Assembly: GCA_030425485.1 (NCBI GenBank) | Contig: JAUIAM010000001.1 | Location: 186,001 to 250,000, forward strand | DNA: 64,000 bases | Reading direction: 5' to 3' | Source of the DNA: Verrucomicrobiia bacterium | GTDB taxonomy: Bacteria; Verrucomicrobiota; Verrucomicrobiia; Opitutales; Cerasicoccaceae | Shown here: positions 1-64,000 of the stretch, one piece after another | How positions within the stretch are numbered: position 1 is the first letter of the stretch | How the letters are laid out: every line of letters starts with the position of its first letter | Program-made: the position numbers and the translations under genes | Notes under the pieces: model-generated | What the model was told of the DNA's origin: nothing | Databases searched by the model: none | The model's input: only the letters and a program-made list of their open reading frames with translations

Positions 1-93
1 GGGCTGACCTTTGTCCTCATCCAGGACGCATGCGCGGAGCGTGCGAAGATCATGGCACGTACTTGGGAACCCGAGAGCAGCAGTTGGTTCTAA
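1..93 (+). CDS. Possible 3' end of an upstream gene (partial)
   Basis: A reading frame is open from the first base and stops with TAA at 91-93, giving 30 residues that end in WEPESSSWF. GC at the third codon position is high, as in the genes nearby. Thirty open codons can occur by chance in GC-rich DNA, so this is only a candidate for the C-terminus of a gene starting before the window. No family is recognised. Confidence 0.35.
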   Translation, partial: GLTFVLIQDACAERAKIMARTWEPESSSWF

Positions 94-174
94 GACTACT
101 GACGCCTTCCCTTTGCGCAGGGAGTGTGCCCGGGGACTCGCCCACCAATCGCTAACGACCAGCCCAAGCCCACC

Positions 175-3100
175 ATGACTGATAATAAAAAGTGCAAGTG
201 GCCTCGCCGCATCGGCATCACCGTCCTGTCACTGATTCTCTTCTACACGCTGTTCGGATTTTTCGGTGTGCCATTGCTCATCCGCTACGTGGGGCTGCCC
301 AAGCTAAACGAGTCCGTCCCTGGCAAGGGGGACGTCGATGCCATCTACTTTAACCCCTACACCTACCGTCTCGTGCTGGAGGGTTTTCACGGCTACACGC
401 CAGATGGGGAGGAAGCCATCGGCTTTCGCGAGGCCCGGGTGGACTTTGCCTTCACCTCCCTGTTTGGGGATAATCTGCGCTTCCAGGAGCTATACCTTGG
501 TGAGCCTTCCCTCACACTCGTCATTGACGAGAATGGTCAACTGAACATCTCCGGGGGAATCGATGAGCTCCAGTCGCAGGTGGAGGACCAGCTTCAGGAT
601 CAGGCAGAATCCGGCGAACCCTTTGAGATTCCGGTTATCGAGATCGATCACCTGCTGGTGGATAATGCCTCCCTGACCGGGCGCCTGGAAAACCTCGCTC
701 AACCCTTCGAGCGTAATATCCGCAACCTTTCCTTTGAAATGAAGGACATCCGCACCTCACCGGAGGTCCACAACCCCTATGTCTTCAGCTTTAACACCCT
801 CGTCGGCGAGGAAGTCAGCGTCACCGGGGACATCAAGCTCGACCCCCTCAGCTCGGACGGCACGGTAGATATCGACAAGCTCAAGCTCAGCGACTACTAC
901 AAGCTGACCAACGGCCAGATCGGCTTCGATCTCGTGGGTGGAGAGATGAGCTTTGCCGCCAACTATGCCTTCCGCCCCGTGCGTGAGCCGCGCGAGCTCT
1001 TCATCCGCGACGGGCACTTCCTGCTCGAAGGCTTGGAGCTTCGTCCCCGTGGCAGCGACGAGCCCTTTCAGCAAATGGAGCGATTTGAGATGACCGGCAT
1101 GGACATCCTCATTTTCCGCAGCACGGTGGACATCAACCGTATCGACATGGTCAATTGCATGCTCAAGGTTGTCCGTGACAAGGAGGGCATCCTGAGCCTC
1201 ATCCGCTACCTCGTGCCCGCAGAGCGTCAGCAGGAAATTGCTGAGCAGGTCGCTGCTGAGCAAGCCGCAGACACCCGGGCTGAAAAGGATTTTACCCTCG
1301 GACTTATCGCAGACCAGATGGATATCGGCTTGGCCTTTGCCTCGGCCTGGCAGCAGCTACAGGAACTCGTCGAGGTGACGTGGACCCTGCGCGTGGGTGA
1401 GCTCAACGTCGAAAACCAGAACCTTATCCTCATCGACGAGCTCCCCGCCGAGCCCGTTGCTGTGACTCTGGGGGAAATCCACCTCGACGTCAGCGAAATG
1501 GTCAATACCGGAAGCGAGCCTTTCCCCTTCGATCTCTCGCTCAAGGTGAATGAGTCGGGCACCGTTGCGGCCAAGGGCACCTTTACCCCTGAGCCCCCCG
1601 CCACGGAGTTTACCTATGATGTGCAGGGGATCGACCTCGCGACCTTTAGTCCGTACTTCGAGGCCAGTACGCCAGCCACGCTGCACAGCGCAGTCCTGGC
1701 CAACAGGGGTTCGCTCAAGGCCAGCTTCCCCGATGAGCAATTGCCCAGCATCGATGTAAAGTTTAACGCCAATCTGACCGATGTCGCGGCCAGCGTCGGT
1801 GCGCCGCTCTACACGGAGGACGCTCCGCTTGAGCTCAGCATCGAGCGTATCCACAAGCGCGGCCAACTCACGGGTACGTTCCCCACCGAGGGGATACCCG
1901 ATGTCAATGTGCTCATGGACGTGAAGCTTGACGGGTTCGGCCTTTCCCGTGCGCCGCTCAGCGAAAAGCACTTGGCCTGGGGTTCGCTTGAGGTCGCAGG
2001 CATAGAGGCGGCGACCCAGCCCATGAAGGCCGAGATCGACACCATCACCTTGACCGATATGGTCGCTGTGCTCGAGCGTCGCAGCGACGGCAGTATCTCT
2101 GCGCTGGATCTGGCCCCCGGAACCAAAGAGGGGGGGCGTGCAACCACCGAGTCGCTAAAGCAGGACATTGCCGTGGTTGAAGAGCAGTCCGACGCGTTCA
2201 TCGAGGAGCAGGATATCGACATCTCACAAGCCGTGGTCGAGAAGCTCGTCATCAAAAACGGTACGATCAAGGTGAGCGATGCCGCCGTTACGCCCAATGC
2301 GGCATTCAGTATTGAAAATCTCGATACAACAGCCGGGCCGCTTCGCCTGAGTCCTGATAATGTAACAAACTTCGACACCTCGCTGAGCCTCGTCAACGGC
2401 GGTACGGGTACCGTAGCAGTGAAGGGGAGCACACGCCCACTCGACCCTCTGGCCGGAACGCAGGCCGACATTTCGATCAAGACTATCGCCATGCCGGGCT
2501 TTTCGGGCTATGCCGTGGAGGCCATTGGCTCGCCGATCAGCAGCGGTACTTTTGGGGCTGATCTTAGCTACGATATCAGCAAGGATGCGCTGACCGGGGC
2601 GAATCAACTCCAAGTGGGGAAGCTGCGCTTTGGCAAGCGTGTGCCGGACTCCAAGGCGCCTAACCTTCCCCTCGAACTTGGTGTGGCCGTGCTGGAGAAC
2701 CGCAGCGGCATCATCGACCTGAACGTTCCGGTAAAGGGCAACCTGAAGGATCCGAAATTCTCCATTGGTGGAGTGATCTCGGGTGCGTTCGAAAATGTAT
2801 TTACCAAGGTCATCACGTCTCCCTTTGCCCTCATGGGCTCTGTGTTTGGTAGCGATGGCGAGGAGCCGCCAACCTCGGTCGCCTTTGCCGCAGGCAGCAC
2901 CACGCTCAGCGACTCCGAGTCGGAGGTGCTCACCCTCATGGCCAGGGCAATCTACGATCGCCCTTCGCTCAAGCTCAAGCTCGTGCCCTCGATCGACCCG
3001 GTCAAGGACGTGGCCTTTCTGCGTGAAAAGCTGACCAATGAAGCGATTCAGCGGCGCATGCAGGAGAAGAGCGAGGATGAAGAAGATGCCATCGAAGCGC

Positions 3101-3375
3101 TCTTTAAGGTAGCCTATCCAGACGGCCTTCCAGCTAAGGAAGACGGCACCGCTGTCAAGGTGACGCCCTCGATCATGAAGGCCAAGCTCGTGGAGGTGCA
3201 AGCCGTCTCGGATGCCGATCTCGCCTCACTGGCGCTGCTCCGGGCCAAGCAGGTCAAGGTTACCATCGACAGTGCGCAGGAGCTTGATGCCTCCCGGGTC
3301 GAAATCGCCTTGCCCGAGGGTGGCTTTACCAGGGACGGGTCAAAGGTCAGCTTCGAGCTGGGTGTGGCTAAGTAG
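175..3375 (+). CDS. DUF748/AsmA-like envelope protein
   Basis: 1066-residue protein with a short basic N-terminus and one membrane helix at about residues 13-33 (RIGITVLSLILFYTLFGFFG). A long beta-rich region follows in which sets such as VDIDKLKLSDYYKLTNGQ resemble DUF748/AsmA-type proteins, which act in the inner membrane and periplasm and are linked to outer-membrane lipid or protein handling. The last 180 residues contain an FAAGSTTLSDSESEVL segment typical of DUF748 C-termini. The ATG at 175 is preferred over an in-frame GTG at 124 because the extra 17 residues are proline-rich and would precede the cytoplasmic end of the helix. It converges with alaS. Family assignment is by recognition of the overall pattern; the molecular role is not known from sequence. 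Confidence 0.8.
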   Translation: MTDNKKCKWPRRIGITVLSLILFYTLFGFFGVPLLIRYVGLPKLNESVPGKGDVDAIYFNPYTYRLVLEGFHGYTPDGEEAIGFREARVDFAFTSLFGDNLRFQELYLGEPSLTLVIDENGQLNISGGIDELQSQVEDQLQDQAESGEPFEIPVIEIDHLLVDNASLTGRLENLAQPFERNIRNLSFEMKDIRTSPEVHNPYVFSFNTLVGEEVSVTGDIKLDPLSSDGTVDIDKLKLSDYYKLTNGQIGFDLVGGEMSFAANYAFRPVREPRELFIRDGHFLLEGLELRPRGSDEPFQQMERFEMTGMDILIFRSTVDINRIDMVNCMLKVVRDKEGILSLIRYLVPAERQQEIAEQVAAEQAADTRAEKDFTLGLIADQMDIGLAFASAWQQLQELVEVTWTLRVGELNVENQNLILIDELPAEPVAVTLGEIHLDVSEMVNTGSEPFPFDLSLKVNESGTVAAKGTFTPEPPATEFTYDVQGIDLATFSPYFEASTPATLHSAVLANRGSLKASFPDEQLPSIDVKFNANLTDVAASVGAPLYTEDAPLELSIERIHKRGQLTGTFPTEGIPDVNVLMDVKLDGFGLSRAPLSEKHLAWGSLEVAGIEAATQPMKAEIDTITLTDMVAVLERRSDGSISALDLAPGTKEGGRATTESLKQDIAVVEEQSDAFIEEQDIDISQAVVEKLVIKNGTIKVSDAAVTPNAAFSIENLDTTAGPLRLSPDNVTNFDTSLSLVNGGTGTVAVKGSTRPLDPLAGTQADISIKTIAMPGFSGYAVEAIGSPISSGTFGADLSYDISKDALTGANQLQVGKLRFGKRVPDSKAPNLPLELGVAVLENRSGIIDLNVPVKGNLKDPKFSIGGVISGAFENVFTKVITSPFALMGSVFGSDGEEPPTSVAFAAGSTTLSDSESEVLTLMARAIYDRPSLKLKLVPSIDPVKDVAFLREKLTNEAIQRRMQEKSEDEEDAIEALFKVAYPDGLPAKEDGTAVKVTPSIMKAKLVEVQAVSDADLASLALLRAKQVKVTIDSAQELDASRVEIALPEGGFTRDGSKVSFELGVAK

Positions 3376-3377
3376 GT

Positions 3378-3398
3378 CGTATCCAATATCTGGATACG
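3378..3398. terminator. Short inverted repeat between convergent genes
   Basis: CGTATCCA (3378-3385) pairs with TGGATACG (3391-3398) around a 5-nt loop, directly after the DUF748 stop and 36 bp beyond the alaS stop. It could serve both converging transcripts, but there is no T-run, so terminator function is only an inference from position. Confidence 0.35.
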
Positions 3399-3434
3399 GC
3401 TAGTCGCTCGCGACGTGGATAGCGCTGGGGTATG

Positions 3435-6101
<2,667 letters not shown>

Positions 6102-6118
6102 TGGAATATTTTTTTAAT

Positions 6119-6200
6119 TTAACCACAGAGGGCGCAGAGAGCACAGAGACAATATTCTTCTATTTTTTAACTCTGTGCTCTCTGTGTCCTCTGTGGTTAA
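6119..6200. repeat. Long inverted repeat, CACAGAG family, 22-nt loop
   Basis: A 30-nt left arm (6119-6148, starting TTAACCACAGAG) pairs with a 30-nt right arm (6171-6200) at 28 of 30 positions, around an AT-rich 22-nt loop. The arms are built from short CACAGAG/GCAGAG units. The element fills most of the gap between the alaS start and the leuB stop, so a leuB transcript would run into it and it could form a stable hairpin after leuB. A relative with the same loop length lies at 22259-22326. Similar CACAGAG/CGCAGAG-rich repeats are common between genes in Verrucomicrobiota and Planctomycetota. Confidence 0.85.
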
Positions 6201-6212
6201 TCTATAAATGGC

Positions 6213-7316
6213 TTAACCGAGGCGCTCGATGATGGCGGCGGTCATTTCCTGGGTACCGACGGATTTTTTGCCGAAGGCGATGTCGCCCGTGCGGATGCCG
6301 GACTCGACCGTGCCGCGGATGGCGGCTTCGAGTTTGTCGGCGATCTCGTCCAGGCCAAAGCTGTAGCGCAGCATCATGGCGGCGGAGAGAATTTGCGCGC
6401 AGGGGTTGGCCACGCCCTTGCCGGCGATGTCCGGGGCGGTGCCGCCAGCGGGCTCGTAGAGGCCGTAGGGGAAGCCGTACTGGTTGTTGGTCAAGCCAAG
6501 GCTGGCGCTGGACATCATACCGAGTGAGCCGCAGATGATGGCCATCTCGTCAGAGAGGATGTCGCCGAACATGTTTTCGGTAAAGATGACGTCGAACTGG
6601 TTCGGGTCGCGCACAAGCTGCTGGGCGGCGTTGTCCACGTACATGTGGGAGAGCTCGATCTCGGGGTGGTTCTTCTTAAAGTACGCGATGACGGTCTCGC
6701 GCCAGAGGACGGAGGTCTGGAGGACGTTGGCCTTGTCCACGGAGCAGACGCGCCCGCCGCGGGCCTTGGCCGTGACGGCGGCGACTTCGGCGATGCGCTC
6801 GATCTCGCTCACGGTGTAGACCATGGTGTCGAGGGCCATCTTTTCACCATTGTCGAGGGTGCGGGTTTCCTTGGGCTGGCCAAAGTAGATGCCGCCGGTC
6901 AGCTCGCGGATGCAAACGATGTCGATACCGTTGGGGATGTTGTCCGGGCGCAGGGGTGAGGCGTCCACGAGTTCTTTAAAAAGGAGACCGGGACGGATGT
7001 TGGCAAAAAGGCTGAAGGCCTTGCGGATGGGGAGCAGGGCGGCGCGCTCGGGCTGCTCGGCGGGGGGGAGGGTCTCCCACTTGGGGCCGCCGACGGAGCC
7101 GAAGAGGATGGCGTCCGCGGCGCGGCAGACTTCCAGCGTGGACTCGGGCAGGGCGCTGCCGTGGTTGTCGATGGCGATGCCGCCGACATCGGCCTGCGTG
7201 GTGTCGAGTTCGAGGCCAGCGGGCGCGGTGGCGGCCTTGAGCACCTCGAGGGTGGCGTCCATTACTTCGGGCCCGATTCCGTCGCCGGGCAAAACTGCAA
7301 ACTTGAGGGTCTTCAT
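6213..7316 (-). CDS. leuB: 3-isopropylmalate dehydrogenase
   Basis: 367 residues; catalyses oxidative decarboxylation of 3-isopropylmalate in leucine biosynthesis with NAD+. The N-terminus [14 protein letters not shown] is the family signature, followed by [10 protein letters not shown], the substrate-binding RPGLLFKEL and [10 protein letters not shown], the metal-binding DNAAQQLV and the late signature [13 protein letters not shown]. The C-terminal cofactor loop [17 protein letters not shown] is intact. The ATG at 7316 is chosen because an upstream in-frame start would add 14 residues before the conserved beginning. No other leucine genes lie beside it, so it stands alone between alaS and a PEP-CTERM gene on the same strand. 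Confidence 0.97.
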
Positions 7317-7398
7317 GGGAAAAGCTGCCCAGTAAAACCGACTGACGCGCGATTGCAAAGCCGATTTTCAGGTCTGTGACGAGGGGCGGGAGGGAAAT

Positions 7399-7443
7399 AA
7401 CCGCAAAGAGCGCAAAGTTTTAAACCACGGATAGCGTGGATGG
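7399..7443. repeat. Degenerate short-repeat remnants between genes
   Basis: Two short units lie in the 223-bp gap upstream of leuB: an AACCGCAAAGAGCGCAAAG unit at 7399-7417, and an AACCACGG...CGTGGATGG unit at 7423-7443 with a small hairpin (CCACG 7425-7429, CGTGG 7435-7439). Both resemble the arm sequences of the 6119-6200 element and look like fragments of the same class of interspersed repeat. The rest of the gap shows nothing recognisable. Confidence 0.45.
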
Positions 7444-7539
7444 CTCAGAGAAAGAATGGGTTGAATAGGTCGAGCAATCACCATGCTACGTGCACTCGGT
7501 GCCTTCTCCATCTGCTCGGTGACAAGTCTTACCGGATGC

Positions 7540-8316
7540 TTACCTTTGCCGCGAAACCGCCACCAGCGTGCCCAGGCCGAAGAGGAGGGCGAGGGTGGAG
7601 GGCTCGGGGACGGCGGTTTCGCTCAGGCGGACGTTGTCAAAGTCGACTTCGATGTCGTTGCCAATAGGGACAAAGGTGGTTTCGCCGTTGTCGGTGATGT
7701 TCTCGTTGACGAGGCGGATGCCCAGCGTGGCGCCAATGTTGGGGTCGCCCGCCAGCGCGGTGTAGGTGACGGAGGCCGTGGCCCAGCCCCCTTCTGCAAT
7801 GGTCCCGGTGAGCACGCCGTTGTCGTCGGCGATCTCGACCCCGTTGGCCAGCAGGGCGATGCGGTAGGGCGGCATACCGTCGAGATTGAAGTAGCCGTTC
7901 GCCTGCGACTGGCCGGAGGCGATGTTGCCGATGTCGACTTGCAGGGTGTAGCTCATGTTGGCTTCAATAGTGCCCGCGTTGGTCTGCTCCAGGCCGTACT
8001 CCACGGTGTCACCCGTGTTTTCAAAATTAAAGGCAATGGCTACGCGGTCGCCGTCGGACGCGCCGCCGGGGAAGTTGATAAAATCGCCGGGGTTGCCGGG
8101 GTCGGGCTGGGGCGTAAGTGTGCCGATAAGCATGCCACCGCTGATGCCGCCCGGGCCTTCGTAGAGGCTCCAGCCGTTGAATGCGCCGAAGGTGAACTCG
8201 TTGGAGACGGTTTCTCCGCTGATGTCCTCAAAGCTCGGGTTGGTGACGTTGACAAGGGCTGCTGCCTGCGAGGTGAGGAGCAGCACGAGGGATAAACAGG
8301 TAGTAGTACGATGCAT
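7540..8316 (-). CDS. PEP-CTERM sorting domain protein
   Basis: 258-residue exported protein. Residues 1-20 form a signal peptide (TTCLSLVLLLTSQAAA). The mature part starts with NVTNPSFED, a common beginning of jelly-roll-like PEP-CTERM proteins. The C-terminus has the tripartite sorting signal: PEP motif (VPEPST), a hydrophobic helix (LALLFGLGTLVAV) and basic residues SRQR. PEP-CTERM proteins are cut by an exosortase and attached to the cell surface or exopolysaccharide; no exosortase gene is present here. The fold between is beta-rich with no catalytic motif seen, so the specific role is unknown. The ATG at 8316 is the natural start of the signal peptide. Confidence 0.9.
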   Translation of the reverse strand: MHRTTTCLSLVLLLTSQAAALVNVTNPSFEDISGETVSNEFTFGAFNGWSLYEGPGGISGGMLIGTLTPQPDPGNPGDFINFPGGASDGDRVAIAFNFENTGDTVEYGLEQTNAGTIEANMSYTLQVDIGNIASGQSQANGYFNLDGMPPYRIALLANGVEIADDNGVLTGTIAEGGWATASVTYTALAGDPNIGATLGIRLVNENITDNGETTFVPIGNDIEVDFDNVRLSETAVPEPSTLALLFGLGTLVAVSRQR

Positions 8317-8436
8317 AACAGGAATACGAGTGGCTTATCATAACGTAACTGCATTGGCAATCCGATACGGCTTTAGATTGAGGCATTGGCTGATATTTAC
8401 ATTGAAATAGCAGATGTAGCCCGCAAGTTAGATCGC

Positions 8437-9063
8437 ATGCAAATTCGCGGTTACGAACTTCCGCCCATCGGGACGAACGCCTTCCTTTTCTCGGACAACG
8501 GCCATGCGGTGCTCTTTGATGCGCCGCAGGACGCCTGGGAGACGGTGAAGCCCATCCTCGAGGCCGAGTCGCTCACGCTGGACGCGCTCATCCTGACCCA
8601 CGGCCACTGGGACCACATCGCCGACGCGGCCAAGTTTCAGCAAAACGACATCCCGGTCTGGGCCCACAGCGGCGACCAGGAGTGGATCGAAGACCCGAGC
8701 ATCATGGCGGCGTTTATGTCGTCGGACATGGTGGTGCCGCCGACCAAGCTCGACCGCGTGCTCGCCCACGGCGAAACGGTCGAGCTACTGGGCCAGAGCG
8801 CGGAAATCCGCCACGTGCCCGGCCACGCTCCGGGCAACATCGTGACCTATTTCCCTGAGGCCAAGGTCTGTGTGGTGGGCGATGCGATCTTTGCTGGGAG
8901 CGTTGGGCGTCCTGACCTGCCCGGTGGCGACTGGCCCACGCTCAAGGCCGCCATCAAGGCCCAGATCATGACCTTGCCCGGCGAGACAACCCTGCTCTGC
9001 GGCCACGGCCCCCAGACCAGCGTCGAGCGCGAAAAGGCTACCAACCCCTACGTGGGTGGGTAG
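8437..9063 (+). CDS. MBL-fold metallo-hydrolase (glyoxalase II-like)
   Basis: 208 residues from ATG 8437; a TTG start at 8386 would add 17 residues and cannot be excluded. The metallo-beta-lactamase metal motif is present as LTHGHWDHIAD (HxHxDH), followed by GHAPGN (third metal His), GDAIFAGSVGRPDLPGGD (bridging Asp and the glyoxalase II-like loop) and CGHGPQTSVEREKATNPYV (last His). This layout matches the hydroxyacylglutathione-hydrolase-like branch of small cytoplasmic thioester hydrolases. The true substrate cannot be told from sequence. A tiny membrane protein gene follows 12 bp downstream on the same strand and may be cotranscribed. Confidence 0.92.
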   Translation: MQIRGYELPPIGTNAFLFSDNGHAVLFDAPQDAWETVKPILEAESLTLDALILTHGHWDHIADAAKFQQNDIPVWAHSGDQEWIEDPSIMAAFMSSDMVVPPTKLDRVLAHGETVELLGQSAEIRHVPGHAPGNIVTYFPEAKVCVVGDAIFAGSVGRPDLPGGDWPTLKAAIKAQIMTLPGETTLLCGHGPQTSVEREKATNPYVGG

Positions 9064-9075
9064 GGGAATGCTGCT

Positions 9076-9249
9076 ATGAATAATCTACTTTCTGCCTATC
9101 TATTTGCAGGGTGGCCCTTTTTATTTCTTATTCTTTACGCAATAACTCAGGTAGGGTTCCGGCAGCCTGGTGTATTGGCGGTATGTATTGCAGCATTTCT
9201 CTTAATTCCTTTAGCTCTATATTTTGTAAAGAAACACTGGCAGAAATAA
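9076..9249 (+). CDS. Small two-helix membrane protein
   Basis: 57-residue reading frame from ATG 9076 to TAA 9247-9249. It translates to two hydrophobic helices (AGWPFLFLILYAIT and VLAVCIAAFLLIPLALYFV) joined by a short turn GFRQPG and ending in KKHWQK, a positive C-terminus as expected for an integral membrane miniprotein. A ribosome-binding-like AGGGGA lies at 9062-9067, 8 nt before the ATG. Its base composition is clearly more AT-rich than the neighbours. No family is recognised. The amphipathy-free double helix and the good start signal argue that it is real, and it may be cotranscribed with the MBL-fold gene. Confidence 0.65.
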   Translation: MNNLLSAYLFAGWPFLFLILYAITQVGFRQPGVLAVCIAAFLLIPLALYFVKKHWQK

Positions 9250-9341
9250 ATAGCGAGGAGAGCAGAATCGCTTTGTTGATTAAGCAATCTCCCCGTTTTC
9301 GCTCGCGTCTGGCTGTGGATGCGCGATAGTGCCTGCCCTTT

Positions 9342-10472
9342 ATGTCAGCATTGCCATCAGACGAAGTTTTCATGCGGCGGGCCATCGCGCTGGCCGAACG
9401 CGCCTGGGGGCAGACCCATCCCAACCCCCTGGTCGGAGCAGTCATCGTTGAAGACGGCGAGATCGTGGCCGAGGGCTGGCACGAAAAGGCGGGCAAACCG
9501 CACGCCGAAGTGGTTGCCCTGCAAGCTCTCGGACGTGCCCCCAAGCCCGGCGCAACGCTCTACGTCACGCTTGAGCCCTGCTGCACGCAGGGGCGTACCG
9601 GGGCCTGTACGGAGGCGATTTTGAAGGCGGGCATTTCGCGTGTTGTGGGTGGGGCAGTGGACCCAAACCCCAACCACGCGGGCAAGGGCTTTTCGATTTT
9701 GCGGGAAAAGGGCGTCGAGGTCGTCGAGGGTGTGCTGGCGAAAGAGTGCACGGACCTGAACCTGATTTTTAACCACTGGATTGTTAACCAACGCCCGCTG
9801 ATTGCGGCCAAAATCGCGGCGACGCTCGACGGCAAGACCGCCACCCGCGATGGCGAATCGAAATGGATCACGGGGGAGCAGGCCCGGCGGGACGTTCACC
9901 GCTGGCGACGCTATTTTCCCGCTATTGCCGTGGGCTCGAACACTGTGCGCGCGGACAACCCCGCGCTGACCAGCCGCCTGGAGGACACACAGTGTGGGGT
10001 GCGTTTTGTTTTCGACCGCTCGCTGCGTACCGTGCGCGAGCCCCTGCCACAGATTTACGCCGACGAGTGGCGTGAAAATACCATCATCATTACGGAAATG
10101 AAGGAGGCCCCTCACCGCCTCGGTTTGCTGGAAAAGCAGGGGGTGGAGGTGTGGAATATCGCCGGGCAGGACTTTTTTACCGCGTTTAAGGAAAAGTGTG
10201 CCGAGATGAACATCGCCGGAGTCTATGTGGAGGGCGGCTCCAGCCTGCTTGGCTTGCTCATCGAGGAGCAGCGCATCGACTACCTCTTTGCCTATCGTGC
10301 TCCAATATTCCTGGCCGACCCGGAGGCACTGGCCGGCTTGACCGGTCTCTACCCGAGCAAACTTAAGGACGCCCCGCGCCTGCAAAATGTCGTGCACGAA
10401 ACCTTTGGTGACGACCAGCTCATGCGCGGAAACGTCGTGTATCCCAACCCGCGCCCCGCGCCTCTGGTCTAG
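9342..10472 (+). CDS. ribD: Riboflavin biosynthesis deaminase/reductase RibD
   Basis: 376 residues, the usual length for the bifunctional enzyme that deaminates and then reduces the pyrimidine intermediate in riboflavin synthesis. The N-terminal cytidine-deaminase-like domain has HAEVVAL and PCCTQGRTGAC (zinc ligands His, Cys, Cys). The C-terminal reductase domain has KIAATLDGKTATRDGESKWI and GVYVEGGSSLLGLL. No other rib gene adjoins it, and no FMN riboswitch was recognised in the 92 bp before it. Its TAG stop (10470-10472) straddles the left edge of a 163-bp palindromic repeat. The gene is intact. Confidence 0.96.
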   Translation: MSALPSDEVFMRRAIALAERAWGQTHPNPLVGAVIVEDGEIVAEGWHEKAGKPHAEVVALQALGRAPKPGATLYVTLEPCCTQGRTGACTEAILKAGISRVVGGAVDPNPNHAGKGFSILREKGVEVVEGVLAKECTDLNLIFNHWIVNQRPLIAAKIAATLDGKTATRDGESKWITGEQARRDVHRWRRYFPAIAVGSNTVRADNPALTSRLEDTQCGVRFVFDRSLRTVREPLPQIYADEWRENTIIITEMKEAPHRLGLLEKQGVEVWNIAGQDFFTAFKEKCAEMNIAGVYVEGGSSLLGLLIEEQRIDYLFAYRAPIFLADPEALAGLTGLYPSKLKDAPRLQNVVHETFGDDQLMRGNVVYPNPRPAPLV

Positions 10473-10633
10473 GCCGTGTCTTCAAAATAGCTCAATGTCG
10501 CATCCTCGCTTCTTTTTGGTCTAAACTGCGTGTCCTCACCTCGACAAATCTTGATTTGCCTCGGTTCGAAGCCCGCAGTTTAGCCTTAAAAATCATCTTT
10601 GGCTGCTCGTTCCGTATTTTGCAAACACAGCCT
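10471..10633. repeat. 163-bp palindromic repeat element, copy 1
   Basis: The ends are imperfect terminal inverted repeats (10471-10489 with 10615-10633, 16 of 19 paired). Inside lie CTAAACTGCG (10521-10530) pairing with CGCAGTTTAG (10574-10583), ACC/GGT (10538-10540, 10563-10565) and an apical CAAATC-TT-GATTTG (10545-10558). A second copy of identical length lies at 43032-43194, and stem positions differ in a compensatory way between copies. No protein is encoded. The layout suggests a MITE- or REP-like mobile palindrome. It begins inside the ribD stop codon and ends 26 bp before rdgB. Confidence 0.85.
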
Positions 10634-10659
10634 AGCCTGCACAAGACTTTACCTTATCC

Positions 10660-11334
10660 ATGAGACAGCACATTTACCTGGCCACGGGCAATGCCCACAA
10701 AGTGGAAGAAATCGCCGCCATGCTGACGGCTTCTGGACTTGACGTTTCGGTGCAGTCGGCCAAGGCCCTGGGCGGCATGCCGGAGGTGGACGAAAACGGC
10801 GACACCTTTGCCGCCAACGCCCGGCTCAAGGCCGCAGCCCTGTTGTCTGCTGCTCCAGAGGGGAGCTATGTGCTGGCCGATGACAGCGGGCTGGCGGTCG
10901 ACATTCTCGGTGGCGACCCGGGTATTTTTTCTGCCCGCTATGCTGAGCGCGTAGCGCCCTCGGGGCCTAATCGCCACTACGAGAAGCTTAGCCAGCACGC
11001 CTACAGCCGGGCCTGGGGTGAGCTTAGCACCGATGAGCAAAACAATGTGACGCTCCTGGCCGAGCTGGACGGCATCGCGGCGGAAAAGCGTACGGCGCGT
11101 TTCGTTTGCGTGTTTTCGCTCTTAGGGCAGGACGGCACAGAGCAAACCTTTGCGGGGGAGTGTTCCGGGACGATTATCGGCAAGCCGCGCGGTGGAACGG
11201 GCTTTGGCTACGACCCGTACTTCATTCCCGAGGGGTACGAGCAGACCTTTGCCGAACTGGGAGCGGACATAAAAAACCGCCTCAGCCATCGGTCCAAGGC
11301 GGTTGCAAAATTAGCCAAGTGGCTTGCGCGCTAG
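10660..11334 (+). CDS. rdgB: RdgB/HAM1 non-canonical purine NTP pyrophosphatase
   Basis: 224 residues. The N-terminal YLATGNAHKVEEIAAML is the HAM1/RdgB signature for phosphate and base contacts. ENGDTFAANARLKA, VLADDSGLAVD with the metal-binding DDSG, the GFGYDPYFIPEGY loop and the C-terminal LSHRSKAV complete the family set. The enzyme hydrolyses dITP, ITP and XTP to monophosphates and keeps damaged purines out of DNA and RNA. The central part, about residues 105-130 (NRHYEKLSQHAYSRAWGELS), is longer than in many homologues. The last 4 bp overlap the end of the convergent Bax-inhibitor gene. Confidence 0.95.
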   Translation: MRQHIYLATGNAHKVEEIAAMLTASGLDVSVQSAKALGGMPEVDENGDTFAANARLKAAALLSAAPEGSYVLADDSGLAVDILGGDPGIFSARYAERVAPSGPNRHYEKLSQHAYSRAWGELSTDEQNNVTLLAELDGIAAEKRTARFVCVFSLLGQDGTEQTFAGECSGTIIGKPRGGTGFGYDPYFIPEGYEQTFAELGADIKNRLSHRSKAVAKLAKWLAR

Positions 11335-12041
11335 TCGCGCGACATCAGTAGTTGCAGGACGTACCAGAAGAGCAGGGCGACAGAGGCAAAGAGCGAGAGT
11401 GCTGCGCCCACGTATTGGTCCTCGCGGTAGTGGTGCAGGATATTTGAGGTATCATAGAGGATGGCTCCAGCAGCCAGCACGATCATCCCGGCAGAGAACC
11501 AGAAGCCGAGGTTGATGCCAAAGATCACGGCGGCTACGATCAGACCAATGGCGACAAAAAAGCCCATGGTCAGGAAGGACTTAAGGAAGGAAAAATCCTT
11601 ACGGGTAACGAAGACCGTGGCCGTGAGTCCGGCGAAGAGCAATCCGGTAATGATACCGGCCTGCTCGACTAAGTGCGTACCACCGTCACCTGCGTAGTGG
11701 ATGGCGATAATGAGCAGAGGGACGAAGATGATGGCTTCGGCGACGACGTAGAGTGCCAGGCCTGCATACTGTGCGGCTTTAGAGTCGGTCTTGGAGGCGA
11801 GTCCGGTGGATAACCAGCCGACAGCCATGAAACCGCCCAGGACCATGAGCCAGCCAAAGGGCATGCCCAGGACCTTCTCGGTCAACTCGTAGGAGATGGG
11901 CAGTTGGAGCAAAACGTATTCGAGGCCGACAAAAGCGGCGACAGCAAGCGCGAGGTGGGCATAGGTGCGACGGATAAAGCGGGCGCGTATATCGGGGGAG
12001 GCATCCGCGAGGGTGAAAACTTGTCTATTGGTATCGTACAT
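11331..12041 (-). CDS. Bax inhibitor-1/YccA family membrane protein
   Basis: 236 residues with about seven membrane helices, among them HLALAVAAFVGLEYVLLQL, GWLMVLGGFMAVGWL, YVVAEAIIFVPLLIIAI and GMIVLAAGAILYDTSNIL. The segment AGAILYDTSNILHHYREDQYVGAALSLF with its aspartates near the membrane is the conserved BI-1/YccA C-terminal core, associated in this superfamily with pH-dependent calcium leak and with control of FtsH. The N-terminal cytoplasmic part (NRQVFTLADASPDIRARFIRRTY) is also typical. It is divergent from metG, with a 150-bp shared upstream region. Physiological role in this organism is inferred from family only. Confidence 0.93.
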   Translation of the reverse strand: MYDTNRQVFTLADASPDIRARFIRRTYAHLALAVAAFVGLEYVLLQLPISYELTEKVLGMPFGWLMVLGGFMAVGWLSTGLASKTDSKAAQYAGLALYVVAEAIIFVPLLIIAIHYAGDGGTHLVEQAGIITGLLFAGLTATVFVTRKDFSFLKSFLTMGFFVAIGLIVAAVIFGINLGFWFSAGMIVLAAGAILYDTSNILHHYREDQYVGAALSLFASVALLFWYVLQLLMSRD

Positions 12042-12191
12042 GGCGTTGGTGGGTTTGTTACAAAATAAGATGATGGAGCGAGGGAAAAATCAAGCGGAAT
12101 CGGGCAGCAGGTTGTTAATGGTGTGTCTGTGTGCTCGCGCACGTTTGGGGTTGAGCTTTGGCGCAGGCGGGGTTTGTTTAGTCATTTGCGC

Positions 12192-13721
12192 ATGAAGACA
12201 TTTACGCTTACAACTGCCATTGATTACGCTAACGGTTCACCGCACATCGGACACGCCTACGAGAAGGTCTTGTCCGACGTTATCGCGCGTACCCGCCGCA
12301 TGCAGGGGGACGAGGTTTACTTCCTCACCGGGCTGGACGAGCACGGGCAGAAGGTGCAGATGACGGCGCGCAAGCAGGGCATTGAGCCGCAGGCATTTTG
12401 CGATCAGGTTGCGGTGGAGTTTCGCCGCCTGTGCGAAGTGTTGCTCATTTCCAACAGCGACTTTATCCGCACCACCGAGCCGCGCCACAAGGACTTGGTC
12501 CGCTCGATCCTGCAGCAGCTCTTTGACAAGGGCGAGATTTACCAGGCCGAGTATAGCGGCTACTATAGCCCCCGGCAGGAGCAGTTCCTGCAGGAGAAGG
12601 ACAAGGTCAACGGCGAGTGGCCGGAGATTTTCGGCGAAGTGGTTGAGATCACCGAGAAGAACTACTTCTTCAAGCTCAGCCAATACCAGGACTGGCTCAT
12701 CGACTTCCTGAAGCAGAACGAGGACTTCATCGTGCCACGCTTCCGTCAAAAGCAGGTGCTGGAGTTCCTCAAGGAACCGTTGAACGATCTCTGCATTTCC
12801 CGCCCCAAAGAGCGCCTGGAGTGGGGCATACCACTGCCCTTCGACGAGGACTATGTGACCTACGTTTGGTTTGACGCCCTGACGAACTACATCAGCGCAC
12901 CAGGCTACGGGACGGACGATTTTGAAAAGCGCTGGCCCGCGGATTACCACGTGATCGGTAAGGATATCCTCCTGCCGCCACACTCGGTTTACTGGCCGAT
13001 TATGCTGCACGCTTCCGGCATCGAGCTGCCCAAGCACCTGCTGGTGCACGGCTGGTGGAATATCTCCGGGGCAAAGATGTCCAAGACCCTCGGTAACGTA
13101 GTCGATCCCTTTGAGCTAGCCGATAAGTTCGGCCCCGACGCCCTGCGCTACTTCTTTATGCGCGAGATGACGGTTGGCCAGGACAGCGACTTTACTCAGG
13201 AGCAGTTCCTGACACGCTACGATAAGGAGTTGGCCAACGACTATGGCAATCTCCTCAGCCGTTTGCTCAATATGGGTGCGCGCTATGCCGAAGGAAAGAT
13301 CCCCGCCGCTACGGTGGACGAGCAGCCCGAGCAGGACCTGCGTAAGCTCTGGGAGGAAACACATGTGCTGGTCCTGGAGAAGTACGAGGCTTTCGAGTTT
13401 CACCGCGGACTGGAACAGGTCTTTGCCTTCCTTCGCGGTTGCAACCAGTACCTCGACATCCGCTCGCCGTGGAAGTTGGCCAAGTCCGACGACTCCGCCG
13501 ATCAGGAGAAGGTCTTGACCACGCTCGCCGTCATCGGCGAAGGCCTCCGCCTGGCCAGTGTGCTGCTGGCCCCAGTGCTCCCCAGCGTGACGGAGAAGGT
13601 GCAGGGCCTCATCGGCATCGAGCCAGCAACGCGATTTGCAGGGAACCTGACTTGGGGCGAGAGCCTGGCCGGGAAATCTCTTGGTGAGAAAACCATTCTC
13701 TTTCCAAAACATACCGACTAG
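12192..13721 (+). CDS. metG: Methionyl-tRNA synthetase
   Basis: 509 residues from ATG 12192; the in-frame upstream start at 12123 would add 23 residues before the conserved TTAIDYANGSPHIGHAYEK and is rejected. HIGH is present, and KMSKT follows in GAKMSKTLGNVVDP. The connective domain (YSGYYSPRQEQFLQEKD) lacks the zinc-binding cysteine knuckles of the E. coli type, and there is no C-terminal EMAP-like tRNA-binding domain, so this is the short MetG form. It initiates a run of same-strand genes: menF begins 23 bp after its stop. Confidence 0.97.
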   Translation: MKTFTLTTAIDYANGSPHIGHAYEKVLSDVIARTRRMQGDEVYFLTGLDEHGQKVQMTARKQGIEPQAFCDQVAVEFRRLCEVLLISNSDFIRTTEPRHKDLVRSILQQLFDKGEIYQAEYSGYYSPRQEQFLQEKDKVNGEWPEIFGEVVEITEKNYFFKLSQYQDWLIDFLKQNEDFIVPRFRQKQVLEFLKEPLNDLCISRPKERLEWGIPLPFDEDYVTYVWFDALTNYISAPGYGTDDFEKRWPADYHVIGKDILLPPHSVYWPIMLHASGIELPKHLLVHGWWNISGAKMSKTLGNVVDPFELADKFGPDALRYFFMREMTVGQDSDFTQEQFLTRYDKELANDYGNLLSRLLNMGARYAEGKIPAATVDEQPEQDLRKLWEETHVLVLEKYEAFEFHRGLEQVFAFLRGCNQYLDIRSPWKLAKSDDSADQEKVLTTLAVIGEGLRLASVLLAPVLPSVTEKVQGLIGIEPATRFAGNLTWGESLAGKSLGEKTILFPKHTD

Positions 13722-13744
13722 GGAGTCTGCGCTCCGCGAGTACC

Positions 13745-15163
13745 GTGGAAATCGTACCATCAGAGCGTTATCCGCGCCGCGACCTTTCGTCGCTGATCGC
13801 GTTTTTCAGCTACTGCAAAGAAGTGGCTGCGCGTAAGGGCGTGCCCCAACTGGCCAGCATTTCGCTCGCGGTGAAGCACATCGACCCGCTGGCGGTGTTG
13901 CAGTCGATCTACGAGCCGCACGAGCTTCATTTCTACCTGGAGCACCCGCTTGCCGATGAGGCGGTGGCCGGGGCCGAGGCTATCCTGAGCGCGAGCTTCA
14001 GCGGGGCGGACCGCTTTCTGCAGTCCAAGGCCTGGCTGGAGAAAGTCTGGGATAACACCATTGCCATCGGCGATCTGGACCAGCCGCATTCTGGCCCACG
14101 AGCCTTTGCCGCCTTTACCTTTTTAGATGAGCAGGCAGGGGGCGGCTTTGCCCCCGGTACGCTGTTCATCCCGCGTTGGCAGGTTGCACGCAGTCGTGGA
14201 CACTCCACCGCGGTGGCCAACGTCCCGGTGGCACGCGATGCGCCTGTGGAGCTGCTTGCCCAGAAAGTCCTGGCTGCACACGCGAAGTTTTCCGCCTTCG
14301 ACTATCATGCACCGGCTGCTGAGGTTAGCACCTCCGCAACGGAGTACGAGAGCCGTGATGTCGGTGGTGAGGCGTGGTTTACACAGGCTGTCGCATCCGC
14401 GCTGGGCGATATCGCCTCGGGGCACTTCCGAAAGATCGTGCTCGCGCGCGCGGTTGACCTGTTGGCCGAGCGAGACTTTGACCCACTGGAAACGCTCAAC
14501 GTGCTGCGCGAGAGCTACCCTTCGTGTTATGCTTTTTCCTATTCAGACCAGAGTAGCCGCAGCTTCATCGGCGCAACACCGGAGCGCCTGGCCAGTGTAT
14601 CGAAAAACCAACTACAAACCGTTGCGCTGGCTGGATCGGCTCCGCGGGCCAGCGGAGCCAGGGAAGACGCCCGCTTGAGTGCGGGCTTGCTCGCGAGTGA
14701 TAAGGACCTGCGTGAGCATCGCCATGTGAGCGAGTCGATATTGCGTCGCTTGCGAGAGCTTGGTCTGCAGCCAGAGTGTGCCGACCAGCCGCGGCTGATG
14801 AAGCTACCCAACGTCCAGCACCTGCTGTCGCCCATTTCGGCGGAGCTGGTCAATGGCGTGGGGATGCTTGATGCGCTCGGTACGCTGCATCCCACACCCG
14901 CCGTGGGCGGCCAGCCGCGCGAAGACGCTGTGCCGCGCATTCGCCAGATTGAGAACTTTGATCGTGGGCTCTACGCCGGGACGCTTGGTTGGCTGGACTA
15001 CCGGGGGGAGGGGGAGTTTGTGGTGGCCATTCGCTCTGCTGAAGTAAACGGCAAGTCGGCGCGAGTCTACGCGGGGGCGGGCATCGTCGAAGGCTCGGAT
15101 CCGCAAAAGGAGAAAACAGAAACGGATTTGAAACTGCGGGCCATGCTCGATACCTTGCGCTGA
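13745..15163 (+). CDS. menF: Isochorismate synthase (menaquinone pathway)
   Basis: 472 residues from a GTG start. The C-terminal two thirds form the chorismate-binding fold: GHFRKIVLARAVDLLAER, YAFSYSDQSSRSFIGATPERL, TVALAGSAPR, EHRHVSESI, HLLSPISAEL, LHPTPAVGGQPRE and the metal-binding EFVVAIRSAEVNG with AGAGIVEGSDPQKE. The N-terminal 180 residues are more variable, as in MenF/EntC proteins. It converts chorismate to isochorismate; the menD gene next to it indicates menaquinone rather than siderophore synthesis. Likely cotranscribed with metG (23-bp gap). Confidence 0.94.
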   Translation: MEIVPSERYPRRDLSSLIAFFSYCKEVAARKGVPQLASISLAVKHIDPLAVLQSIYEPHELHFYLEHPLADEAVAGAEAILSASFSGADRFLQSKAWLEKVWDNTIAIGDLDQPHSGPRAFAAFTFLDEQAGGGFAPGTLFIPRWQVARSRGHSTAVANVPVARDAPVELLAQKVLAAHAKFSAFDYHAPAAEVSTSATEYESRDVGGEAWFTQAVASALGDIASGHFRKIVLARAVDLLAERDFDPLETLNVLRESYPSCYAFSYSDQSSRSFIGATPERLASVSKNQLQTVALAGSAPRASGAREDARLSAGLLASDKDLREHRHVSESILRRLRELGLQPECADQPRLMKLPNVQHLLSPISAELVNGVGMLDALGTLHPTPAVGGQPREDAVPRIRQIENFDRGLYAGTLGWLDYRGEGEFVVAIRSAEVNGKSARVYAGAGIVEGSDPQKEKTETDLKLRAMLDTLR

Positions 15164-15204
15164 TTGTTTATTGTTAAGCCGTGCTTTTTCAGGCATGCTC
15201 ATTC

Positions 15205-15226
15205 ATGTCCGGCTAGGATCGGACAT
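15205..15226. other. Small hairpin between menF and menD
   Basis: ATGTCCG (15205-15211) pairs with CGGACAT (15220-15226) around 8 nt, inside the 104-bp gap between menF and menD. There is no T-run. It may be a processing or attenuation hairpin, but this is only a positional guess. Confidence 0.3.
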
Positions 15227-15267
15227 CGCCCTACGAGAACCACGCCAGCTCTTAACCCATTATTTTC

Positions 15268-17520
15268 ATGCATTCACTTTGTAAAACGAACCTCAACATG
15301 TTTTGGGGTGGGCTCGTGGCCGAGGTGCTTGCCCGGCTCGGGCTCAAGCACGCCGTTATCTCTCCCGGCTCACGCTCTGCGCCGCTGACCCTGGGCTTTG
15401 CCACTAACGAGCACATCGAGGCCATCCCGGTTCTCGACGAGCGCTCCGCAGCGTTCTTCGCCCTTGGGCTGGCCAAGCGTACGCGACGGCCCGTCGCGCT
15501 GGTCTGCACCTCGGGCACGGCGGCTGCGAACTACCTGCCTGCGGTGATCGAGGCCGAGGCCAGCGGCGTGCCGCTCATCATCCTGACTGCGGATCGCCCA
15601 CCCGAGATGCGCGACTGCGCCTCGGGCCAGACCATTGACCAGCAGAAACTTTTTGGCCGCTACGCGCTCTGGGAGCACGAGCTGGCACTGCCGGAGGCGG
15701 ATGGTCTACGCTACCTGCGGCAAACGGTGGCTTACGCCTACCGCCGCAGCCTCACACCGATGCGCGGTCCCGTGCACCTCAATGTCCCGTTCCGCGACCC
15801 GCTTGCCCCGGTCGATTCCGAGGGCTATTTCCTGCCGAAGTCTTTCAATCTCGGAGGCTTTTTAGAAAAGCTGAGCCCGCCGCAGGTTTCCGGTACGGTG
15901 GCCCAGTTTGACGACCTGGAAGAACACGGCAAGGGCCTGATTGTCGCCGGCTACACGACGACGGGCGACCGCGCCGCCTACGCTGAAGCGGTCATCTCGA
16001 TGGCGCATCAACTCGGTTGGCCCGTGCTGGCCGATGTGCTCTCGCCGTTGCGCACGCACGCCCACAAGGACGACCCCGTCGTGGCGCACTACGATGTGCT
16101 TCTGCGGGATAAGGAGTGGGCGGCCCGGCACCGCCCGGACTTTGTCTTGCAGTTTGGCGACTTGCCTACGAGCAAGGTGCTGAGGAACTGGTTGCGTGAG
16201 GCCGACGCCGAGACGCTCGTTATCGACAGCAGCTACCGCAATCTGGACTCGCTGCACGCGCGCAGCAAGCACCTGCGTCTGGGCGATGACGCCTATGCCG
16301 AGCCGATGGATAACGACCACGCCTCGCTCAGCCGCTGCGCGCAGGATTGGCTAAAAGACGAGCACGCCCAGCGCGAGCGTATCAAAAAATCGATACGCGA
16401 GCTGGAGGAGATGTTCGAGGGCAAGGTGCCTTACCTGCTTTCGCGGAAACTGCCCAATGGCACCCCTGTTTTTCTGGCCAGTAGCATGCCGGTGCGCGAT
16501 GCGGAGTACTTCTGGTCGGCCAGCGAGCGCGGCTACGCCATCCACGCCAATCGCGGTGCAAACGGCATCGACGGCACGCTCTCGACCGCACTGGGCATCG
16601 CCCATGGTCGCAGGCCGGCCGTGCTGGTCACAGGCGACCTTGCCTTTCTCCACGACAGCAACGGACTGCTGATTGCACCGAAGCTTCGTGGCAGCCTGAC
16701 GGTTGTACTCATCAATAACGGGGGCGGGCGCATTTTCGAGAACTTGCCCATCGCCGGGTTCGAGCCGCCGTTCGAGGAGTTTTTTGCTACGCCGCAGCAG
16801 GTGGACGTAGCTCAGCTCTGCGCGGCGCACGGAATCGAGCACCAGAGGGTAGGGGATTGGCCGAGCTTTGTGCGCCTTATCAGTGACTTGCCCCGCCAGG
16901 GCGTGCGTGTGCTCGAGGTATGCACCGACGCCGCGCGTGACGTCCCGTTACGTCGCCAATTACTCGGGCAAACGGAGACTAATGCGGAGCGCATCTCCGA
17001 GGGCGATCGCCCCAAGGGCAAGAACTCACGCCGCCGGGGTAAGCGCGGTCGCCGCGAGCAAACACCGGACGGTGCACCCGCTGAGAAGCAGCTCGAAAGC
17101 AACGAGGAAGGCACCTCGGAAGTCGTTCCCATGGTGGAGCCCGCCAGCTCTGGGCAGCTCGAAGCGGAAAAAGAGTCACCAACCCCTGTACGAGTTACTC
17201 GGCGTAAACCGAAGGAGCGGAGCGAAGTGCCTGAGTCTTCGACTGAGACCGTAGCCAGGGAAAAGCCCACAACTTCTGCTGATGAAGCGCCTTTTACCCT
17301 CGTGGCTGAAGAACCAAAGCCTGCGGTGGAGGAGGCCACGGCTGCGGCAGAGCCTGTCGAGGCGTCGGCTAAGCCCAAGAAAAAATCTGCCCGCAAGGTC
17401 GCCAGGAAAGCCGTGAAGAAGGCCACCAAGAAAGTGGCTAAAAAAGCGGTGAAAAAAGTTGCGACCAAGAAGCGTCCGCGCAAGCAGACGACGAAGGATG
17501 TGGAGGAGAAAAAGGATTAG
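15268..17520 (+). CDS. menD: MenD (SEPHCHC synthase) with histone-H1-like tail
   Basis: 750 residues, against about 550-600 for ordinary MenD. Residues 1-568 are a complete thiamine-diphosphate enzyme joining isochorismate and 2-oxoglutarate: VISPGSRSAPLTLGF, ALVCTSGTAAANYLPAVIEA, LTADRPPEMRDCASGQTIDQ, SSMPVRDAEYF, NRGANGIDGTLSTALGIA and the ThDP/Mg motif GDLAFLHDSNGL...NNGGGRIFENLP. From about residue 570 a low-complexity region begins: basic (KNSRRRGKRGRRE), then Glu/Pro/Ala-rich, then a strongly basic Ala/Lys/Val tail (residues about 708-743, made of KKA, RKA, KKV units) like bacterial histone-H1-like or AlgP-like proteins. The frame is continuous; no shift is needed. The tail would be expected to bind nucleic acid or acidic partners; its purpose is unknown. 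Confidence 0.95.
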   Translation: MHSLCKTNLNMFWGGLVAEVLARLGLKHAVISPGSRSAPLTLGFATNEHIEAIPVLDERSAAFFALGLAKRTRRPVALVCTSGTAAANYLPAVIEAEASGVPLIILTADRPPEMRDCASGQTIDQQKLFGRYALWEHELALPEADGLRYLRQTVAYAYRRSLTPMRGPVHLNVPFRDPLAPVDSEGYFLPKSFNLGGFLEKLSPPQVSGTVAQFDDLEEHGKGLIVAGYTTTGDRAAYAEAVISMAHQLGWPVLADVLSPLRTHAHKDDPVVAHYDVLLRDKEWAARHRPDFVLQFGDLPTSKVLRNWLREADAETLVIDSSYRNLDSLHARSKHLRLGDDAYAEPMDNDHASLSRCAQDWLKDEHAQRERIKKSIRELEEMFEGKVPYLLSRKLPNGTPVFLASSMPVRDAEYFWSASERGYAIHANRGANGIDGTLSTALGIAHGRRPAVLVTGDLAFLHDSNGLLIAPKLRGSLTVVLINNGGGRIFENLPIAGFEPPFEEFFATPQQVDVAQLCAAHGIEHQRVGDWPSFVRLISDLPRQGVRVLEVCTDAARDVPLRRQLLGQTETNAERISEGDRPKGKNSRRRGKRGRREQTPDGAPAEKQLESNEEGTSEVVPMVEPASSGQLEAEKESPTPVRVTRRKPKERSEVPESSTETVAREKPTTSADEAPFTLVAEEPKPAVEEATAAAEPVEASAKPKKKSARKVARKAVKKATKKVAKKAVKKVATKKRPRKQTTKDVEEKKD

Positions 17521-17574
17521 CCTGGGCTGCGCTTTGCTTTTGTCAAACCGCCGAAGCTGTGCCAACTATTTGCT

Positions 17575-18414
17575 ATGAACTGGACCAAAGTTAAGGACTT
17601 TGAAGACATCATCTACGAGAAGCTCGATGATGAGGGTATTGCCCGCGTAACGATCAATCGCCCGCACCGCCGTAACGCCTTTACGCCCGACACGGTGGCG
17701 GAGATGATCGAGGCCTTTACCGATGCGCGTGAAGACCCCCGCGTCGGGGTCGTGCTCTTGACCGGGGCCAATCCGCAGACCGATGGCAAGTACGCCTTTT
17801 GCTCCGGCGGGGACCAGAAGATCCGCGGTGACAAGGCGGGCGGCTACAAGGGCAAGGACGGGGTACCGCGCCTGAACGTCCTCGACCTGCAGAAGCTCAT
17901 CCGCTCCATGCCCAAGGTTGTTATCGCTCTGGTGGCAGGCTACGCCATCGGCGGGGGGCACGTGCTGCATGTGGTCTGCGACTTGACCATCGCGGCGGAC
18001 AACGCCGTCTTTGGGCAGACGGGGCCCAAGGTCGGCAGTTTCGACGGCGGGTTTGGTTCAAGTTATCTGGCTCGCATCGTGGGTCAAAAGAAGGCGCGCG
18101 AGATCTGGTATCTCTGTCGGCAGTATGACGCCAAGCAGGCGCAGGACATGGGCCTCGTTAACGCGGTGATTCCGGTGGACAAGCTTCAGGACGAAGGCGT
18201 GCAGTGGGCGCGTGAGATCATGCAGCACAGCCCGTTGGCTATTCGTTGTCTCAAGAGCGCGTTCAACGCCGATGTGGACGGGCAGCAGGGGCTGCAGGAA
18301 CTGGCGGGTAACGCCACGCTGCTCTACTACCTGACCGAGCAGGGCGACGAGGGCCGCAGCGCCTATGTGGACAAACGCAAACCCGACTTTTCCAAGTTCG
18401 ACTGGCTCCCCTAG
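17575..18414 (+). CDS. menB: 1,4-dihydroxy-2-naphthoyl-CoA synthase
   Basis: 279 residues, crotonase fold. It closes the second ring of the naphthoquinone in menaquinone synthesis. Recognisable parts are [43 protein letters not shown] (oxyanion loop with MenB-specific SGGDQ), [41 protein letters not shown] and [19 protein letters not shown]. The end [10 protein letters not shown] is typical. It lies 54 bp after menD. MenC, MenE, MenA and MenH are not in the window and must be elsewhere. The TAG stop (18412-18414) is also the first triplet of a REP-like repeat. Confidence 0.97.
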
Positions 18415-18471
18415 CGGGTTGCACCCGCTGGCATTTAGGGCTGCTCCCTACGCTCCCGATGGTCACTACCC
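18412..18471 (+). repeat. REP-like element, copy A, starting at the menB stop
   Basis: Starts TAGCGGGT and forms a first hairpin AGCGGGT-TGC-ACCCGCT (18413-18429) and a second TAGGG-CTGCT-CCCTA (18436-18450). Aligned with copy B (24061-24122, opposite strand) it matches at about 51 of 62 columns by hand count. Both copies lie in the same orientation relative to the gene they follow, and both supply that gene's TAG. Confidence 0.8.
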
Positions 18472-18508
18472 GGGGCTGCCCGCGTAAGACATGCATCAGA
18501 TTTTTGCC

Positions 18509-18889
18509 ATGAGTACGAAACCGAAACTTGCCCTTAGCGATGTGCTGGCCTGCGTGCTGATGCTCGTCGGTGGTATGTGGGTGTACTACAGCGATGTGCA
18601 GTCGCAGGTGGCGCATGCCAGCGCGCTGAGCGATGCCATGTACCTGGAGACCTATCTGGATGAGTGGCTGGCGGGGCAGGTGTCGGAGGGCAACGTTAGC
18701 GTGGAAGACGCGCGTGAGATTTTTGACGCCTATGGCAAACTGCTCATCGGTGGCGAAGATGGCGGACACTTCGAAGCTATGATCCGCCAGGATGTAGAGC
18801 GGGCCGTGCCGCCATCCTGGGCCGGGCTAGCCATTGCTCTGGCGGGGTTGCTGGGCTTCATCGCTCCGCGCTTTATGCGCAAGCCTTAG
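18509..18889 (+). CDS. Small two-helix membrane protein of the men operon
   Basis: 126 residues from ATG 18509 (an ATG at 18491 would add six residues). Helix 1 is ALSDVLACVLMLVGGMWVYY and helix 2 is SWAGLAIALAGLLGFIAPRFM at the C-terminus, with a roughly 70-residue soluble segment between, rich in acidic residues (LETYLDEWLAGQVSEGNVSVEDAREIF). No family is recognised. It follows menB after a REP-like repeat, so cotranscription with the men genes is possible but not shown. Composition is like the neighbouring genes. Confidence 0.75.
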   Translation: MSTKPKLALSDVLACVLMLVGGMWVYYSDVQSQVAHASALSDAMYLETYLDEWLAGQVSEGNVSVEDAREIFDAYGKLLIGGEDGGHFEAMIRQDVERAVPPSWAGLAIALAGLLGFIAPRFMRKP

Positions 18890-18905
18890 CTTGCGTTTTA
18901 CAGGG

Positions 18906-19517
18906 TTAGGCGCGTGGGCCTTTGGAGTAGAGTGTGGGCTCGATAAAGACGCTGGCCATGCCGGCGTCGTCAGCGGCCTTGATGCCGAGCTTGCTGTCTT
19001 CGAAGACGAGGCACTTGTTCGCCGGGACGCCCATGCGCTCGGCGGCCAGGGTGAAGCAGTCGGGCGCGGGCTTGCTGCGCTCGTAGTCCTCGCGCGTGAT
19101 GACGACCGGAAAAAAGCTGCCCAGCCCGATGACATCTAGGGACTCATGGACGTGGCGATAGGTGCCGCCGGAGCTGACCGAGACGTGCTTGCCTGCGGCC
19201 TTGGCCTGACGAGCAATGGCCACGACCTCTTCGATGGGGGTGATCTCGTGGTGTAGCGCGTCGAGCTTATCCATCTGGGTCTTGACCACTTCGATGGGGT
19301 CGAGGGTATCGCCGTAGCGCTTGTTCAGGATGTGGACGGAGTCCTCCAGCCCGGTACCGGCCATGGCATAAAACAGTTCCCAATCGAAGGTGAACTTCGC
19401 CTTGTGCGCCTTGAAGGCTTCGAGCCAGGCGTGAAAGTGCACGGGCATGGAGTCAGCCAGCGTGCCGTCACAGTCGAAGATGTAGCCCTCGAAGTCGCCC
19501 GATGGAATGGATAGCAT
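18906..19517 (-). CDS. HAD-superfamily phosphatase (beta-phosphoglucomutase-like)
   Basis: 203 residues. Motif I is IFDCDGTLADS with the nucleophile Asp and the acid/base Asp two residues on. Motif II is SVSSGGT (Ser), the motif III Lys lies in YERSKPAPDCF, and motif IV is LVFEDSKLGIKAA (acidic metal ligands). The helical cap at residues about 20-90 places it in subfamily I with GmhB/YqaB/pgmB-like phosphatases. Substrate cannot be assigned; sugar phosphates are usual. It starts directly beside an inverted repeat that separates it from the upstream topoisomerase gene. Confidence 0.92.
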   Translation of the reverse strand: MLSIPSGDFEGYIFDCDGTLADSMPVHFHAWLEAFKAHKAKFTFDWELFYAMAGTGLEDSVHILNKRYGDTLDPIEVVKTQMDKLDALHHEITPIEEVVAIARQAKAAGKHVSVSSGGTYRHVHESLDVIGLGSFFPVVITREDYERSKPAPDCFTLAAERMGVPANKCLVFEDSKLGIKAADDAGMASVFIEPTLYSKGPRA

Positions 19518-19520
19518 AAT

Positions 19521-19614
19521 GATGAATTATGAGTGATGAGTGCTGCGTGATGAACTTAGTAAACTAAGCAGGATATGTATATGCTCATTCATCACTCCTG
19601 GCTCATGATTCATC
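19521..19614. repeat. Inverted repeat covering the topoisomerase stop codon
   Basis: GATGAATTATGAG (19521-19533) pairs with CTCATGATTCATC (19602-19614) at 12 of 13 positions, with GAGTGATGA-type units repeated inside and a small CTTAGT-AA-ACTAAG hairpin at 19555-19568. The right arm encodes the last residues of the topoisomerase and its TGA (19603-19605); the left arm begins 4 bp before the HAD gene. Confidence 0.75.
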
Positions 19615-22164
19615 ACTGGATTTTGCCGCTTTCTTGGCAGCCTTTTTCTTGGGTGCGCGGGGCGGGAACTCGAAGCCGATGCCGCCATCGTCCTTGAGCA
19701 GTAGGAAGGCGTCGAAGAGGCGCTTGGTGCGGTTGGATCGGAAGCCTTTGATGAGGTCTGTCTTCTTGTTGGTCAGGAGCTTCTTGATCTGTTCGGGCGG
19801 GAGTGCCTTGCCGAGCATATTGCGGGCCATGCGGAAGGTAGGCTTGCCCTTGGCGTCCTTGCCTGCGGAGATGTAGGCGTTGGGCGTCTCGTGGACGGGG
19901 CTCTGGTCTACGGGGCACTGGCCGATGACGGGGAACTGCGTCAGGTCGATGTCATCGTCGCCGTTGCCATCGCCGTTGTTGCCAAAGTCCATGTCAACGC
20001 GGAGCGAGCCGTTATCCTTCTCGATCAGTTTGAGCACGGCGGAGAAGGCCTTGCCCTGACGTGACTTGAAGCCGTCGAGGGGGCCGATCTCCTGCTTTTC
20101 AAGCAAGGTGGCGACTTCGGCTGTCTCGAGCTTGCGGTTACCAATGACCTTGTTGACGGAGATTTTTGGAATCTTGCGGCCCTTGATGTCGAGTTGCTCC
20201 TGCGAGAACCATGCGCGGTGGTCCTCCATGAGCGGAGTATTGTCCAGCGGAGAGCGCAGGCTGGTTTCCTTGGCCGGGGGCGGTGCGTTGAGGTTTTGGA
20301 TCATCTCGTTGGTCATGCCAACGATGCCCTGCATGAACTCGTCGCGGGTGAGCTTGCCCTCCTCAATGAGGCGGAGCTTGTGCTCCCAGTCGCCTGTAAG
20401 CTCCGGCGTGGTGAGCGAGTCGATCTTAAAGGTGCGGAGGAACTTGATGAGGTCTTCGGCCTTCTGGGTGGGGGCCAGCTCTCGGCCTTCGCGCTCCATG
20501 TAGCGTTCCTTGACCAGGTGGTCGATGGTGGCCGCGCGGGTGGCCGGTGTGCCCAGACCACGCTCCTTCATGGCGTCGCGCAGCTCCTCGTCCTCGACGA
20601 ACTTGCCCGCGCCTTCCATGGCGGCGAGCAGGGTAGCTTCGGAGTAACGCGGCGGCGGGCGGGTGGAATCTTCTTCGATGTTGGCTTCGTTGAGATCCGC
20701 AATGGCAGGAGAATTTTCGGGGTTCCCCAACTTGACAGAAGTTTCATTCGCTCTGTCCCGATCAGCTTGGGAAATAGCGGGGAGGGAGTCGGCGTCGGCT
20801 TTGCCCACGGTTTTGCCGTAGACTTCGAGCCAGCCGGGGAAGGCGAGAATCTTGCCTTCGGTCTTAAAGGTGTGGCCGCCGAGCTCGCTCAGGCGGGTGG
20901 TGACGTCGTGCTCGGCACTGGGGAAGAAGACCGCGATGAAGCGGCGCACGATCATGTCGTAAATCTTTTCCTCGCGCTCCTGGAGCTTCTTCGGGTTGGC
21001 GTTGGTCGGGATGATGGCAAAGTGATCGCTGACCTGCTTGTTGTTAAAGATGCGCTTGTTGCCGGTGTGGACCCAGTCGTTGCCGAGGGCCTTTTCGGCG
21101 TGGATGGCGAAAGGCTCGGGCAGGCTGGCCAAGGTGTCGCGCACGGTGCGTCCGTAGTCCTCGGGGAGGGCGCGGGAGTCGGTACGCGGGTAGGTAATCA
21201 TCTTGTGCTTTTCGTAAAGCGACTGCGCGATGTTGAGCGTCATCCCGGCGGGAAAGCCAAAGCGGCTGTTGGCCTCGCGCTGGAGTGTGGTGAGGTCGTA
21301 GAGGCGCGGGGCGATCTGCTTGCTGCGCTTCTTTTCCTCGGTCACGGTGGCGGTGCCAGCGGCCTGAACCTCGGTCAACACCTGCTCGGCCTGTTCCTTT
21401 TCCCAGAGGCGGTCGGCGCGGTCGTGCTCGTCGTCGCCTTTCTTAAAGCCGGGCTTTTGGTAAATGCCGTCGTAGGCTCCGGCGTTGAGGCCAAAGTTGC
21501 CCAGGATACGCCAGTAGGCGCGGGGCTTAAAGTTGCGGATCTCCAACTCGCGTTCGTAAACGAGGGTGAGGGTGGGGGTCTGCACGCGGCCCACGGTGGC
21601 GGCGGTGCCGCCGCGGCGGCCAAACTGCACCGTGGCGCCACGGGTGCCGTTGATGCCGATCAGCCAGTCGGCCTCGGAGCGGCAGCGGGCGGCGTCCTGC
21701 AGGGGCTGCATTTCCTCGCCGGGGCGCAGGTTGTCAAACGCGTGTTTGATGGCGTCCGTGGTCATGGAGGACATCCACAGGCGGCGGGTTTCCTTCTTCC
21801 CCTTGGCCAGCTCGTTAATGTAGGTGAAGATGAGCTCGCCTTCGCGCCCGGCGTCACAGGCGTTGATGATGACGCCGACGTCGTCGCGGGCGATGTGCTT
21901 TTTCAGCTCCTGAAACTTCTTCTTCGTCCGGTCGATGGGGCGGAGTTTGAACTTTTTGGGAACGATGGGGAGGTTGCCGAGGGTCCAGCGCTTGTACTCC
22001 TTGTCGATCTCCTCGGGCATGATGAGCTCGACGAGGTGGCCGACGGCGGAGTCAATAATGTACTCGTCGTTTTCGTAGTAATCGCCTTTTTTGGGCACGC
22101 GCCCGAGGACACGGGCAAGATCGGATGCGACGCTGGGTTTCTCCGCTATAACAAGGGTTTTCAT
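19603..22164 (-). CDS. topB: DNA topoisomerase III-like (type IA)
   Basis: 853 residues. The Toprim domain begins at residue 1 (MKTLVIAEKPSVASDLARVL) with the metal-binding ACDAGREGELIF. The catalytic tyrosine is Y325 in MITYPRTDSRALP. NGTRGATVQFGRRGGTAATVGRVQTPTL and EARYSE-like PPPRYSEATLL are also type IA signatures. After the core come topoisomerase C-terminal repeats rather than zinc fingers (LTQFPVIGQCPVDQSPVHE), and the end is a short Lys/Ala tail (PKKKAAKKAAKSSDES). The enzyme relaxes and decatenates single-stranded DNA crossings. The last residues and stop codon lie within an inverted repeat. Confidence 0.94.
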   Translation of the reverse strand: MKTLVIAEKPSVASDLARVLGRVPKKGDYYENDEYIIDSAVGHLVELIMPEEIDKEYKRWTLGNLPIVPKKFKLRPIDRTKKKFQELKKHIARDDVGVIINACDAGREGELIFTYINELAKGKKETRRLWMSSMTTDAIKHAFDNLRPGEEMQPLQDAARCRSEADWLIGINGTRGATVQFGRRGGTAATVGRVQTPTLTLVYERELEIRNFKPRAYWRILGNFGLNAGAYDGIYQKPGFKKGDDEHDRADRLWEKEQAEQVLTEVQAAGTATVTEEKKRSKQIAPRLYDLTTLQREANSRFGFPAGMTLNIAQSLYEKHKMITYPRTDSRALPEDYGRTVRDTLASLPEPFAIHAEKALGNDWVHTGNKRIFNNKQVSDHFAIIPTNANPKKLQEREEKIYDMIVRRFIAVFFPSAEHDVTTRLSELGGHTFKTEGKILAFPGWLEVYGKTVGKADADSLPAISQADRDRANETSVKLGNPENSPAIADLNEANIEEDSTRPPPRYSEATLLAAMEGAGKFVEDEELRDAMKERGLGTPATRAATIDHLVKERYMEREGRELAPTQKAEDLIKFLRTFKIDSLTTPELTGDWEHKLRLIEEGKLTRDEFMQGIVGMTNEMIQNLNAPPPAKETSLRSPLDNTPLMEDHRAWFSQEQLDIKGRKIPKISVNKVIGNRKLETAEVATLLEKQEIGPLDGFKSRQGKAFSAVLKLIEKDNGSLRVDMDFGNNGDGNGDDDIDLTQFPVIGQCPVDQSPVHETPNAYISAGKDAKGKPTFRMARNMLGKALPPEQIKKLLTNKKTDLIKGFRSNRTKRLFDAFLLLKDDGGIGFEFPPRAPKKKAAKKAAKSSDES

Positions 22165-22258
22165 CTATAATAGAGTCGGAATAAAATGATATGATGGACG
22201 GGCAGAGGGAAAGGGCATGCCCCTGCGAAAGGCAAGCCGGAAGTGATTTTATATAAAA

Positions 22259-22326
22259 ACAGGAGGCAGCAGAGAAAGCAGAGTCAACGCCTGTAGCATT
22301 TCCCTGCTTTCTCTGCTGCCTCCTGT
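22259..22326. repeat. Perfect 23-bp inverted repeat with 22-nt loop
   Basis: A 23-nt left arm (22259-22281, starting ACAGGAGGCAGC) is the exact reverse complement of 22304-22326; the loop is 22 nt. It lies downstream of the class V aminotransferase gene (stop at 22341) and upstream of the topoisomerase start. The arms share AG-rich units (GCAGAGA, AGCAGAG) with the 6119-6200 repeat, which has the same loop length. It may terminate or protect the aminotransferase transcript. Confidence 0.85.
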
Positions 22327-22340
22327 GAAAAACACAAATC

Positions 22341-23432
22341 TTAAGCGCTGGCTTTGCCGATGAACTGCGGGACGAGGTCGTCGAGCGCGTCGATGAGCAC
22401 CTGCATGGTTTCGTCGGTTTCGTCGCCCATGTTGGAGATGCGGAAGGTCTTGCCCTTGAGCTTGCCGTAGCCGCCGTCGATGACGCAGTTGTACTTCTCC
22501 TTGAGGGCGTTGTTGAGGCCCGGCAGGTCGATGTCGCGCGTGTTCTTGACGCAGGACAGTGTCTTGGAGCCGAACTCCGGCGGGGGCAGGAGCTCAAGAT
22601 CGTGCTTGGCCACCCAGTCGCGCACCTTGTTGTTCAGCCGCTCGTGGCGGGCGTAGCGGGCTTCGAGGCCCTCTTCAAAAATGTCCTCCAGCTTGCTTTG
22701 CAGGGCATAAATGAGCGGGATAACCGGGGTGCTCGGGGTCATGCCCTTCTCGTAGTTGCTCTGGAATTCGAGGAAGTCGAAGTAGTAGCCGCGGCCCTCG
22801 ACGGTCTCTGCGCGCTTCATGGCGCGGTCGGAGACGGAGATCAGGGAAAGGCCGGGGGGCATGGCCAGGGCCTTCTGCGAGCCGGTCAGCATGACGTCGA
22901 TGCCGAGCGCGTCCTTGTCAATCTTGAGGGCCGAGAAGGAGCTGACCGTGTCGGTGATCGAAATGACGTCCGGGAACTCGCGCAGCACGGCCATGATCTC
23001 CGGAAGGGGGTTCATGGTGCCGGTGGAGGTCTCGTTGTGGATAAAGGTGATGGCGTCGAACTCACCCGTGGCGAGCCTGGCCCGGATGTCTTCCGGGTTG
23101 ATCGGGGTGCCCCACTCGTACTTGAGGGCCTCAGCGGGGATGCCGCAGCGCTTGGAGACGTCGAACCACTTGTCCGAAAACGCGCCCGAGCAGCAGTTGA
23201 GCACTTTCTTCTTCACGACGTTGCGCAGGGAGCCTTCCATCACGCCCCAGGCACTGGAGGTGCTGATGAACACCGGGTCCTTGGTGTAGAAGAGCTCCTG
23301 GAGCTTGGGCTGGACGGACTGAAACAGCGAGACGAAGTCCTTGCTGCGGTGGCCCATTACCCAGGAGGTCATGGCGCGGTAGGTCTTATCCGATACGGCG
23401 ATCGGGCCGGGAATGAAGAGTTTATAGCTCAT
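22341..23432 (-). CDS. Class V aminotransferase (alanine/serine-glyoxylate or phosphoserine type)
   Basis: 363 residues from ATG 23432; an upstream start would add 22 residues ahead of the family beginning KLFIPGPIAVSDKTY. FISTSSAWGVMEGSLRNV, FIHNETSTGTMNPLPEI and SITDTVSSFSALKID are PLP-binding segments, and the Schiff-base lysine lies in LTGSQKALAMPPGLSL. The fold-type I class V family includes serine-glyoxylate, alanine-glyoxylate and phosphoserine aminotransferases. In bacteria without a classical SerC this type may make phosphoserine, but the substrate cannot be fixed from sequence. Confidence 0.9.
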   Translation of the reverse strand: MSYKLFIPGPIAVSDKTYRAMTSWVMGHRSKDFVSLFQSVQPKLQELFYTKDPVFISTSSAWGVMEGSLRNVVKKKVLNCCSGAFSDKWFDVSKRCGIPAEALKYEWGTPINPEDIRARLATGEFDAITFIHNETSTGTMNPLPEIMAVLREFPDVISITDTVSSFSALKIDKDALGIDVMLTGSQKALAMPPGLSLISVSDRAMKRAETVEGRGYYFDFLEFQSNYEKGMTPSTPVIPLIYALQSKLEDIFEEGLEARYARHERLNNKVRDWVAKHDLELLPPPEFGSKTLSCVKNTRDIDLPGLNNALKEKYNCVIDGGYGKLKGKTFRISNMGDETDETMQVLIDALDDLVPQFIGKASA

Positions 23433-23494
23433 GGAAGCCAGTAAGCGAAACAGATTCCGGCGCGCCGTCAACAGGTTTGCGCGCTCGGCCCCAT

Positions 23495-23947
23495 TCATTT
23501 ACACAAACGCCAGATGGCCAGGCGGATCAGGTAAACGAGGATGCCGACCGGGCCCAGTACCCAGCAGGCGAGGAGTTCGCCGGGGACGCGAAGCCCGCGC
23601 TTGTCGGCGTGCTGGTAGACGACGAGCCCGAGGAAGAGGTGGAGCGTCTGGAGCTGGCACCAGAGGATGAGAAAGCTGGTGGGGTAGAAGACGACGTCGC
23701 GCGCTTCGGTGTAGCCGATGCCGCCGGGCCATGCCACGCCGCCGAGGTCCCAGGCCTCGTAGTAGAGGTAGCCCAGCGGGAGCAGCATCAGCGTCGGCGT
23801 GATGAAGGGGTGGGCCAGGGCGCGGGTGAACTTGGCCGATGGGAAGAAGAGCATGGCCAGCCAGACCGGGGCGGGGAGGGCGAGCACGATCCAGAAGGCG
23901 CGGTTGAGCTTTTCTCCGGCAAAGAGTTCGACGGTCCAGGCGGGCAT
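23495..23947 (-). CDS. ABA4-like (DUF4281) membrane protein
   Basis: 150 residues from ATG 23947 (MPAWTVELFAGEKLNRAFW). About four membrane helices: WIVLALPAPVWLAMLFF, ITPTLMLLPLGYLYYEAW, FLILWCQLQTLHLFLGLVVY and ACWVLGPVGILVYLIRLAIW. The segment DKRGLRVP followed by the last helix with GPVGILVYLI matches the ABA4/DUF4281 family, named after the plant protein needed for neoxanthin formation and found in cyanobacteria and other bacteria. The bacterial function is not known. It ends 63 bp before the aminotransferase start on the same strand. Confidence 0.8.
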   Translation of the reverse strand: MPAWTVELFAGEKLNRAFWIVLALPAPVWLAMLFFPSAKFTRALAHPFITPTLMLLPLGYLYYEAWDLGGVAWPGGIGYTEARDVVFYPTSFLILWCQLQTLHLFLGLVVYQHADKRGLRVPGELLACWVLGPVGILVYLIRLAIWRLCK

Positions 23948-23984
23948 GGTTCTCGAGCATGTCCGGCTCGTGGTATTTGGAAAC

Positions 23985-24019
23985 AAAAAAGCCGCTGGCG
24001 ATTGTCGCCAGCGGCTTTT
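23985..24019. terminator. Bidirectional intrinsic terminator
   Basis: An 11-bp GC-rich stem, GCCGCTGGCGA (23991-24001) with TCGCCAGCGGC (24005-24015), has a 3-nt loop, six A on its left (23985-23990) and TTTT on its right. On the minus strand this is a textbook rho-independent terminator after the redoxin gene and 38 bp before the ABA4-like start. Confidence 0.92.
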
Positions 24020-24060
24020 GTATAAATGATCGGAGTGGTCTCCTTGCTACCGCAGATACT

Positions 24061-24122
24061 GGGCTAGCGACCATCGCGTGCGTAGGGCGCAGCCCCTTAA
24101 CGCCTGCGGGGGCCACCCGCTA
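24061..24122 (-). repeat. REP-like element, copy B, starting at the redoxin stop
   Basis: Reading on the minus strand from 24122 it begins TAGCGGGTGGC, whose TAG is the redoxin stop codon (24120-24122), and it keeps the GCGGG/CCCGC hairpin and the GGGCTGC...CCCTACG...CGATGGTC core seen in copy A (18412-18471). The intrinsic terminator at 23985-24019 follows it. Confidence 0.8.
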
Positions 24123-24740
24123 CTTGGCGTACTTGACGCCGCAGCCGTAGGGTTGGGTGACGCTCTGGGAGACGTCCTGGCCGGCGCGGGCTTCGGTCAG
24201 GGCCGTGGTGACGTAGTTCTTGGCCACGGGGATGTCCTCGGCGTCCGTCGAGCGGATGCTGTCGATCGCGCCGTGGTAGATGAGCTTGCCCTCGGGGTTG
24301 ATGATAAACATGTCAGGAGTGACTTTGGCGCCGTAGAGCTTGCCTACCTTGCCCGTGGGGTCGAGGAGGATGGCGGTTGCGCCGGAGCCGAGCTTCTTGG
24401 CCGTGGCCTGGGCGTCAGCAGCTTCTTCGTAGCCCTGCTTGCCCGGGGCGGAGGAAACGATGCTCAGCCAGACGACACCGGCAGCGGTTTCCGTCTGCTG
24501 GAGGGCCTGCATGTTGCCGGACTCGTAGTGCTTCTTTACAAAGGGGCAACCGTGGTTGAGCCATTCGAGGACGACGTATTTGCCCTTGAACTGGTCGAGA
24601 CTGTAGGTTTTGCCGTCGGCACCCTGGAGGGTGAAGTCCGGGGCTTCGCTGCCAATGGCGGGCGAAGCGGCGTCTGCGCCCGGTTGGCAGGCGGCAAAGA
24701 TTACCGTGGCGGCGAGAAGTATGCTAGCGAATGTTTTCAT
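24120..24740 (-). CDS. Redoxin/thioredoxin-like lipoprotein
   Basis: 206 residues from ATG 24740. The N-terminus is a lipoprotein signal (SILLAATVIFAAC, lipobox AAC with Cys at residue 18), so the mature protein is probably anchored in a membrane facing the periplasm. The AhpC/TSA-like fold is shown by GSEAPDFTLQGADGKTYSLDQFKGKYVVLEW. The reactive position is HGCPFVKKHY, with one cysteine instead of CXXC, and a second conserved cysteine sits near the C-terminus in QPYGCGVKYAK, a common ending in this peroxiredoxin-like family. Likely a thiol peroxidase or oxidoreductase; partner unknown. It shares a 171-bp upstream region with the divergent cysE. Confidence 0.92.
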   Translation of the reverse strand: MKTFASILLAATVIFAACQPGADAASPAIGSEAPDFTLQGADGKTYSLDQFKGKYVVLEWLNHGCPFVKKHYESGNMQALQQTETAAGVVWLSIVSSAPGKQGYEEAADAQATAKKLGSGATAILLDPTGKVGKLYGAKVTPDMFIINPEGKLIYHGAIDSIRSTDAEDIPVAKNYVTTALTEARAGQDVSQSVTQPYGCGVKYAK

Positions 24741-24855
24741 AGGATGCTGAGGTTTTCGTGATTGGACAGAGTCTATATAGAACAGCGCTCGTCCGGAAAA
24801 GTTTAGAATGTAGCCCAATTTTCCTAAAAATCACGGCATCCCGCATTTTTTTCGC

Positions 24856-24868
24856 ATCCGCTGCGGAT
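24856..24868. promoter_or_regulatory. Palindrome upstream of cysE
   Basis: ATCCGC-T-GCGGAT is a perfect 13-bp palindrome 43 bp before the preferred cysE start and between the divergent redoxin and cysE genes. It could be an operator or a leader hairpin. No regulator is known for it. Confidence 0.3.
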
Positions 24869-24911
24869 TTCTCGCGTCAAATCCCTTGCGAAGTTGAAAA
24901 GGGCGTACACG

Positions 24912-25700
24912 ATGTTTGCGATGAGTGAAAAAGACATCGTCTGGGAGCAACTCCGTAGCGAAGCCGAGCAGGCCGCGCGGCGGGAGCCCGCCCTGTCCAA
25001 CCTCTTTGAGGAAGTCGTACTGCGCCAGGACAGCCTGGAGCAGGCCCTGGCGGTGCGCTTGTCGCGCAAGCTGGCCTACCATGCCACCCCGGAAGGCTAC
25101 CTGAACGAGGTCTTTGCCGAGGTCTTTCGCAACAGCCCGAAGGTCGGCGAGCAGGTGCGCCACGACATCATGGCCATCAATGAGCGTGACCCGGCCTGCC
25201 GGAGCTACCTGACGCCCGTGCTTTATTACAAGGGCTTTCAGGCCATTACCTGCTACCGCCTTGCCCATCAGCTCTGGAATCAGGGGCGCGAGGAGCTCGC
25301 TCTATACCTGCAGAGCCTGATCTCGGAAGTCTTTGCCGTGGATATTCATCCGGCGGCGCGCATCGGCTGCGGGCTGCTGCTGGACCACGCCACGAGCTTT
25401 GTCGCGGGCGAAACCAGTGTCATCGAGAACCACGTTTCCATCCTGCACGAGGTGACACTCGGTGGGACGGGCAAGGTGGCCGGTGACCGCCACCCCAAGG
25501 TGCGCCACAACGTCCTGATCGGGGCCGGGGCCAAGCTGCTGGGCAACATCGAGATCGGCGAAGGGGCCAAGATCGGTGCCGGTTCAGTCGTGGTGGAGGA
25601 CGTTCCCCCGCATGCGACCGTGGTGGGCGTGCCCGCCGTGGTGGTGGCCTTTACCAAGGACCTCGATCCCGCCCAGAGCATGGACCAGCGCATCTGCTAG
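24912..25700 (+). CDS. cysE: Serine O-acetyltransferase
   Basis: 262 residues. The ATG at 24912 is preferred because GAAAAGGG (24896-24903) lies 8 nt before it; ATG 24921 is an alternative. The N-terminal helical domain (LSRKLAYHATPEGYLNEVFAEVF and RDPACRSYLTPVLYYKGFQA) is the CysE type, and the left-handed beta-helix follows with VDIHPAARIGCGLLLDHATSFVAGE, HEVTLGGTGK and IGAGAKLLGNIEIGEGAKIGAG. The enzyme acetylates serine as the first step of cysteine synthesis. The C-terminal end is short with a terminal Cys. No cysK is next to it. Confidence 0.95.
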   Translation: MFAMSEKDIVWEQLRSEAEQAARREPALSNLFEEVVLRQDSLEQALAVRLSRKLAYHATPEGYLNEVFAEVFRNSPKVGEQVRHDIMAINERDPACRSYLTPVLYYKGFQAITCYRLAHQLWNQGREELALYLQSLISEVFAVDIHPAARIGCGLLLDHATSFVAGETSVIENHVSILHEVTLGGTGKVAGDRHPKVRHNVLIGAGAKLLGNIEIGEGAKIGAGSVVVEDVPPHATVVGVPAVVVAFTKDLDPAQSMDQRIC

Positions 25701-25748
25701 CTTGCGGCGTGGCTACACCAGGGTTTTTCTGACCAAGTAATCAGCTCC

Positions 25749-26120
25749 ATGCCAGACGAAATCCAGAAACTGGCCCGCAAGGTAGGCGTGCCCACCGCGC
25801 GGCGGCACATCTTTCTCTGTGCTGACCAGACCAAACCGAAGTGCTGCGACAAGGCGCTGAGCCTGGAGGCTTGGGACTACCTCAAGGGCCGGCTCAAGGA
25901 GCTGGGTATTGCCGAGCAGGGTGGGGTGCTACGGACAAAGGCCAATTGCTTGCGTGTTTGCGCCCGCGGACCCATCGCAGTGGTTTATCCGGAAGGTATC
26001 TGGTACCACAGCATGACGGCGGCTAATCTTGAACGGGTGATTGACGAGCATCTTGTTGGAGGAGAACCGGTTAAGGATTTTGTCTTTGCAAGAAACCCAA
26101 TGGATGCTAAGTTAGGCTGA
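25749..26120 (+). CDS. (2Fe-2S) ferredoxin domain protein
   Basis: 123 residues. The thioredoxin-like 2Fe-2S ferredoxin fold is shown by RRHIFLCADQTKPKCC and CLRVCARGPIAVVYPEGIWY, giving four cluster cysteines in the spacing of this family, which is related to the NuoE cluster domain. It is a small cytoplasmic electron carrier. It begins 48 bp after cysE on the same strand, so cotranscription with sulfur assimilation is plausible. A 246-bp AT-rich gap follows it. Confidence 0.92.
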   Translation: MPDEIQKLARKVGVPTARRHIFLCADQTKPKCCDKALSLEAWDYLKGRLKELGIAEQGGVLRTKANCLRVCARGPIAVVYPEGIWYHSMTAANLERVIDEHLVGGEPVKDFVFARNPMDAKLG

Positions 26121-26315
26121 ATTGGGTTGGGACTGCCCTCCAGGTTTACACCCTAGTCTTTGTGGACGGATTGTGTGATTGAACTTGATTTCTGGGCCAA
26201 ATACCCTATTTTTATTTTTCGAAAAAAGTCATCTTTTAGCTTAATCATTCAAATATACTGCCGAATAAAGGTGCAAAGGACCATCTCAGCCCTTTATCAA
26301 TCCGCAATAACTCAT

Positions 26316-26327
26316 GGCCGAAAGGCC
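26316..26327. other. GAAA-tetraloop hairpin before a PEP-CTERM gene
   Basis: GGCC-GAAA-GGCC forms a small stable hairpin in the AT-rich 246-bp gap (26121-26366) in front of the PEP-CTERM gene. The gap otherwise shows only AT-rich, promoter-like sequence (for example TATACT near 26255) with no clear -35 box. Confidence 0.3.
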
Positions 26328-26366
26328 TACCTCCTTGAGTGATGCGACCTACATTTAGACCATACC

Positions 26367-27701
26367 TTGAAACACCTGCTTACAGTCATCATGCTTATGA
26401 CCGTTGCCTCCGTGGCCACGGCTGAGGATTATTATTGGTCGGGTGGTAACAAGAAGGTAAGTAAGTGGCAGGCGTGGGAAAACGGCAATATGCCGGACCT
26501 GTACAATTACTCGGCCCAAAACGATGTTTGGGTTTTCGACACCTCCGGTGGTCACAACCCGGAAATCGATCAGCCGAACATCCGCCTCGGCGGGATGGTC
26601 TTTACGGGTACGGAGCAGTCGCGCACCATTTCGGGTAGCAACCCGCTGAACTTCTACGGTTTCAACGACGGCGGCGTAAACTACATGATCCAGAACAACA
26701 CTGGATTTGATCAGACCTTCAAGAACAGTGAGGTAAATCTCTACAACGACCTGACGATCGACACGAACGCGCAGATCGTCTTTGAGGACAAGGTCAACTT
26801 CCGCACTTCTCAGCAGAAGCTGCACGTCACTGGTACTGGTGGGGTTAACTTCGAGGATAACGTGAACATCAACTCGACCAAGTTCGAGTTCTCCAACAGC
26901 GGCACGAATAACATCGACACGCACTTTAACTCCGTCAAGGAGCTCAAGCTCAACGGCGGAGGCACCACGATTTTCAACGGTAACGTCACGGTTAACAATA
27001 CGCAGACGATCATCGAAGACTGCGACACGGTAGGCGTGTTCAATCAAACCTTTAACAGCAATTCGCTGTTGGTTAAGGATGGCGGTACCGCCATCTTTAG
27101 CGGTGGCCAGAATACCAAGAACTTCAATAACGGCTTCGAACTGCGCGGCGGCACGATCATCCTCGAAAGCAACCAGGTCATCAACGAACACAAGATGACT
27201 CTCTCCGGTGGCCACTTCGACATGAACAACCACTCGCAGCGTCTGGAGTCGCTGACCCTTACGGCTAACTCCACCATCGACTTTGGTGACGCCATGGGCG
27301 CGAACACGCTGAAGTTTAACGACGTCACCCCGACCTGGTCTTGGGACGACTCCTCGCTGCTGACCATCCTCGGTTTCGAGCAGGGCGTGGATAAGCTCGA
27401 GTTCAAGACTCTCAACGGCGACGCGCTGGAGCAAATCCAGTTCTACGGCGACTACGGCCAGGACGGTGAAGGCTTTTACTCGGCCCAGTTGACCCTCTCC
27501 CAGAGCGGTGACTTCTACTACGTCACACCGGACGAATTCCTCGGCACGGGTTCCCTTTACGGACGTAATGACGTTTGCGGCGCTTGTGGTGGCAATGTGA
27601 TGCCAGTGCCCGAGCCCGGCACTTACGCCGCCGGTGCGGTTATGATCCTGTTCTGCGGTGGTTTCGTCTACTGGAAGCGCCGCCAGCAGAAGGCTGCTTA
27701 A
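26367..27701 (+). CDS. PEP-CTERM protein with beta-solenoid-like body
   Basis: 444 residues from a TTG start, which gives a good signal peptide (KHLLTVIMLMTVASVATA); an ATG at 26391 would cut it short. The mature protein begins with YYWSGGNKKVSKWQAWENG, like the W-containing start of autotransporter-associated repeat proteins. It continues with about 250 residues of Asn/Thr-rich short beta-repeats (NVNINSTKFEFSNSGTNNID, NGNVTVNNTQTI). The tail is VPEPGTY, a hydrophobic helix (AAGAVMILFCGGFVYW) and KRRQQKAA, a PEP-CTERM signal. It is probably a surface- or matrix-attached protein; no enzyme motif is seen. Confidence 0.9.
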   Translation: MKHLLTVIMLMTVASVATAEDYYWSGGNKKVSKWQAWENGNMPDLYNYSAQNDVWVFDTSGGHNPEIDQPNIRLGGMVFTGTEQSRTISGSNPLNFYGFNDGGVNYMIQNNTGFDQTFKNSEVNLYNDLTIDTNAQIVFEDKVNFRTSQQKLHVTGTGGVNFEDNVNINSTKFEFSNSGTNNIDTHFNSVKELKLNGGGTTIFNGNVTVNNTQTIIEDCDTVGVFNQTFNSNSLLVKDGGTAIFSGGQNTKNFNNGFELRGGTIILESNQVINEHKMTLSGGHFDMNNHSQRLESLTLTANSTIDFGDAMGANTLKFNDVTPTWSWDDSSLLTILGFEQGVDKLEFKTLNGDALEQIQFYGDYGQDGEGFYSAQLTLSQSGDFYYVTPDEFLGTGSLYGRNDVCGACGGNVMPVPEPGTYAAGAVMILFCGGFVYWKRRQQKAA

Positions 27702-27716
27702 TGAGTTGGCTAAGCC

Positions 27717-28775
27717 TCAGGGTGTGCTGATTGCGTTCTGCTCTTGCAGGTATTCCAGTAAGTGTTCTGCCGCGAGCCGGTATCCAGCATTGCCCCAGTG
27801 GGCGTCGTTGGGCAGATAGACATCCTGTATGGTTTCGTCCTGAATGTCTTCGCTCAAGCGTTCGTGTAGGGGCAGGCGCGGAATGCCCTCCCAGTCTGGG
27901 ACCAGTTCAAGGGCTGAGAGGATGGGCTTGGGCGGATTAACGATATAGGGGGCGTAGATGGTCGATTTATCCGGGGCCAGCATGAAGACAAAGCGCGTCA
28001 CGCCATTGGCTTCCACGGCGCGTCTGAGCGCGCGGACGCGGTCGGCTAGGACTGGCCAGTGCGCTAGCGGGATGTCGTTCTTCCAGGTGTCGCCGTGGTA
28101 GTAAATAATCTCGCTCGCATTGGCGTTGGAGAAGAAATGCTCTTCGCTCAGGTCACAGCGAAAGGCCTTGTCCCGTGAGCCGATGAGCCGCTTGATGTCC
28201 CGCTGGAGGCGGTGCACGCCGTCGCTCATGCTCAGCCTGGGGCTCAAGTCCTGGGTGCGTTCCGCCTTGGGGTGGAGCTGCGGGCTCAGGGTCAGGGTGG
28301 TGCGGATTTCGGGGCGTGCGTGCGGCTCTTCAGTTACCTCGATACCCGGCTCAAAGGTATGGAAACCGTGCTCGACGATTTCGTAGACAAAGAGTTTTGG
28401 GGGATGCTGCCTGAAGGTCGCGCTCTGCAGCAGCTCCGGGACGGAGATCTTGCCCGCGTGAAAGGTGATGATGCTCCAGCCAGTGGATTCCTCCAGGTAG
28501 GACTGCCATCCGTAGTCGGCGTTTTGGGAAAAGGAATCGCCCACGACGACCACGTCGTAGTAGCGGTCGTATTCGTATAAGGTTTCCGCCCTTGTCCACC
28601 TGTGTTTGGTAAAGGTGCTGATCGGCGCGCGGGGGGCGAATTCGTACTCGGAGTAGCCGCCCAGGCGGGTCATGTCGCCGGCAAAAGGCGGAGTCGTCCA
28701 GACGTAGTAACTCACAACCAGCCACACGAGTAGGAAGCTGATGCCCAGTCCGATGCTGTAGGTACGTTGTTTCAT
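27717..28775 (-). CDS. AlgJ/AlgX-like SGNH O-acetyltransferase
   Basis: 352 residues. One N-terminal membrane anchor (GLGISFLLVWLVVSYYVW), then a periplasmic SGNH-like domain. The block I nucleophile is S81 in VVVGDSFSQN, and the block V pair is D324/H326 in NDAHWGNAGYRLAAEHL. This is the arrangement of AlgJ, AlgX and related proteins that transfer acetyl groups to exported polysaccharides. The ATG is separated by one base from the stop of the MBOAT gene upstream, so the two are cotranscribed. The polysaccharide acted on is not identified because no synthase is in the window. Confidence 0.88.
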   Translation of the reverse strand: MKQRTYSIGLGISFLLVWLVVSYYVWTTPPFAGDMTRLGGYSEYEFAPRAPISTFTKHRWTRAETLYEYDRYYDVVVVGDSFSQNADYGWQSYLEESTGWSIITFHAGKISVPELLQSATFRQHPPKLFVYEIVEHGFHTFEPGIEVTEEPHARPEIRTTLTLSPQLHPKAERTQDLSPRLSMSDGVHRLQRDIKRLIGSRDKAFRCDLSEEHFFSNANASEIIYYHGDTWKNDIPLAHWPVLADRVRALRRAVEANGVTRFVFMLAPDKSTIYAPYIVNPPKPILSALELVPDWEGIPRLPLHERLSEDIQDETIQDVYLPNDAHWGNAGYRLAAEHLLEYLQEQNAISTP

Positions 28776-28776
28776 G

Positions 28777-30273
28777 CTAGAACTGGTAGTAGAGAAATTC
28801 GCTGACCGTGGTCATGTTCCAGATGGTCAGGAAAAACAGGACAGTGACAAAACCCAGCCAAGGCACGCTGGGCTTCCAGGCGAGTCGGCTCGGGCGCGGG
28901 CACAGCCTGCCGTGATCGATATACAAACCATGAAAAAGCTGCATCGTATTGGGCAGGGCAAAGATGATGAGCGAAAAAAGCAAGAGGACGCCGATTGGCG
29001 TGGCATGGTAGTCGCCCTGTGTGGTAAAGCCCACGCCCCATCCGCTGAGCGTATTGGCCCATTCGATGGGGACAACGAGTCCGTTGAAGGCCAGCATCTG
29101 GCCCATATAGTGCCATGCGCCCGCAAAAGTTTCGCAGTTAAAGAGCACCCAGGTGAAGACGAGAAACAGGCAGGTCAGGGCATGGGCTGCGAGCTTGCGC
29201 AGCCAGCCGGGCCGCGGCTTCACGTAGTGCCGCCACAGGTGGTTTGCGCCGATAGCCAGCCCGTGCACCAGCCCCCAGACCAGAAAGGTCCAACTCGCCC
29301 CGTGCCAGATGCCGCCGATTAGCATCGTGACCAGGATGTTGAGAAACTTCCGGTCGATACGCACGCGTCCACCACCCAGCGGGAAGTAGATGTAGTCGCG
29401 CAGAAAAGTGGAAAGCGAGATGTGCCAGCGACGCCAGAATTCGATGATGTTAGCCGACTTGTAGGGGGAGTAAAAGTTGATCGGGAGACGAAAGCCAAAG
29501 AGAAACCCAAGGGCCAGCGCCATGTCCGAGTAAGCGGAGAAATCGAAGTAAATCTGAAAGGTGTAGGCGATGGCCCCTGTCCACGCATCGACGATGTTGA
29601 GCGGTGTGCCCAGCTCGGCTTGTTTGAAAATGGGCGCGGCGATGCCGCTCAGGCGGTCGGCCAGGACTACTTTCTTGAACAAGCCAATGACGAACAAGGT
29701 CAGGGCGACGTTCACGTTGGCCAGGCTGATCTTGGCGATGGCTTTGCTGATTTGGTCGATGAAGTCCTTGTGGTGGACGATGGGACCTGCGATCAGTTGA
29801 GGGAAAAAGGAGACAAAAAGCGCGTACTCCAGAAAGTCGTGCGGATGGGTCAGGCGGCGGTACACATCGACCAGGTAGGCGATCTGTTGAAAGGTAAAGA
29901 ACGAGATGCCAATGGGTAGGACCAGCCCCCAGAGGTCCAACCCGCTCCCTGCGACAGCGTTTACCGACCCGATGAGGAAGTCCGCGTACTTGAAGACCAG
30001 CAGGGGGCTCAGATTCAGGACGATGCCCAGGATCAGCCAGGCTTTGCGCGAGCGTTCGGCCTTGGCCATGCGGCGCGAGAGTACATGGCTCAGCAGAATC
30101 AGTCCGATGAGCAGGGCGAAAAAGCGCAGGTCCCACCAGGCGTAATAAACGAAGGAGCCCATGAGCAGCAGCCACAACGGTAGCCTGCCCGAGCCATGCC
30201 TGACCGCCACTGCATAGAGTGTAAAGAGCAGTGGTAGAAACAGAAATAGAAAGACGTAGCTGTTGAAAAGCAT
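28777..30273 (-). CDS. MBOAT-family O-acyltransferase (AlgI-like)
   Basis: 498 residues from ATG 30273; the upstream start would add 23 residues before the membrane-leading MLFNSYVFLFLFLPLLFTLY. About 11 membrane helices. MBOAT signatures are YKSANIIEFWRRWHISLSTF, RDYIYFPLGGGR and the invariant His in GGIWHGASWTFLVWG. AlgI-type proteins carry acetyl groups across the inner membrane to periplasmic partners. The partner is the SGNH protein directly downstream (1-bp gap), which makes a two-gene acetylation module. Confidence 0.95.
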   Translation of the reverse strand: MLFNSYVFLFLFLPLLFTLYAVAVRHGSGRLPLWLLLMGSFVYYAWWDLRFFALLIGLILLSHVLSRRMAKAERSRKAWLILGIVLNLSPLLVFKYADFLIGSVNAVAGSGLDLWGLVLPIGISFFTFQQIAYLVDVYRRLTHPHDFLEYALFVSFFPQLIAGPIVHHKDFIDQISKAIAKISLANVNVALTLFVIGLFKKVVLADRLSGIAAPIFKQAELGTPLNIVDAWTGAIAYTFQIYFDFSAYSDMALALGFLFGFRLPINFYSPYKSANIIEFWRRWHISLSTFLRDYIYFPLGGGRVRIDRKFLNILVTMLIGGIWHGASWTFLVWGLVHGLAIGANHLWRHYVKPRPGWLRKLAAHALTCLFLVFTWVLFNCETFAGAWHYMGQMLAFNGLVVPIEWANTLSGWGVGFTTQGDYHATPIGVLLLFSLIIFALPNTMQLFHGLYIDHGRLCPRPSRLAWKPSVPWLGFVTVLFFLTIWNMTTVSEFLYYQF

Positions 30274-30404
30274 GCCGCGAAAAGGTGCACCGCCTTTGCG
30301 GAATGCACATATCCCGCGTTGGTCAGCACCTAGAAAAGTCAAATCCCCGTGCCTTGTGCAACCCCCAATTCTTCACACACCCGGGATGGTTCCGGTTATG
30401 GCAA

Positions 30405-30433
30405 CTCAGGCTGTTCGATGACACTTGCCTGAG
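30405..30433. other. Hairpin upstream of the zincin gene
   Basis: CTCAGGC (30405-30411) pairs with GCCTGAG (30427-30433) around 15 nt, 41 bp before the zincin start in the 200-bp divergent gap. It may be a leader structure; there is no T-run beyond TTT. Confidence 0.3.
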
Positions 30434-30473
30434 GCTTTATTCGGACTGAAAATAGAGGGGCTGAGGAAAAACT

Positions 30474-30815
30474 ATGCCTGAGGAATTTGATTGGGAGAAC
30501 CTGGAAGCCCGCGCCAACCGCGTCGTATGCGAGGTGCAGGACAGCCTGCCTGCCGAGATCGCCACTATCGCTGTCGAAGTGCCATGCTACGTCCACCAGT
30601 GGAGCGACGATGCCCTGGGCTACTGCGAGCAAGTGGTCGAAGGGGAGTTAAACGATTGCCGGGGCCCGATCCATCTCTTTATGGGAAACATCATGTCCTA
30701 CTGTCAGGAGGAAGGGCTTTCGTTCGACGATGAAGTGCGGGTGACTTACCTGCACGAGCTCGGCCATATCCTGGGCTGGAGCGAAGAGGATCTCGAAGCC
30801 CGCGGCCTGGGCTAA
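30474..30815 (+). CDS. Minimal zincin metallopeptidase
   Basis: 113 residues of the small zincin-like family (PF06262 type). The zinc motif HELGH (H94, E95, H98) lies in VTYLHELGHILGWSEEDLEARGLG, where the downstream acidic residues act as the third ligand. PIHLFMGNIM is typical of the central sheet. GAGG-like bases lie just before the start. It is a cytoplasmic protein of unknown substrate, often encoded alone. Its TAA overlaps by 4 bp the stop of the convergent heparinase-like gene. Confidence 0.92.
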   Translation: MPEEFDWENLEARANRVVCEVQDSLPAEIATIAVEVPCYVHQWSDDALGYCEQVVEGELNDCRGPIHLFMGNIMSYCQEEGLSFDDEVRVTYLHELGHILGWSEEDLEARGLG

Positions 30816-32893
30816 TCCTGTTGCCAGCGAATCTCAGTCGCTTCGTCACCTCGCTGTAGGAGGATGCTTTTCTCGGTTTGCGCGCGCTTGAGCTGCCAGC
30901 TAGTCGCCCCGCTTGAGGGGGTTATCTGGAAGAGCGTTGCCCACTGCATTTTGGTGGATGGCTTGGCCTGAACGGTAAGGATGTCCCGTGCGATGCGGCC
31001 TTCATGCTTTGTGTCAACCTGGTGCTGGACGCTAAGCAGCGTGGCCTGCGTTCCGGTGCCCGTGAGCATTGAGGCCTGTAGCAGGCCGCTGTCGAGGGGC
31101 ATGCGGGCGGAGTTCACCCCGGTGGACTCAAAGACTCCGCCGCCATGGAAAATGGCTTCTGCGCTGGCAGGTTCGCTTAGGGTGACTTCATCCACGACAA
31201 GCCAGCTCTGAGCATCAATCAGGTAAAATGTACGTGTGCAGGCGATGAGGTCCGGCTCATCATAGGCGGGGGTGAGGTCACAAACGATGCGCACCATGTC
31301 GTCTACCTTGTCGACGGACAGGATGCTGGGGTAGCGCTGTTCTTCGGCGTAGCGCTTGGTGTGCATCCACTTGTCCCCCGAGCCAATCTGGCCTTTCCCG
31401 CCGATGAGGAGGGTATTGGCGTACGCGGTTTGCCGGTTAATGGTGTAGCCCGGCGGCGCGATGAGCCACTGGTCATTGGCAAAGACGAGGAAGGTTCCCG
31501 CATCCGGCTGACTGTGGCTGCTGCCGGAGTTGAGATCGTAGGCCTCGGTGGTGTAGTGGCCCCCGGGCGGCGTGCTTTTAATGCCGATCACCGTTGCCTG
31601 CCCTGACCACGCGCTATGCCAGAGATAGAGGCCCTGCTCTTCGAAGAAGTGGCTGGTGGGGAGGGTGGACGGTGACACGGGCTTTACACTGGGGTCGTAC
31701 CAGATGATACCGAGGAAGCGCGTGAGCGGGTTGTGGGCGGAGACATCGGCGCGGTTTTCATCGGAGAGCCATTGGGCAAGACCGCTGCGGTACTCGCGGG
31801 CCAGATAGGTCATGTACTTGGTGTAATTGTGCCAACTCTTGCTTGGCCCGTCTCCAAAATTGAGCACATCAAGCTGGGAAAAGCGCAGGCCTGATGAGTT
31901 GGTTTCGAAGCGACGCGACTCGGGGGGCAGCATGAAGTAGGCTTGAATGAGTGGCACCTGCTCAAGGCCGCGGTTCCCGGTAAACCAGTCAATGCCGAGG
32001 TTTTCCTTGGCGATGACGGCAATCGGAACCAGTGCGGAAAGCCCGTACTGCCAGTATGGGGTTCCTTCGGCAGCGATGAATCCGTCCGTTTGAGCCAGGG
32101 CTTCGAAGGTGGGCTTGGCCATGGCCATGGCGCCCTCCAGGATTGGTGCGACTTCGGGATAGTCCTCACGCAGCGCGATGCCAACTGCGAACAGACCGAG
32201 CAGGCGTACGGGGTTGTGGTTGTTCTGGTAACCGCTAAAGCCTCGGCTGGTGACGAATGCCTCCATATTCGAGGCGCGAGATAAGAGGTCGTCACCGATT
32301 TCTTGCTTCAGATTGGCGGGGAGGTCGTCGCCGCACCAGTCGTAGGCGAGAGAAAGGCCAAACATCATATGTCCGCCGGCCAGATCGGAGTCGGCGCCAC
32401 CCGTTTTGTGCACACCCCAGGCCGGCAAGCCCAGCGCGTAGTCTATCATGTGCAGTAATTGATCGTAGTCCTCGGGTTTGTCTTCGAGTTTGTAGAGGAA
32501 AGCCAGTGCGGCGATCATGTCCCCGGCCGGACGGATATCAGACATCAGGTTTCCGGGGCGGGGCTCGGTGTCCTGTTCCCAATCGTAGTAGGCTAGGCGT
32601 GACTCCAGCGAGCGACGTAAGTTCTCGATCTCGGTTTTATAAGGCTCGGTTTGGATGCGTTGGCGCAGGGCTTCCCATTGCGCATCCGTTTGGACGAACA
32701 GATGGTTGGCAGGGGCGGCCTGCTGCTTTGCTAGGGGTTGCTCATGGGCTGCTTGAGACGTGACGGTTTCGTCTGCTTCCACCGACGGGGTTTTCGCCTT
32801 TTCGGAATGGTTTTTGCAGCCTGATAGAAGGAGTACCAGGAGGAGGCTGACGGTGATAAAGTGACGCGGAGATGCAAATCTGTACGAGGTCAT
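30812..32893 (-). CDS. Heparinase II/III-like polysaccharide lyase, lipoprotein
   Basis: 693 residues from ATG 32893 (an in-frame start 20 residues earlier is rejected because it precedes the signal peptide). Signal and lipobox: FITVSLLLVLLLSGC. A helical alpha/alpha-toroid follows (residues about 60-360; GVHKTGGADSDLAGGHMMFGLSLAYDW, RGFSGYQNNHNPVRL). The C-terminal beta-sandwich contains PPGGHYTTEAYDLNSGSSHSQPDAGTF, the metal/His region of heparinase II/III proteins. The enzyme would cleave uronate-containing polysaccharide at the cell surface; the exact PL family is not decided. It is divergent from a PEP-CTERM gene. Confidence 0.85.
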   Translation of the reverse strand: MTSYRFASPRHFITVSLLLVLLLSGCKNHSEKAKTPSVEADETVTSQAAHEQPLAKQQAAPANHLFVQTDAQWEALRQRIQTEPYKTEIENLRRSLESRLAYYDWEQDTEPRPGNLMSDIRPAGDMIAALAFLYKLEDKPEDYDQLLHMIDYALGLPAWGVHKTGGADSDLAGGHMMFGLSLAYDWCGDDLPANLKQEIGDDLLSRASNMEAFVTSRGFSGYQNNHNPVRLLGLFAVGIALREDYPEVAPILEGAMAMAKPTFEALAQTDGFIAAEGTPYWQYGLSALVPIAVIAKENLGIDWFTGNRGLEQVPLIQAYFMLPPESRRFETNSSGLRFSQLDVLNFGDGPSKSWHNYTKYMTYLAREYRSGLAQWLSDENRADVSAHNPLTRFLGIIWYDPSVKPVSPSTLPTSHFFEEQGLYLWHSAWSGQATVIGIKSTPPGGHYTTEAYDLNSGSSHSQPDAGTFLVFANDQWLIAPPGYTINRQTAYANTLLIGGKGQIGSGDKWMHTKRYAEEQRYPSILSVDKVDDMVRIVCDLTPAYDEPDLIACTRTFYLIDAQSWLVVDEVTLSEPASAEAIFHGGGVFESTGVNSARMPLDSGLLQASMLTGTGTQATLLSVQHQVDTKHEGRIARDILTVQAKPSTKMQWATLFQITPSSGATSWQLKRAQTEKSILLQRGDEATEIRWQQD

Positions 32894-33065
32894 AATCAAA
32901 CGAATTGGATAGGGGAGAGCACTATTCATGTACGTATCGCTGGGCATATCCAAGTTAGCTTCTATTCTAATTGTAATATAGCTTCAAGTGCGTTGGAGAC
33001 CGGATTATTACAGTTAAAAAAGATGGCGGGTTTACGCAGGGGCTACGCTCCGGCAAATTACGGTT

Positions 33066-34406
33066 ATGACTACCTCAAAACATACCTCTCGTTCGCTTAC
33101 CCTCATCCTCGGCTGTGCTTTAGCCGTCACTCCACTACAGGCCATCGACTATACCTGGGACTCTGCGTCTAATGAACGCTGGGGCACCGCTACCAACTGG
33201 AGCCCGGAAGGCATCCCCGGTACGGGTGATAATGTCGTGGGCGCGAGTGCTGGCGGCAATCTGGAAATTCGCGACCATCAGTCCGTCGATAATTTTACCT
33301 ATAGCGGAGGCATCGGTGCCTGGCAATTGGTGGGCATCGGTGAGATCAGCCTCACGATCAATGACACGCTGGCTCTGACCGGTGCGGACAACATAAACAT
33401 CCGCAAGTCAACCGGCGCCAATGAATTTAGCATCATCGCCAACAACGTGGATGTATCGAGTACGGGCGTCTTGCTTTTCGGTGCGGGCAACAGCACGAAC
33501 AATGTCTTTAACGTAACGATCAACGGCACAACGAGTGTTTCCAATGGCCAGATACGCTTCAACGTCGAAAACGATTACTCGATGGGGACGGTCGATGTTT
33601 CGGGTAATGGCCGCATCTATCTCAGCTCGGCCCCGCAGGATACGGGTGCCATTCAAGCAACGGCAACCGGCTTGGTCGGAACGGGCGGCACCGTCCAAAG
33701 TGCGCTCTTCAGTGGCAATACGACTACGCTGCGCCTGAACGGCAGCGGCAACTACAACTCCAGCACCAACCTCCTCGACAGCGAGGGCTCGCTCGTCCTC
33801 GTTAAGGCTGGCACCGGTACGCAGACACTGGGCGGCAACAACCAACATACCGGTGGAACGCAGGTAGACAGCGGCACGCTCATTATCGCTGACAGCCGGG
33901 CCCTGGGCGACGGCGATGTCATCGTCAACGGCGGGACTCTGACCAGCACCGTCAGTGCAACCGATGTCGAAGGTCAGTTGCGGATCAACGGTGGGGTTGT
34001 CAGCATCGAGGGCGGCGGTGTCGGTAGCTTTAACATGACTGCCGGCCAGGACATGACCCTTGATGGCGGCACGCTGGAGGTAAGTTACGACAGCGAATCT
34101 GAAACACATGACACAATTAGCAGTGCGGGCGGTGGTTCGAGCTTCGACCTGCTCAGCGGCACGATTGATTTAACCAATTCCGATTGGGATTACTCCATCG
34201 TTTACACGATCCTTGATGGCTTCGACACGGGCTCGGTGGGCGAGATCGACTTTATCAACTACGACAGCGCTAACTGGCAGGCCAGTCTGAGCGATACCGG
34301 AGTGCTTAGCTTTAGCGGCATTCCCGAGCCCAGCGCGGGCTCTTTCATCTTTCTGCCGTCTCTTTGTGCGCTGACCGTCCTCTTGCGCCGTCGTCGTGCT
34401 TGTTAA
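33066..34406 (+). CDS. PEP-CTERM autotransporter-repeat protein
   Basis: 446 residues. A signal peptide (LTLILGCALAVTPLQA) leads into DYTWDSASNERWGTATNWSPEGIPG, the usual start of proteins with autotransporter-associated beta-strand repeats. One classic repeat is visible: NNQHTGGTQVDSGTLIIAD followed by SRALGDGDVIVNGGTL. The end is a PEP-CTERM signal: IPEPSAGSF, hydrophobic FLPSLCALTVLL and RRRRAC. It is probably a beta-solenoid surface protein. The 172-bp upstream gap is AT-rich and shared with the divergent heparinase-like gene. Confidence 0.9.
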   Translation: MTTSKHTSRSLTLILGCALAVTPLQAIDYTWDSASNERWGTATNWSPEGIPGTGDNVVGASAGGNLEIRDHQSVDNFTYSGGIGAWQLVGIGEISLTINDTLALTGADNINIRKSTGANEFSIIANNVDVSSTGVLLFGAGNSTNNVFNVTINGTTSVSNGQIRFNVENDYSMGTVDVSGNGRIYLSSAPQDTGAIQATATGLVGTGGTVQSALFSGNTTTLRLNGSGNYNSSTNLLDSEGSLVLVKAGTGTQTLGGNNQHTGGTQVDSGTLIIADSRALGDGDVIVNGGTLTSTVSATDVEGQLRINGGVVSIEGGGVGSFNMTAGQDMTLDGGTLEVSYDSESETHDTISSAGGGSSFDLLSGTIDLTNSDWDYSIVYTILDGFDTGSVGEIDFINYDSANWQASLSDTGVLSFSGIPEPSAGSFIFLPSLCALTVLLRRRRAC

Positions 34407-34407
34407 C

Positions 34408-35211
34408 GTGAAAGTATTCACTGAAACATTCCTTCTGGATTTGAATGGGGAAGGGTATGTCATCGCAGTACCTGGTCGAGGCCGGGTACTGCCTTTTCTT
34501 TGTTGGCTGGCCGTGCTGGCTGGGCCGCTTTTTGCCAATGCAGGGGAGATGGAGTCTGACTCGATCGCATGGGGCGATGAGACCTTGCGCGTGGAGTGGC
34601 TGGTCGAGGAATCCTTTCGGGATGAGGCGTGGCAGGAGCGTTGGGTGGTCGAAAGCCAGAGTCCAAGTGTCGAGGCGGCAAATGGCCAGCTACAGATCCG
34701 GCCGACCAATGATGATCGCCAGCAGGGCGGTGTGACCGTGTGGTATAAGCAAGCCATGCCCGATGACCTCGTGGTGCGTGTCGTCGCCACGACGGACCCC
34801 GCTGACGAAAACAATGCCTGCAACCTGAACTTCTTCGTTCACGCACGTGAAGCAGATGACTCGCCGCTGCTCTTTGGGCGTGATGGCGCTTACAAGGACT
34901 ACCACCAGATCCCGAATTACATCTTTACCTTTACGGGAGGAATCACGCCCGGATGGTCCCGGGTGCGGCAGGACCCCGGCTTTCATCTGCTGAGTGATCG
35001 GCAGGATGTGCGGGCAGAGCCCGGCCAGCGGTACACGTTTTTAATCGTTATCTCTGGTCCGCGTATTCGCTACTATCTCAACGGTACCTTGATTCACAAC
35101 CTTACCGTCGAGGAGCCGTTAAGCGGGGGTTGGTTTGGCCTGCGCAGTTGGTACTCGAGCGTGAACTTCGAGTCCGTGGAACTGGGCCGACTGATTGCAG
35201 GGGAGTCTTGA
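34408..35211 (+). CDS. Secreted DUF1961-like lectin-fold protein
   Basis: About 267 residues from GTG 34408; the true start is uncertain, with GTG 34396 overlapping the previous gene and TTG 34441 as alternatives. A hydrophobic stretch (LPFLCWLAVLAGPLFANA) acts as signal peptide. The body has LRVEWLVEESFRDEAWQERW, DYHQIPNYIFTFTGG, RVRQDPGFHLLSDRQDVRAE, RIRYYLNGTLIHN and GGWFGLRSWYSSVNFESVEL, a beta-jelly-roll pattern similar to DUF1961/DUF6250 proteins found in polysaccharide loci. Assignment is by resemblance only. No ribosome-binding site is obvious at any start, and coupling to the upstream PEP-CTERM gene is likely. Confidence 0.75.
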   Translation: MKVFTETFLLDLNGEGYVIAVPGRGRVLPFLCWLAVLAGPLFANAGEMESDSIAWGDETLRVEWLVEESFRDEAWQERWVVESQSPSVEAANGQLQIRPTNDDRQQGGVTVWYKQAMPDDLVVRVVATTDPADENNACNLNFFVHAREADDSPLLFGRDGAYKDYHQIPNYIFTFTGGITPGWSRVRQDPGFHLLSDRQDVRAEPGQRYTFLIVISGPRIRYYLNGTLIHNLTVEEPLSGGWFGLRSWYSSVNFESVELGRLIAGES

Positions 35212-35291
35212 CCTTGTGCCTTTCTTAGTCGTTGAAGAAGCACGTACGGCACGATCTGTTTCACCCATATTCGCCGGCCAATACGATGCGG

Positions 35292-37040
35292 CTATTGCTT
35301 CTTTTTAGCGTCACGCTGCTTATTGCCAGCCCGCAGCATGGCGCCGGAGACGAGTCCGATAAAGCCTACCATGGCGAGGATGGCCAGTCGCCCTTGCCCG
35401 CTATTGGGCACGAGTAGCAGGGCGGCGATGAATACGGTGATGGCCAGACCAAAGCGACCGAGCATGCGAAGCTGCACATCGTCATTGCCTGCCCCCACCT
35501 CGCGCTCGAAATCAACCGGCGTATGCATCTGCTTGAAAAACGCATCGACTCGCTGGCGATACTCCTCGCTGGCCTTGCGCCAGAAAAGCGTTGTGCCCAT
35601 AAAGGCAATTGAGCCCACGGCTATGTTGATAAAAATCTGCGACTGAAAGCTCCATTTCTGGCCGAAGAGATCAGCGCTATAATAGCCCAGGGCCGAGGGT
35701 ATGAGCGCGGCCACGATGGCGAAGATCGCCGCCCAGGGCGGGACATTGCGCACGAACAAGCAAAGGAGCAAAGGTACTGCCAGCGGTATGCCCAGCATGG
35801 CCCCAATATCGAGCATGAACTCAAAGATCCCCTTGCCGTCCTGGCCGGAGAAATAAAGCGCCAGCGCGATAATGCCCGCACCGAAGCAGAGGGTAAACAT
35901 GCGCCCGATCCAGAGCCTGCCGACACCCTCGCTGGCTTTTTTGCCCAAGCGCTTGCACAGGGCAGGGTAGACGTCCTGTGTGATGATGGCAGCGTTGCGG
36001 TTGAGCCCCGTATCCATCGAGCTCATGGTGGCGGCAAAGATCGCGACGACCATCAGACCGATGAGCCCGTTGGGCAGCAGGTGCAGGCTCATCAGCGCAT
36101 AGGAGGCCTCCGCGGGTTTGGCGATGGCGATGCTGTCGACATGCTCGGGGATGAGTAATCTGGCTGCCATTGGCGGAATGATCCACACGACAATGCCGAG
36201 GGTCATGAGAACGCAGGCCAGCAGGGCGGCCTTGCGGGCTTCGCCGCTGTCCTTGACCGCGAAATAGCGCGGGGCAGCGGTCAGGGTATTGTTGCCGATG
36301 ATGTTCTTCAGGGCCATAGCCACGGCCCACAAGACGGTGAATTGCTCGGCATTGAAGCGTCCGGGCTGATTGAACAGGCGGTAGTCTTCGCTCAGCCCCT
36401 GGGCGTCAATCGACTGCAGCAGGCCGCTGAATCCGTCCAGCTCGATCAGGCACAGCCCACAGACGAGAATGGTCAGCGGGATGAGAATAAGGCTTTGGAG
36501 GAAATCTGTCGCCATGACGGCCCAACTGCCGCCCGTGAGCGAGTAGAACAACACAACGAAGCCGATGACCACGATGATCGTTTCTACGCTAAAGCCGAAA
36601 ATGGCCGATGTGAACAGGGCCAGCCCGTACAGGTGAAGCGCGCCGTGCAGCAGGGCGACCACAATGGAGAATCCCGCATAAAACTGTTGGGTGCTGACGC
36701 CAAAACGCTTGCAGATGATTTCCGGTGCGGTGATAGCACGCATCTGCCGGAACCACGGGGCCAGAAAGAGAAAGTTGAGAAAAAAGCCCACGGCGTTGGC
36801 TGCATAGATGATGGTTACTGACCAACCGCTTTCATAGGCCACGCCCGCTGCACCCGTAAAGGTCCAGGCGCTGAAGGCGGCCATAAAGGCGCTTGATCCT
36901 ACCAGGTACCAGGTGCCCTTGCATCCACTGCGAAAATAATCGCTGACATCGGTGCTTAACTTGCGCAGGGCGTAACCCACGCACAGCAGCATGATAAGGT
37001 AGCCACCGATGACGACATATTCTATGTTGCTGGGAGTCAT
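35292..37040 (-). CDS. Sodium:solute symporter (SSS family)
   Basis: 582 residues from ATG 37040. About 13-14 helices of the LeuT-like fold, beginning with YVVIGGYLIMLLCVGYALRK. SSS signatures include GSSAFMAAFSAWTFTGAAG, GGSWAVMATDFLQSLILIPL and IFAATMSSMDTGLNRNAAIITQDVY, which carries the sodium-site Ser/Thr region. It is an inner-membrane importer of a sugar, sugar acid or similar compound. Its start overlaps the stop of the sugar isomerase by 4 bp (ATGA), so both are translated as a pair and the transported compound is probably the isomerase substrate. Confidence 0.94.
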   Translation of the reverse strand: MTPSNIEYVVIGGYLIMLLCVGYALRKLSTDVSDYFRSGCKGTWYLVGSSAFMAAFSAWTFTGAAGVAYESGWSVTIIYAANAVGFFLNFLFLAPWFRQMRAITAPEIICKRFGVSTQQFYAGFSIVVALLHGALHLYGLALFTSAIFGFSVETIIVVIGFVVLFYSLTGGSWAVMATDFLQSLILIPLTILVCGLCLIELDGFSGLLQSIDAQGLSEDYRLFNQPGRFNAEQFTVLWAVAMALKNIIGNNTLTAAPRYFAVKDSGEARKAALLACVLMTLGIVVWIIPPMAARLLIPEHVDSIAIAKPAEASYALMSLHLLPNGLIGLMVVAIFAATMSSMDTGLNRNAAIITQDVYPALCKRLGKKASEGVGRLWIGRMFTLCFGAGIIALALYFSGQDGKGIFEFMLDIGAMLGIPLAVPLLLCLFVRNVPPWAAIFAIVAALIPSALGYYSADLFGQKWSFQSQIFINIAVGSIAFMGTTLFWRKASEEYRQRVDAFFKQMHTPVDFEREVGAGNDDVQLRMLGRFGLAITVFIAALLLVPNSGQGRLAILAMVGFIGLVSGAMLRAGNKQRDAKKKQ

Positions 37041-37858
37041 GACTTGGGGCGTGTGTTCCACCAGTTTGCTTGGGCGCATGCCTCAAGCGCTTGCTCCAGC
37101 TCGGGGAGCTCGGGCTTCCAGTACTTTTCCCATTCGAGGCTGACTGCTCCGGTAAAGTTGTCTGCCACCAATTGCGTGAGCAGAGTTGGATATGGAAAGT
37201 CGCCTTGGCCGGGCAGGGCAAACGCTGCCTCCAGACCTTCGCGGGGCAGTACCTTGTCTTTTACATGGATATGCGTGACCCAATGCTTGATCGCATTCCA
37301 CGTCGTGATTGGGTTCTCGCCGCCTTTCACCCAGGTGTGGTGGGTATCCCACAAAATCGCTACCGGGCTGGGGAGGTCGGCCTGAAAGCGCTCGATTGAG
37401 CGGGTGCTGAGCAGGATATCGTGCGTTTCGACCATGATGTCGACCCGCCATCCCTTGTCCTCCCGTGCCTGCCTCCACCAACTAAAAAATTCCCGTGCCC
37501 GCTGCTTGTGCTGCGCGCCGTATGCTCCCTGCTTCGGGCGACCGTCGAATACGCGTATCGACGGAACCTTGAGTGCGTCTGCCCACGGAGCGAGGCTCAG
37601 TAATTCTGAACGATCCTCCTCTGTGGGAGTAATGACGCGCACCGAGGAGTCCAGGGCGCAGATGGGCAAGGCCAGCGCGTCGACTTCCTCGGCGGCTTGC
37701 TCAGGCGAGCCGAAGCGTGCTTTGAGATTTTCGACCAGATTGTTGTTCCCGCAGAGGGTGCGGATTTCAAGCGCTGCCAATCCGAATCGCTTAGCCAGGA
37801 GCATGGCTTCATCAAGTGACTTACCGGGACAGCCCAGGGTGGAGAATGACCAAATCAT
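37037..37858 (-). CDS. Sugar phosphate isomerase/epimerase (TIM barrel)
   Basis: 273 residues, AP-endonuclease-2-like TIM barrel. Metal-binding positions are seen in DIMVETHDILLS (Glu), AILWDTHHTWVKGGEN (Asp, His), VTHIHVKDK (His) and AVSLEWEKYWKPELP (Glu). Such enzymes isomerise or epimerise keto-sugars or inositol derivatives. The 4-bp overlap with the symporter gene shows that uptake and first conversion are joined. The upstream region (37859-38168) carries a weak terminator-like hairpin and AT-rich promoter-like sequence. Confidence 0.9.
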   Translation of the reverse strand: MIWSFSTLGCPGKSLDEAMLLAKRFGLAALEIRTLCGNNNLVENLKARFGSPEQAAEEVDALALPICALDSSVRVITPTEEDRSELLSLAPWADALKVPSIRVFDGRPKQGAYGAQHKQRAREFFSWWRQAREDKGWRVDIMVETHDILLSTRSIERFQADLPSPVAILWDTHHTWVKGGENPITTWNAIKHWVTHIHVKDKVLPREGLEAAFALPGQGDFPYPTLLTQLVADNFTGAVSLEWEKYWKPELPELEQALEACAQANWWNTRPKS

Positions 37859-37934
37859 AGGTGGGGGGTGAACGTTTCAGGCTGGCTGCGTATATAAATT
37901 GGGAGGTCGTGTGGGGGTGGCTATTTTTTCGCTT

Positions 37935-37958
37935 AAAAATCGGCCTTACAAGAGCCGA
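37935..37958 (-). terminator. Weak terminator-like hairpin
   Basis: On the minus strand TCGGC (37954-37958) pairs with GCCGA (37940-37944), then TTTTT (37935-37939). The stem is only 5 bp. It lies between iclR and the isomerase gene and could be a second terminator or a leader attenuator. Confidence 0.4.
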
Positions 37959-38002
37959 CTGAAAAACCCGTCTGTTTTCAACCGCACCTGCCTCTTAACT
38001 GT

Positions 38003-38033
38003 AAAAAGTCAGGCTCGCGCTAAATACCCTGAC
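38003..38033 (-). terminator. Probable intrinsic terminator of the IclR gene
   Basis: On the minus strand GTCAGG (38028-38033 complement) pairs with CCTGAC (38008-38013 complement) around a 14-nt loop and runs into TTTTT (38003-38007). It stands 136 bp after the IclR stop. Confidence 0.6.
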
Positions 38034-38168
38034 CGGGAAATGATCGTGCCCGCTGGATAAAGTGCGACGAAGAGGTCTCCCGTGGACTTCAGGTATGCAG
38101 CCTGACCGGTAGCATGGGTAGCGCGATCGGTGGCGATGTGTGTAGAACACCTGCTGAAGTAGGGCCAC

Positions 38169-38918
38169 TCAGTGCAGGCCAAGGATGGTCTCAAGATCGG
38201 TAGCCAGGGCGAGGACGGCCTGTTCGAGTTCGTTGGGGTCGCGCAGACGCAGGGACTCGTAGCGCATGAGCAGGGCGACGGCCAGGCGCGGCTGCGTGAT
38301 AAAGGGCTCGCGTACCACTGCGGCGAGCGAGACGTAATTGGAATCCGATTCGCGGTGGTTCCAGGCGACGCCTTTCTGGCGCGACTGGCGTAGCTGGTCG
38401 TAGAAACGTTCGGCCATGGCGTTGCTGGTACCGGCGTTTTCGGACTCATGACTCGGGGCATAGCGTGGCCATTCGGACTCGTCCTGCTGGGCGATGAGGA
38501 CCTTCCCGGCAGAGGAAGAATAGGCCTTGGCATGCAGGCCAAGCTTGGAGGTGCTTCCCTCTTCGCCCGCGGCGCAGATCACATAGGAGTCGCGCTTACC
38601 CAGCATGTTCAGGTACACGCTGCAACCGAGGGTACGGGATGCTCCGGTGAGGCAATCGCCCAAGCTGTGGTTTCGGCCAAAATGGGTCGCGATCTCGTGG
38701 ATAAACTCGAAGATGTCGGCGCTGACCGTGTAGCGCTTGGTCTGCTCGATTTTTTGGACGAAACCGAGTTCGATCAGGCTCTGCAGCAGGCGGTGAACGG
38801 ATGATTTGGGGAGGTCGAGCGCGGAGGCGAGCGCGGTGACACCCCAGGAGTGGCCACTTTGTACCATTAGGCGTATTGCCGCGATGCCTGTACTGAGTGG
38901 GGAGTTTCCGGTTGCCAT
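38169..38918 (-). CDS. IclR-family transcriptional regulator
   Basis: 249 residues. The N-terminal winged helix-turn-helix is complete (WGVTALASALDLPKSSVHRLLQSLIELGFVQ). The effector domain is of the IclR type (YVICAAGEEGSTSKLGLHAKAYSSSAGKVLIAQ, KGVAWNHRESDSNYVSLAAVVREP). IclR proteins bind DNA as tetramers and sense small organic acids or sugars. Divergent from an FAD oxidoreductase gene; a 16-bp palindrome at 38983-38998 lies between them, and similar sites lie at 48039-48056 and 48113-48128. The regulator probably controls itself and parts of the polysaccharide locus; the inducer is unknown. Confidence 0.94.
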   Translation of the reverse strand: MATGNSPLSTGIAAIRLMVQSGHSWGVTALASALDLPKSSVHRLLQSLIELGFVQKIEQTKRYTVSADIFEFIHEIATHFGRNHSLGDCLTGASRTLGCSVYLNMLGKRDSYVICAAGEEGSTSKLGLHAKAYSSSAGKVLIAQQDESEWPRYAPSHESENAGTSNAMAERFYDQLRQSRQKGVAWNHRESDSNYVSLAAVVREPFITQPRLAVALLMRYESLRLRDPNELEQAVLALATDLETILGLH

Positions 38919-38982
38919 AAAGTACCGTAGCTCCGCGGCACTGCTCCGTCAATATCGGGTGAATCGGCTGTGGGGGCGTTTT

Positions 38983-38998
38983 GTTCCAACTATGGAAC
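38983..38998. promoter_or_regulatory. Putative IclR operator 1
   Basis: GTTCCA-ACTA-TGGAAC, a perfect palindrome with 4-nt spacer, 65 bp before iclR and 63 bp before the divergent FAD oxidoreductase. TTCCA/TGGAA half-sites are typical of IclR-family operators (IclR and AllR boxes). Two further sites with the same spacing lie upstream of 48231. Confidence 0.65.
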
Positions 38999-39061
38999 GC
39001 GGATGCGCGACTTTGCGCTGGTGTGCTTGCTGAGCGTGCGGGGGATGGAAGATAATACCTT

Positions 39062-40429
39062 ATGCAGAACATGTCATCGACAATCGTGAAGGACTGCCTC
39101 GTTATTGGTGGGGGTTCATCCGGATATGGAGCAGCGCTCGCAGCGCAACGCGGAGGTGCCGATGTCCTTTTGGCCGACCGACACGGCTATCTCGGTGGGA
39201 TGGGCACTGCGGCCGGGCTTAGCTGCTACCTCAACCACCACTACAAGAAGCTCAATCTTTCCGGCGCCATCTATCGCGAGTTTGTGCAAGTGCAGAACGC
39301 TCGGGGCATGCACTACTATGACCCGGCTTCGCAAGGCGATTTCTTCGAACCAGAAACCTGCAAGCGCACGATGGAGCAGCTCTTTATCGACGCCGGGGGG
39401 CAGTGCCTCTTTCACGTGCTTCTCACCGCTGTAGACCGCGTGGATGGCGACTGGCTCGTGACGTTCTTTCATAAGGGTGGCATGACGAATGTCCGGTGCC
39501 GGTACTTGATCGACACCAGTGGCGACGGTGATGCCTGTGCCCTCGCCGGGGCCAAGATGACCCACGGGCGCCGCTCCGATGGCAAGACGCAGCCCATGTC
39601 GATGGTCGTTCAGTTAGGAGGCTTTGATCCTGTCGCCTGGAATGATGCGGGGCTGCCACTCGTCCAGGGGAAATACGCCGTGGCCGGTGACCAATTTACG
39701 GACCAGATCGCGCAGGCACGTGAGGCGGGCCAATGGTCCATCCCGCGCAATGAGATCGCCATGACCTGGGCCATGCCGGGGGACCCGACGCGCGTGACCA
39801 TCAACGGCACGCGTATCAACGGGCTCAGTGCGTGTAATGTTTTGGAAACTACTCTGGCTGAGATAGAGGGCCGACGTCAGGCCTCGGAATTAGCCGACTT
39901 CTTCGCCCGTTATGTGCCAGGCTTTTCAAAGTCGTATCTGCTGCAGACCGGGCCGCAGATTGGCGTGCGTGAGTCGCGTAGAATCATCGGGCGCGACATG
40001 CTGCGCGACGAGGATGTGCGACTGGGCAGCGTACCGGAATCCAGTGTGGCGCTGTGCTGCTACCCGATCGATGTACACAACCCTGAAGGGAGCGATACGC
40101 AGTTTGAACTCGTTGAAGGTGGTGGTAGCGCGTACGGGATTGCCTGGGAATGTCTGCTGCCCGTGAATATAGAAAACCTGGCTGCTGCGGGGCGTTGCAT
40201 CAGCGCTACGCATGAGGCCGCGGGAAGCTTTCGGGTCATGCCAACGTGCATGACGCTGGGCGAAGCTGCGGGCACTGCGGTGGCACTCGCGCATCGCGAC
40301 AAGGTGGAACTCGCAGAGGTAACCGGGCAAGATATCCGTCTACAAATGGACCGTGCCTTGCTCGAGATGGGAGAGCCCGAACTGACGCCGCTCTACGAGA
40401 GTAGTGCCTCGCTCAATACACTGCGCTAA
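39062..40429 (+). CDS. FAD-dependent oxidoreductase
   Basis: 455 residues. The N-terminal Rossmann motif GGGSSGYGAALAAQRGGADVLLADR binds FAD. YLIDTSGDGDACALAGA, RVTINGTRINGLSACN, IGVRESRRIIG and the C-terminal LAAAGRCISATHEAAGSFRVMPTCMTLGEAAG match the FAD_oxidored family (PF12831), often found beside sugar-degradation genes in Verrucomicrobiota and Planctomycetota. Reaction unknown; it probably oxidises a sugar or sugar acid in the cytoplasm, since no signal peptide is present. A GGAA lies 11 nt before ATG 39062; ATG 39071 is an alternative. It is the gene divergent to iclR. Confidence 0.92.
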   Translation: MQNMSSTIVKDCLVIGGGSSGYGAALAAQRGGADVLLADRHGYLGGMGTAAGLSCYLNHHYKKLNLSGAIYREFVQVQNARGMHYYDPASQGDFFEPETCKRTMEQLFIDAGGQCLFHVLLTAVDRVDGDWLVTFFHKGGMTNVRCRYLIDTSGDGDACALAGAKMTHGRRSDGKTQPMSMVVQLGGFDPVAWNDAGLPLVQGKYAVAGDQFTDQIAQAREAGQWSIPRNEIAMTWAMPGDPTRVTINGTRINGLSACNVLETTLAEIEGRRQASELADFFARYVPGFSKSYLLQTGPQIGVRESRRIIGRDMLRDEDVRLGSVPESSVALCCYPIDVHNPEGSDTQFELVEGGGSAYGIAWECLLPVNIENLAAAGRCISATHEAAGSFRVMPTCMTLGEAAGTAVALAHRDKVELAEVTGQDIRLQMDRALLEMGEPELTPLYESSASLNTLR

Positions 40430-40481
40430 GTGTCCGCTAAGGGCCTTTACTCGCTTGATCTATTTCCTCGCTTCGGCTGAC

Positions 40482-43004
40482 TTAGTCCGCGGTGAGTTGC
40501 AGGAGATAGAAGCCTTCGGGTGCGAGGTGAGCTTCGCCCCCAAGGCCGGGTGTTGGGGCGATCCAGCTCTTTGGGCCTTCTCCGTCGTTATCATGGACGG
40601 CAAAGTTGAAGCGTATATCGGCCGCGGCTTCGTTGTCGTCTAGTCCCATCTTTTGCGTATCGAGCGAGAGCTCCCAGCGTGTCGTGTTGTCAGTGCGGGT
40701 AATGTTGAGCTTGCGGACGACGGCATCTTTGCTGGGCTTACCGTTCACCAGGTATTGCTGGCGCGGTTTGGTATCGAGGTCACCCGCGATTGCCAAATGA
40801 CCTTGCGTACCCTCGGCACCTTCCCAAGCGATTTCCAGCGCATCGCCTTCGAGGAGGGGGGTACCCCCGGGAGCGGCAAAGTGTTGGTTGTCCGTGACGA
40901 TACAGGTCAAGTCGATGCGATGCTGGGCCGGGAGGGACTGGACCGTGGCCTCGACACTCAAGTCATTGGGGCTGCCCCAGAGCAGGTGCAGCGTGTAGGG
41001 GTCGTAATCCTGCTTGTTGGTAACTTGGTGAAGCTCTTTGAGCGTGATGCTTGTAGCTTCATTGGCATGGATGGCATTGAAAACGACCGGGAGCTCCATC
41101 GTGGGTGACCACGGCGTCCCCTCGAAGGTAAACTGCACCTGTACCGGGATGATTTCGCCAAGCCTGCCTTGGCCGATTTCTAGGCGTAGGGGAAACGTGC
41201 CAGATGCGCCCGCTGCGATGGTGAGAGCTTCTGCTTCGGACTGAACGTTGACGCCATTGGCGAGTGCGTTGGCGGATACCTTGACCTCACGCTGGAGCGG
41301 ATTACGAACTGCCAACTCTATGCTTGCGACGCCCTGTGCATCGACGGAGACGATTCCTGGGCTATCAACCAGCGGTCCCAGTAAACGCGGTGGCTGCTCC
41401 GACCCTGCGAAAAGAAAATACTCCGGCGTGCTGAGCGGAATGAGCGCAAGGCCATCGATCAGCTCAAGCTCCGATGCATTGCCGAAGAGGTCGAGCCGGG
41501 TGAGCTTCTCGGCATTGCTCTGCACCATCCAGATCGGACTGGCGATGCGTGGGTCTTCGCGCCAGCCCACGAGTAGTTGCTCGTCGTGTTGGCCAAAGAG
41601 AAAGGCGTAGACGCCGTCGTTCTCCGACCAGATCGCAAGAGGTGCCAGGCGGCGGAGCAGGTCAATTGCAGTAGCCGCGGCGACAAAGGATTCCTTCGGG
41701 CGAAAGTCATCCTCGATGGAAGCAAAGTCCCCCGTTCCGGTGGGGTTGGTAATGAGGCCAAAGCTCTTGCCTGCGCGGTTTGGCTCATCGCTTCCGGAAC
41801 GGTCCATGAGGTTGTACCAGGTGTAGCTCTTGGCCCCGATGGCAGCGGCGTAAGTGATTTTCTTAACCAGTGTTTCGGCCTGAAAGCGTTGGCCGTAGCG
41901 GGTATCGTAGCCAGTCTCGGTGAAGACGATCGGCACGTCAGTTTTACCCGTGCGCTGCTGGATAGCCGCGAGTTGATAGTGCACATCGCTGTAGAACTGG
42001 GGAAAGGCGTCGTGCATGTGGTAGGCGAACCAGTCGTAGCCCCGCGGGTACTCGAGGAACGCGGCTTCGAAGGCACCGCGCTTGGACTTGTGGTGGTTCA
42101 TGCCTGCGTAGCCGCCGGAGGTCACGGTGATACCCGGAGCGACTTCCTTGATCGCGTCGTGGGCGACGCGCTGGACCTGCGTGTACTCGTCGACGCTGCC
42201 TTTGAAGAAGCCGATGTTGGGCTCGTTCCATACCTCCCAGAACTCGATGCTCTCGGCGTGGCGGGAGGCGAGGGCAGTGATCCAGGTGCGCCAGGCATCC
42301 AGTGGGGGCGGTGCAAAGCGCTCATCTGCGGCCCAGGCGGGTGAGCCCGTGGTCTTCACGTGCCAACGAAAGCCGTAGTCTTCAACCAGCGTGAGGTAGT
42401 CGTCGATGCTTTCCCAGTTCCATGTGTCCTCGGTGGGCTGTACATTTTCCCAGACTGCATTGTAGCGGTAGTACTCGAAACCAAGCGAGGCTGCGAGTTC
42501 GAGCAGGCGGGGAGTGCATCGCGGGGCACCTGTGGCGAAACCAATCGGCATCACGCTCTCGCCTGGCTCGGGCTGCCTGTTCTCCGGGTAGACCGCGATG
42601 ATGTCTGTCCCCCAAGGCGAGTTCTCTCTCTCGTTACTCAGGCGAAAATCGAGGTGATAGAGGCCGTATTGAGAAAACCATGACACCGGCAGGTCGAGGC
42701 GGAGAGTTTCGTTGGCGGACAGGTGCAGTTCCTCCGACAGGAACTCCGGTGCCAGCCCCGGACGGTTCACCACCAGATCGAGTCGGATGCTGCGTGATGC
42801 CTTGGTCTTGTTCTCAATGACACACCATGCTTGTGGACCGCCTGCCATATTGCCCACGATAAAGCGTGCCTCCTGTGGCACAGAGACGGTGCAATCCGCT
42901 AAGTTCGCCGTGTACTCAGCCCGTGCCTGGGACAGACAAAGTCCGGCGGCTGCCGTCATGGTGAGGGTGTTTTTAAGGCGGGAGAGAAGGCTGTTGAAAA
43001 GCAT
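40482..43004 (-). CDS. Secreted clan-A glycoside hydrolase (GH39/GH5-like)
   Basis: 840 residues from ATG 43004, with signal peptide (TLTMTAAAGLCLSQARA). An N-terminal beta-domain (residues about 30-150) precedes a TIM barrel starting at about GFATGAPRCTPRLLELAASLG. The acid/base Glu is E261 in EFWEVWNEPNIGFF and the nucleophile Glu is E363 in IVFTETGYDTRYG. Both are the clan GH-A pattern seen in GH39-like enzymes. After about residue 560 come a NEW3-like domain (PLQREVKVSANALANG) and a C-terminal beta-domain resembling CBM9-like modules. Likely acts on beta-linked glycans outside the cytoplasm. The substrate is unknown. Confidence 0.85.
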   Translation of the reverse strand: MLFNSLLSRLKNTLTMTAAAGLCLSQARAEYTANLADCTVSVPQEARFIVGNMAGGPQAWCVIENKTKASRSIRLDLVVNRPGLAPEFLSEELHLSANETLRLDLPVSWFSQYGLYHLDFRLSNERENSPWGTDIIAVYPENRQPEPGESVMPIGFATGAPRCTPRLLELAASLGFEYYRYNAVWENVQPTEDTWNWESIDDYLTLVEDYGFRWHVKTTGSPAWAADERFAPPPLDAWRTWITALASRHAESIEFWEVWNEPNIGFFKGSVDEYTQVQRVAHDAIKEVAPGITVTSGGYAGMNHHKSKRGAFEAAFLEYPRGYDWFAYHMHDAFPQFYSDVHYQLAAIQQRTGKTDVPIVFTETGYDTRYGQRFQAETLVKKITYAAAIGAKSYTWYNLMDRSGSDEPNRAGKSFGLITNPTGTGDFASIEDDFRPKESFVAAATAIDLLRRLAPLAIWSENDGVYAFLFGQHDEQLLVGWREDPRIASPIWMVQSNAEKLTRLDLFGNASELELIDGLALIPLSTPEYFLFAGSEQPPRLLGPLVDSPGIVSVDAQGVASIELAVRNPLQREVKVSANALANGVNVQSEAEALTIAAGASGTFPLRLEIGQGRLGEIIPVQVQFTFEGTPWSPTMELPVVFNAIHANEATSITLKELHQVTNKQDYDPYTLHLLWGSPNDLSVEATVQSLPAQHRIDLTCIVTDNQHFAAPGGTPLLEGDALEIAWEGAEGTQGHLAIAGDLDTKPRQQYLVNGKPSKDAVVRKLNITRTDNTTRWELSLDTQKMGLDDNEAAADIRFNFAVHDNDGEGPKSWIAPTPGLGGEAHLAPEGFYLLQLTAD

Positions 43005-43031
43005 CGTATTGTATCGGGAGATGGTAGGTTC

Positions 43032-43194
43032 AGGTCGCGTCTTCAAATTATCTCATGTCGCATTAATTGCCGCTTTTCGCTCCAAAACTCCTGTCCTCGC
43101 TTCAACAATTCCTGAATTGCCTCAGCTCGAAGCTTGAGTTTTGTACTCGAAAATCGCCTATTCCTGCTCGTTCCGTAATTCGAAGACATGACCT
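43032..43194. repeat. 163-bp palindromic repeat element, copy 2
   Basis: Terminal inverted repeats 43032-43050 and 43176-43194 pair at 16 of 19 positions. Internal stems CAAAACTC/GAGTTTTG (43083-43090, 43136-43143), GCT/AGC (43099-43101, 43124-43126) and apical CAATTC-CT-GAATTG (43106-43119) correspond to those of copy 1 (10471-10633) but with swapped base pairs. The right end overlaps the TAG stop of the Gfo/Idh gene (43193-43195). Confidence 0.85.
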
Positions 43195-44527
43195 AGATGA
43201 GTTCGCTCAGGTGTTTGCTCTTTGGTGAAAGGGGATAGAGGTCGGTGATATGGATGGGCTGTCCGGTGGCGATAGAGCGGTTTCCGGCGGCACCTACCAG
43301 AAGCGAGGCAGCGCCTTGTTCGTGCCCGGCATTACGCCCGAGGTTTTCAGCCGGGGGCTGGTCGGAAAACATCTGTTCCTGGATCAGTGGGTCGGCGCCA
43401 CCGTGCCCGCCTTCGGGCATGTGAACGGGCACGTCCTGGGCGTCTTCGAAGAGGCGCTGTAGGGAAAGTGTAGCGCCCCGGGAAGCTGTGGGCTCGAATT
43501 TGATGTCCTTGTCGCCGGTAATAATGTGGGCAGCATGGCGCTCGAAATACTCGATGCGTCCGGCGTCACCGGAGATGGAAACACGGAAGCCTTCTGCCGG
43601 GCAGTAGGCGTTGAGTGAGTAGCTGGCGATGACACCGCTGCGGTAGCGGATGGTAGCGCTGAGTGAGTCCTCGATGTCGATGCCGGAGCGGAACACATTT
43701 TCGTCGCGTATGTAGCCGCTGTCATCTTCCGCATCGCGATACAGCCCTTTCAGTGTGGGGTCGCCTTCGAGGTTCATGCGAAACGGATCGCCCTCTGACT
43801 CCGGGATACCCGTGTAGCGCGCATAGCGTGTGAGGGCTTCCTGTCCTCGGGCGATTGCATTATCGCGGCCATAGAAGGCGAGCGCGCCCATGGCAAAAAC
43901 GGTCTCGGGGATGGAGTCGATCCACCAGTTGATGAGGTCAAAGTGGTGGGTACACTTATGCACGAAAAGTCCGCCCGAAAGCGCTTTGTAACTGTGCCAG
44001 CGGCGAAAGTAATCGGCCCCATGCGAGGTGTTGAGCATGTAGTCGAAATCGACGTGCTTTACCGTGCCGATAGCTCCATCGGCGATCAACTGCCTGACCT
44101 GGCTCGCGCCCGGTGCCCATCGGTAGTTGAACGTCGTGCGGACGCTGCGCCCGGTGCGGCGGACAGCCTGATCGATTTCGGCAAACTTGTCCGCATCGGT
44201 CGTCAGTGGTTTTTCGCAAATAACATCGGCTCCAAAGTCCAGACTGCGCACGATGAATTCGTGGTGCAGGTGGTCGGGTACACAGACGATGACTGTGTCC
44301 GGTTTTGTCTCCTGGAGCATGCGGTCAAAGTCTTCGACGCCGTAGTCGGCAACCGGGGCGGTGTTGTACGCACTGCACAGGCGCTGCTGATGCCAGCGTC
44401 GGCGCGTCTCGCTGGAGTCGCACAGTCCGACCAACTCGCTGCAGTGGCGATAGGTGTCGGAAATCGGGTCAATGAACATGGGAATACGGCCCCCCGTACC
44501 CACGGCGGCATAACGATGTCGTTTCAT
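43193..44527 (-). CDS. Gfo/Idh/MocA family oxidoreductase
   Basis: 444 residues from ATG 44527 (23 upstream residues rejected). The N-terminal nucleotide-binding motif is YAAVGTGGRIPMFI, with VIVCVPDHLHHEFIVRSLD and the family EKP motif in CEKPLTTDADKFAEI. The C-terminal domain (VDFDYMLNTSHGADYFRRWH, GGLFVHKCTHHFDLINWW) carries the usual His for substrate. NAD(P)-dependent oxidation of a sugar or inositol compound is expected, though members with no signal peptide vary in substrate. It follows the prepilin-like gene after 4 bp on the same strand. Its TAG stop lies across the edge of the 163-bp repeat. Confidence 0.94.
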   Translation of the reverse strand: MKRHRYAAVGTGGRIPMFIDPISDTYRHCSELVGLCDSSETRRRWHQQRLCSAYNTAPVADYGVEDFDRMLQETKPDTVIVCVPDHLHHEFIVRSLDFGADVICEKPLTTDADKFAEIDQAVRRTGRSVRTTFNYRWAPGASQVRQLIADGAIGTVKHVDFDYMLNTSHGADYFRRWHSYKALSGGLFVHKCTHHFDLINWWIDSIPETVFAMGALAFYGRDNAIARGQEALTRYARYTGIPESEGDPFRMNLEGDPTLKGLYRDAEDDSGYIRDENVFRSGIDIEDSLSATIRYRSGVIASYSLNAYCPAEGFRVSISGDAGRIEYFERHAAHIITGDKDIKFEPTASRGATLSLQRLFEDAQDVPVHMPEGGHGGADPLIQEQMFSDQPPAENLGRNAGHEQGAASLLVGAAGNRSIATGQPIHITDLYPLSPKSKHLSELI

Positions 44528-44531
44528 GGTA

Positions 44532-45200
44532 TTAGTTGCGAATGTTAAGCAGGTATTCGTCGATGCGCTCGTCCTCGGCGTCGATGCTGGTGACATGCCC
44601 GTCGGCCATGACCATGTTCATGTGGCCATCGTGCCGGTAGTCCAGGCGGTGTTTTCCACCTCCACCAAAGATGCTGCGACTGAGCGAGACGTATCCAGCC
44701 CCGTTGGATTCGTGCCGACTTTCGACGACGAGAGCGGTTTTTGCGGGATCAGATAACGTGAAAAGCCTGGGGGCGTCTTCGGTAGGTGGGGCACCAGCCA
44801 GGTTAAGCGCGTAGGTCCGGTAGGCGTCCTGCGGGTAGGTGAGCCTATGTGACGGACAGATAAAAATGCTTTTGTCGCCGCGCTGGGCGAAGGGGACCTC
44901 CAACTGCCACATCATGAGCACTTGCCAGGAGACGGTGACACCTGAGTCTGGGTCCTTGGGGTTGGGTTGGATTGAAAGGGGCAAGTCGCCGTTGTTCTCC
45001 TGGGCGAAGTTGATGAGGCCGCTACCGAGTTCGCGCAGGTTACTGGTGCAGGTGACGTTCTCTGCGGAGCTGCGGATGCGGCTGACTACGGGGATGAGGA
45101 TGGCCGCCAGAATGCCGATAACGGCCAGGGTTGCCAAAATCTCGATCAGGGAGAAGCCTGATCGGCGTCTGATGCGCGGGGGTATGCGTGAAGTGGACAT
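44532..45200 (-). CDS. Prepilin-like protein with H-X9-DG motif
   Basis: 222 residues from ATG 45200; a TTG at 45206 overlaps the stop of the upstream gene (TTGA) and would add two residues. The N-terminus is a type IV prepilin/pseudopilin signal: basic PPRIRRRSG before FSLIEILATLAVIGILAAILI, with Glu at position 5 of the mature protein. The C-terminal part shows the H-X9-DG motif (RHDGHMNMVMADGH), the processing-associated domain frequent in Planctomycetota, Lentisphaerota and Verrucomicrobiota. No pilin peptidase or secretion genes adjoin it. The location between a sugar oxidoreductase and a beta-helix enzyme suggests a link with the polysaccharide locus. Confidence 0.9.
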   Translation of the reverse strand: MSTSRIPPRIRRRSGFSLIEILATLAVIGILAAILIPVVSRIRSSAENVTCTSNLRELGSGLINFAQENNGDLPLSIQPNPKDPDSGVTVSWQVLMMWQLEVPFAQRGDKSIFICPSHRLTYPQDAYRTYALNLAGAPPTEDAPRLFTLSDPAKTALVVESRHESNGAGYVSLSRSIFGGGGKHRLDYRHDGHMNMVMADGHVTSIDAEDERIDEYLLNIRN

Positions 45201-45202
45201 GT

Positions 45203-46210
45203 TCAAGGGGCTGTTGAAACGTGAAACGTGGGTTGACCGCTTTGCCAGGTAAAATCGGGAGAAAAATCCCAGGTTTCGGGGGTTAGGCGGCGGACAGATT
45301 CTTTGTAGGTAAGCCAGGGTTTGGTCTTATGGGGATTGTCATAGACGTGCAATTGTCTGCATGTGGCCTGCACGTCACTGCGAAGAAGCAGTTGCACGAT
45401 GCCGTTCTCCCACGTGCGTACGTTTATCATTTCAACGCGGGCCTGCGCACTAAACCCCAGGCCGATGCCGAGGTTTTTATAAACATCAGCGTTCTCAATC
45501 CGAATGCTCGTACGATCCGTGTTCAGGAGCCCGTTATCGTTCTGAAAGAAAAGCCCGCCGCGTATTTCGCACTGAATCGTACCGTGGGCAGAGAAGCCTT
45601 CGTCCAGATTATGGCTGCCCGTAATCTGCTCGAAAATCAGGCCCTCGCCACTGCCGTGCAGGTTAAAACCGTCATTGCGCGAGCCGGTGGCGATGAGTTC
45701 GCGGTAGTGGTGATGGGATACATCCTTGAGGGCGACAACGCTGTCGCGCGTGGAGATTTCCCAGCCGCTTTCCGGTGTGCCCGGCTTGAGGATAAGCAGG
45801 GATGCTTCGAGGTCAAAGTAAACGCCAAACTCAAACTCCCCGGCGGCGGTCTCACGAACGCGCTTGCCCTCGAAACGCAGGACAAAGGGATAGGCGACGG
45901 GGGGAGTGGCCTGGCCATCATGGAACGTGAGCGGATCAAAGCCCGTGATTTCGTTACCATTACCCTCGATCATGATGGGCTTGTCTACTGTGCCCGAAAC
46001 GTGGATGCGGAGTGCTTCGCGATAGGGACCACTGCCCGGGGCGATCCAAAGGGTGTCGCCGGGCTTTAACTCAGCGGCTGCTTCGCTCAGGGTCGCGTAG
46101 GCGTCCTCGCTGCCCGGATCAACCGCTACAACACGACCTGCCTGGCAGGTCAGTGCCAGGGGACATATGAGTGCCACGAGAAGTGGAAGCAGTTGGGGGC
46201 AGGGAAACAT
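45203..46210 (-). CDS. Secreted right-handed beta-helix protein
   Basis: 335 residues. The signal peptide is QLLPLLVALICPLALTCQA. GDTLWIAPGSGPYREALRIH and PIMIEGNGNEITG are the start of a parallel beta-helix, and repeated turns follow (NDGFNLHGSGEGLIFEQITG, NLDEGFSAHGTIQCEIRGG, NDNGLLNTDRTSIRIENADV). This is the fold of pectate-lyase-like and related carbohydrate enzymes. No catalytic set is assigned. Its stop overlaps the start region of the prepilin-like gene, and it begins 4 bp after the GH110-like gene. Confidence 0.85.
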   Translation of the reverse strand: MFPCPQLLPLLVALICPLALTCQAGRVVAVDPGSEDAYATLSEAAAELKPGDTLWIAPGSGPYREALRIHVSGTVDKPIMIEGNGNEITGFDPLTFHDGQATPPVAYPFVLRFEGKRVRETAAGEFEFGVYFDLEASLLILKPGTPESGWEISTRDSVVALKDVSHHHYRELIATGSRNDGFNLHGSGEGLIFEQITGSHNLDEGFSAHGTIQCEIRGGLFFQNDNGLLNTDRTSIRIENADVYKNLGIGLGFSAQARVEMINVRTWENGIVQLLLRSDVQATCRQLHVYDNPHKTKPWLTYKESVRRLTPETWDFSPDFTWQSGQPTFHVSTAP

Positions 46211-46214
46211 GTGA

Positions 46215-47975
46215 TTATTCTTCGATCACGATATCCGTCGAGTTGTTGATGCTAATCGGGTCCATGGCCTGAACACCATAGCCGGACCCGGTTTCGGGCG
46301 TGCTCGTCTGGTTGGTGTCGATGAGGGTATTCCGGCTGATGAAAACGTTGTGGCTCTGATTGAGGAAGATACCGGCCGCGCCAGTGTTCTTGATCAAGTT
46401 GTCTGTGATGATGATGTTCCGGTTCCAGGTGTCGGGGAGTGGTGTCTCGGGCGATGCGCCACGGTGAAACACAGCGATGGCACCCGGCGCATAGGAATTG
46501 TGAGCAACGGTCTTCATGTCGAAGGCAGCGTTACGGATGGTATTGCCCGAGACGATGATGTCCTGCACCCAGCCCGCTTCGCGGAAAAAGGTCAGCTCTG
46601 CCCCAAGTTTAATCGCGCCCTGCTTTACGTTTTCGATGACATTATCCTGAATGATACCGCGGGAGGACATCAGGCGCAGACCGCACCCGCGATGGTTGTA
46701 GAAGGTGTTGTTGCGGATAATGTAGCCGGGGGCCGAAATGGCGGGCACTTCGAGGAAGTCGCCAGCTTGCACGTTCAGCTCGTCTTCGAGCTCCAGGCGA
46801 TAGACGGTAAGACGCCCGGACTTAACCGCTTTCGATTGCCAGACCTCTTCAGCTATGGCGGCAAAGTCGTCCGGGGGATTCTGCTCGACGGCAAAGCTGG
46901 TCGAAGTCGCCGTGCCCTTGATGCCGAAAGTATCCGGTCGCATGGAGCGGACTTCGTCCCCGGGGCGAATGACCGAAGCAAAGGCTTCCTCGTTGTACGG
47001 GCGCAACAGGTAAACGGTCTTCCCCTCAACGCGTGCCACGTAGAAGGCGATGCCGTGGAGGTTTACCGCGTCGTCGCCCATGCCGGAGAAATCGCAGTCT
47101 TCGAGTACTGGCCCGGTACGGGCATAGGCGTAGTTAAAGCCGTCTGCGCAGGTGGAAAACAGGCGCGGTACACTGGCTCCGGGAGGAGTGGGGCCGGGCT
47201 CGATACGGTAGCTGAATACGTTGGTGCCGTCCATGAAGCGGCAGATGACGCCGATCGAAGGAACGCTCCAGATGGTGACGTCGTCGATACGGACATCGCT
47301 GCAGTTTTCCATGCGAATGCCCCGGGAATGCCGGAAGTCCAGGACAACGAAGTCGCCGAGCTCAATGGCGTCAAAAACAGATTGCTGCGCGGCGGAGAAG
47401 CGCAGAAACCCCTCGCGCGAGTTGATGGCTTTGGCCTCTTTGGCATAGATATCCGGTGCGTCCAACTTCCACTCATACGTCTCCGGGGAAAAGATGTGCG
47501 CGCGTCCAGTCAGGAGTTCTGGTGCCAGGTCCGGGTAGCCCTCCTGCACGCTGAAGTAGACCTCGCGGGTGTCGCTATCTTTGCGATCAATCGTTACCTG
47601 AGTGAAGGGCAGGGGATCAAAATCGATAGTAAAGCCTTTCAGGTCGAGGCCTTCACACTCTCGGATCATCATGCCGCCGTCGTGCCAGTCGGTAAAGATG
47701 AGCACCGCGTCGTCGCCTTCGAGCGTGAAATCCGTGAGCCCTGTGAGCTCCAGCGCGTGGTCGAGTCTGTGTTCTCCGGCGGGTAACACAAAGCGTTGCT
47801 CTCCCTTGGCCACGGCAGCATCAATCTGCTGTTGCAGGCTGGGTTCGCTGCAGGCGATCATGGGCAGCATGGCGAGGGCCAGCCCGAGGCATCGGGCGCG
47901 CCGCCGAGTTGACGTAGGGCTGAACTGTGGACGAAAGCTCGCGCTTTGAGCGCATGGGGTGGGGTGCAAACGCAT
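46215..47975 (-). CDS. Secreted beta-helix glycosidase, GH110-like
   Basis: 586 residues. The signal region is GLALAMLPMIAC, possibly a lipoprotein. A right-handed beta-helix is evident from GLTDFTLEGDDAVLIFTDW, GIRMENCSDVRIDDVTIWS and GIIQDNVIENVKQGAIKLG. The segment EDCDFSGMGDDAVNLHGIAFY closely resembles the DDAxNVHG region of GH110 alpha-1,3-galactosidases, in which two neighbouring aspartates are catalytic. This places it as GH110-like by resemblance; a lyase cannot be excluded. It starts a four-gene minus-strand unit (beta-helix, prepilin, Gfo/Idh). An IclR-type palindrome lies 64 bp upstream of its start. Confidence 0.8.
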   Translation of the reverse strand: MRLHPTPCAQSASFRPQFSPTSTRRRARCLGLALAMLPMIACSEPSLQQQIDAAVAKGEQRFVLPAGEHRLDHALELTGLTDFTLEGDDAVLIFTDWHDGGMMIRECEGLDLKGFTIDFDPLPFTQVTIDRKDSDTREVYFSVQEGYPDLAPELLTGRAHIFSPETYEWKLDAPDIYAKEAKAINSREGFLRFSAAQQSVFDAIELGDFVVLDFRHSRGIRMENCSDVRIDDVTIWSVPSIGVICRFMDGTNVFSYRIEPGPTPPGASVPRLFSTCADGFNYAYARTGPVLEDCDFSGMGDDAVNLHGIAFYVARVEGKTVYLLRPYNEEAFASVIRPGDEVRSMRPDTFGIKGTATSTSFAVEQNPPDDFAAIAEEVWQSKAVKSGRLTVYRLELEDELNVQAGDFLEVPAISAPGYIIRNNTFYNHRGCGLRLMSSRGIIQDNVIENVKQGAIKLGAELTFFREAGWVQDIIVSGNTIRNAAFDMKTVAHNSYAPGAIAVFHRGASPETPLPDTWNRNIIITDNLIKNTGAAGIFLNQSHNVFISRNTLIDTNQTSTPETGSGYGVQAMDPISINNSTDIVIEE

Positions 47976-48038
47976 GGGTATAAACTATGCGCACAGTGGT
48001 CTTAGCATCAAGCGTAGTAGCGTGTATACGGTTAAGTA

Positions 48039-48056
48039 TGTTCCACTTTTGGAACA
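48039..48056. promoter_or_regulatory. Putative IclR operator 2
   Basis: TGTTCCA-CTTT-TGGAACA, a perfect 7-bp palindrome with the same 4-nt spacer as the site beside the IclR gene. It lies 64 bp upstream of the GH110-like start (minus) and 175 bp upstream of the divergent PEP-CTERM start. Confidence 0.65.
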
Positions 48057-48112
48057 CGGGTAGGTGAGCCCGTAACTGGCTTGAGGTGGAGCTTGGGCAG
48101 GAATTGCCTGTT

Positions 48113-48128
48113 GTGCCATATTTGGAAC
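48113..48128. promoter_or_regulatory. Putative IclR operator 3
   Basis: GTGCCA-TATT-TGGAAC, one mismatch from the perfect site and again with a 4-nt spacer. It lies 57 bp after the second site and 103 bp before the PEP-CTERM start. Confidence 0.5.
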
Positions 48129-48230
48129 GACGATCGCCATTTCGGCCTTATCCACTTGCTGGAATGACCACTTATATGGATACTGTTTTGTGAGTTTTCA
48201 CTCAACTTACTCTATTACCCAACAAGATAA

Positions 48231-49370
48231 ATGACTATGAAAAAAACAATATCCCACACATTGGTATTACCCTTCGCGGTTAGTGTTCTCGGTGCCCTCA
48301 TGGTGCCTTCCCTTCACGCTGTTAATAATTTTTGGGACAATACCGGTACGGATTGGAGCACTGATTCCAATTGGACTGGTACGGGCTATCCTGACTCCGG
48401 TGGCGACGTCGCCATCTTTTCCAGCGCAGCGGTGACGAACCCCAATCTCAGTCAGTCTGAGTCGATTTCCCGCATCACGGCCAATAGCTCGGGTTCTCAG
48501 GGCTATACGGTCACCTCGGACAATAGCGGCATTTCGCTGACGGTGGGTACGAATGGTGATGGCAACGCAAGCGCGATCAACTACACGCCGACGACCGGGA
48601 CCTTTACCTTCGATGCGCCCGTCGTCTTCGGTGCCGCCTCCAGCACGACACAGTACGTCAACGTCAACGCGACCGCCAACCCGTCGGTCTATGGTAACGT
48701 CATCATGAACGGTGCGGTCACGACGAGCAATGCGATCACACTGGACAAGACCGGTAACGGCTACCTCACGCTGAGTAGCAGTAACAATGCTTTGTCTGGT
48801 AACATACAGGTAAGCGCGGGTAAGCTGGTCATGAGTGGCTCGGGTGTGCTCGGTAGTGCTAACCTTGTGCTGAATGGGGGTACCTTTGATATCTCCGCTA
48901 TTACTGGTAGCAACTTTACCCACAGCGCGGCGCTTAACGGCAGTGGCACGGTTTCCGGTGGTGGAAACACGCTGTCCGTCAACGGCCTCAATGCAAATGT
49001 CACCATGGACCTGAATGATGTCACCCTGGCCCTGGGCGGCACCTCTATCTTCGACTTTACCGACCCATCACTTGGTGCTGGTACCTATGACCTGGTTCAG
49101 GGGGTTGATAGCAGCATCGTCTTTGCAGGATTGCTGGAACTCAACTTCTCCGGTGGTGCATATGAGAATGGTGACTTCGTACAGATTTTCGATGTAGACG
49201 ACTACTCGGGTGATTTTACCGGGATCAACGTAACGGGGCTGGGCGAAGGTCAATCCGCTTATTTTGATGCCCTTACCGGCACGGTCAGCATTATTCCCGA
49301 GTCGAACTCGACGGCCACCCTGCTGGGATTGGCTGTCTTGCTGCTGGTCTATCGGCGCACACGCCGCTAA
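48231..49370 (+). CDS. PEP-CTERM-like surface protein with variant motif
   Basis: 379 residues from ATG 48231 (ATG 48237 is an alternative). The signal peptide is HTLVLPFAVSVLGALMVPSLHA. NNFWDNTGTDWSTDSNWTGTGYP and repeated beta-strand units (LSSSNNALSGNIQVSAGKLV) are like the autotransporter-repeat proteins. The C-terminal tail has the order of a sorting signal, PES-hydrophobic (TATLLGLAVLLLV)-YRRTRR, but the canonical PEP is replaced by PES. Two IclR-type palindromes stand in its 255-bp upstream region, suggesting substrate-responsive expression. A strong hairpin terminator follows it. Confidence 0.87.
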   Translation: MTMKKTISHTLVLPFAVSVLGALMVPSLHAVNNFWDNTGTDWSTDSNWTGTGYPDSGGDVAIFSSAAVTNPNLSQSESISRITANSSGSQGYTVTSDNSGISLTVGTNGDGNASAINYTPTTGTFTFDAPVVFGAASSTTQYVNVNATANPSVYGNVIMNGAVTTSNAITLDKTGNGYLTLSSSNNALSGNIQVSAGKLVMSGSGVLGSANLVLNGGTFDISAITGSNFTHSAALNGSGTVSGGGNTLSVNGLNANVTMDLNDVTLALGGTSIFDFTDPSLGAGTYDLVQGVDSSIVFAGLLELNFSGGAYENGDFVQIFDVDDYSGDFTGINVTGLGEGQSAYFDALTGTVSIIPESNSTATLLGLAVLLLVYRRTRR

Positions 49371-49431
49371 AGCGGCTTTTGGCTTCGCTGCTAATACCAG
49401 CCGATCCAGCATACAAAGTTATAGTCATTTA

Positions 49432-49460
49432 AAAGGCTGCCCTCGTAAGGGGCAGCCTTT
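49432..49460. terminator. Bidirectional hairpin terminator
   Basis: AAAGGCTGCCC (49432-49442) pairs perfectly with GGGCAGCCTTT (49450-49460) around 7 nt, between the convergent PEP-CTERM and PAS-AraC genes. The T-run is short (three), so efficiency is uncertain. Confidence 0.8.
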
Positions 49461-49474
49461 GCAGCATACACGGG

Positions 49475-50224
49475 CTAGGATGCCGTTCTGGTGAATGAAG
49501 TGCGGTAATCCTTCGGACTCATTGTCATTTGCCTGCGGAATGCGCGGGAGAAGGCGGCAGGGCTCTCGTAGCCGCATTCGAAGGTGATTTCGCTGATGTT
49601 CAGTGGAGTTTCAGTGAGTAAATGGCAGGCCCGCGAAAGGCGGAGTTGGGCAAGGAACTCGCCGGGGCTGATGCGCAGATGGGCCTTGAACTGGCGGGTG
49701 AGTGTGGAGATCGACATGCCCGCGCCCTGAGCCATGCTGGCCACATCGACGCCATCGGCCATGTGCTGGCGGCAATAGCGTGTGATTTGGCTGATCGCAC
49801 GGTACTGGGCAGGCATTTGCTCCTGCGCCTCCGTCATCGCTCGCGAGATGCCAGCCGTGCCGATGACCTTGCCCCTGTTGTCCTGAACGGGGAGTTTGGT
49901 GGTCGAGCGCCATTCGACTTCGCCGAAGCGATTGGCGAGCAGTTCGACTTTGCGATGGATCGCCCGGCCGGTTGCCATTACGCGCTGATCGTCCTCCATG
50001 AATACCCGGGCAAACTCGGGAAAATACAGGTCAGCGTCAGATTTTTCGAGAATGTCCGCTTTGGGCAGATTGACGCATTCAGCAAAGGTCTGGTTGAGGG
50101 CGAGAATGCGGCATTGGCGGTCTTTTACCCAGAATAGTACTTCCGGGACGTCATTAAACAATGAAAGTACGGGTTCGATTGCGCATTGGAGCAAATGCGT
50201 CCTGTCGTCCGGTTTCGGGATCAT
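49475..50224 (-). CDS. PAS domain AraC-family regulator, probable xyl regulator
   Basis: 249 residues from ATG 50224; ATG 50266 (14 residues longer) is an alternative and no ribosome-binding site separates them. The N-terminal PAS domain is PEVLFWVKDRQCRILALNQTFAECVN...DLYFPEFARVFMEDD. The C-terminal AraC helix-turn-helix pair is SMAQGAGMSISTLTRQFKAH and ISEITFECGYESPAAFSRAFRRQMTMSPKDYR. It is divergent from xylA, so it probably regulates xylose use in response to a ligand sensed by PAS. That sugar is not shown by sequence. Confidence 0.93.
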   Translation of the reverse strand: MIPKPDDRTHLLQCAIEPVLSLFNDVPEVLFWVKDRQCRILALNQTFAECVNLPKADILEKSDADLYFPEFARVFMEDDQRVMATGRAIHRKVELLANRFGEVEWRSTTKLPVQDNRGKVIGTAGISRAMTEAQEQMPAQYRAISQITRYCRQHMADGVDVASMAQGAGMSISTLTRQFKAHLRISPGEFLAQLRLSRACHLLTETPLNISEITFECGYESPAAFSRAFRRQMTMSPKDYRTSFTRTAS

Positions 50225-50321
50225 GAGCGATTCTGCATGGTTTTTGCGACGTGCTGCAATTCCCATTTTCGGCAAAACGTGCTACACTGTCATCACACAC
50301 AACCCCTAACCCGGAGCTATC

Positions 50322-51629
50322 ATGACATCCTTCTTCGCCTGTGATCCCATCCCCTACGAAGGGCCGAGTTCCCGAAATCCGCTGGCCTTCAAACACTATC
50401 AACCCGACGAGCTCGTCGAGGGAAAGCCCATGCGCGAGCATCTGCGCTTTGCCGCGCCTTACTGGCATGTGATGCGCAATGTCCTGGCCGATCCCTTTGG
50501 CTCCGGGACGGCCCAGATGCCCTGGGATGATGGCTCGGACTCGGTGGAAAATGCCCTGAAGCGAGTCGATGTATTCTTCGAGTTTTTGGCTAAGATGGGG
50601 ATCGAGTACTATTGCTGGCATGACCGCGATATTGCCCCTGAACTGAACGATCTGGCCGCCTCAAATCAAGCCCTCGATGCTGTGGTGGCAAAGCTTAAGG
50701 ATAAGCAGGCCGAGACCGGGGTAAAGCTCCTGTGGGGCACTGCGTGTCTGTTCGCGCACCCGCGCTACGCGCAGGGGGCAGCCACCTCGCCCGACCTGAA
50801 GGTTTACAGCTATGCCGCGGCGCAGGTAAAGAAAGCCCTCGAAGCAACGCGCGAACTAGATGGCCTGGGCTACACCTTTTGGGGTGGGCGCGAGGGCTAT
50901 GCGACCTTGCTCAATACGGATATGAAGCGCGAGCTGGATAACCTTGCGGCCTTTCTGCACATGGCGGTCGATCACGCCAAGCAGATCGGCTTCGAAGGGC
51001 CATTTTACATCGAGCCCAAACCGCGAGAACCGGCCACGCATCAGTACGACTCCGACGCGGCAGCCTGCCTGAACTTCCTCCGCGAGTACGGCCTCATGGA
51101 GCATTTTAAGCTCAATATCGAGACCAATCACGCCACGCTGGCCGGGCACACCATGGAGCACGAGCTTACCGTAGCTGCCAACGCCGGCATGCTGGGCAGC
51201 ATCGATGCCAATCGCGGCGATACCCTCATCGGGTGGGATACGGATCAGTTTCCGACGGACCTGTACCTCACGACCCAGGTCATGCTTGTCGTGCTTGGCA
51301 TGGGTGGCTTTCGCACCGGAGGGCTGAACTTTGACGCAAAGCGTCGCCGAGAGTCACACGACCCGATGGACCTTATTTATGCGCATATTGGAGGTATGGA
51401 TACCTTTGCCCGCGGGTTGAAGACTGCGGCGGCTATTCGCAAAGACGGGCGGCTTTCTGCGTTTACACAGGAGCGCTACCAGAGCTTTGACGGCGAACTG
51501 GGTAAGCGCATCGCCGATGGCAAATGCAGTCTGAGTGAGCTGGAGCAACTCGCCCTATCCGGTGGTGAGCCCGAACTGGCCAGCGGGCGCCAGGAGCTCC
51601 TGGAAAATCTCATCAACGAATTTATCTAA
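50322..51629 (+). CDS. xylA: Xylose isomerase
   Basis: 435 residues. The class II xylose isomerase signatures are [57 protein letters not shown] and [10 protein letters not shown], including the metal-binding Glu, Asp and His residues. It converts D-xylose to D-xylulose in the cytoplasm. GGAG lies 6 nt before the ATG. It forms a pair with xylB, whose ATG follows 6 bp after its stop. Confidence 0.98.
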
Positions 51630-51635
51630 GCCCTT

Positions 51636-53186
51636 ATGCCCCTCTCGCTTGGTATCGACGCATCCACTCAGAGCGTGTCTGGTCTGGTTATTGACACCTG
51701 TACGGGGTCCATCGTGGCCCAGGTTTCAGTCAACTTTGGCCAAGACCTGCCGCAGTACAACGCGCCCTCGGGCTTTATACCCGGCGGTAAAAATGGCGAA
51801 GTGCATGCTGACCCCTGCATGTGGCTCGACGCACTGGAGTTAATGCTGGAGCGGCTTGGGGGAGAGTGCGACCTGTCGCGCATTGAGGCGGTTTCGGGTG
51901 CCGGTCAGCAGCACGGCTCCGTCTACCTGAACGCGCAATGGCCCCAGGCAGTGAAACATCTTCGTACCGACTGCACCTTGGCGGAACAGTTGCGCGGCTG
52001 CCTTAGTCGGTCCACGTCACCGATCTGGATGGATACCTCCACGGGTGATGAGTGCCGCGAGATCGCCCGTGCGGTGGGAGGCGATGCGGTCGTTTGCTCC
52101 AAGTCTGGCTCAGTGGCCATCGAGCGATTCACGGGCCCGCAGATCCGACGCTTTTATAAGTCCGATCCTGAAGCCTATGCACGTACCGCTCGCATTCATC
52201 TTGTCAGTTCATTCCTCTGCTCTGTCCTGGTCGGCTGCGACGCGCCCGTGGATACCGGCGACGGCGCTGGCATGAACCTGTTGGCGCTGGATGGCTGGCA
52301 ATGGGATGAGGCGCTGCTTGATGCGACCGCGCCCGGGCTGTCAGGCCGTCTGCCGTCCGTTGCGACAGGCAATCAGGTTGCGGGAAATGTTTCCCCGTAC
52401 TTTGTGCAAAAATTCGGTTTTCGGGCCGATGCGCAAGTCAGCGTATTTACGGGGGACAATCCGAGCAGCCTGGTGGGCATGGGGGCCAGCGATCCGGGCA
52501 AGGTGGTCATTTCTCTGGGAACGTCGGACACTTTTTTTGCCGCCATGCCCACCGTGGTGGCAGACCCCGATGGCTATGGGCATGTCTTTGGTAATCCGAA
52601 TGGTGGGGTGATGTCTCTCCAGTGCTTTATCAATGGGTCTCTGGCCCGTGAGGCGGTCAAGGCGCGCTTTGGCTACGATTGGGACGCCTTTTCGACAGCC
52701 CTTGAGCAGAGCGAGCCCGGTAATGGCGGCGACCTGATGATTCCGTTTTTTCAACCTGAGATCAGTCCGCGCATTACACTTTCCGCGCCGATACTAAAAG
52801 GGGGCAAGGCGTTCGAGCGATGGGAGCAGCCCGAGAAGGTGATCCGAGCATGCGTCGAAGGGCAGTTTATCAACATGAAGCTCCGCAGCACGTGGATGAG
52901 GCTTGAGCCGCAGGAGATTTACCTTACCGGAGGCGCTTCAAAAAGCAGCGCGATTGCGCAGGTGGTGGCCGACGTCTTTCAGGCCCGCGTGATCCGTATC
53001 GCAGTGAGCGAATCCGTTGCACTGGGGGCGGCCATGCGCGCGGCTGCAAATACCTTTAGCGATACGCTGGCTGAATTGACTGCACGTTTTTGTCAGCAGG
53101 ATGAAGCGTCCGCACGTCAACCAGCGGTTGAGGCATCCGCCTACGACGTGCTGACGGATAGTTTCCGGCAGTGCCTGGCGGAGTGA
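51636..53186 (+). CDS. xylB: Xylulokinase
   Basis: 516 residues of the FGGY carbohydrate kinase family. SLGIDASTQSVSGLVID is the phosphate-binding start, SGAGQQHGSVYLN the substrate loop, IWMDTSTGDECREI the region with the catalytic environment, and SLGTSDTFFAAMPTVV and YLTGGASKSSAIAQVVADVF the ATP-binding domain. It phosphorylates D-xylulose to enter the pentose phosphate pathway. The gene follows xylA after 6 bp, in one operon under the divergent PAS-AraC regulator. The length is near the family mean. Confidence 0.96.
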   Translation: MPLSLGIDASTQSVSGLVIDTCTGSIVAQVSVNFGQDLPQYNAPSGFIPGGKNGEVHADPCMWLDALELMLERLGGECDLSRIEAVSGAGQQHGSVYLNAQWPQAVKHLRTDCTLAEQLRGCLSRSTSPIWMDTSTGDECREIARAVGGDAVVCSKSGSVAIERFTGPQIRRFYKSDPEAYARTARIHLVSSFLCSVLVGCDAPVDTGDGAGMNLLALDGWQWDEALLDATAPGLSGRLPSVATGNQVAGNVSPYFVQKFGFRADAQVSVFTGDNPSSLVGMGASDPGKVVISLGTSDTFFAAMPTVVADPDGYGHVFGNPNGGVMSLQCFINGSLAREAVKARFGYDWDAFSTALEQSEPGNGGDLMIPFFQPEISPRITLSAPILKGGKAFERWEQPEKVIRACVEGQFINMKLRSTWMRLEPQEIYLTGGASKSSAIAQVVADVFQARVIRIAVSESVALGAAMRAAANTFSDTLAELTARFCQQDEASARQPAVEASAYDVLTDSFRQCLAE

Positions 53187-53234
53187 GCTGCTGGCGGTCC
53201 GCTGGTCCGTAGAGAGTATGTTTGCTTTAGCGCG

Positions 53235-54401
53235 TTACGCAGACACGTGCTTTCTTCTTCTCCAGGCAAGGGCGGTGAGGAGTGCCAGGCCACAGAGCAT
53301 GGAGTAGTGCATGGGCTCGGGGATGAGCAGTGGGGAGATTTCGCGAAAAATATCGGTGGGGATGTGCCCGTCATCGTAGAACTGTTTGAGGTTGGTCAGG
53401 ATGACGACGGTCTGGTCGCTGTCGAGATCGTGGAGGGCAAGGGCCTGGTAGCCGAGGTAGTCGCCAGTGTGACCGAGGAAGCCGTCGATCTCGCCAATAC
53501 CCAGACCGTAGGCATCGTATTCCGGGCCGTCGCCGCCGATGGTGTTGAGCATTTGCAGGCGCTCAGCCTGCATCTCGGGGGAGAGGAGAATCCCGTCGGC
53601 CAGGGCTTCGGCCCAGAGGCGGAGGTCGTCCATGTCGGCCACCATTGCGCCTGAGCCCGCGGATGAGCTGGGGCTGCTGACGGTGATGTCCTCATAGCCG
53701 ATCCCCGGGTCAAATACGCCGTAGCCGTGCGCAAAGGGGTCGAGAATATCGACCGTGCTGGGGTAGAGGGTGCTGTCGAGCCCGAGGGGGGTGAGGACGT
53801 GGTTGTTGATCTCGCTCGCAAGCGAGTTGCCCGTGACTTGCTCGATGACCATGCCGAGGGCGACAGTGTTGGTGTTGGAGTATTGCCAGCGGGTGCCGGG
53901 GGCAAAGTTCGCGCCGTTGCGGTCGGCCACATCGACCAACTCCTGCGGTGCCCATTGGCGGGAAAGGTCTTCAAAGAGCTCGTTCACAAAGGTGCCGTCA
54001 GCGGTGTAATTATAAATGCCGCTGGTCATGTTGGCGAGTTGGCGGAGAGTGGCGTTGCCGTTCTCGATGTTGGGCAGGTAAGTGCTGATGCTGCTGTCGA
54101 GGTTGACCTGTCCGCTGTCGGCAAGCTGGAGGAGCCGCGTCACGGTGAAGGACTTTGTCACGCTGCCAATGCGAGTGTGGTCTGAAGTGCTGATCGGGGC
54201 GTTGGTTTCGAGGTTACTCACGCCGCGGGCAAAGGTTGTGATGGCGGTATCGCCCTGCCAGACTCCGACGATGATACCGGGCACACCGTTGGCGTCCTGA
54301 TGCTGGGCGGCGATGTCGTAGATGTCTGTGGCCAGATCGGCGTGGGCCAGCGTTGAGAAAAAGAGCAGGGGCGTGAGCCAAAGGCGAAGTGGATGCGTCA
54401 T
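53235..54401 (-). CDS. PEP-CTERM serine hydrolase (beta-lactamase/DD-peptidase fold)
   Basis: 388 residues from ATG 54401, with signal peptide (LRLWLTPLLFFSTLAHA). The catalytic Ser-x-x-Lys is S80-K83 in IGSVTKSFTVTRLL, the YSN motif is in WQYSNTNTVALG, and the third box is HTG in GFLGHTGDYLGYQ instead of KTG. This is the class C/EstB/DD-peptidase-like family. Unusually, the C-terminus has a PEP-CTERM signal: LIPEPMHYSM, a hydrophobic helix and WRRRKHVSA. It would be anchored at the surface or matrix. The substrate may be an ester or peptide. Confidence 0.9.
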   Translation of the reverse strand: MTHPLRLWLTPLLFFSTLAHADLATDIYDIAAQHQDANGVPGIIVGVWQGDTAITTFARGVSNLETNAPISTSDHTRIGSVTKSFTVTRLLQLADSGQVNLDSSISTYLPNIENGNATLRQLANMTSGIYNYTADGTFVNELFEDLSRQWAPQELVDVADRNGANFAPGTRWQYSNTNTVALGMVIEQVTGNSLASEINNHVLTPLGLDSTLYPSTVDILDPFAHGYGVFDPGIGYEDITVSSPSSSAGSGAMVADMDDLRLWAEALADGILLSPEMQAERLQMLNTIGGDGPEYDAYGLGIGEIDGFLGHTGDYLGYQALALHDLDSDQTVVILTNLKQFYDDGHIPTDIFREISPLLIPEPMHYSMLCGLALLTALAWRRRKHVSA

Positions 54402-54500
54402 GTTTGTGGAGATAGATAGGGCAGCCTGTCGTTTTTGCAATCCAGTCTTGAGACATGGCTACGCTATTTTATTCCGCTCGTCGATAGCGTGCAAAATAAA

Positions 54501-54527
54501 CCCCGTGCTCAGCCACGGAACACGGGG
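54501..54527. terminator. Hairpin in the gap between minus-strand genes
   Basis: CCCCGTG (54501-54507) pairs with CACGGGG (54521-54527), in the 179-bp gap between the heparinase-like gene (stop 54581) and the serine hydrolase start. There is no T-run on the minus strand, so terminator function is uncertain; it would end the heparinase transcript. Confidence 0.45.
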
Positions 54528-54580
54528 TGTAAACTATGCCGCAAGCGACCAGAGTGGCAGCGCCGTCGAGACCGATGGTG

Positions 54581-56650
54581 CTACTGAATGGTTAGCGCCG
54601 GTGTTTCTCCAGTAAAAGACAGCGTCGCCTGCTCGCCGGATGGCAAGGTGAAGTCGAGGGCATCGGCAGAAACAGCGATGGCTGGCTGCCAGTCATCAGC
54701 CGGCTTTCGCTGCGGGTAAATGACGGTGTAGATGACCTGCTGCTGTTGGGCAGTGTCAGTCGAATAGGTCAGGTGGTGCTGCGGATGGTAGCCTTTGGAG
54801 AGGTATTTGGGGTCCACTGGATGGGTAAAGGCGTCGCTGCTCTCAAGGCTGAGGTCTGTGTCGACGGCCTGCGTCCAGACCGATGTCTGGCCATTGTTTC
54901 CCGTGACGAGGATGCGCTCGGGATCGACTGCGGGTGCATCTACGGTATGCAGTAGCACCTGGATGGTGCCGGGCTCATCCAGCTCGATGCTATCGCGAAT
55001 AACCACCACACCGGTGCTGAGCATGAGCAGGTCGCGGGTTACGGCAGACACGCCCTTGATGGCCGGATTTTTGCGGTAGGCGAGGGTGGCGTCCCCTTTT
55101 ACCCAGGTATACGCTGGCGTGCGGCGAAAGCCGACTACCTTGCCCTTGGCGGTGAGATCTTGCGCGGGCTGACCTTCGCCGTCGACGAGGACTGCGTTCT
55201 TGGAAAGGGTCTGGCGCGTGTACCCGACATGATGCGGGCTGCGGTGGTACTCGCGGTACCCGGCGTTGATGAGGTAGGGCTCGCCGTACGCGTTCAGGAT
55301 GAAGGCGTTTTGGTCGGCATGGCTATGGCTGTACGACCCGTAGGGGCTGGACTTGAATTGGAGGAAAATATCGTCCTGCGGATTGCCCAGGTTTGTGTGC
55401 ATGGCGACCCAGCCGATGTCTTCGAGGTAAACGGATTGGGGCAACTCGGATAGGGGCTTGGGCTCGGGCTCGGGTAAGTCACTGACGAGGAAGTCGCGCA
55501 GCAGGTACTCTACCGGAGTGGGGTACTTGCGCCAGAGCTTGAACTCCATCTCTTCTTCGGGCAGTTCCTGCTTGCTGTCGTAGAGCTGCGTGTAGGAGAG
55601 CAGGTAGCCGTCCTGGTAAATTTTGGCCGCATGGTAGAGGATGTCACGAATGCCCGGCTCCATGCCGATTTTTCCGGCCAGGGGGGTGTCGCCAAAGGCT
55701 GTCGAGGGCCACGGCGTCAAGAAGTAGACTGGAAAGTAAAACGTGTTTTTCCAGAAGTCCTGTGAGTAGGCTTGCTCATCGCCAATGAGCAAGAGGCCGT
55801 CCTGAAAGGAAGCGTGCTCGATGGTCCCGCGCCAGTAGGCCAGACCCTCTGCCCAGCCGCCATGCTTGCCACCCCAGGGGGGAAACTGCTCTTGATAGAA
55901 ACGATAGGCAAAGGCGAACCAGTCGCGGGCCTCGGGCAGGTCGTCCCAGAGGGCGAGCCCCATGAGCCCCAGCATGGGGACGAAGCGTACCGGGTGGCTG
56001 GACGGCTCCACCAGCAGGGAGTTGCGCACGAGCAGGCCGGTGCGCTTGTCCAGCAGGTGTTCGAAGGTCGTCTCACCGCGTTTCTTAAACATGGCCAATA
56101 CACGGGCTTTTTCCTCCGGTGTGAGGTGGTCGCGTATCTGGTCGTAGACCTCGGGCAGCAGGCGCAAGAGGCGGAAGTTTGCCTCGTCGTTGTAGATGAT
56201 ACCGGTCGTGCCCGCGGCATCCCATTCGGTGACCTTGAGCAGGTACGCGCGTGCTTTGTCAAGGTATCGCTCATCGCCGGTGGCGCGCCAGATGATGGTG
56301 GAGGTCGAGGCGATGCCTGCGACGACGTTGCAGGTGTCCTGTGCCTCTCTCCAGGCGTCTATCTTGTCAGACGTACGCTTGCTCGGGTGGGGATCGCCAA
56401 AGGACTCCGGCTCGGGCGGAAAGGGGAGGTTCAGGTAGCGCTTATCAAAGCCGACCTTGATGTTTCTAAAGAAGGTGGCCCCTTCGCCCTGCAGGCAAAA
56501 GGCTTCAAAGGCCTGCTGCTGGTCAGCGAGAACCCAGGTGCGGGGTGCCGTTGCCGGTATCTCCGGTAAGCTCTCGGGCGGCGTCCAGAGATTGGCCTGA
56601 GCGGCAGTGCCGGTGAGTATTAGCAGGGTGAAGAAGCTAACAAATTTCAT
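54581..56650 (-). CDS. Secreted heparinase II/III-like lyase
   Basis: 689 residues from ATG 56650, whose ATG overlaps the stop of the upstream gene (ATGA). Signal peptide MKFVSFFTLLILTGTAAQA. The toroid domain includes TSDKIDAWREAQDTCNVVAG and GGWAEGLAYWRGTIEHASFQDG. The C-terminal part has SSPYGSYSHSHADQNAFIL, the His-rich metal-binding region of heparinase II/III proteins, and GYREYHRSPHHVGYTRQTLSKNAVL. It belongs to the same broad family as the lipoprotein at 30812-32893 but is clearly distinct in sequence. Uronate-polysaccharide lyase activity is likely; PL family is not decided. Confidence 0.87.
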   Translation of the reverse strand: MKFVSFFTLLILTGTAAQANLWTPPESLPEIPATAPRTWVLADQQQAFEAFCLQGEGATFFRNIKVGFDKRYLNLPFPPEPESFGDPHPSKRTSDKIDAWREAQDTCNVVAGIASTSTIIWRATGDERYLDKARAYLLKVTEWDAAGTTGIIYNDEANFRLLRLLPEVYDQIRDHLTPEEKARVLAMFKKRGETTFEHLLDKRTGLLVRNSLLVEPSSHPVRFVPMLGLMGLALWDDLPEARDWFAFAYRFYQEQFPPWGGKHGGWAEGLAYWRGTIEHASFQDGLLLIGDEQAYSQDFWKNTFYFPVYFLTPWPSTAFGDTPLAGKIGMEPGIRDILYHAAKIYQDGYLLSYTQLYDSKQELPEEEMEFKLWRKYPTPVEYLLRDFLVSDLPEPEPKPLSELPQSVYLEDIGWVAMHTNLGNPQDDIFLQFKSSPYGSYSHSHADQNAFILNAYGEPYLINAGYREYHRSPHHVGYTRQTLSKNAVLVDGEGQPAQDLTAKGKVVGFRRTPAYTWVKGDATLAYRKNPAIKGVSAVTRDLLMLSTGVVVIRDSIELDEPGTIQVLLHTVDAPAVDPERILVTGNNGQTSVWTQAVDTDLSLESSDAFTHPVDPKYLSKGYHPQHHLTYSTDTAQQQQVIYTVIYPQRKPADDWQPAIAVSADALDFTLPSGEQATLSFTGETPALTIQ

Positions 56651-58506
56651 GCGGGTTTCCATGTGCCGTAAAGGGGGTGGGTGAATGCGTTGCCGTCATC
56701 ATGGCTATGAATCGACCAGGGCTGGGATTGCTCGCCGTGTGGGCCAAAATAGACCAGGCATGCGAGGGTGCTGGCGGTTCGTGAGGCATCGTGTATGGCA
56801 ACGGGAGTCGAGTGAAAGGGAAAGAGCGTGTGCTTTCTGTCTGCTAGCGTGGTCGAGCCGATGTGCTCGATGCGATCGTACCCACGCACACATTGAAGCA
56901 GGGAGGTGCGGCCATCCCGTGAAGTCACTTGCCCCTGTGGGAATGTTTCGCGAGCGCTCATGGTAATGTCATCGGCGGACTGGTAGCCGAGCGCAAAGCC
57001 CCCCTGCCGCAGGCGGCACGGGGTACTGGCACGGGCTTTGTGCTCAATGTACAGCCACGGGCCTTTCCATGCAATGAGCGTTTCGACAGAAACCATCCCG
57101 TCGTGGCGATTCTCGCCAAGGGTGTAGGCGCACCGCATGTGCTGCGGGCCAAACTCGGTGGGATAGGTGAGGTGTCGTCCGAAGCGGGCGTCCTCAAACT
57201 CTGCGATAAGGGCCATGTCTTCCGGCCAGAGGTTTTCCGGGTTGGGCAGAACCGTTCCGGCGGAGGCGCGGTAGGCAAACTTGGACCACTTGGCGGCGTA
57301 GAAGCGCAGATTCATTTGCGACACCGCAGTGCCCGCATTGATGATTTCAGTATCCCCGCCAAAGCGCCTCAAGTGCAGCCCAACTCCCGGGATCTGTTGC
57401 TCACCGTCGTGGTAGGTCTCAGCCGCCGATGCGGGTTGAGCCTGCCAGAATGCATGCTCCGGTGGAAGGAGCAGGAGCGAAAAGCCTTTGGCGGCCCAGT
57501 AGCAGCTCGCCGTGCAGGAGTAGCTTTCCGCGATGATGGGGAGCTCCTCGATCCAGCCGATATTAAACCAGCCCTCGGGGGTAAAGCAGGAGTCTTGCAG
57601 GAAATAATCGAGATGGGTTTCTGACAGGTGCTTGACTACGGGTACTGGCTGTGGGCAGCAACCCAAAGCCAGGGCGGGGCCGAACGATGCCAGCGTGGCG
57701 AAGCGGTAGATTTGTGAACGCCCAAAGTTTGGCACTGATCCATCACTGGCGTAGACATACTGGTAGCTTGTTAAAAACGCATGCGCCCACTCCATCCAGC
57801 GGGTCCGGCGCGGGTCGGATGCGTCGGCGTAGAAAAGACACCAGTTGAGCCCGTAGTAGTGAAAGGCGAAGGCGTTGTAGTAGTCTGCGGTATCGTTTAC
57901 CCCGTCGCGAAACCAGCCGTCTTGTCTGTACATCGATTCGATCTCAGTCCAGTGACGTCGCTTGAGCACTTCGTCGCCCATACGTTCACGGCCTTCTTTT
58001 TGCAGGAATTCAAGGATGTAGATGCCGAAAAAGAGATGGTTGTTCCAGTGCATGGCGACACCACGGGCGGTCTCCAGCCAATCCAGCACACTGCACTTAG
58101 TGCTGGGCTCCAGCTTCTCCCAAAAGTGCTCCCGGGTCATCTCAAGACTGAGTACCAGCAGGCCCATCTCCACGGTGAGCTGGTGAAAGTTTGTGGTTGG
58201 CCCCCAGTAGGCGGGCGAATCGACGGTCGTCCCGTGGCGCAGGCATGTGCTGAAATGCTGGGACCACTCGGGGGGGACTGAGGCCGCATCGTGTTGAAGG
58301 AGCAGGGCAAACAGGTGAAAGGGGCGGGCTACGCTCTCCAGCCTGTCGGCGCGCGCATCGTGGTCGGACGCCTTACCGGTGATGGCGATCCGGGCCTGCT
58401 CGGGCTCGATGCTGTCCATGACGGGGGCCAGCACACGCAGCGCCCGCTGAAATACTCCGTTTGTCGAGGCAGTGGAGTGGGGAGGTTGGGGAGAATTAGC
58501 TGGCAC
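56647..58506 (-). CDS. DUF2264 family protein
   Basis: 619 residues from a GTG start, overlapping the 2-hydroxyacid dehydrogenase by 11 bp upstream and the heparinase gene by 4 bp downstream. No signal peptide. Helical toroid-like N-terminal half (RPFHLFALLLQHDAAS, SPAYWGPTTNFHQLTVEMGLLVLSL, RQDGWFRDGVNDTADYYNAFAFHYYGLNW) and a beta C-terminal half match DUF2264. Proteins of this family occur in polysaccharide gene clusters and probably process unsaturated oligosaccharides. With the overlaps to lyase and dehydrogenase it looks part of one translated unit. Reaction unproven. Confidence 0.88.
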   Translation of the reverse strand: MPANSPQPPHSTASTNGVFQRALRVLAPVMDSIEPEQARIAITGKASDHDARADRLESVARPFHLFALLLQHDAASVPPEWSQHFSTCLRHGTTVDSPAYWGPTTNFHQLTVEMGLLVLSLEMTREHFWEKLEPSTKCSVLDWLETARGVAMHWNNHLFFGIYILEFLQKEGRERMGDEVLKRRHWTEIESMYRQDGWFRDGVNDTADYYNAFAFHYYGLNWCLFYADASDPRRTRWMEWAHAFLTSYQYVYASDGSVPNFGRSQIYRFATLASFGPALALGCCPQPVPVVKHLSETHLDYFLQDSCFTPEGWFNIGWIEELPIIAESYSCTASCYWAAKGFSLLLLPPEHAFWQAQPASAAETYHDGEQQIPGVGLHLRRFGGDTEIINAGTAVSQMNLRFYAAKWSKFAYRASAGTVLPNPENLWPEDMALIAEFEDARFGRHLTYPTEFGPQHMRCAYTLGENRHDGMVSVETLIAWKGPWLYIEHKARASTPCRLRQGGFALGYQSADDITMSARETFPQGQVTSRDGRTSLLQCVRGYDRIEHIGSTTLADRKHTLFPFHSTPVAIHDASRTASTLACLVYFGPHGEQSQPWSIHSHDDGNAFTHPLYGTWKPA

Positions 58507-59509
58507 GGTCGTAAATTTCGATGGTAACCAGGGATTCGGGCTGTTCGCCGCGAATGTAGCGTTCGATGTTGGCCAGGCCGTAGGCTCCGGCGGTTTGCCG
58601 CTGGTCGACAGTGGGGCCGCCCAGGTGGGGCAGGAGCAGGACGTTCTTCAAGCTTCGCAGTCTGGAATCTGCCGGGAGGGGCTCGATCGTATAAACATCG
58701 AGAGCCGCGTGGAGTTTGCCTTCGGCGCAAACCCTTTCCAGGGCGGCTTCGTCGACCGTAGCGCCGCGCCCGAGATTTACAAACAGGCCGTTGTCTGGAA
58801 TCATGCGCAGCAACTCCTCGGTCACGATCCCGGTTGTTTCGGGAGTAAGCGGCGCCAGTTCAACGATGACATCATTGCTGGAGAAGAGCTCTTCCAGGCT
58901 GCTGCTGCGCCGTACGCTGAACTCCTCCAGGATCGATTCCGGTATGCTGGGGGAGTAGGTTGAGATTTTTACGCTGAATGGCTCCAGCAGGCGGACAAGG
59001 CAACGGCCGATCGCACCAAAACCATGTATGCCGATCCGTCTGCCGAATATGGACTGCGTATCGAGATCCGCGCCTTTCCAGGCAGGCCCGTTGTGCATGG
59101 CCAGGTTCCAATAACCTGCTCGTCGCAGGCCGGATATAATTAACATTAAACCGCACTCGGCTACAATGTGGCTAATCGAGCTGCCCCAGTTGCTTACGGT
59201 GAGGCCCGCCTCGATCCAGACACGGGGCACGAGTGTGCGCACAGAGCCGGGTAGATGGCAGAGATACTCCAGGCCGGATTCACGGGCTAGCCCGGCTTCA
59301 TCGGGCAAGGGGGGTGTCTTCCATCCTGATACCATGATGGTAGGTTTTATCTGACCTAGAACGTTGGCCCAGCTTTGCTCAACGATATCCTCCGGCCGCA
59401 GCCATACCAGATCGGGAACCAGTCTTTTCAGCTCATTCCACATTGGCTCGGGCAGGAAATCGGACTTTTCTGATTCACTCAGAACCACCAGTATTTTTCT
59501 TGTTGACAT
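58496..59509 (-). CDS. D-isomer-specific 2-hydroxyacid dehydrogenase
   Basis: 337 residues. NAD-binding motif GIHGFGAIGRCLVRLLEPF, the NLGRGATVDEAALERVCAEG segment with the catalytic Arg, Glu in LDVYTIEPLPADS, and His in LLLPHLGGPTVDQRQ. The enzyme reduces or oxidises 2-keto/2-hydroxy acids, in this context perhaps a sugar-acid intermediate. It is the first gene of a minus-strand unit with DUF2264 and heparinase-like genes, overlapping by 11 bp. The upstream 29 bp are shared with the divergent secreted protein gene. Confidence 0.93.
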   Translation of the reverse strand: MSTRKILVVLSESEKSDFLPEPMWNELKRLVPDLVWLRPEDIVEQSWANVLGQIKPTIMVSGWKTPPLPDEAGLARESGLEYLCHLPGSVRTLVPRVWIEAGLTVSNWGSSISHIVAECGLMLIISGLRRAGYWNLAMHNGPAWKGADLDTQSIFGRRIGIHGFGAIGRCLVRLLEPFSVKISTYSPSIPESILEEFSVRRSSSLEELFSSNDVIVELAPLTPETTGIVTEELLRMIPDNGLFVNLGRGATVDEAALERVCAEGKLHAALDVYTIEPLPADSRLRSLKNVLLLPHLGGPTVDQRQTAGAYGLANIERYIRGEQPESLVTIEIYDRAS

Positions 59510-59538
59510 CGCTGTTTAATTTTTATTAAAACGGCCTC

Positions 59539-60216
59539 ATGTCAACCCCAAAAAAAGCATTACTGCTTCTCGTTTCGCTTCTGCTCGCCAGTCTATCCTT
59601 TGCGGATGAGGCCCCCAACGCCCTTTCTTCTGCCACGTTTGCGGGTGTGTCGGACGGCGCTGAGCCAGGGGCTCCCTGGAAAGTGCGGGCAAGGGGGACG
59701 GATACTGCCGTTTTGAAGAAGGTGCCCGAAGGTAGTGAGTCGGGAAACTGGATTTACGTGGTAGACCGTGACCCCTCGGAGAAGGTTTACCTCGTGACGG
59801 ACATCCCCGCCATGGCGAAGGGGACGCTCTCGTTTAAAATCCATTATGCCGGGCCCGATGCCACGGTCGGGATTTACCTGCGCAGCCCTGATCTTCCCAA
59901 GTCCAGTGATGCCGTCGTCGAGTTTAAGACGCTGGAAGGCAGCGGTAGCATTTACGTGGGTGCGCACGGGAAACGCACGAAACTGCCCGTGTCCATCGCA
60001 GGGCATGGTACGATGGAATTCTCCATTGATTTCGAATCCACCGAGGCCGGAGAGATGCTGAAGGTCTTCATCGTCGAGGGTGATGCGCGTAACCTCGTAC
60101 ACCGCGAAACCGTGCCGGGTGGCGGCGTGCCACAGTCGATCATGATTACAACCGACACCAAGACAGCCGCGTCGGAGTTCTACGTTGGCGATGTCACACT
60201 GGTCGAGCGCAGTTAA
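59539..60216 (+). CDS. Secreted protein of unknown function
   Basis: 225 residues with signal peptide (KKALLLLVSLLLASLSFA). The body is a beta-rich single domain (YLVTDIPAMAKGTLSFKIHY, DATVGIYLRSPDLPKSSDAVV, GTMEFSIDFESTEAGEML) that looks like a jelly roll, possibly carbohydrate-binding. No family is recognised. It lies divergently from the 2-hydroxyacid dehydrogenase gene and 43 bp before a PEP-CTERM gene on the same strand, and so may be coexpressed with that gene. Confidence 0.8.
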   Translation: MSTPKKALLLLVSLLLASLSFADEAPNALSSATFAGVSDGAEPGAPWKVRARGTDTAVLKKVPEGSESGNWIYVVDRDPSEKVYLVTDIPAMAKGTLSFKIHYAGPDATVGIYLRSPDLPKSSDAVVEFKTLEGSGSIYVGAHGKRTKLPVSIAGHGTMEFSIDFESTEAGEMLKVFIVEGDARNLVHRETVPGGGVPQSIMITTDTKTAASEFYVGDVTLVERS

Positions 60217-60259
60217 TAAATTTTAAACCCAAAACAGCAACCCCTAGAAAACAATACCC

Positions 60260-61108
60260 ATGAATAAAATGCTACTTACCCTCATTGCAGCATTTAGCGT
60301 AAGCTCTGGCTCCTACGCTCAAGTGCTTTTCAGCGAGAACTTCGAACTGCAAACCCCCGGTGATCAGCCCACGGGCACGGCAGTAAGACCCAATACCAAT
60401 ACCGCGGATGTCTTTGCCACGGTGGTAACCGGGGCGACCAACAAAGCGGGCGGAGGCGTTGGTAACGGTCTTCAGCTCTATGATAATGACGGCAGTTCAG
60501 CTTTTTCCTTCGAGAATAATTTCGTTGGTAGTACTGCGGAGCAGAAGAGCGCCGTTCACATCTACTATGACCTTGCCTGGCAGAGTGACCTTGGCGTGAG
60601 TAATGGCTACGGGCGCTTCAGCACCGGTCTCTATAATGAGAGCACAAATGCCACGCTGAATGACAACGACAACATCCTCTATGAGGTAAGGTGGTACAGC
60701 GATGGTCGATTCTACGTTCGTGGAACGGGTGGCAACAGCTCCGTGTCTATGATTGAAGGCCAAGGCTACACGGTGGACATCTTCATCAACGATGACGACG
60801 TTAACTCGCTCAGCTACACGGAGCCCGGTGGTGGCACGGTTGTGCTGGCGGCAAACTCCTTCTCGGTTTATCTCGACTCGGCGCTGGTGCGCACGGATTT
60901 GCTCTACACGCCACTGAGCGCAGGTAACAACAATCTTGGCCGTATGGGCGTAGACTCCTTTGGGTCACATGTCGGCATCGACTACACGGTGGATAACTTC
61001 ATCGTGACGGACTTGTCCGTGGTGCCGGAGCCAGCCATGTACTCCGCCATGTTTAGCTTTTTGGCACTAGGAATCATAGTACTGCGACGCAAGCGCAGCC
61101 TGGCATAG
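60260..61108 (+). CDS. PEP-CTERM sorting domain protein
   Basis: 282 residues. Signal peptide MLLTLIAAFSVSSGSYA. The start of the mature protein, LFSENFELQTPGDQPTGTAVR, and the following beta-strand pattern resemble concanavalin-like or lectin-like PEP-CTERM proteins. The tail has VVPEPAMYSA, the hydrophobic MFSFLALGIIVL and RRKRSLA. Surface anchoring by an exosortase is expected; no such gene is in the window. Function unknown; it lies next to a PL6-like lyase gene and the preceding secreted protein. Confidence 0.9.
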   Translation: MNKMLLTLIAAFSVSSGSYAQVLFSENFELQTPGDQPTGTAVRPNTNTADVFATVVTGATNKAGGGVGNGLQLYDNDGSSAFSFENNFVGSTAEQKSAVHIYYDLAWQSDLGVSNGYGRFSTGLYNESTNATLNDNDNILYEVRWYSDGRFYVRGTGGNSSVSMIEGQGYTVDIFINDDDVNSLSYTEPGGGTVVLAANSFSVYLDSALVRTDLLYTPLSAGNNNLGRMGVDSFGSHVGIDYTVDNFIVTDLSVVPEPAMYSAMFSFLALGIIVLRRKRSLA

Positions 61109-61140
61109 GCCAAGCTTACGCACGCATCGCGGGTAGTTAT

Positions 61141-61187
61141 AAGCTGTCCGACCTGTGGGGTTGCTCCTTGGTGTCGGACAGCTTTGC
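61141..61187 (+). terminator. Probable terminator after PEP-CTERM gene
   Basis: A 12-bp stem (AAGCTGTCCGAC 61141-61152, GTCGGACAGCTT 61173-61184) with a 20-nt loop follows 32 bp after the stop. TTT continues it. It separates the PEP-CTERM gene from the lyase at 61221, which then has its own promoter. Confidence 0.75.
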
Positions 61188-61220
61188 TGCACCCGGATAA
61201 AACGCTTTTCAAATCTAAGT

Positions 61221-62615
61221 ATGCTGGCAAAATTTTCCTTCGTCGCCTGCGTTGTGTTGCTCTGCATGAGTGGTGCACACGCCGCCGTTCACGCGGTCTC
61301 CACTCCCACGGAGCTGAAACACAAGCTGCTCAACGACGAGGTTGCACCCGGTGACGAGATTGTGTGGCAAGACGGTGTCTACGACGCGGTCCGCATTGAC
61401 TTTGCTGGTGCGGATGGGCTGCCGGGAAAGCCCATTACGCTCCGGGCAGAGACACCGGGTGGGGTGGTTTTAACGGGTGGCAGTTCGCTGAGTATCGGTG
61501 CGTCCTATGCAGTGGTTTCCGGCTTTCACATCAAAACTACGCATACGGAGGATGCGCTCTGGAAAGTGGTGTCGTTTCGCTCAATTGGCGGCGTCGAGGC
61601 CAGCCATTCGCGCCTGACCGAGTGCGTGATCGAGGAGGCAGAACCCGGCAAGCCGGTGCTGAAATCCTCGAAGTGGGTGGTGTTGTATGGGCAGTATAAT
61701 CGCGTGGATCACTGTACGTTTACGGGAAAGCGCACCCACGATAACCTGATGACGGTTTACCTCGATGAGAGTGGCCAGGAGAAGCCTGCCTGGCACCGGA
61801 TTGATCATAATTACTTTGGCATGCGCGAGGATGGCTCGTTGGCTGGAGGGACCACGAATGGCTGGGAGACGATTCGCATCGGTGATAGCAAGACTTCACA
61901 TGTCGCGGCCCTGTGTCGGGTGGAGGGAAATGTCTTTGAGCAATGTGGGGGTGAGATTGAAATTATCTCCAATAAGTCCTGCCGGAATACTTACCTGAAC
62001 AATACTTTTATTGCATGCGAAGGCCAGTTGACGCTGCGGCATGGCAATGACTGCCTGATCGCGGGCAATCTGTTTGTCGGGAGTCAGGAGAATGCCTTTG
62101 AAGAGGGCGGGGTGCGTGTTATTGGAACGGGGCACAGCGTCATCGCCAATCGCTTTATAGCCCTGGACGGGCGAGAGCTTCGCGGGGCCATTGTTTTGTC
62201 CGAAGGGGTGCGCGATGGCCTGCCCAACGAGTACACGCCAGTGCGGGATGTGCTGATCCGCGCTAACCTGATTCAGGACTGTGCCGAGCCGCTCGTGGTC
62301 GGGACGATGAGTGGGCGTAAGGCGAAAAACGGTAAGGTCGTCGACGTGCCACCCTCGGCAGTGTTGTTCGCTGAAAACATCGTTGCGGGCAAAGCTCCGG
62401 TTGCGACCTGGGTATCCAAGCATGTTCCTGATATTACCTTTGAGAACAATCTGGTCTATGGCGACCAGCAAGCTGTGGTGTTGCCCTGGGAAAAATCCGG
62501 CGCGGGTGATGAGTCTGGGGTTGAGGTGCAGCCGTTCGTCGGACCCATCCTGAGTCAAGAGGACTGGGAGGAATGGGTCAGTAATGCCCGGCGGGTAGCG
62601 GGAGCTTCCTGGTAA
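61221..62615 (+). CDS. PL6-like polysaccharide lyase (alginate lyase/chondroitinase B type)
   Basis: 464 residues from ATG 61221, with signal peptide (KFSFVACVVLLCMSGAHA). The parallel beta-helix starts with AVSTPTELKHKLLNDEVAPGDEIVWQDG, a PL6 beginning, and continues with GLPGKPITLRAETPGGVVLTGGSSL, STLKSSKWVVLYG-like strands, HDNLMTVYLDESGQEKPAWHRIDHNYFG and NVFEQCGGEIEIISNKSCRNTYLNN. PL6 lyases act on alginate or dermatan/chondroitin; the second half (GHSVIANRF) is also typical. The gene faces a sodium symporter, so it would supply an uptake substrate. Exact specificity is not shown by sequence. Confidence 0.9.
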   Translation: MLAKFSFVACVVLLCMSGAHAAVHAVSTPTELKHKLLNDEVAPGDEIVWQDGVYDAVRIDFAGADGLPGKPITLRAETPGGVVLTGGSSLSIGASYAVVSGFHIKTTHTEDALWKVVSFRSIGGVEASHSRLTECVIEEAEPGKPVLKSSKWVVLYGQYNRVDHCTFTGKRTHDNLMTVYLDESGQEKPAWHRIDHNYFGMREDGSLAGGTTNGWETIRIGDSKTSHVAALCRVEGNVFEQCGGEIEIISNKSCRNTYLNNTFIACEGQLTLRHGNDCLIAGNLFVGSQENAFEEGGVRVIGTGHSVIANRFIALDGRELRGAIVLSEGVRDGLPNEYTPVRDVLIRANLIQDCAEPLVVGTMSGRKAKNGKVVDVPPSAVLFAENIVAGKAPVATWVSKHVPDITFENNLVYGDQQAVVLPWEKSGAGDESGVEVQPFVGPILSQEDWEEWVSNARRVAGASW

Positions 62616-62648
62616 GGGCAGAGGGCGAGTCAACTATTCTCTCTCACT

Positions 62649-62738
62649 ATGGTCGCAACGCGGTCTGGTGCGACCATGCGCAGAAGGCACAACGCACAGC
62701 CCATGGGGCGACCAAGTCGCTCTGCGTCTTTGCGTAAA
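62649..62738. repeat. Inverted repeat and repeat remnant between convergent genes
   Basis: ATGGTCGCA (62649-62657) pairs with TGCGACCAT (62669-62677) around 11 nt, followed at 62720-62738 by a CTCTGCGTCTTTGCGTAAA unit that matches the CGCAAAG/CAGAG repeat class seen at 6119-6200 and 7399-7443. It could terminate both converging genes. Confidence 0.5.
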
Positions 62739-62760
62739 ATGCTCTAGGGAAGAAACTCGG

Positions 62761-64000
62761 CTAGCGGCGGATCGTGTGTCTGGCACCACTGCGCCGAAGC
62801 AGGGCAGAGATGACCAAGAGCACCAGACCGCAACCGGCGAAGGCGAGGCGTCCGCTCATGGGGTTGGGGATCAGCATCATGAGCAGCATAAAGATGCCAT
62901 AGCCCGTCGCCACGCGACTGATGAGGCGGATCTGCAGGCCCGGGTCATCTTTGCCGAGGTCCGGGTCGTCTTCGCCCACCGGTCTTTCCATGTCGTCAAA
63001 GAAAGCATTGACCTCTGCTTCGCGCTTCTCCGGCAGGGACTGCTTAAACCGGCAGGCGAAGAAGAACCAGCCGAAACCGACCACAAGATTGCTGATGACA
63101 CCGACGATGAGGACGAGGTCGTTGCCCTCGCGCTGGCTGAGCGGTTCGGTCAGGCCAAGCAGCGCTTGTGCCCGCTCCGGGGTGACGAACAGCTTGACGC
63201 AGAGCGAGTTTATGAGGCCCACGACAATGGTCGACCAGGCCGCCCAGTCGGGAGAGCGTTTTACGAATACTGCCAGGATCATCGGTATGATTAAAGGCAT
63301 GGCCACCAAGGTGCCAAATTGGAGCATGATGTTGAACAGGGACATGTTGCTGAGCTGGTTCAGCCCCATGGCGATGAGGATGATGCCAATGCCCAACGAG
63401 ACGGTGACGACCTTGCCCGCCAGCATGAGCTCCTTCTCGTCGGCCTGCGGGCGGCAAACCGTGTAGTAGAAGTTGCGCACGAACACGCCCGCGTTGCGGT
63501 TCAGGCCGCTGTCCATGGAGGACATGGTGGCGGCAAACATACCCGAGGCCAGCATGCCGATCATGCCGGCAGGGAGGACTTGCAGGCAGATGGCGACGTA
63601 GGCGACTTCGGAGGGCTTGGACACGTGGGGGAAGATGGCCGAAATGTCGGGGATGAGGACAGCGGCCGCCATCGGCGGGATGAACCAGATCACCGGGCCG
63701 ATGAAGAAAAGCGCGGTTGCCAGCAGGGCGGCTTTGCGCGCCTGAGTCGTGTCGCGCGCGCACAGAAAGCGTGAGGCGTCGAGCAGGTTGTTGGTGTTAG
63801 CGACTTGCTTCACGATGATGGCGATCATCCAGATGTAGATGATGCCCGGGACGGTGACGTTGTTGCCCAAAAAGGAATCTGCCGGAAACTGCGTAATCAG
63901 CTCGGAGACCCCACCAATGCGGACCAGCGTGAATACCGTGGCGACAACGGTTATCAGCATGAGGACGATGACTTGAATGAAGTCGCTGGCAGAGACGGCC
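62761..64000 (-). CDS. Sodium:solute symporter (SSS family), cut by window end
   Basis: The frame is open to the window edge; the start lies beyond 64000. At least 413 residues remain. SSS features include FAATMSSMDSGLNRNAGVFVRNF, the Na-site region also seen in the first symporter, NNLLDASRFLCARDTTQARKAALL and the membrane pattern with ASDFIQVIVLMLIT upstream. The C-terminal cytoplasmic segment (VNAFFDDMERPVGEDDPDLG) also resembles the first symporter, which suggests both belong to one subfamily. Import of the PL6-like lyase product is plausible because the genes face each other. Confidence 0.93.
   Translation of the reverse strand, partial: AVSASDFIQVIVLMLITVVATVFTLVRIGGVSELITQFPADSFLGNNVTVPGIIYIWMIAIIVKQVANTNNLLDASRFLCARDTTQARKAALLATALFFIGPVIWFIPPMAAAVLIPDISAIFPHVSKPSEVAYVAICLQVLPAGMIGMLASGMFAATMSSMDSGLNRNAGVFVRNFYYTVCRPQADEKELMLAGKVVTVSLGIGIILIAMGLNQLSNMSLFNIMLQFGTLVAMPLIIPMILAVFVKRSPDWAAWSTIVVGLINSLCVKLFVTPERAQALLGLTEPLSQREGNDLVLIVGVISNLVVGFGWFFFACRFKQSLPEKREAEVNAFFDDMERPVGEDDPDLGKDDPGLQIRLISRVATGYGIFMLLMMLIPNPMSGRLAFAGCGLVLLVISALLRRSGARHTIRR

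What the first reader, a model, noticed from the sequence alone, without database searches (positions are those of the whole stretch)
10471..10633. 163-bp palindromic repeat with compensatory changes, two copies
Seen in the sequence: copies at 10471-10633 and 43032-43194 have exactly the same length, terminal inverted repeats pairing at 16 of 19 positions each, and nested inner stems. Between copies the stem bases change in pairs: outer CTAAAC.../...GTTTAG against CAAAAC.../...GTTTTG, ACC/GGT against GCT/AGC, apical CAAATC/GATTTG against CAATTC/GAATTG. Paired changes show that the fold itself is kept, either as RNA, as a DNA hairpin, or by the copying mechanism. No transposase is near. Inference: a MITE- or REP-like family, perhaps still spreading.
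Basis: seen in the sequence. Interest (0 to 1): 0.75.

Follow-up and report, generated by a model that had tools for sequence, protein, structure and literature searches.

The report
Structure-keeping, helper-switching bacterial MITE family
The two 163-base palindromes are copies of a small mobile DNA that is spread through one bacterial order, borrows the enzymes of different insertion sequences to move, and keeps an elaborate one-strand fold while its sequence changes, which suggests that a folded RNA (or single-stranded DNA) is the part that evolution preserves.

Summary
Both 163-bp copies exist as described and belong to a large family of non-autonomous mobile elements (MITEs). In the own genome the terminal pattern occurs 131 times against 10 for the control. 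Insertion is shown: ribD-rdgB adjoin without the element in 3 of 3 congeners, and a relative holds an IS5-type copy with and without an inserted element, TSD TTA. Ends match IS5-group insertion sequences, up to 20 of 20 bases within one genome.

The surprise is the core. Relatives occur in 28 of 372 genomes of the order; 108 of 111 read are 158-167 bp. Sequence diverges while pairing persists: 195 double-change cells against 67.6 +/- 6.7 shuffled. One strand folds better in 107 of 108 elements and carries two tandem G.A motifs, all eight positions kept in 82 of 99 sequences. The ends differ and match different transposase groups. So selection keeps a strand-specific fold. RNA is the likeliest carrier but untested; no orientation bias to genes was seen (33 vs 25), and deleted copies still moved. 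No Rfam match was found.

The parts
10471..10633 (-). Copy A, 163-bp element (structured strand is the minus strand)
   Evidence: CM R2 154.6 bits, E 5.8e-31 (copy A is among the sequences the model was built from); minus-strand fold -59.3 vs plus -43 kcal/mol
10470..10471 (.). Left TA of the target duplication (target CTAG, which is also the TAG stop of ribD)
   Evidence: sequence; TA on both sides in 30 of 33 own-genome rows of lengths 87 and 160-163
10633..10634 (.). Right TA of the target duplication
   Evidence: sequence
10471..10489 (+). Terminal inverted repeat, left
   Evidence: 16 of 19 complementary to the right end
10615..10633 (-). Terminal inverted repeat, right
   Evidence: 16 of 19 complementary to the left end
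10535..10568 (-). Apical twin tandem G.A module: outer G.A/A.G at 10566-10567 with 10536-10537, inner at 10561-10562 with 10541-10542, covarying 3-bp helix between them
   Evidence: columns 79, 80, 85, 87, 110, 111, 118, 120 of A5: expected base in 90-99 of 99 per column, all eight in 82 of 99
43032..43194 (-). Copy B, 163-bp element (divergent subfamily)
   Evidence: CM R2 140.1 bits, E 7.1e-28 (also in the model); minus-strand fold -61.5 vs plus -43.9 kcal/mol
43096..43129 (-). Apical twin tandem G.A module of copy B
   Evidence: alignment A2
9342..10472 (+). ribD, upstream gene; its TAG stop is part of the CTAG target
   Evidence: TIGR00326, 314.7 bits, cut-off 156.35
10660..11334 (+). rdgB/HAM1, downstream gene
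   Evidence: TIGR00042, 164.4 bits, cut-off 145.35
43193..44596 (-). Gfo/Idh/MocA oxidoreductase whose stop codon is at the edge of copy B
   Evidence: PF02894 and PF01408 over cut-off; ORF ends at 43193

Best explanation
The element is a non-autonomous DNA transposon (MITE) moved in trans by IS5-group transposases that recognise its ends. Shown: multi-copy spread, TA (or, in one other genus, TNA) duplications, empty sites, and ends identical to those of insertion sequences; that those transposases do the moving is inferred from the ends. Its ~120-bp core is not a remnant of the insertion sequences compared. It encodes a strand-specific hairpin with two tandem G.A motifs, and selection has kept that fold over the divergence of seven families of one order. 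The terminal repeats meanwhile came to fit different transposases. Shown: covariation, kept G.A positions, strand asymmetry, same core with different ends. Inferred: that the ends were exchanged to follow helpers, and that the working form is an RNA made from that strand, which acts for the element itself (a small stable RNA, or a transcript that binds a protein), because copies lie in either orientation to the genes around them. How the RNA helps the element persist is not shown.
For: Mobility. Helper ends: an 887-bp stretch in G008 with perfect 18-base ends CTAGGTAGTGTTTTCAAA and a 250-aa IS5-family transposase (NF033580, 262.7 bits, cut-off 110); 20 of 20 bases shared between G009 elements and an IS5-type copy of the same genome, 18 of 18 between the G003 element L164 and the own-genome IS end on C28. 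Fold: 88.6% of cells paired; covariation score 0.480 vs 0.143 for the best slid version; 46 elements of other families aligned without structure: 14 of 59 pairs above the 99.9th percentile of 12,534 background column pairs. Strand: RNAalifold -77.1 vs -59.0, 107 of 108, G.U 204 vs A.C 97. Twin tandem G.A. Modular ends: G001 elements L140 and L192, cores 88% identical, arms only 60-63%.
Against: No transcription data. No sigma-70-like promoter in or beside copy A. No gene-orientation bias (33 vs 25), which argues against a cis-acting mRNA role. Three 87-bp copies that lost the apex, and a 39-bp element of two ends only, are bounded by intact or nearly intact ends, so the core is not needed for movement. 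The most abundant own-genome subfamily (D) has lost the inner G.A motif, and 6 of 7 elements of family f8 do not have all eight G.A positions, mostly for want of the outer motif. DNA folding parameters also favour the same strand in 103 of 108, so single-stranded DNA is not excluded. The relatives were found, and their strand named, with a model that contains the structure, so the samples lean towards it. The G.U excess over A.C is modest once composition is allowed for. No cognate intact helper for the ends of subfamilies A and D was found in the own assembly.
Confidence: 0.6

Rival explanations
1. Single-stranded DNA hairpin: the structured strand folds when DNA is single-stranded (replication, uptake), and a recombinase or host protein reads the fold, as for attC sites of integrons (comparison recalled).
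For: Strand asymmetry also holds with DNA energy parameters in 103 of 108 elements; tandem G.A mismatches are stable in DNA too (recalled).
Against: Ends, target duplications and empty sites are those of double-stranded DDE transposition; no such enzyme was looked for; the energy gap is smaller than for RNA (mean 6 vs 16 kcal/mol).
Confidence: 0.2
2. Ordinary MITE: pairing in the arms is kept because both ends must fit one transposase, and the rest is an inert palindrome.
For: Arms match helpers; deleted and diverged copies still moved.
Against: Core pairs covary too: 30 of 41 pairs in helices 2 and 3 have double changes. Kept unpaired G.A positions, near-constant length (108 of 111 are 158-167 bp) and order-wide conservation are not expected of inert filler.
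Confidence: 0.1
3. Cis-acting mRNA element, as described for ERIC or NEMIS (passages of PMC2229807): read with neighbouring genes it stabilises, cleaves or ends their messages.
For: Copies sit at gene ends: 47 of 126 have a stop codon at their very edge, and convergent flanks outnumber divergent ones 44 to 10.
Against: The structured strand is sense to co-directional neighbours about as often as antisense (25 vs 33). The stop-codon placement may be largely explained by the CTAG target, which is rare and often a stop codon: 9 of 34 in the window.
Confidence: 0.08
4. Neutral palindrome correction: template switching copies one arm onto the other and mimics compensatory change.
For: Chimaeric copies joined near the apex (L035, L012) show that recombination at the hairpin tip happens.
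Against: Such copying would remove mismatches, yet the tandem G.A mismatches are complete in 82 of 99 sequences and one pair is G.U in 15 of 18.
Confidence: 0.02

Closest known systems
Bacterial MITEs with TA target duplications and long stem-loop transcripts: ERIC, YPAL, RUP, Correia/NEMIS (passages read in PMC2229807, PMC3733652, PMC10969869)
   Same: 100-200 bp, inverted ends, TA at the ends, stable stem-loop, near genes; insertion into IS transposase genes is also reported for RUP.
   Different: Here the core fold is shown by covariation over an order, with kept tandem G.A motifs on one strand, and one core is found with ends that fit different transposases. In the passages read I saw neither reported for those families.
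IS5-family insertion sequences (NF033580) and, for probable members outside the order, IS1182 (NF033551)
   Same: Terminal repeats, CTAG/TA or TNA targets.
   Different: No transposase gene. Of 59 core-only matches to the six insertion-sequence stretches compared, the longest is 16 bases and the best E 0.002 for one of 52 queries, which is chance level.
REP/REPIN elements
   Same: Palindromic, dispersed.
   Different: REPs are 20-40 bp and linked to tyrosine (RAYT) transposases (passages of PMC3733652); these elements are ~163 bp with target duplications and DDE-type helpers.
Structured noncoding RNA families of Rfam
   Same: Conserved fold with covariation and conserved non-Watson-Crick motifs.
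   Different: No family matched: none of 4227 at gathering score in the window; only one unrelated weak match outside the element in three loci. And this one is mobile.

Membership tests
MITE (non-autonomous DNA transposon) | Short, no transposase gene | tested here: met
   163 bp, too short for one
MITE (non-autonomous DNA transposon) | Terminal inverted repeats | tested here: met
   16 of 19 in both window copies; own genome 44+44 exact end patterns against 0+0 control
MITE (non-autonomous DNA transposon) | Target-site duplication | tested here: met
   TA on both sides in 30 of 33 own-genome rows of lengths 87 and 160-163, one of the 33 being a mis-called end; window copy B, one of the exceptions, has CA on one side
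MITE (non-autonomous DNA transposon) | Empty sites in relatives or paralogues | tested here: met
   ribD-rdgB without element in 3 of 3 congeners; IS5-type copy with and without element in G009
MITE (non-autonomous DNA transposon) | Ends shared with an autonomous helper | tested here: met
   G008, G009 and own C28 insertion sequences; for the own-genome subfamilies A and D no cognate intact helper in the own assembly
REP / REPIN | 20-40 bp units with RAYT (tyrosine) transposase | tested here: not met
   163 bp with target duplications; a RAYT gene was not searched for
IS630-mobilised MITE (as RUP) | IS630-type helper (DDE_3) in the genome | tested here: not met
   PF13358: 0 matches in the own genome; gaps in the assembly remain possible
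Rfam RNA family | Covariance-model match | tested here: not met
Functional RNA | Covariation beyond relatedness | tested here: met
   by empirical controls; R-scape itself could not be run
Functional RNA | Transcribed from the structured strand | not testable with these tools
   no expression data
ERIC / YPAL / Correia | Sequence membership of the named family | not tested
   no reference sequences were compared

The most novel reading that the evidence does not exclude
A mobile noncoding-RNA gene as a long-lived genetic parasite: a structured RNA of ~160 nt, with a twin tandem-G.A signature, that has persisted through an order of Verrucomicrobiota (and probably beyond it) by changing its terminal repeats to ride successive transposases of the IS5 and IS1182 groups. 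The RNA, not the ends, would be the heritable identity of the element.
Probability: 0.35. Interest if true: 0.9.

Novelty: new variant of a known kind. Interest (0 to 1): 0.72.

Why it matters
The review passages read (PMC10969869) describe insertion sequences as the main source of MITEs, that is, remnants that depend on a helper. Here one core is found with the ends of several helpers and is preserved at the level of a one-strand fold. That makes the question 'what does a MITE's interior do?' directly testable, with natural controls: copies with and without the apex, and the same core on different ends. It also offers a candidate new structured-RNA family with about 100 diverse sequences in hand, enough for structure work.

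Tried and rejected
IS630 helper: suggested by TA and CTAG targets, rejected (PF13358, 0 matches). The contig-end element L020/L021 was first read as a possible complete helper; it is read now as the left end of an insertion sequence whose right end is on C28, and the rest was not found in the assembly. A search for it in 132 relatives gave only short chance-like matches in two other genomes. Phage and plasmid collections, searched with copy A: no match.

K-turn reading of the G.A motifs: rejected by eye, as there is no three-base bulge. Reverse-strand matches of model R1 reach 57 bits, so the matches in the 5 genomes outside the order (35.6-60.7 bits with R2) are called probable only; the six such loci re-searched gave no reverse-strand match at E up to 10. 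A pattern scan of the collection of 84,980 species genomes gave 10 stretches. 9 are full-length members, all in Verrucomicrobiota records; one, in Pseudanabaena, is chance (13.6 bits).

Rows dropped before counts: L238 and L253 (truncated), then 11 near-identical sequences, before the 46-sequence alignment (59 to 57 to 46); L211 (insertion), L238 and L253 before the 108-element energy count (111 to 108). Model R2 was built from 99 matches out of 100 loci given. The own-genome burst subfamily D is represented once in A2 and A5. In the gene-context count genes are mechanical longest ORFs, not annotations; 112 of 126 elements had genes on both sides.

Corrected on checking: the core-versus-insertion-sequence comparison had shown me 10 of 59 core-only matches; all 59 were then examined, and the best E is 0.002, not 0.15. 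The eight G.A positions, given per column, were recounted per sequence (82 of 99 complete).

Literature searches that found no report of such a family: (listings; passages read only in three papers).

Full report
THE OBSERVATION. Both fold better than all 200 shuffles on either strand. They are the only two matches of the later covariance model R2 in the window.

A FAMILY IN THE GENOME. The window lies on contig C33 of a 3.81-Mb, 62-contig assembly. Searching the own genome with copy A gives two near-identical full copies (97 and 94%), three at 73-75%, window copy B at 73%, and many matches at the ends only. The end pattern TAGGNYGTGTNNNCAAANN with up to one mismatch occurs 70 + 61 times against 3 + 7 for the reversed control. 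Reading such places gives several subfamilies of nearly equal length: A, B (window copy B), C, E, and an abundant 161-bp subfamily D. Twenty complete D copies were read; the 19 of 161 bp are 95-100% identical (mean 97.8%), and 58 of 171 pairs have identical cores. Element ends lie within about 160 bases of a contig end at 31 places (not counting the two of the insertion sequence L020/L021); the 27 of them that were read are D copies, as expected when recent copies break an assembly. So D spread recently.

INSERTION. Of 33 own-genome rows of lengths 87 and 160-163 (one of them a mis-called end), 30 have TA on both sides, 26 of them within CTAG. Window copy A lies between ribD and rdgB. In all three congeners searched the two genes are adjacent with no element between them. 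In genome G009 one IS5-type copy (L277) reads through CACCTTAGGG, while a 98%-identical copy (L297) carries a 163-base model match at that place, flanked by TTA on both sides. In the nine G009/G008 elements of the listing the duplicated TNA is exact in 7; with L297 it is 8 of 10.

HELPERS. No DDE_3 (IS630-type) transposase was found. PF01609 transposases occur in 9 of 10 genomes of the family. In G008 an 887-bp stretch has perfect ends CTAGGTAGTGTTTTCAAA and a 250-aa IS5-family transposase frame without stops. G009 elements share 20 of 20 end bases with an IS5-type copy in the same genome. The G003 element L164 shares 18 of 18 with the insertion sequence on own contig C28. A G002 insertion sequence starts AGGCCGTGTACGCAAAC, like the G003 element L146, which starts AGGTCGTGTACGCAAAC. 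Beyond the ends, 52 elements compared with six insertion-sequence stretches give 59 core-only matches at E up to 1; the longest is 16 bases and the best E 0.002, which 52 queries make chance level. The ends are modular: G001 elements L140 and L192 have cores 88% identical but arms only 63 and 60% identical, while L192 and L133 have similar cores (87%) and arms 84 and 95% identical. Two G001 and two G002 elements have quite different ends (AGGGCCTGTTCAG...) on a recognisable core, and some f14 genomes have others.

THE FOLD. Eighteen diverse elements, all read on the strand that carries CGAG motifs, form one long hairpin. In the named 61-pair structure 88.6% of cells pair; 195 cells change on both sides (shuffles 67.6 +/- 6.7, 0 of 500 as high); 39 of 61 pairs have a double change; the covariation score is 0.480 against at most 0.143 when partners are slid. 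That structure was derived from these sequences. As a check, 46 non-redundant elements from families f5, f8, f14 and f21, none of them in the first alignment, were aligned by MAFFT without structure. They had been found with model R1, so their choice, though not their alignment, leans on the structure. RNAalifold finds a closely similar hairpin at -77.1 on this strand and -59.0 on the other. 14 of 59 pairs exceed the 99.9th percentile of 12,534 background column pairs, and 4 exceed its maximum. The structure tested there was itself predicted from that alignment. Relatedness raises background scores too, and unpaired column pairs are mixed among the top ones, so this is an empirical comparison and not R-scape.

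WHICH STRAND. Folding energy favours the same strand in 19 of 20 elements (the exception is a chimaera) and in 107 of 108 (mean -72.4 vs -56.2 kcal/mol). DNA parameters agree in 103 of 108 (-37.2 vs -31.0). The strand was named by the CGAG motif or the model's better match, not by energy. G.U pairs outnumber A.C 204 to 97 where shuffling gives a ratio of 1.32; with a structure derived on the opposite strand it is still 132 to 91, against 1.12 shuffled. These are modest effects beyond composition: G.U minus A.C is 107 against 77.2 +/- 12.5, and 41 against 26.1 +/- 10.0 for the second structure. For the 18 sequences alone it is 68 against 58.2 +/- 5.1.

THE SIGNATURE. In 99 CM-aligned elements the eight positions of two tandem G.A mismatches have the expected base in 90, 99, 98, 97, 97, 97, 95 and 96 sequences, while the three base pairs between the two motifs use many base combinations. 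All eight are present in 82 of 99; 6 of 7 elements of family f8 and 4 of 7 of f5 are among the exceptions. In the MAFFT-only alignment of 46 the inner four positions are kept in 44-45 of 46 and the outer four in 39-43 of 46. That tandem G.A of the type 5'-CGAG-3'/3'-GAGC-5' forms stable sheared pairs is recalled, not tested. Copying of one arm onto the other would not keep mismatches.

DISTRIBUTION. Model R1 matches in 28 of 372 genomes of the order, in 14 of 100 genera and 7 families; 24 of the 28 have a best E of 2e-11 or lower, and the other four (best E 2e-7 to 1e-4) are weak. At most 7 candidates per genome were scored, so copy numbers are lower bounds. Of 111 matches read in full, 108 are 158-167 bp and 96 are 161-165 bp. 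In G048 (family f22) the four matches are cut by contig ends. Model R2 matches in 13 of 387 genomes of the phylum, 5 of them outside the order. Because reverse-strand matches can reach 57 bits, these five are probable members only. The G528 elements among them end in AGCAGCCTGTCGG preceded by CT, the ends of an IS1182-family element (452-aa transposase, NF033551 333 bits, cut-off 270) seen in G009. In the collection of 84,980 species genomes the core pattern matched 10 stretches: 9 full members, all from Verrucomicrobiota records (Pelagicoccus, Puniceicoccales, Verrucomicrobiota bacterium JB024), and one chance match. Rfam has no match. Phages and plasmids have none by DNA similarity to copy A.

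PLACE AMONG GENES. Using mechanical ORFs, 47 of 126 elements have a stop codon at their very edge, and 8 lie inside an ORF. In the orientation of the structured strand the flanking genes are convergent 44, both leftward 33, both rightward 25, divergent 10, of 112 with genes on both sides. Some edge stops may be genes cut by the insertion. CTAG is rare (34 in the window, about 233 expected), and 9 of the 34 are stop codons of such ORFs, 19 lie inside ORFs and 6 between them. So a CTAG-seeking transposase often lands at gene ends, and the stop survives; the scarcity inside ORFs suggests that most such insertions are lost. No orientation bias is visible (33 vs 25), which speaks against a role in neighbouring messages.

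RESULTS AGAINST A CIS ROLE IN MOVEMENT. Three 87-bp copies lack the apex yet have element ends, and G031 holds a 39-bp element of two ends only. Subfamily D, the most successful in this genome, has lost the inner G.A motif. So the core is not required for transposition. Its conservation must pay over longer times or by another route.

VERDICT. A MITE family by the five tests made, ordinary in how it moves. It is unusual in that one core, kept as a strand-specific fold with a twin tandem-G.A signature, persists across genera while its ends fit different transposases. That the working form is an RNA is my best guess (about 0.6 given a kept fold); single-stranded DNA is the main rival.

Noticed in passing
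window 6111-6208: Another palindromic repeat (38-base arms, 87% complementary, 22-base spacer, ACCACAGAGGGCGCAGAGAG...) between ORFs; by sequence a different family.
   Followed up: no
L004, L023, L041, L095 (own genome) and L146 (G003), next to elements: A second interspersed repeat with ends like GTGTCNYGTTAGCTTAG sits against several copies at their CTAG junction; its motif GTTAGCNTAG has 18 matches in the loci held, which overlap, and none in the window.
   Followed up: partly
L035 (C56:63958-64119) and L012 (C11:135602-135762): Chimaeric elements: E left half with D right half, and D arms with a C-type apex half, joined near the hairpin tip; their halves no longer match well.
   Followed up: partly
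L150:1503-1711 and L155:1503-1768 (G004): Elements of 209 and 266 bp with similar ends but a different cargo containing other palindromes.
   Followed up: no
L158:1503-1541 (G031): A 39-bp element consisting of little more than the two terminal repeats.
   Followed up: no
L211:1501-1730 (G003): An element of 230 bp, with about 67 extra bases in the apical loop.
   Followed up: no
window, whole: CTAG occurs 34 times where base composition predicts about 233, and 9 of these are stop codons.
   Followed up: yes
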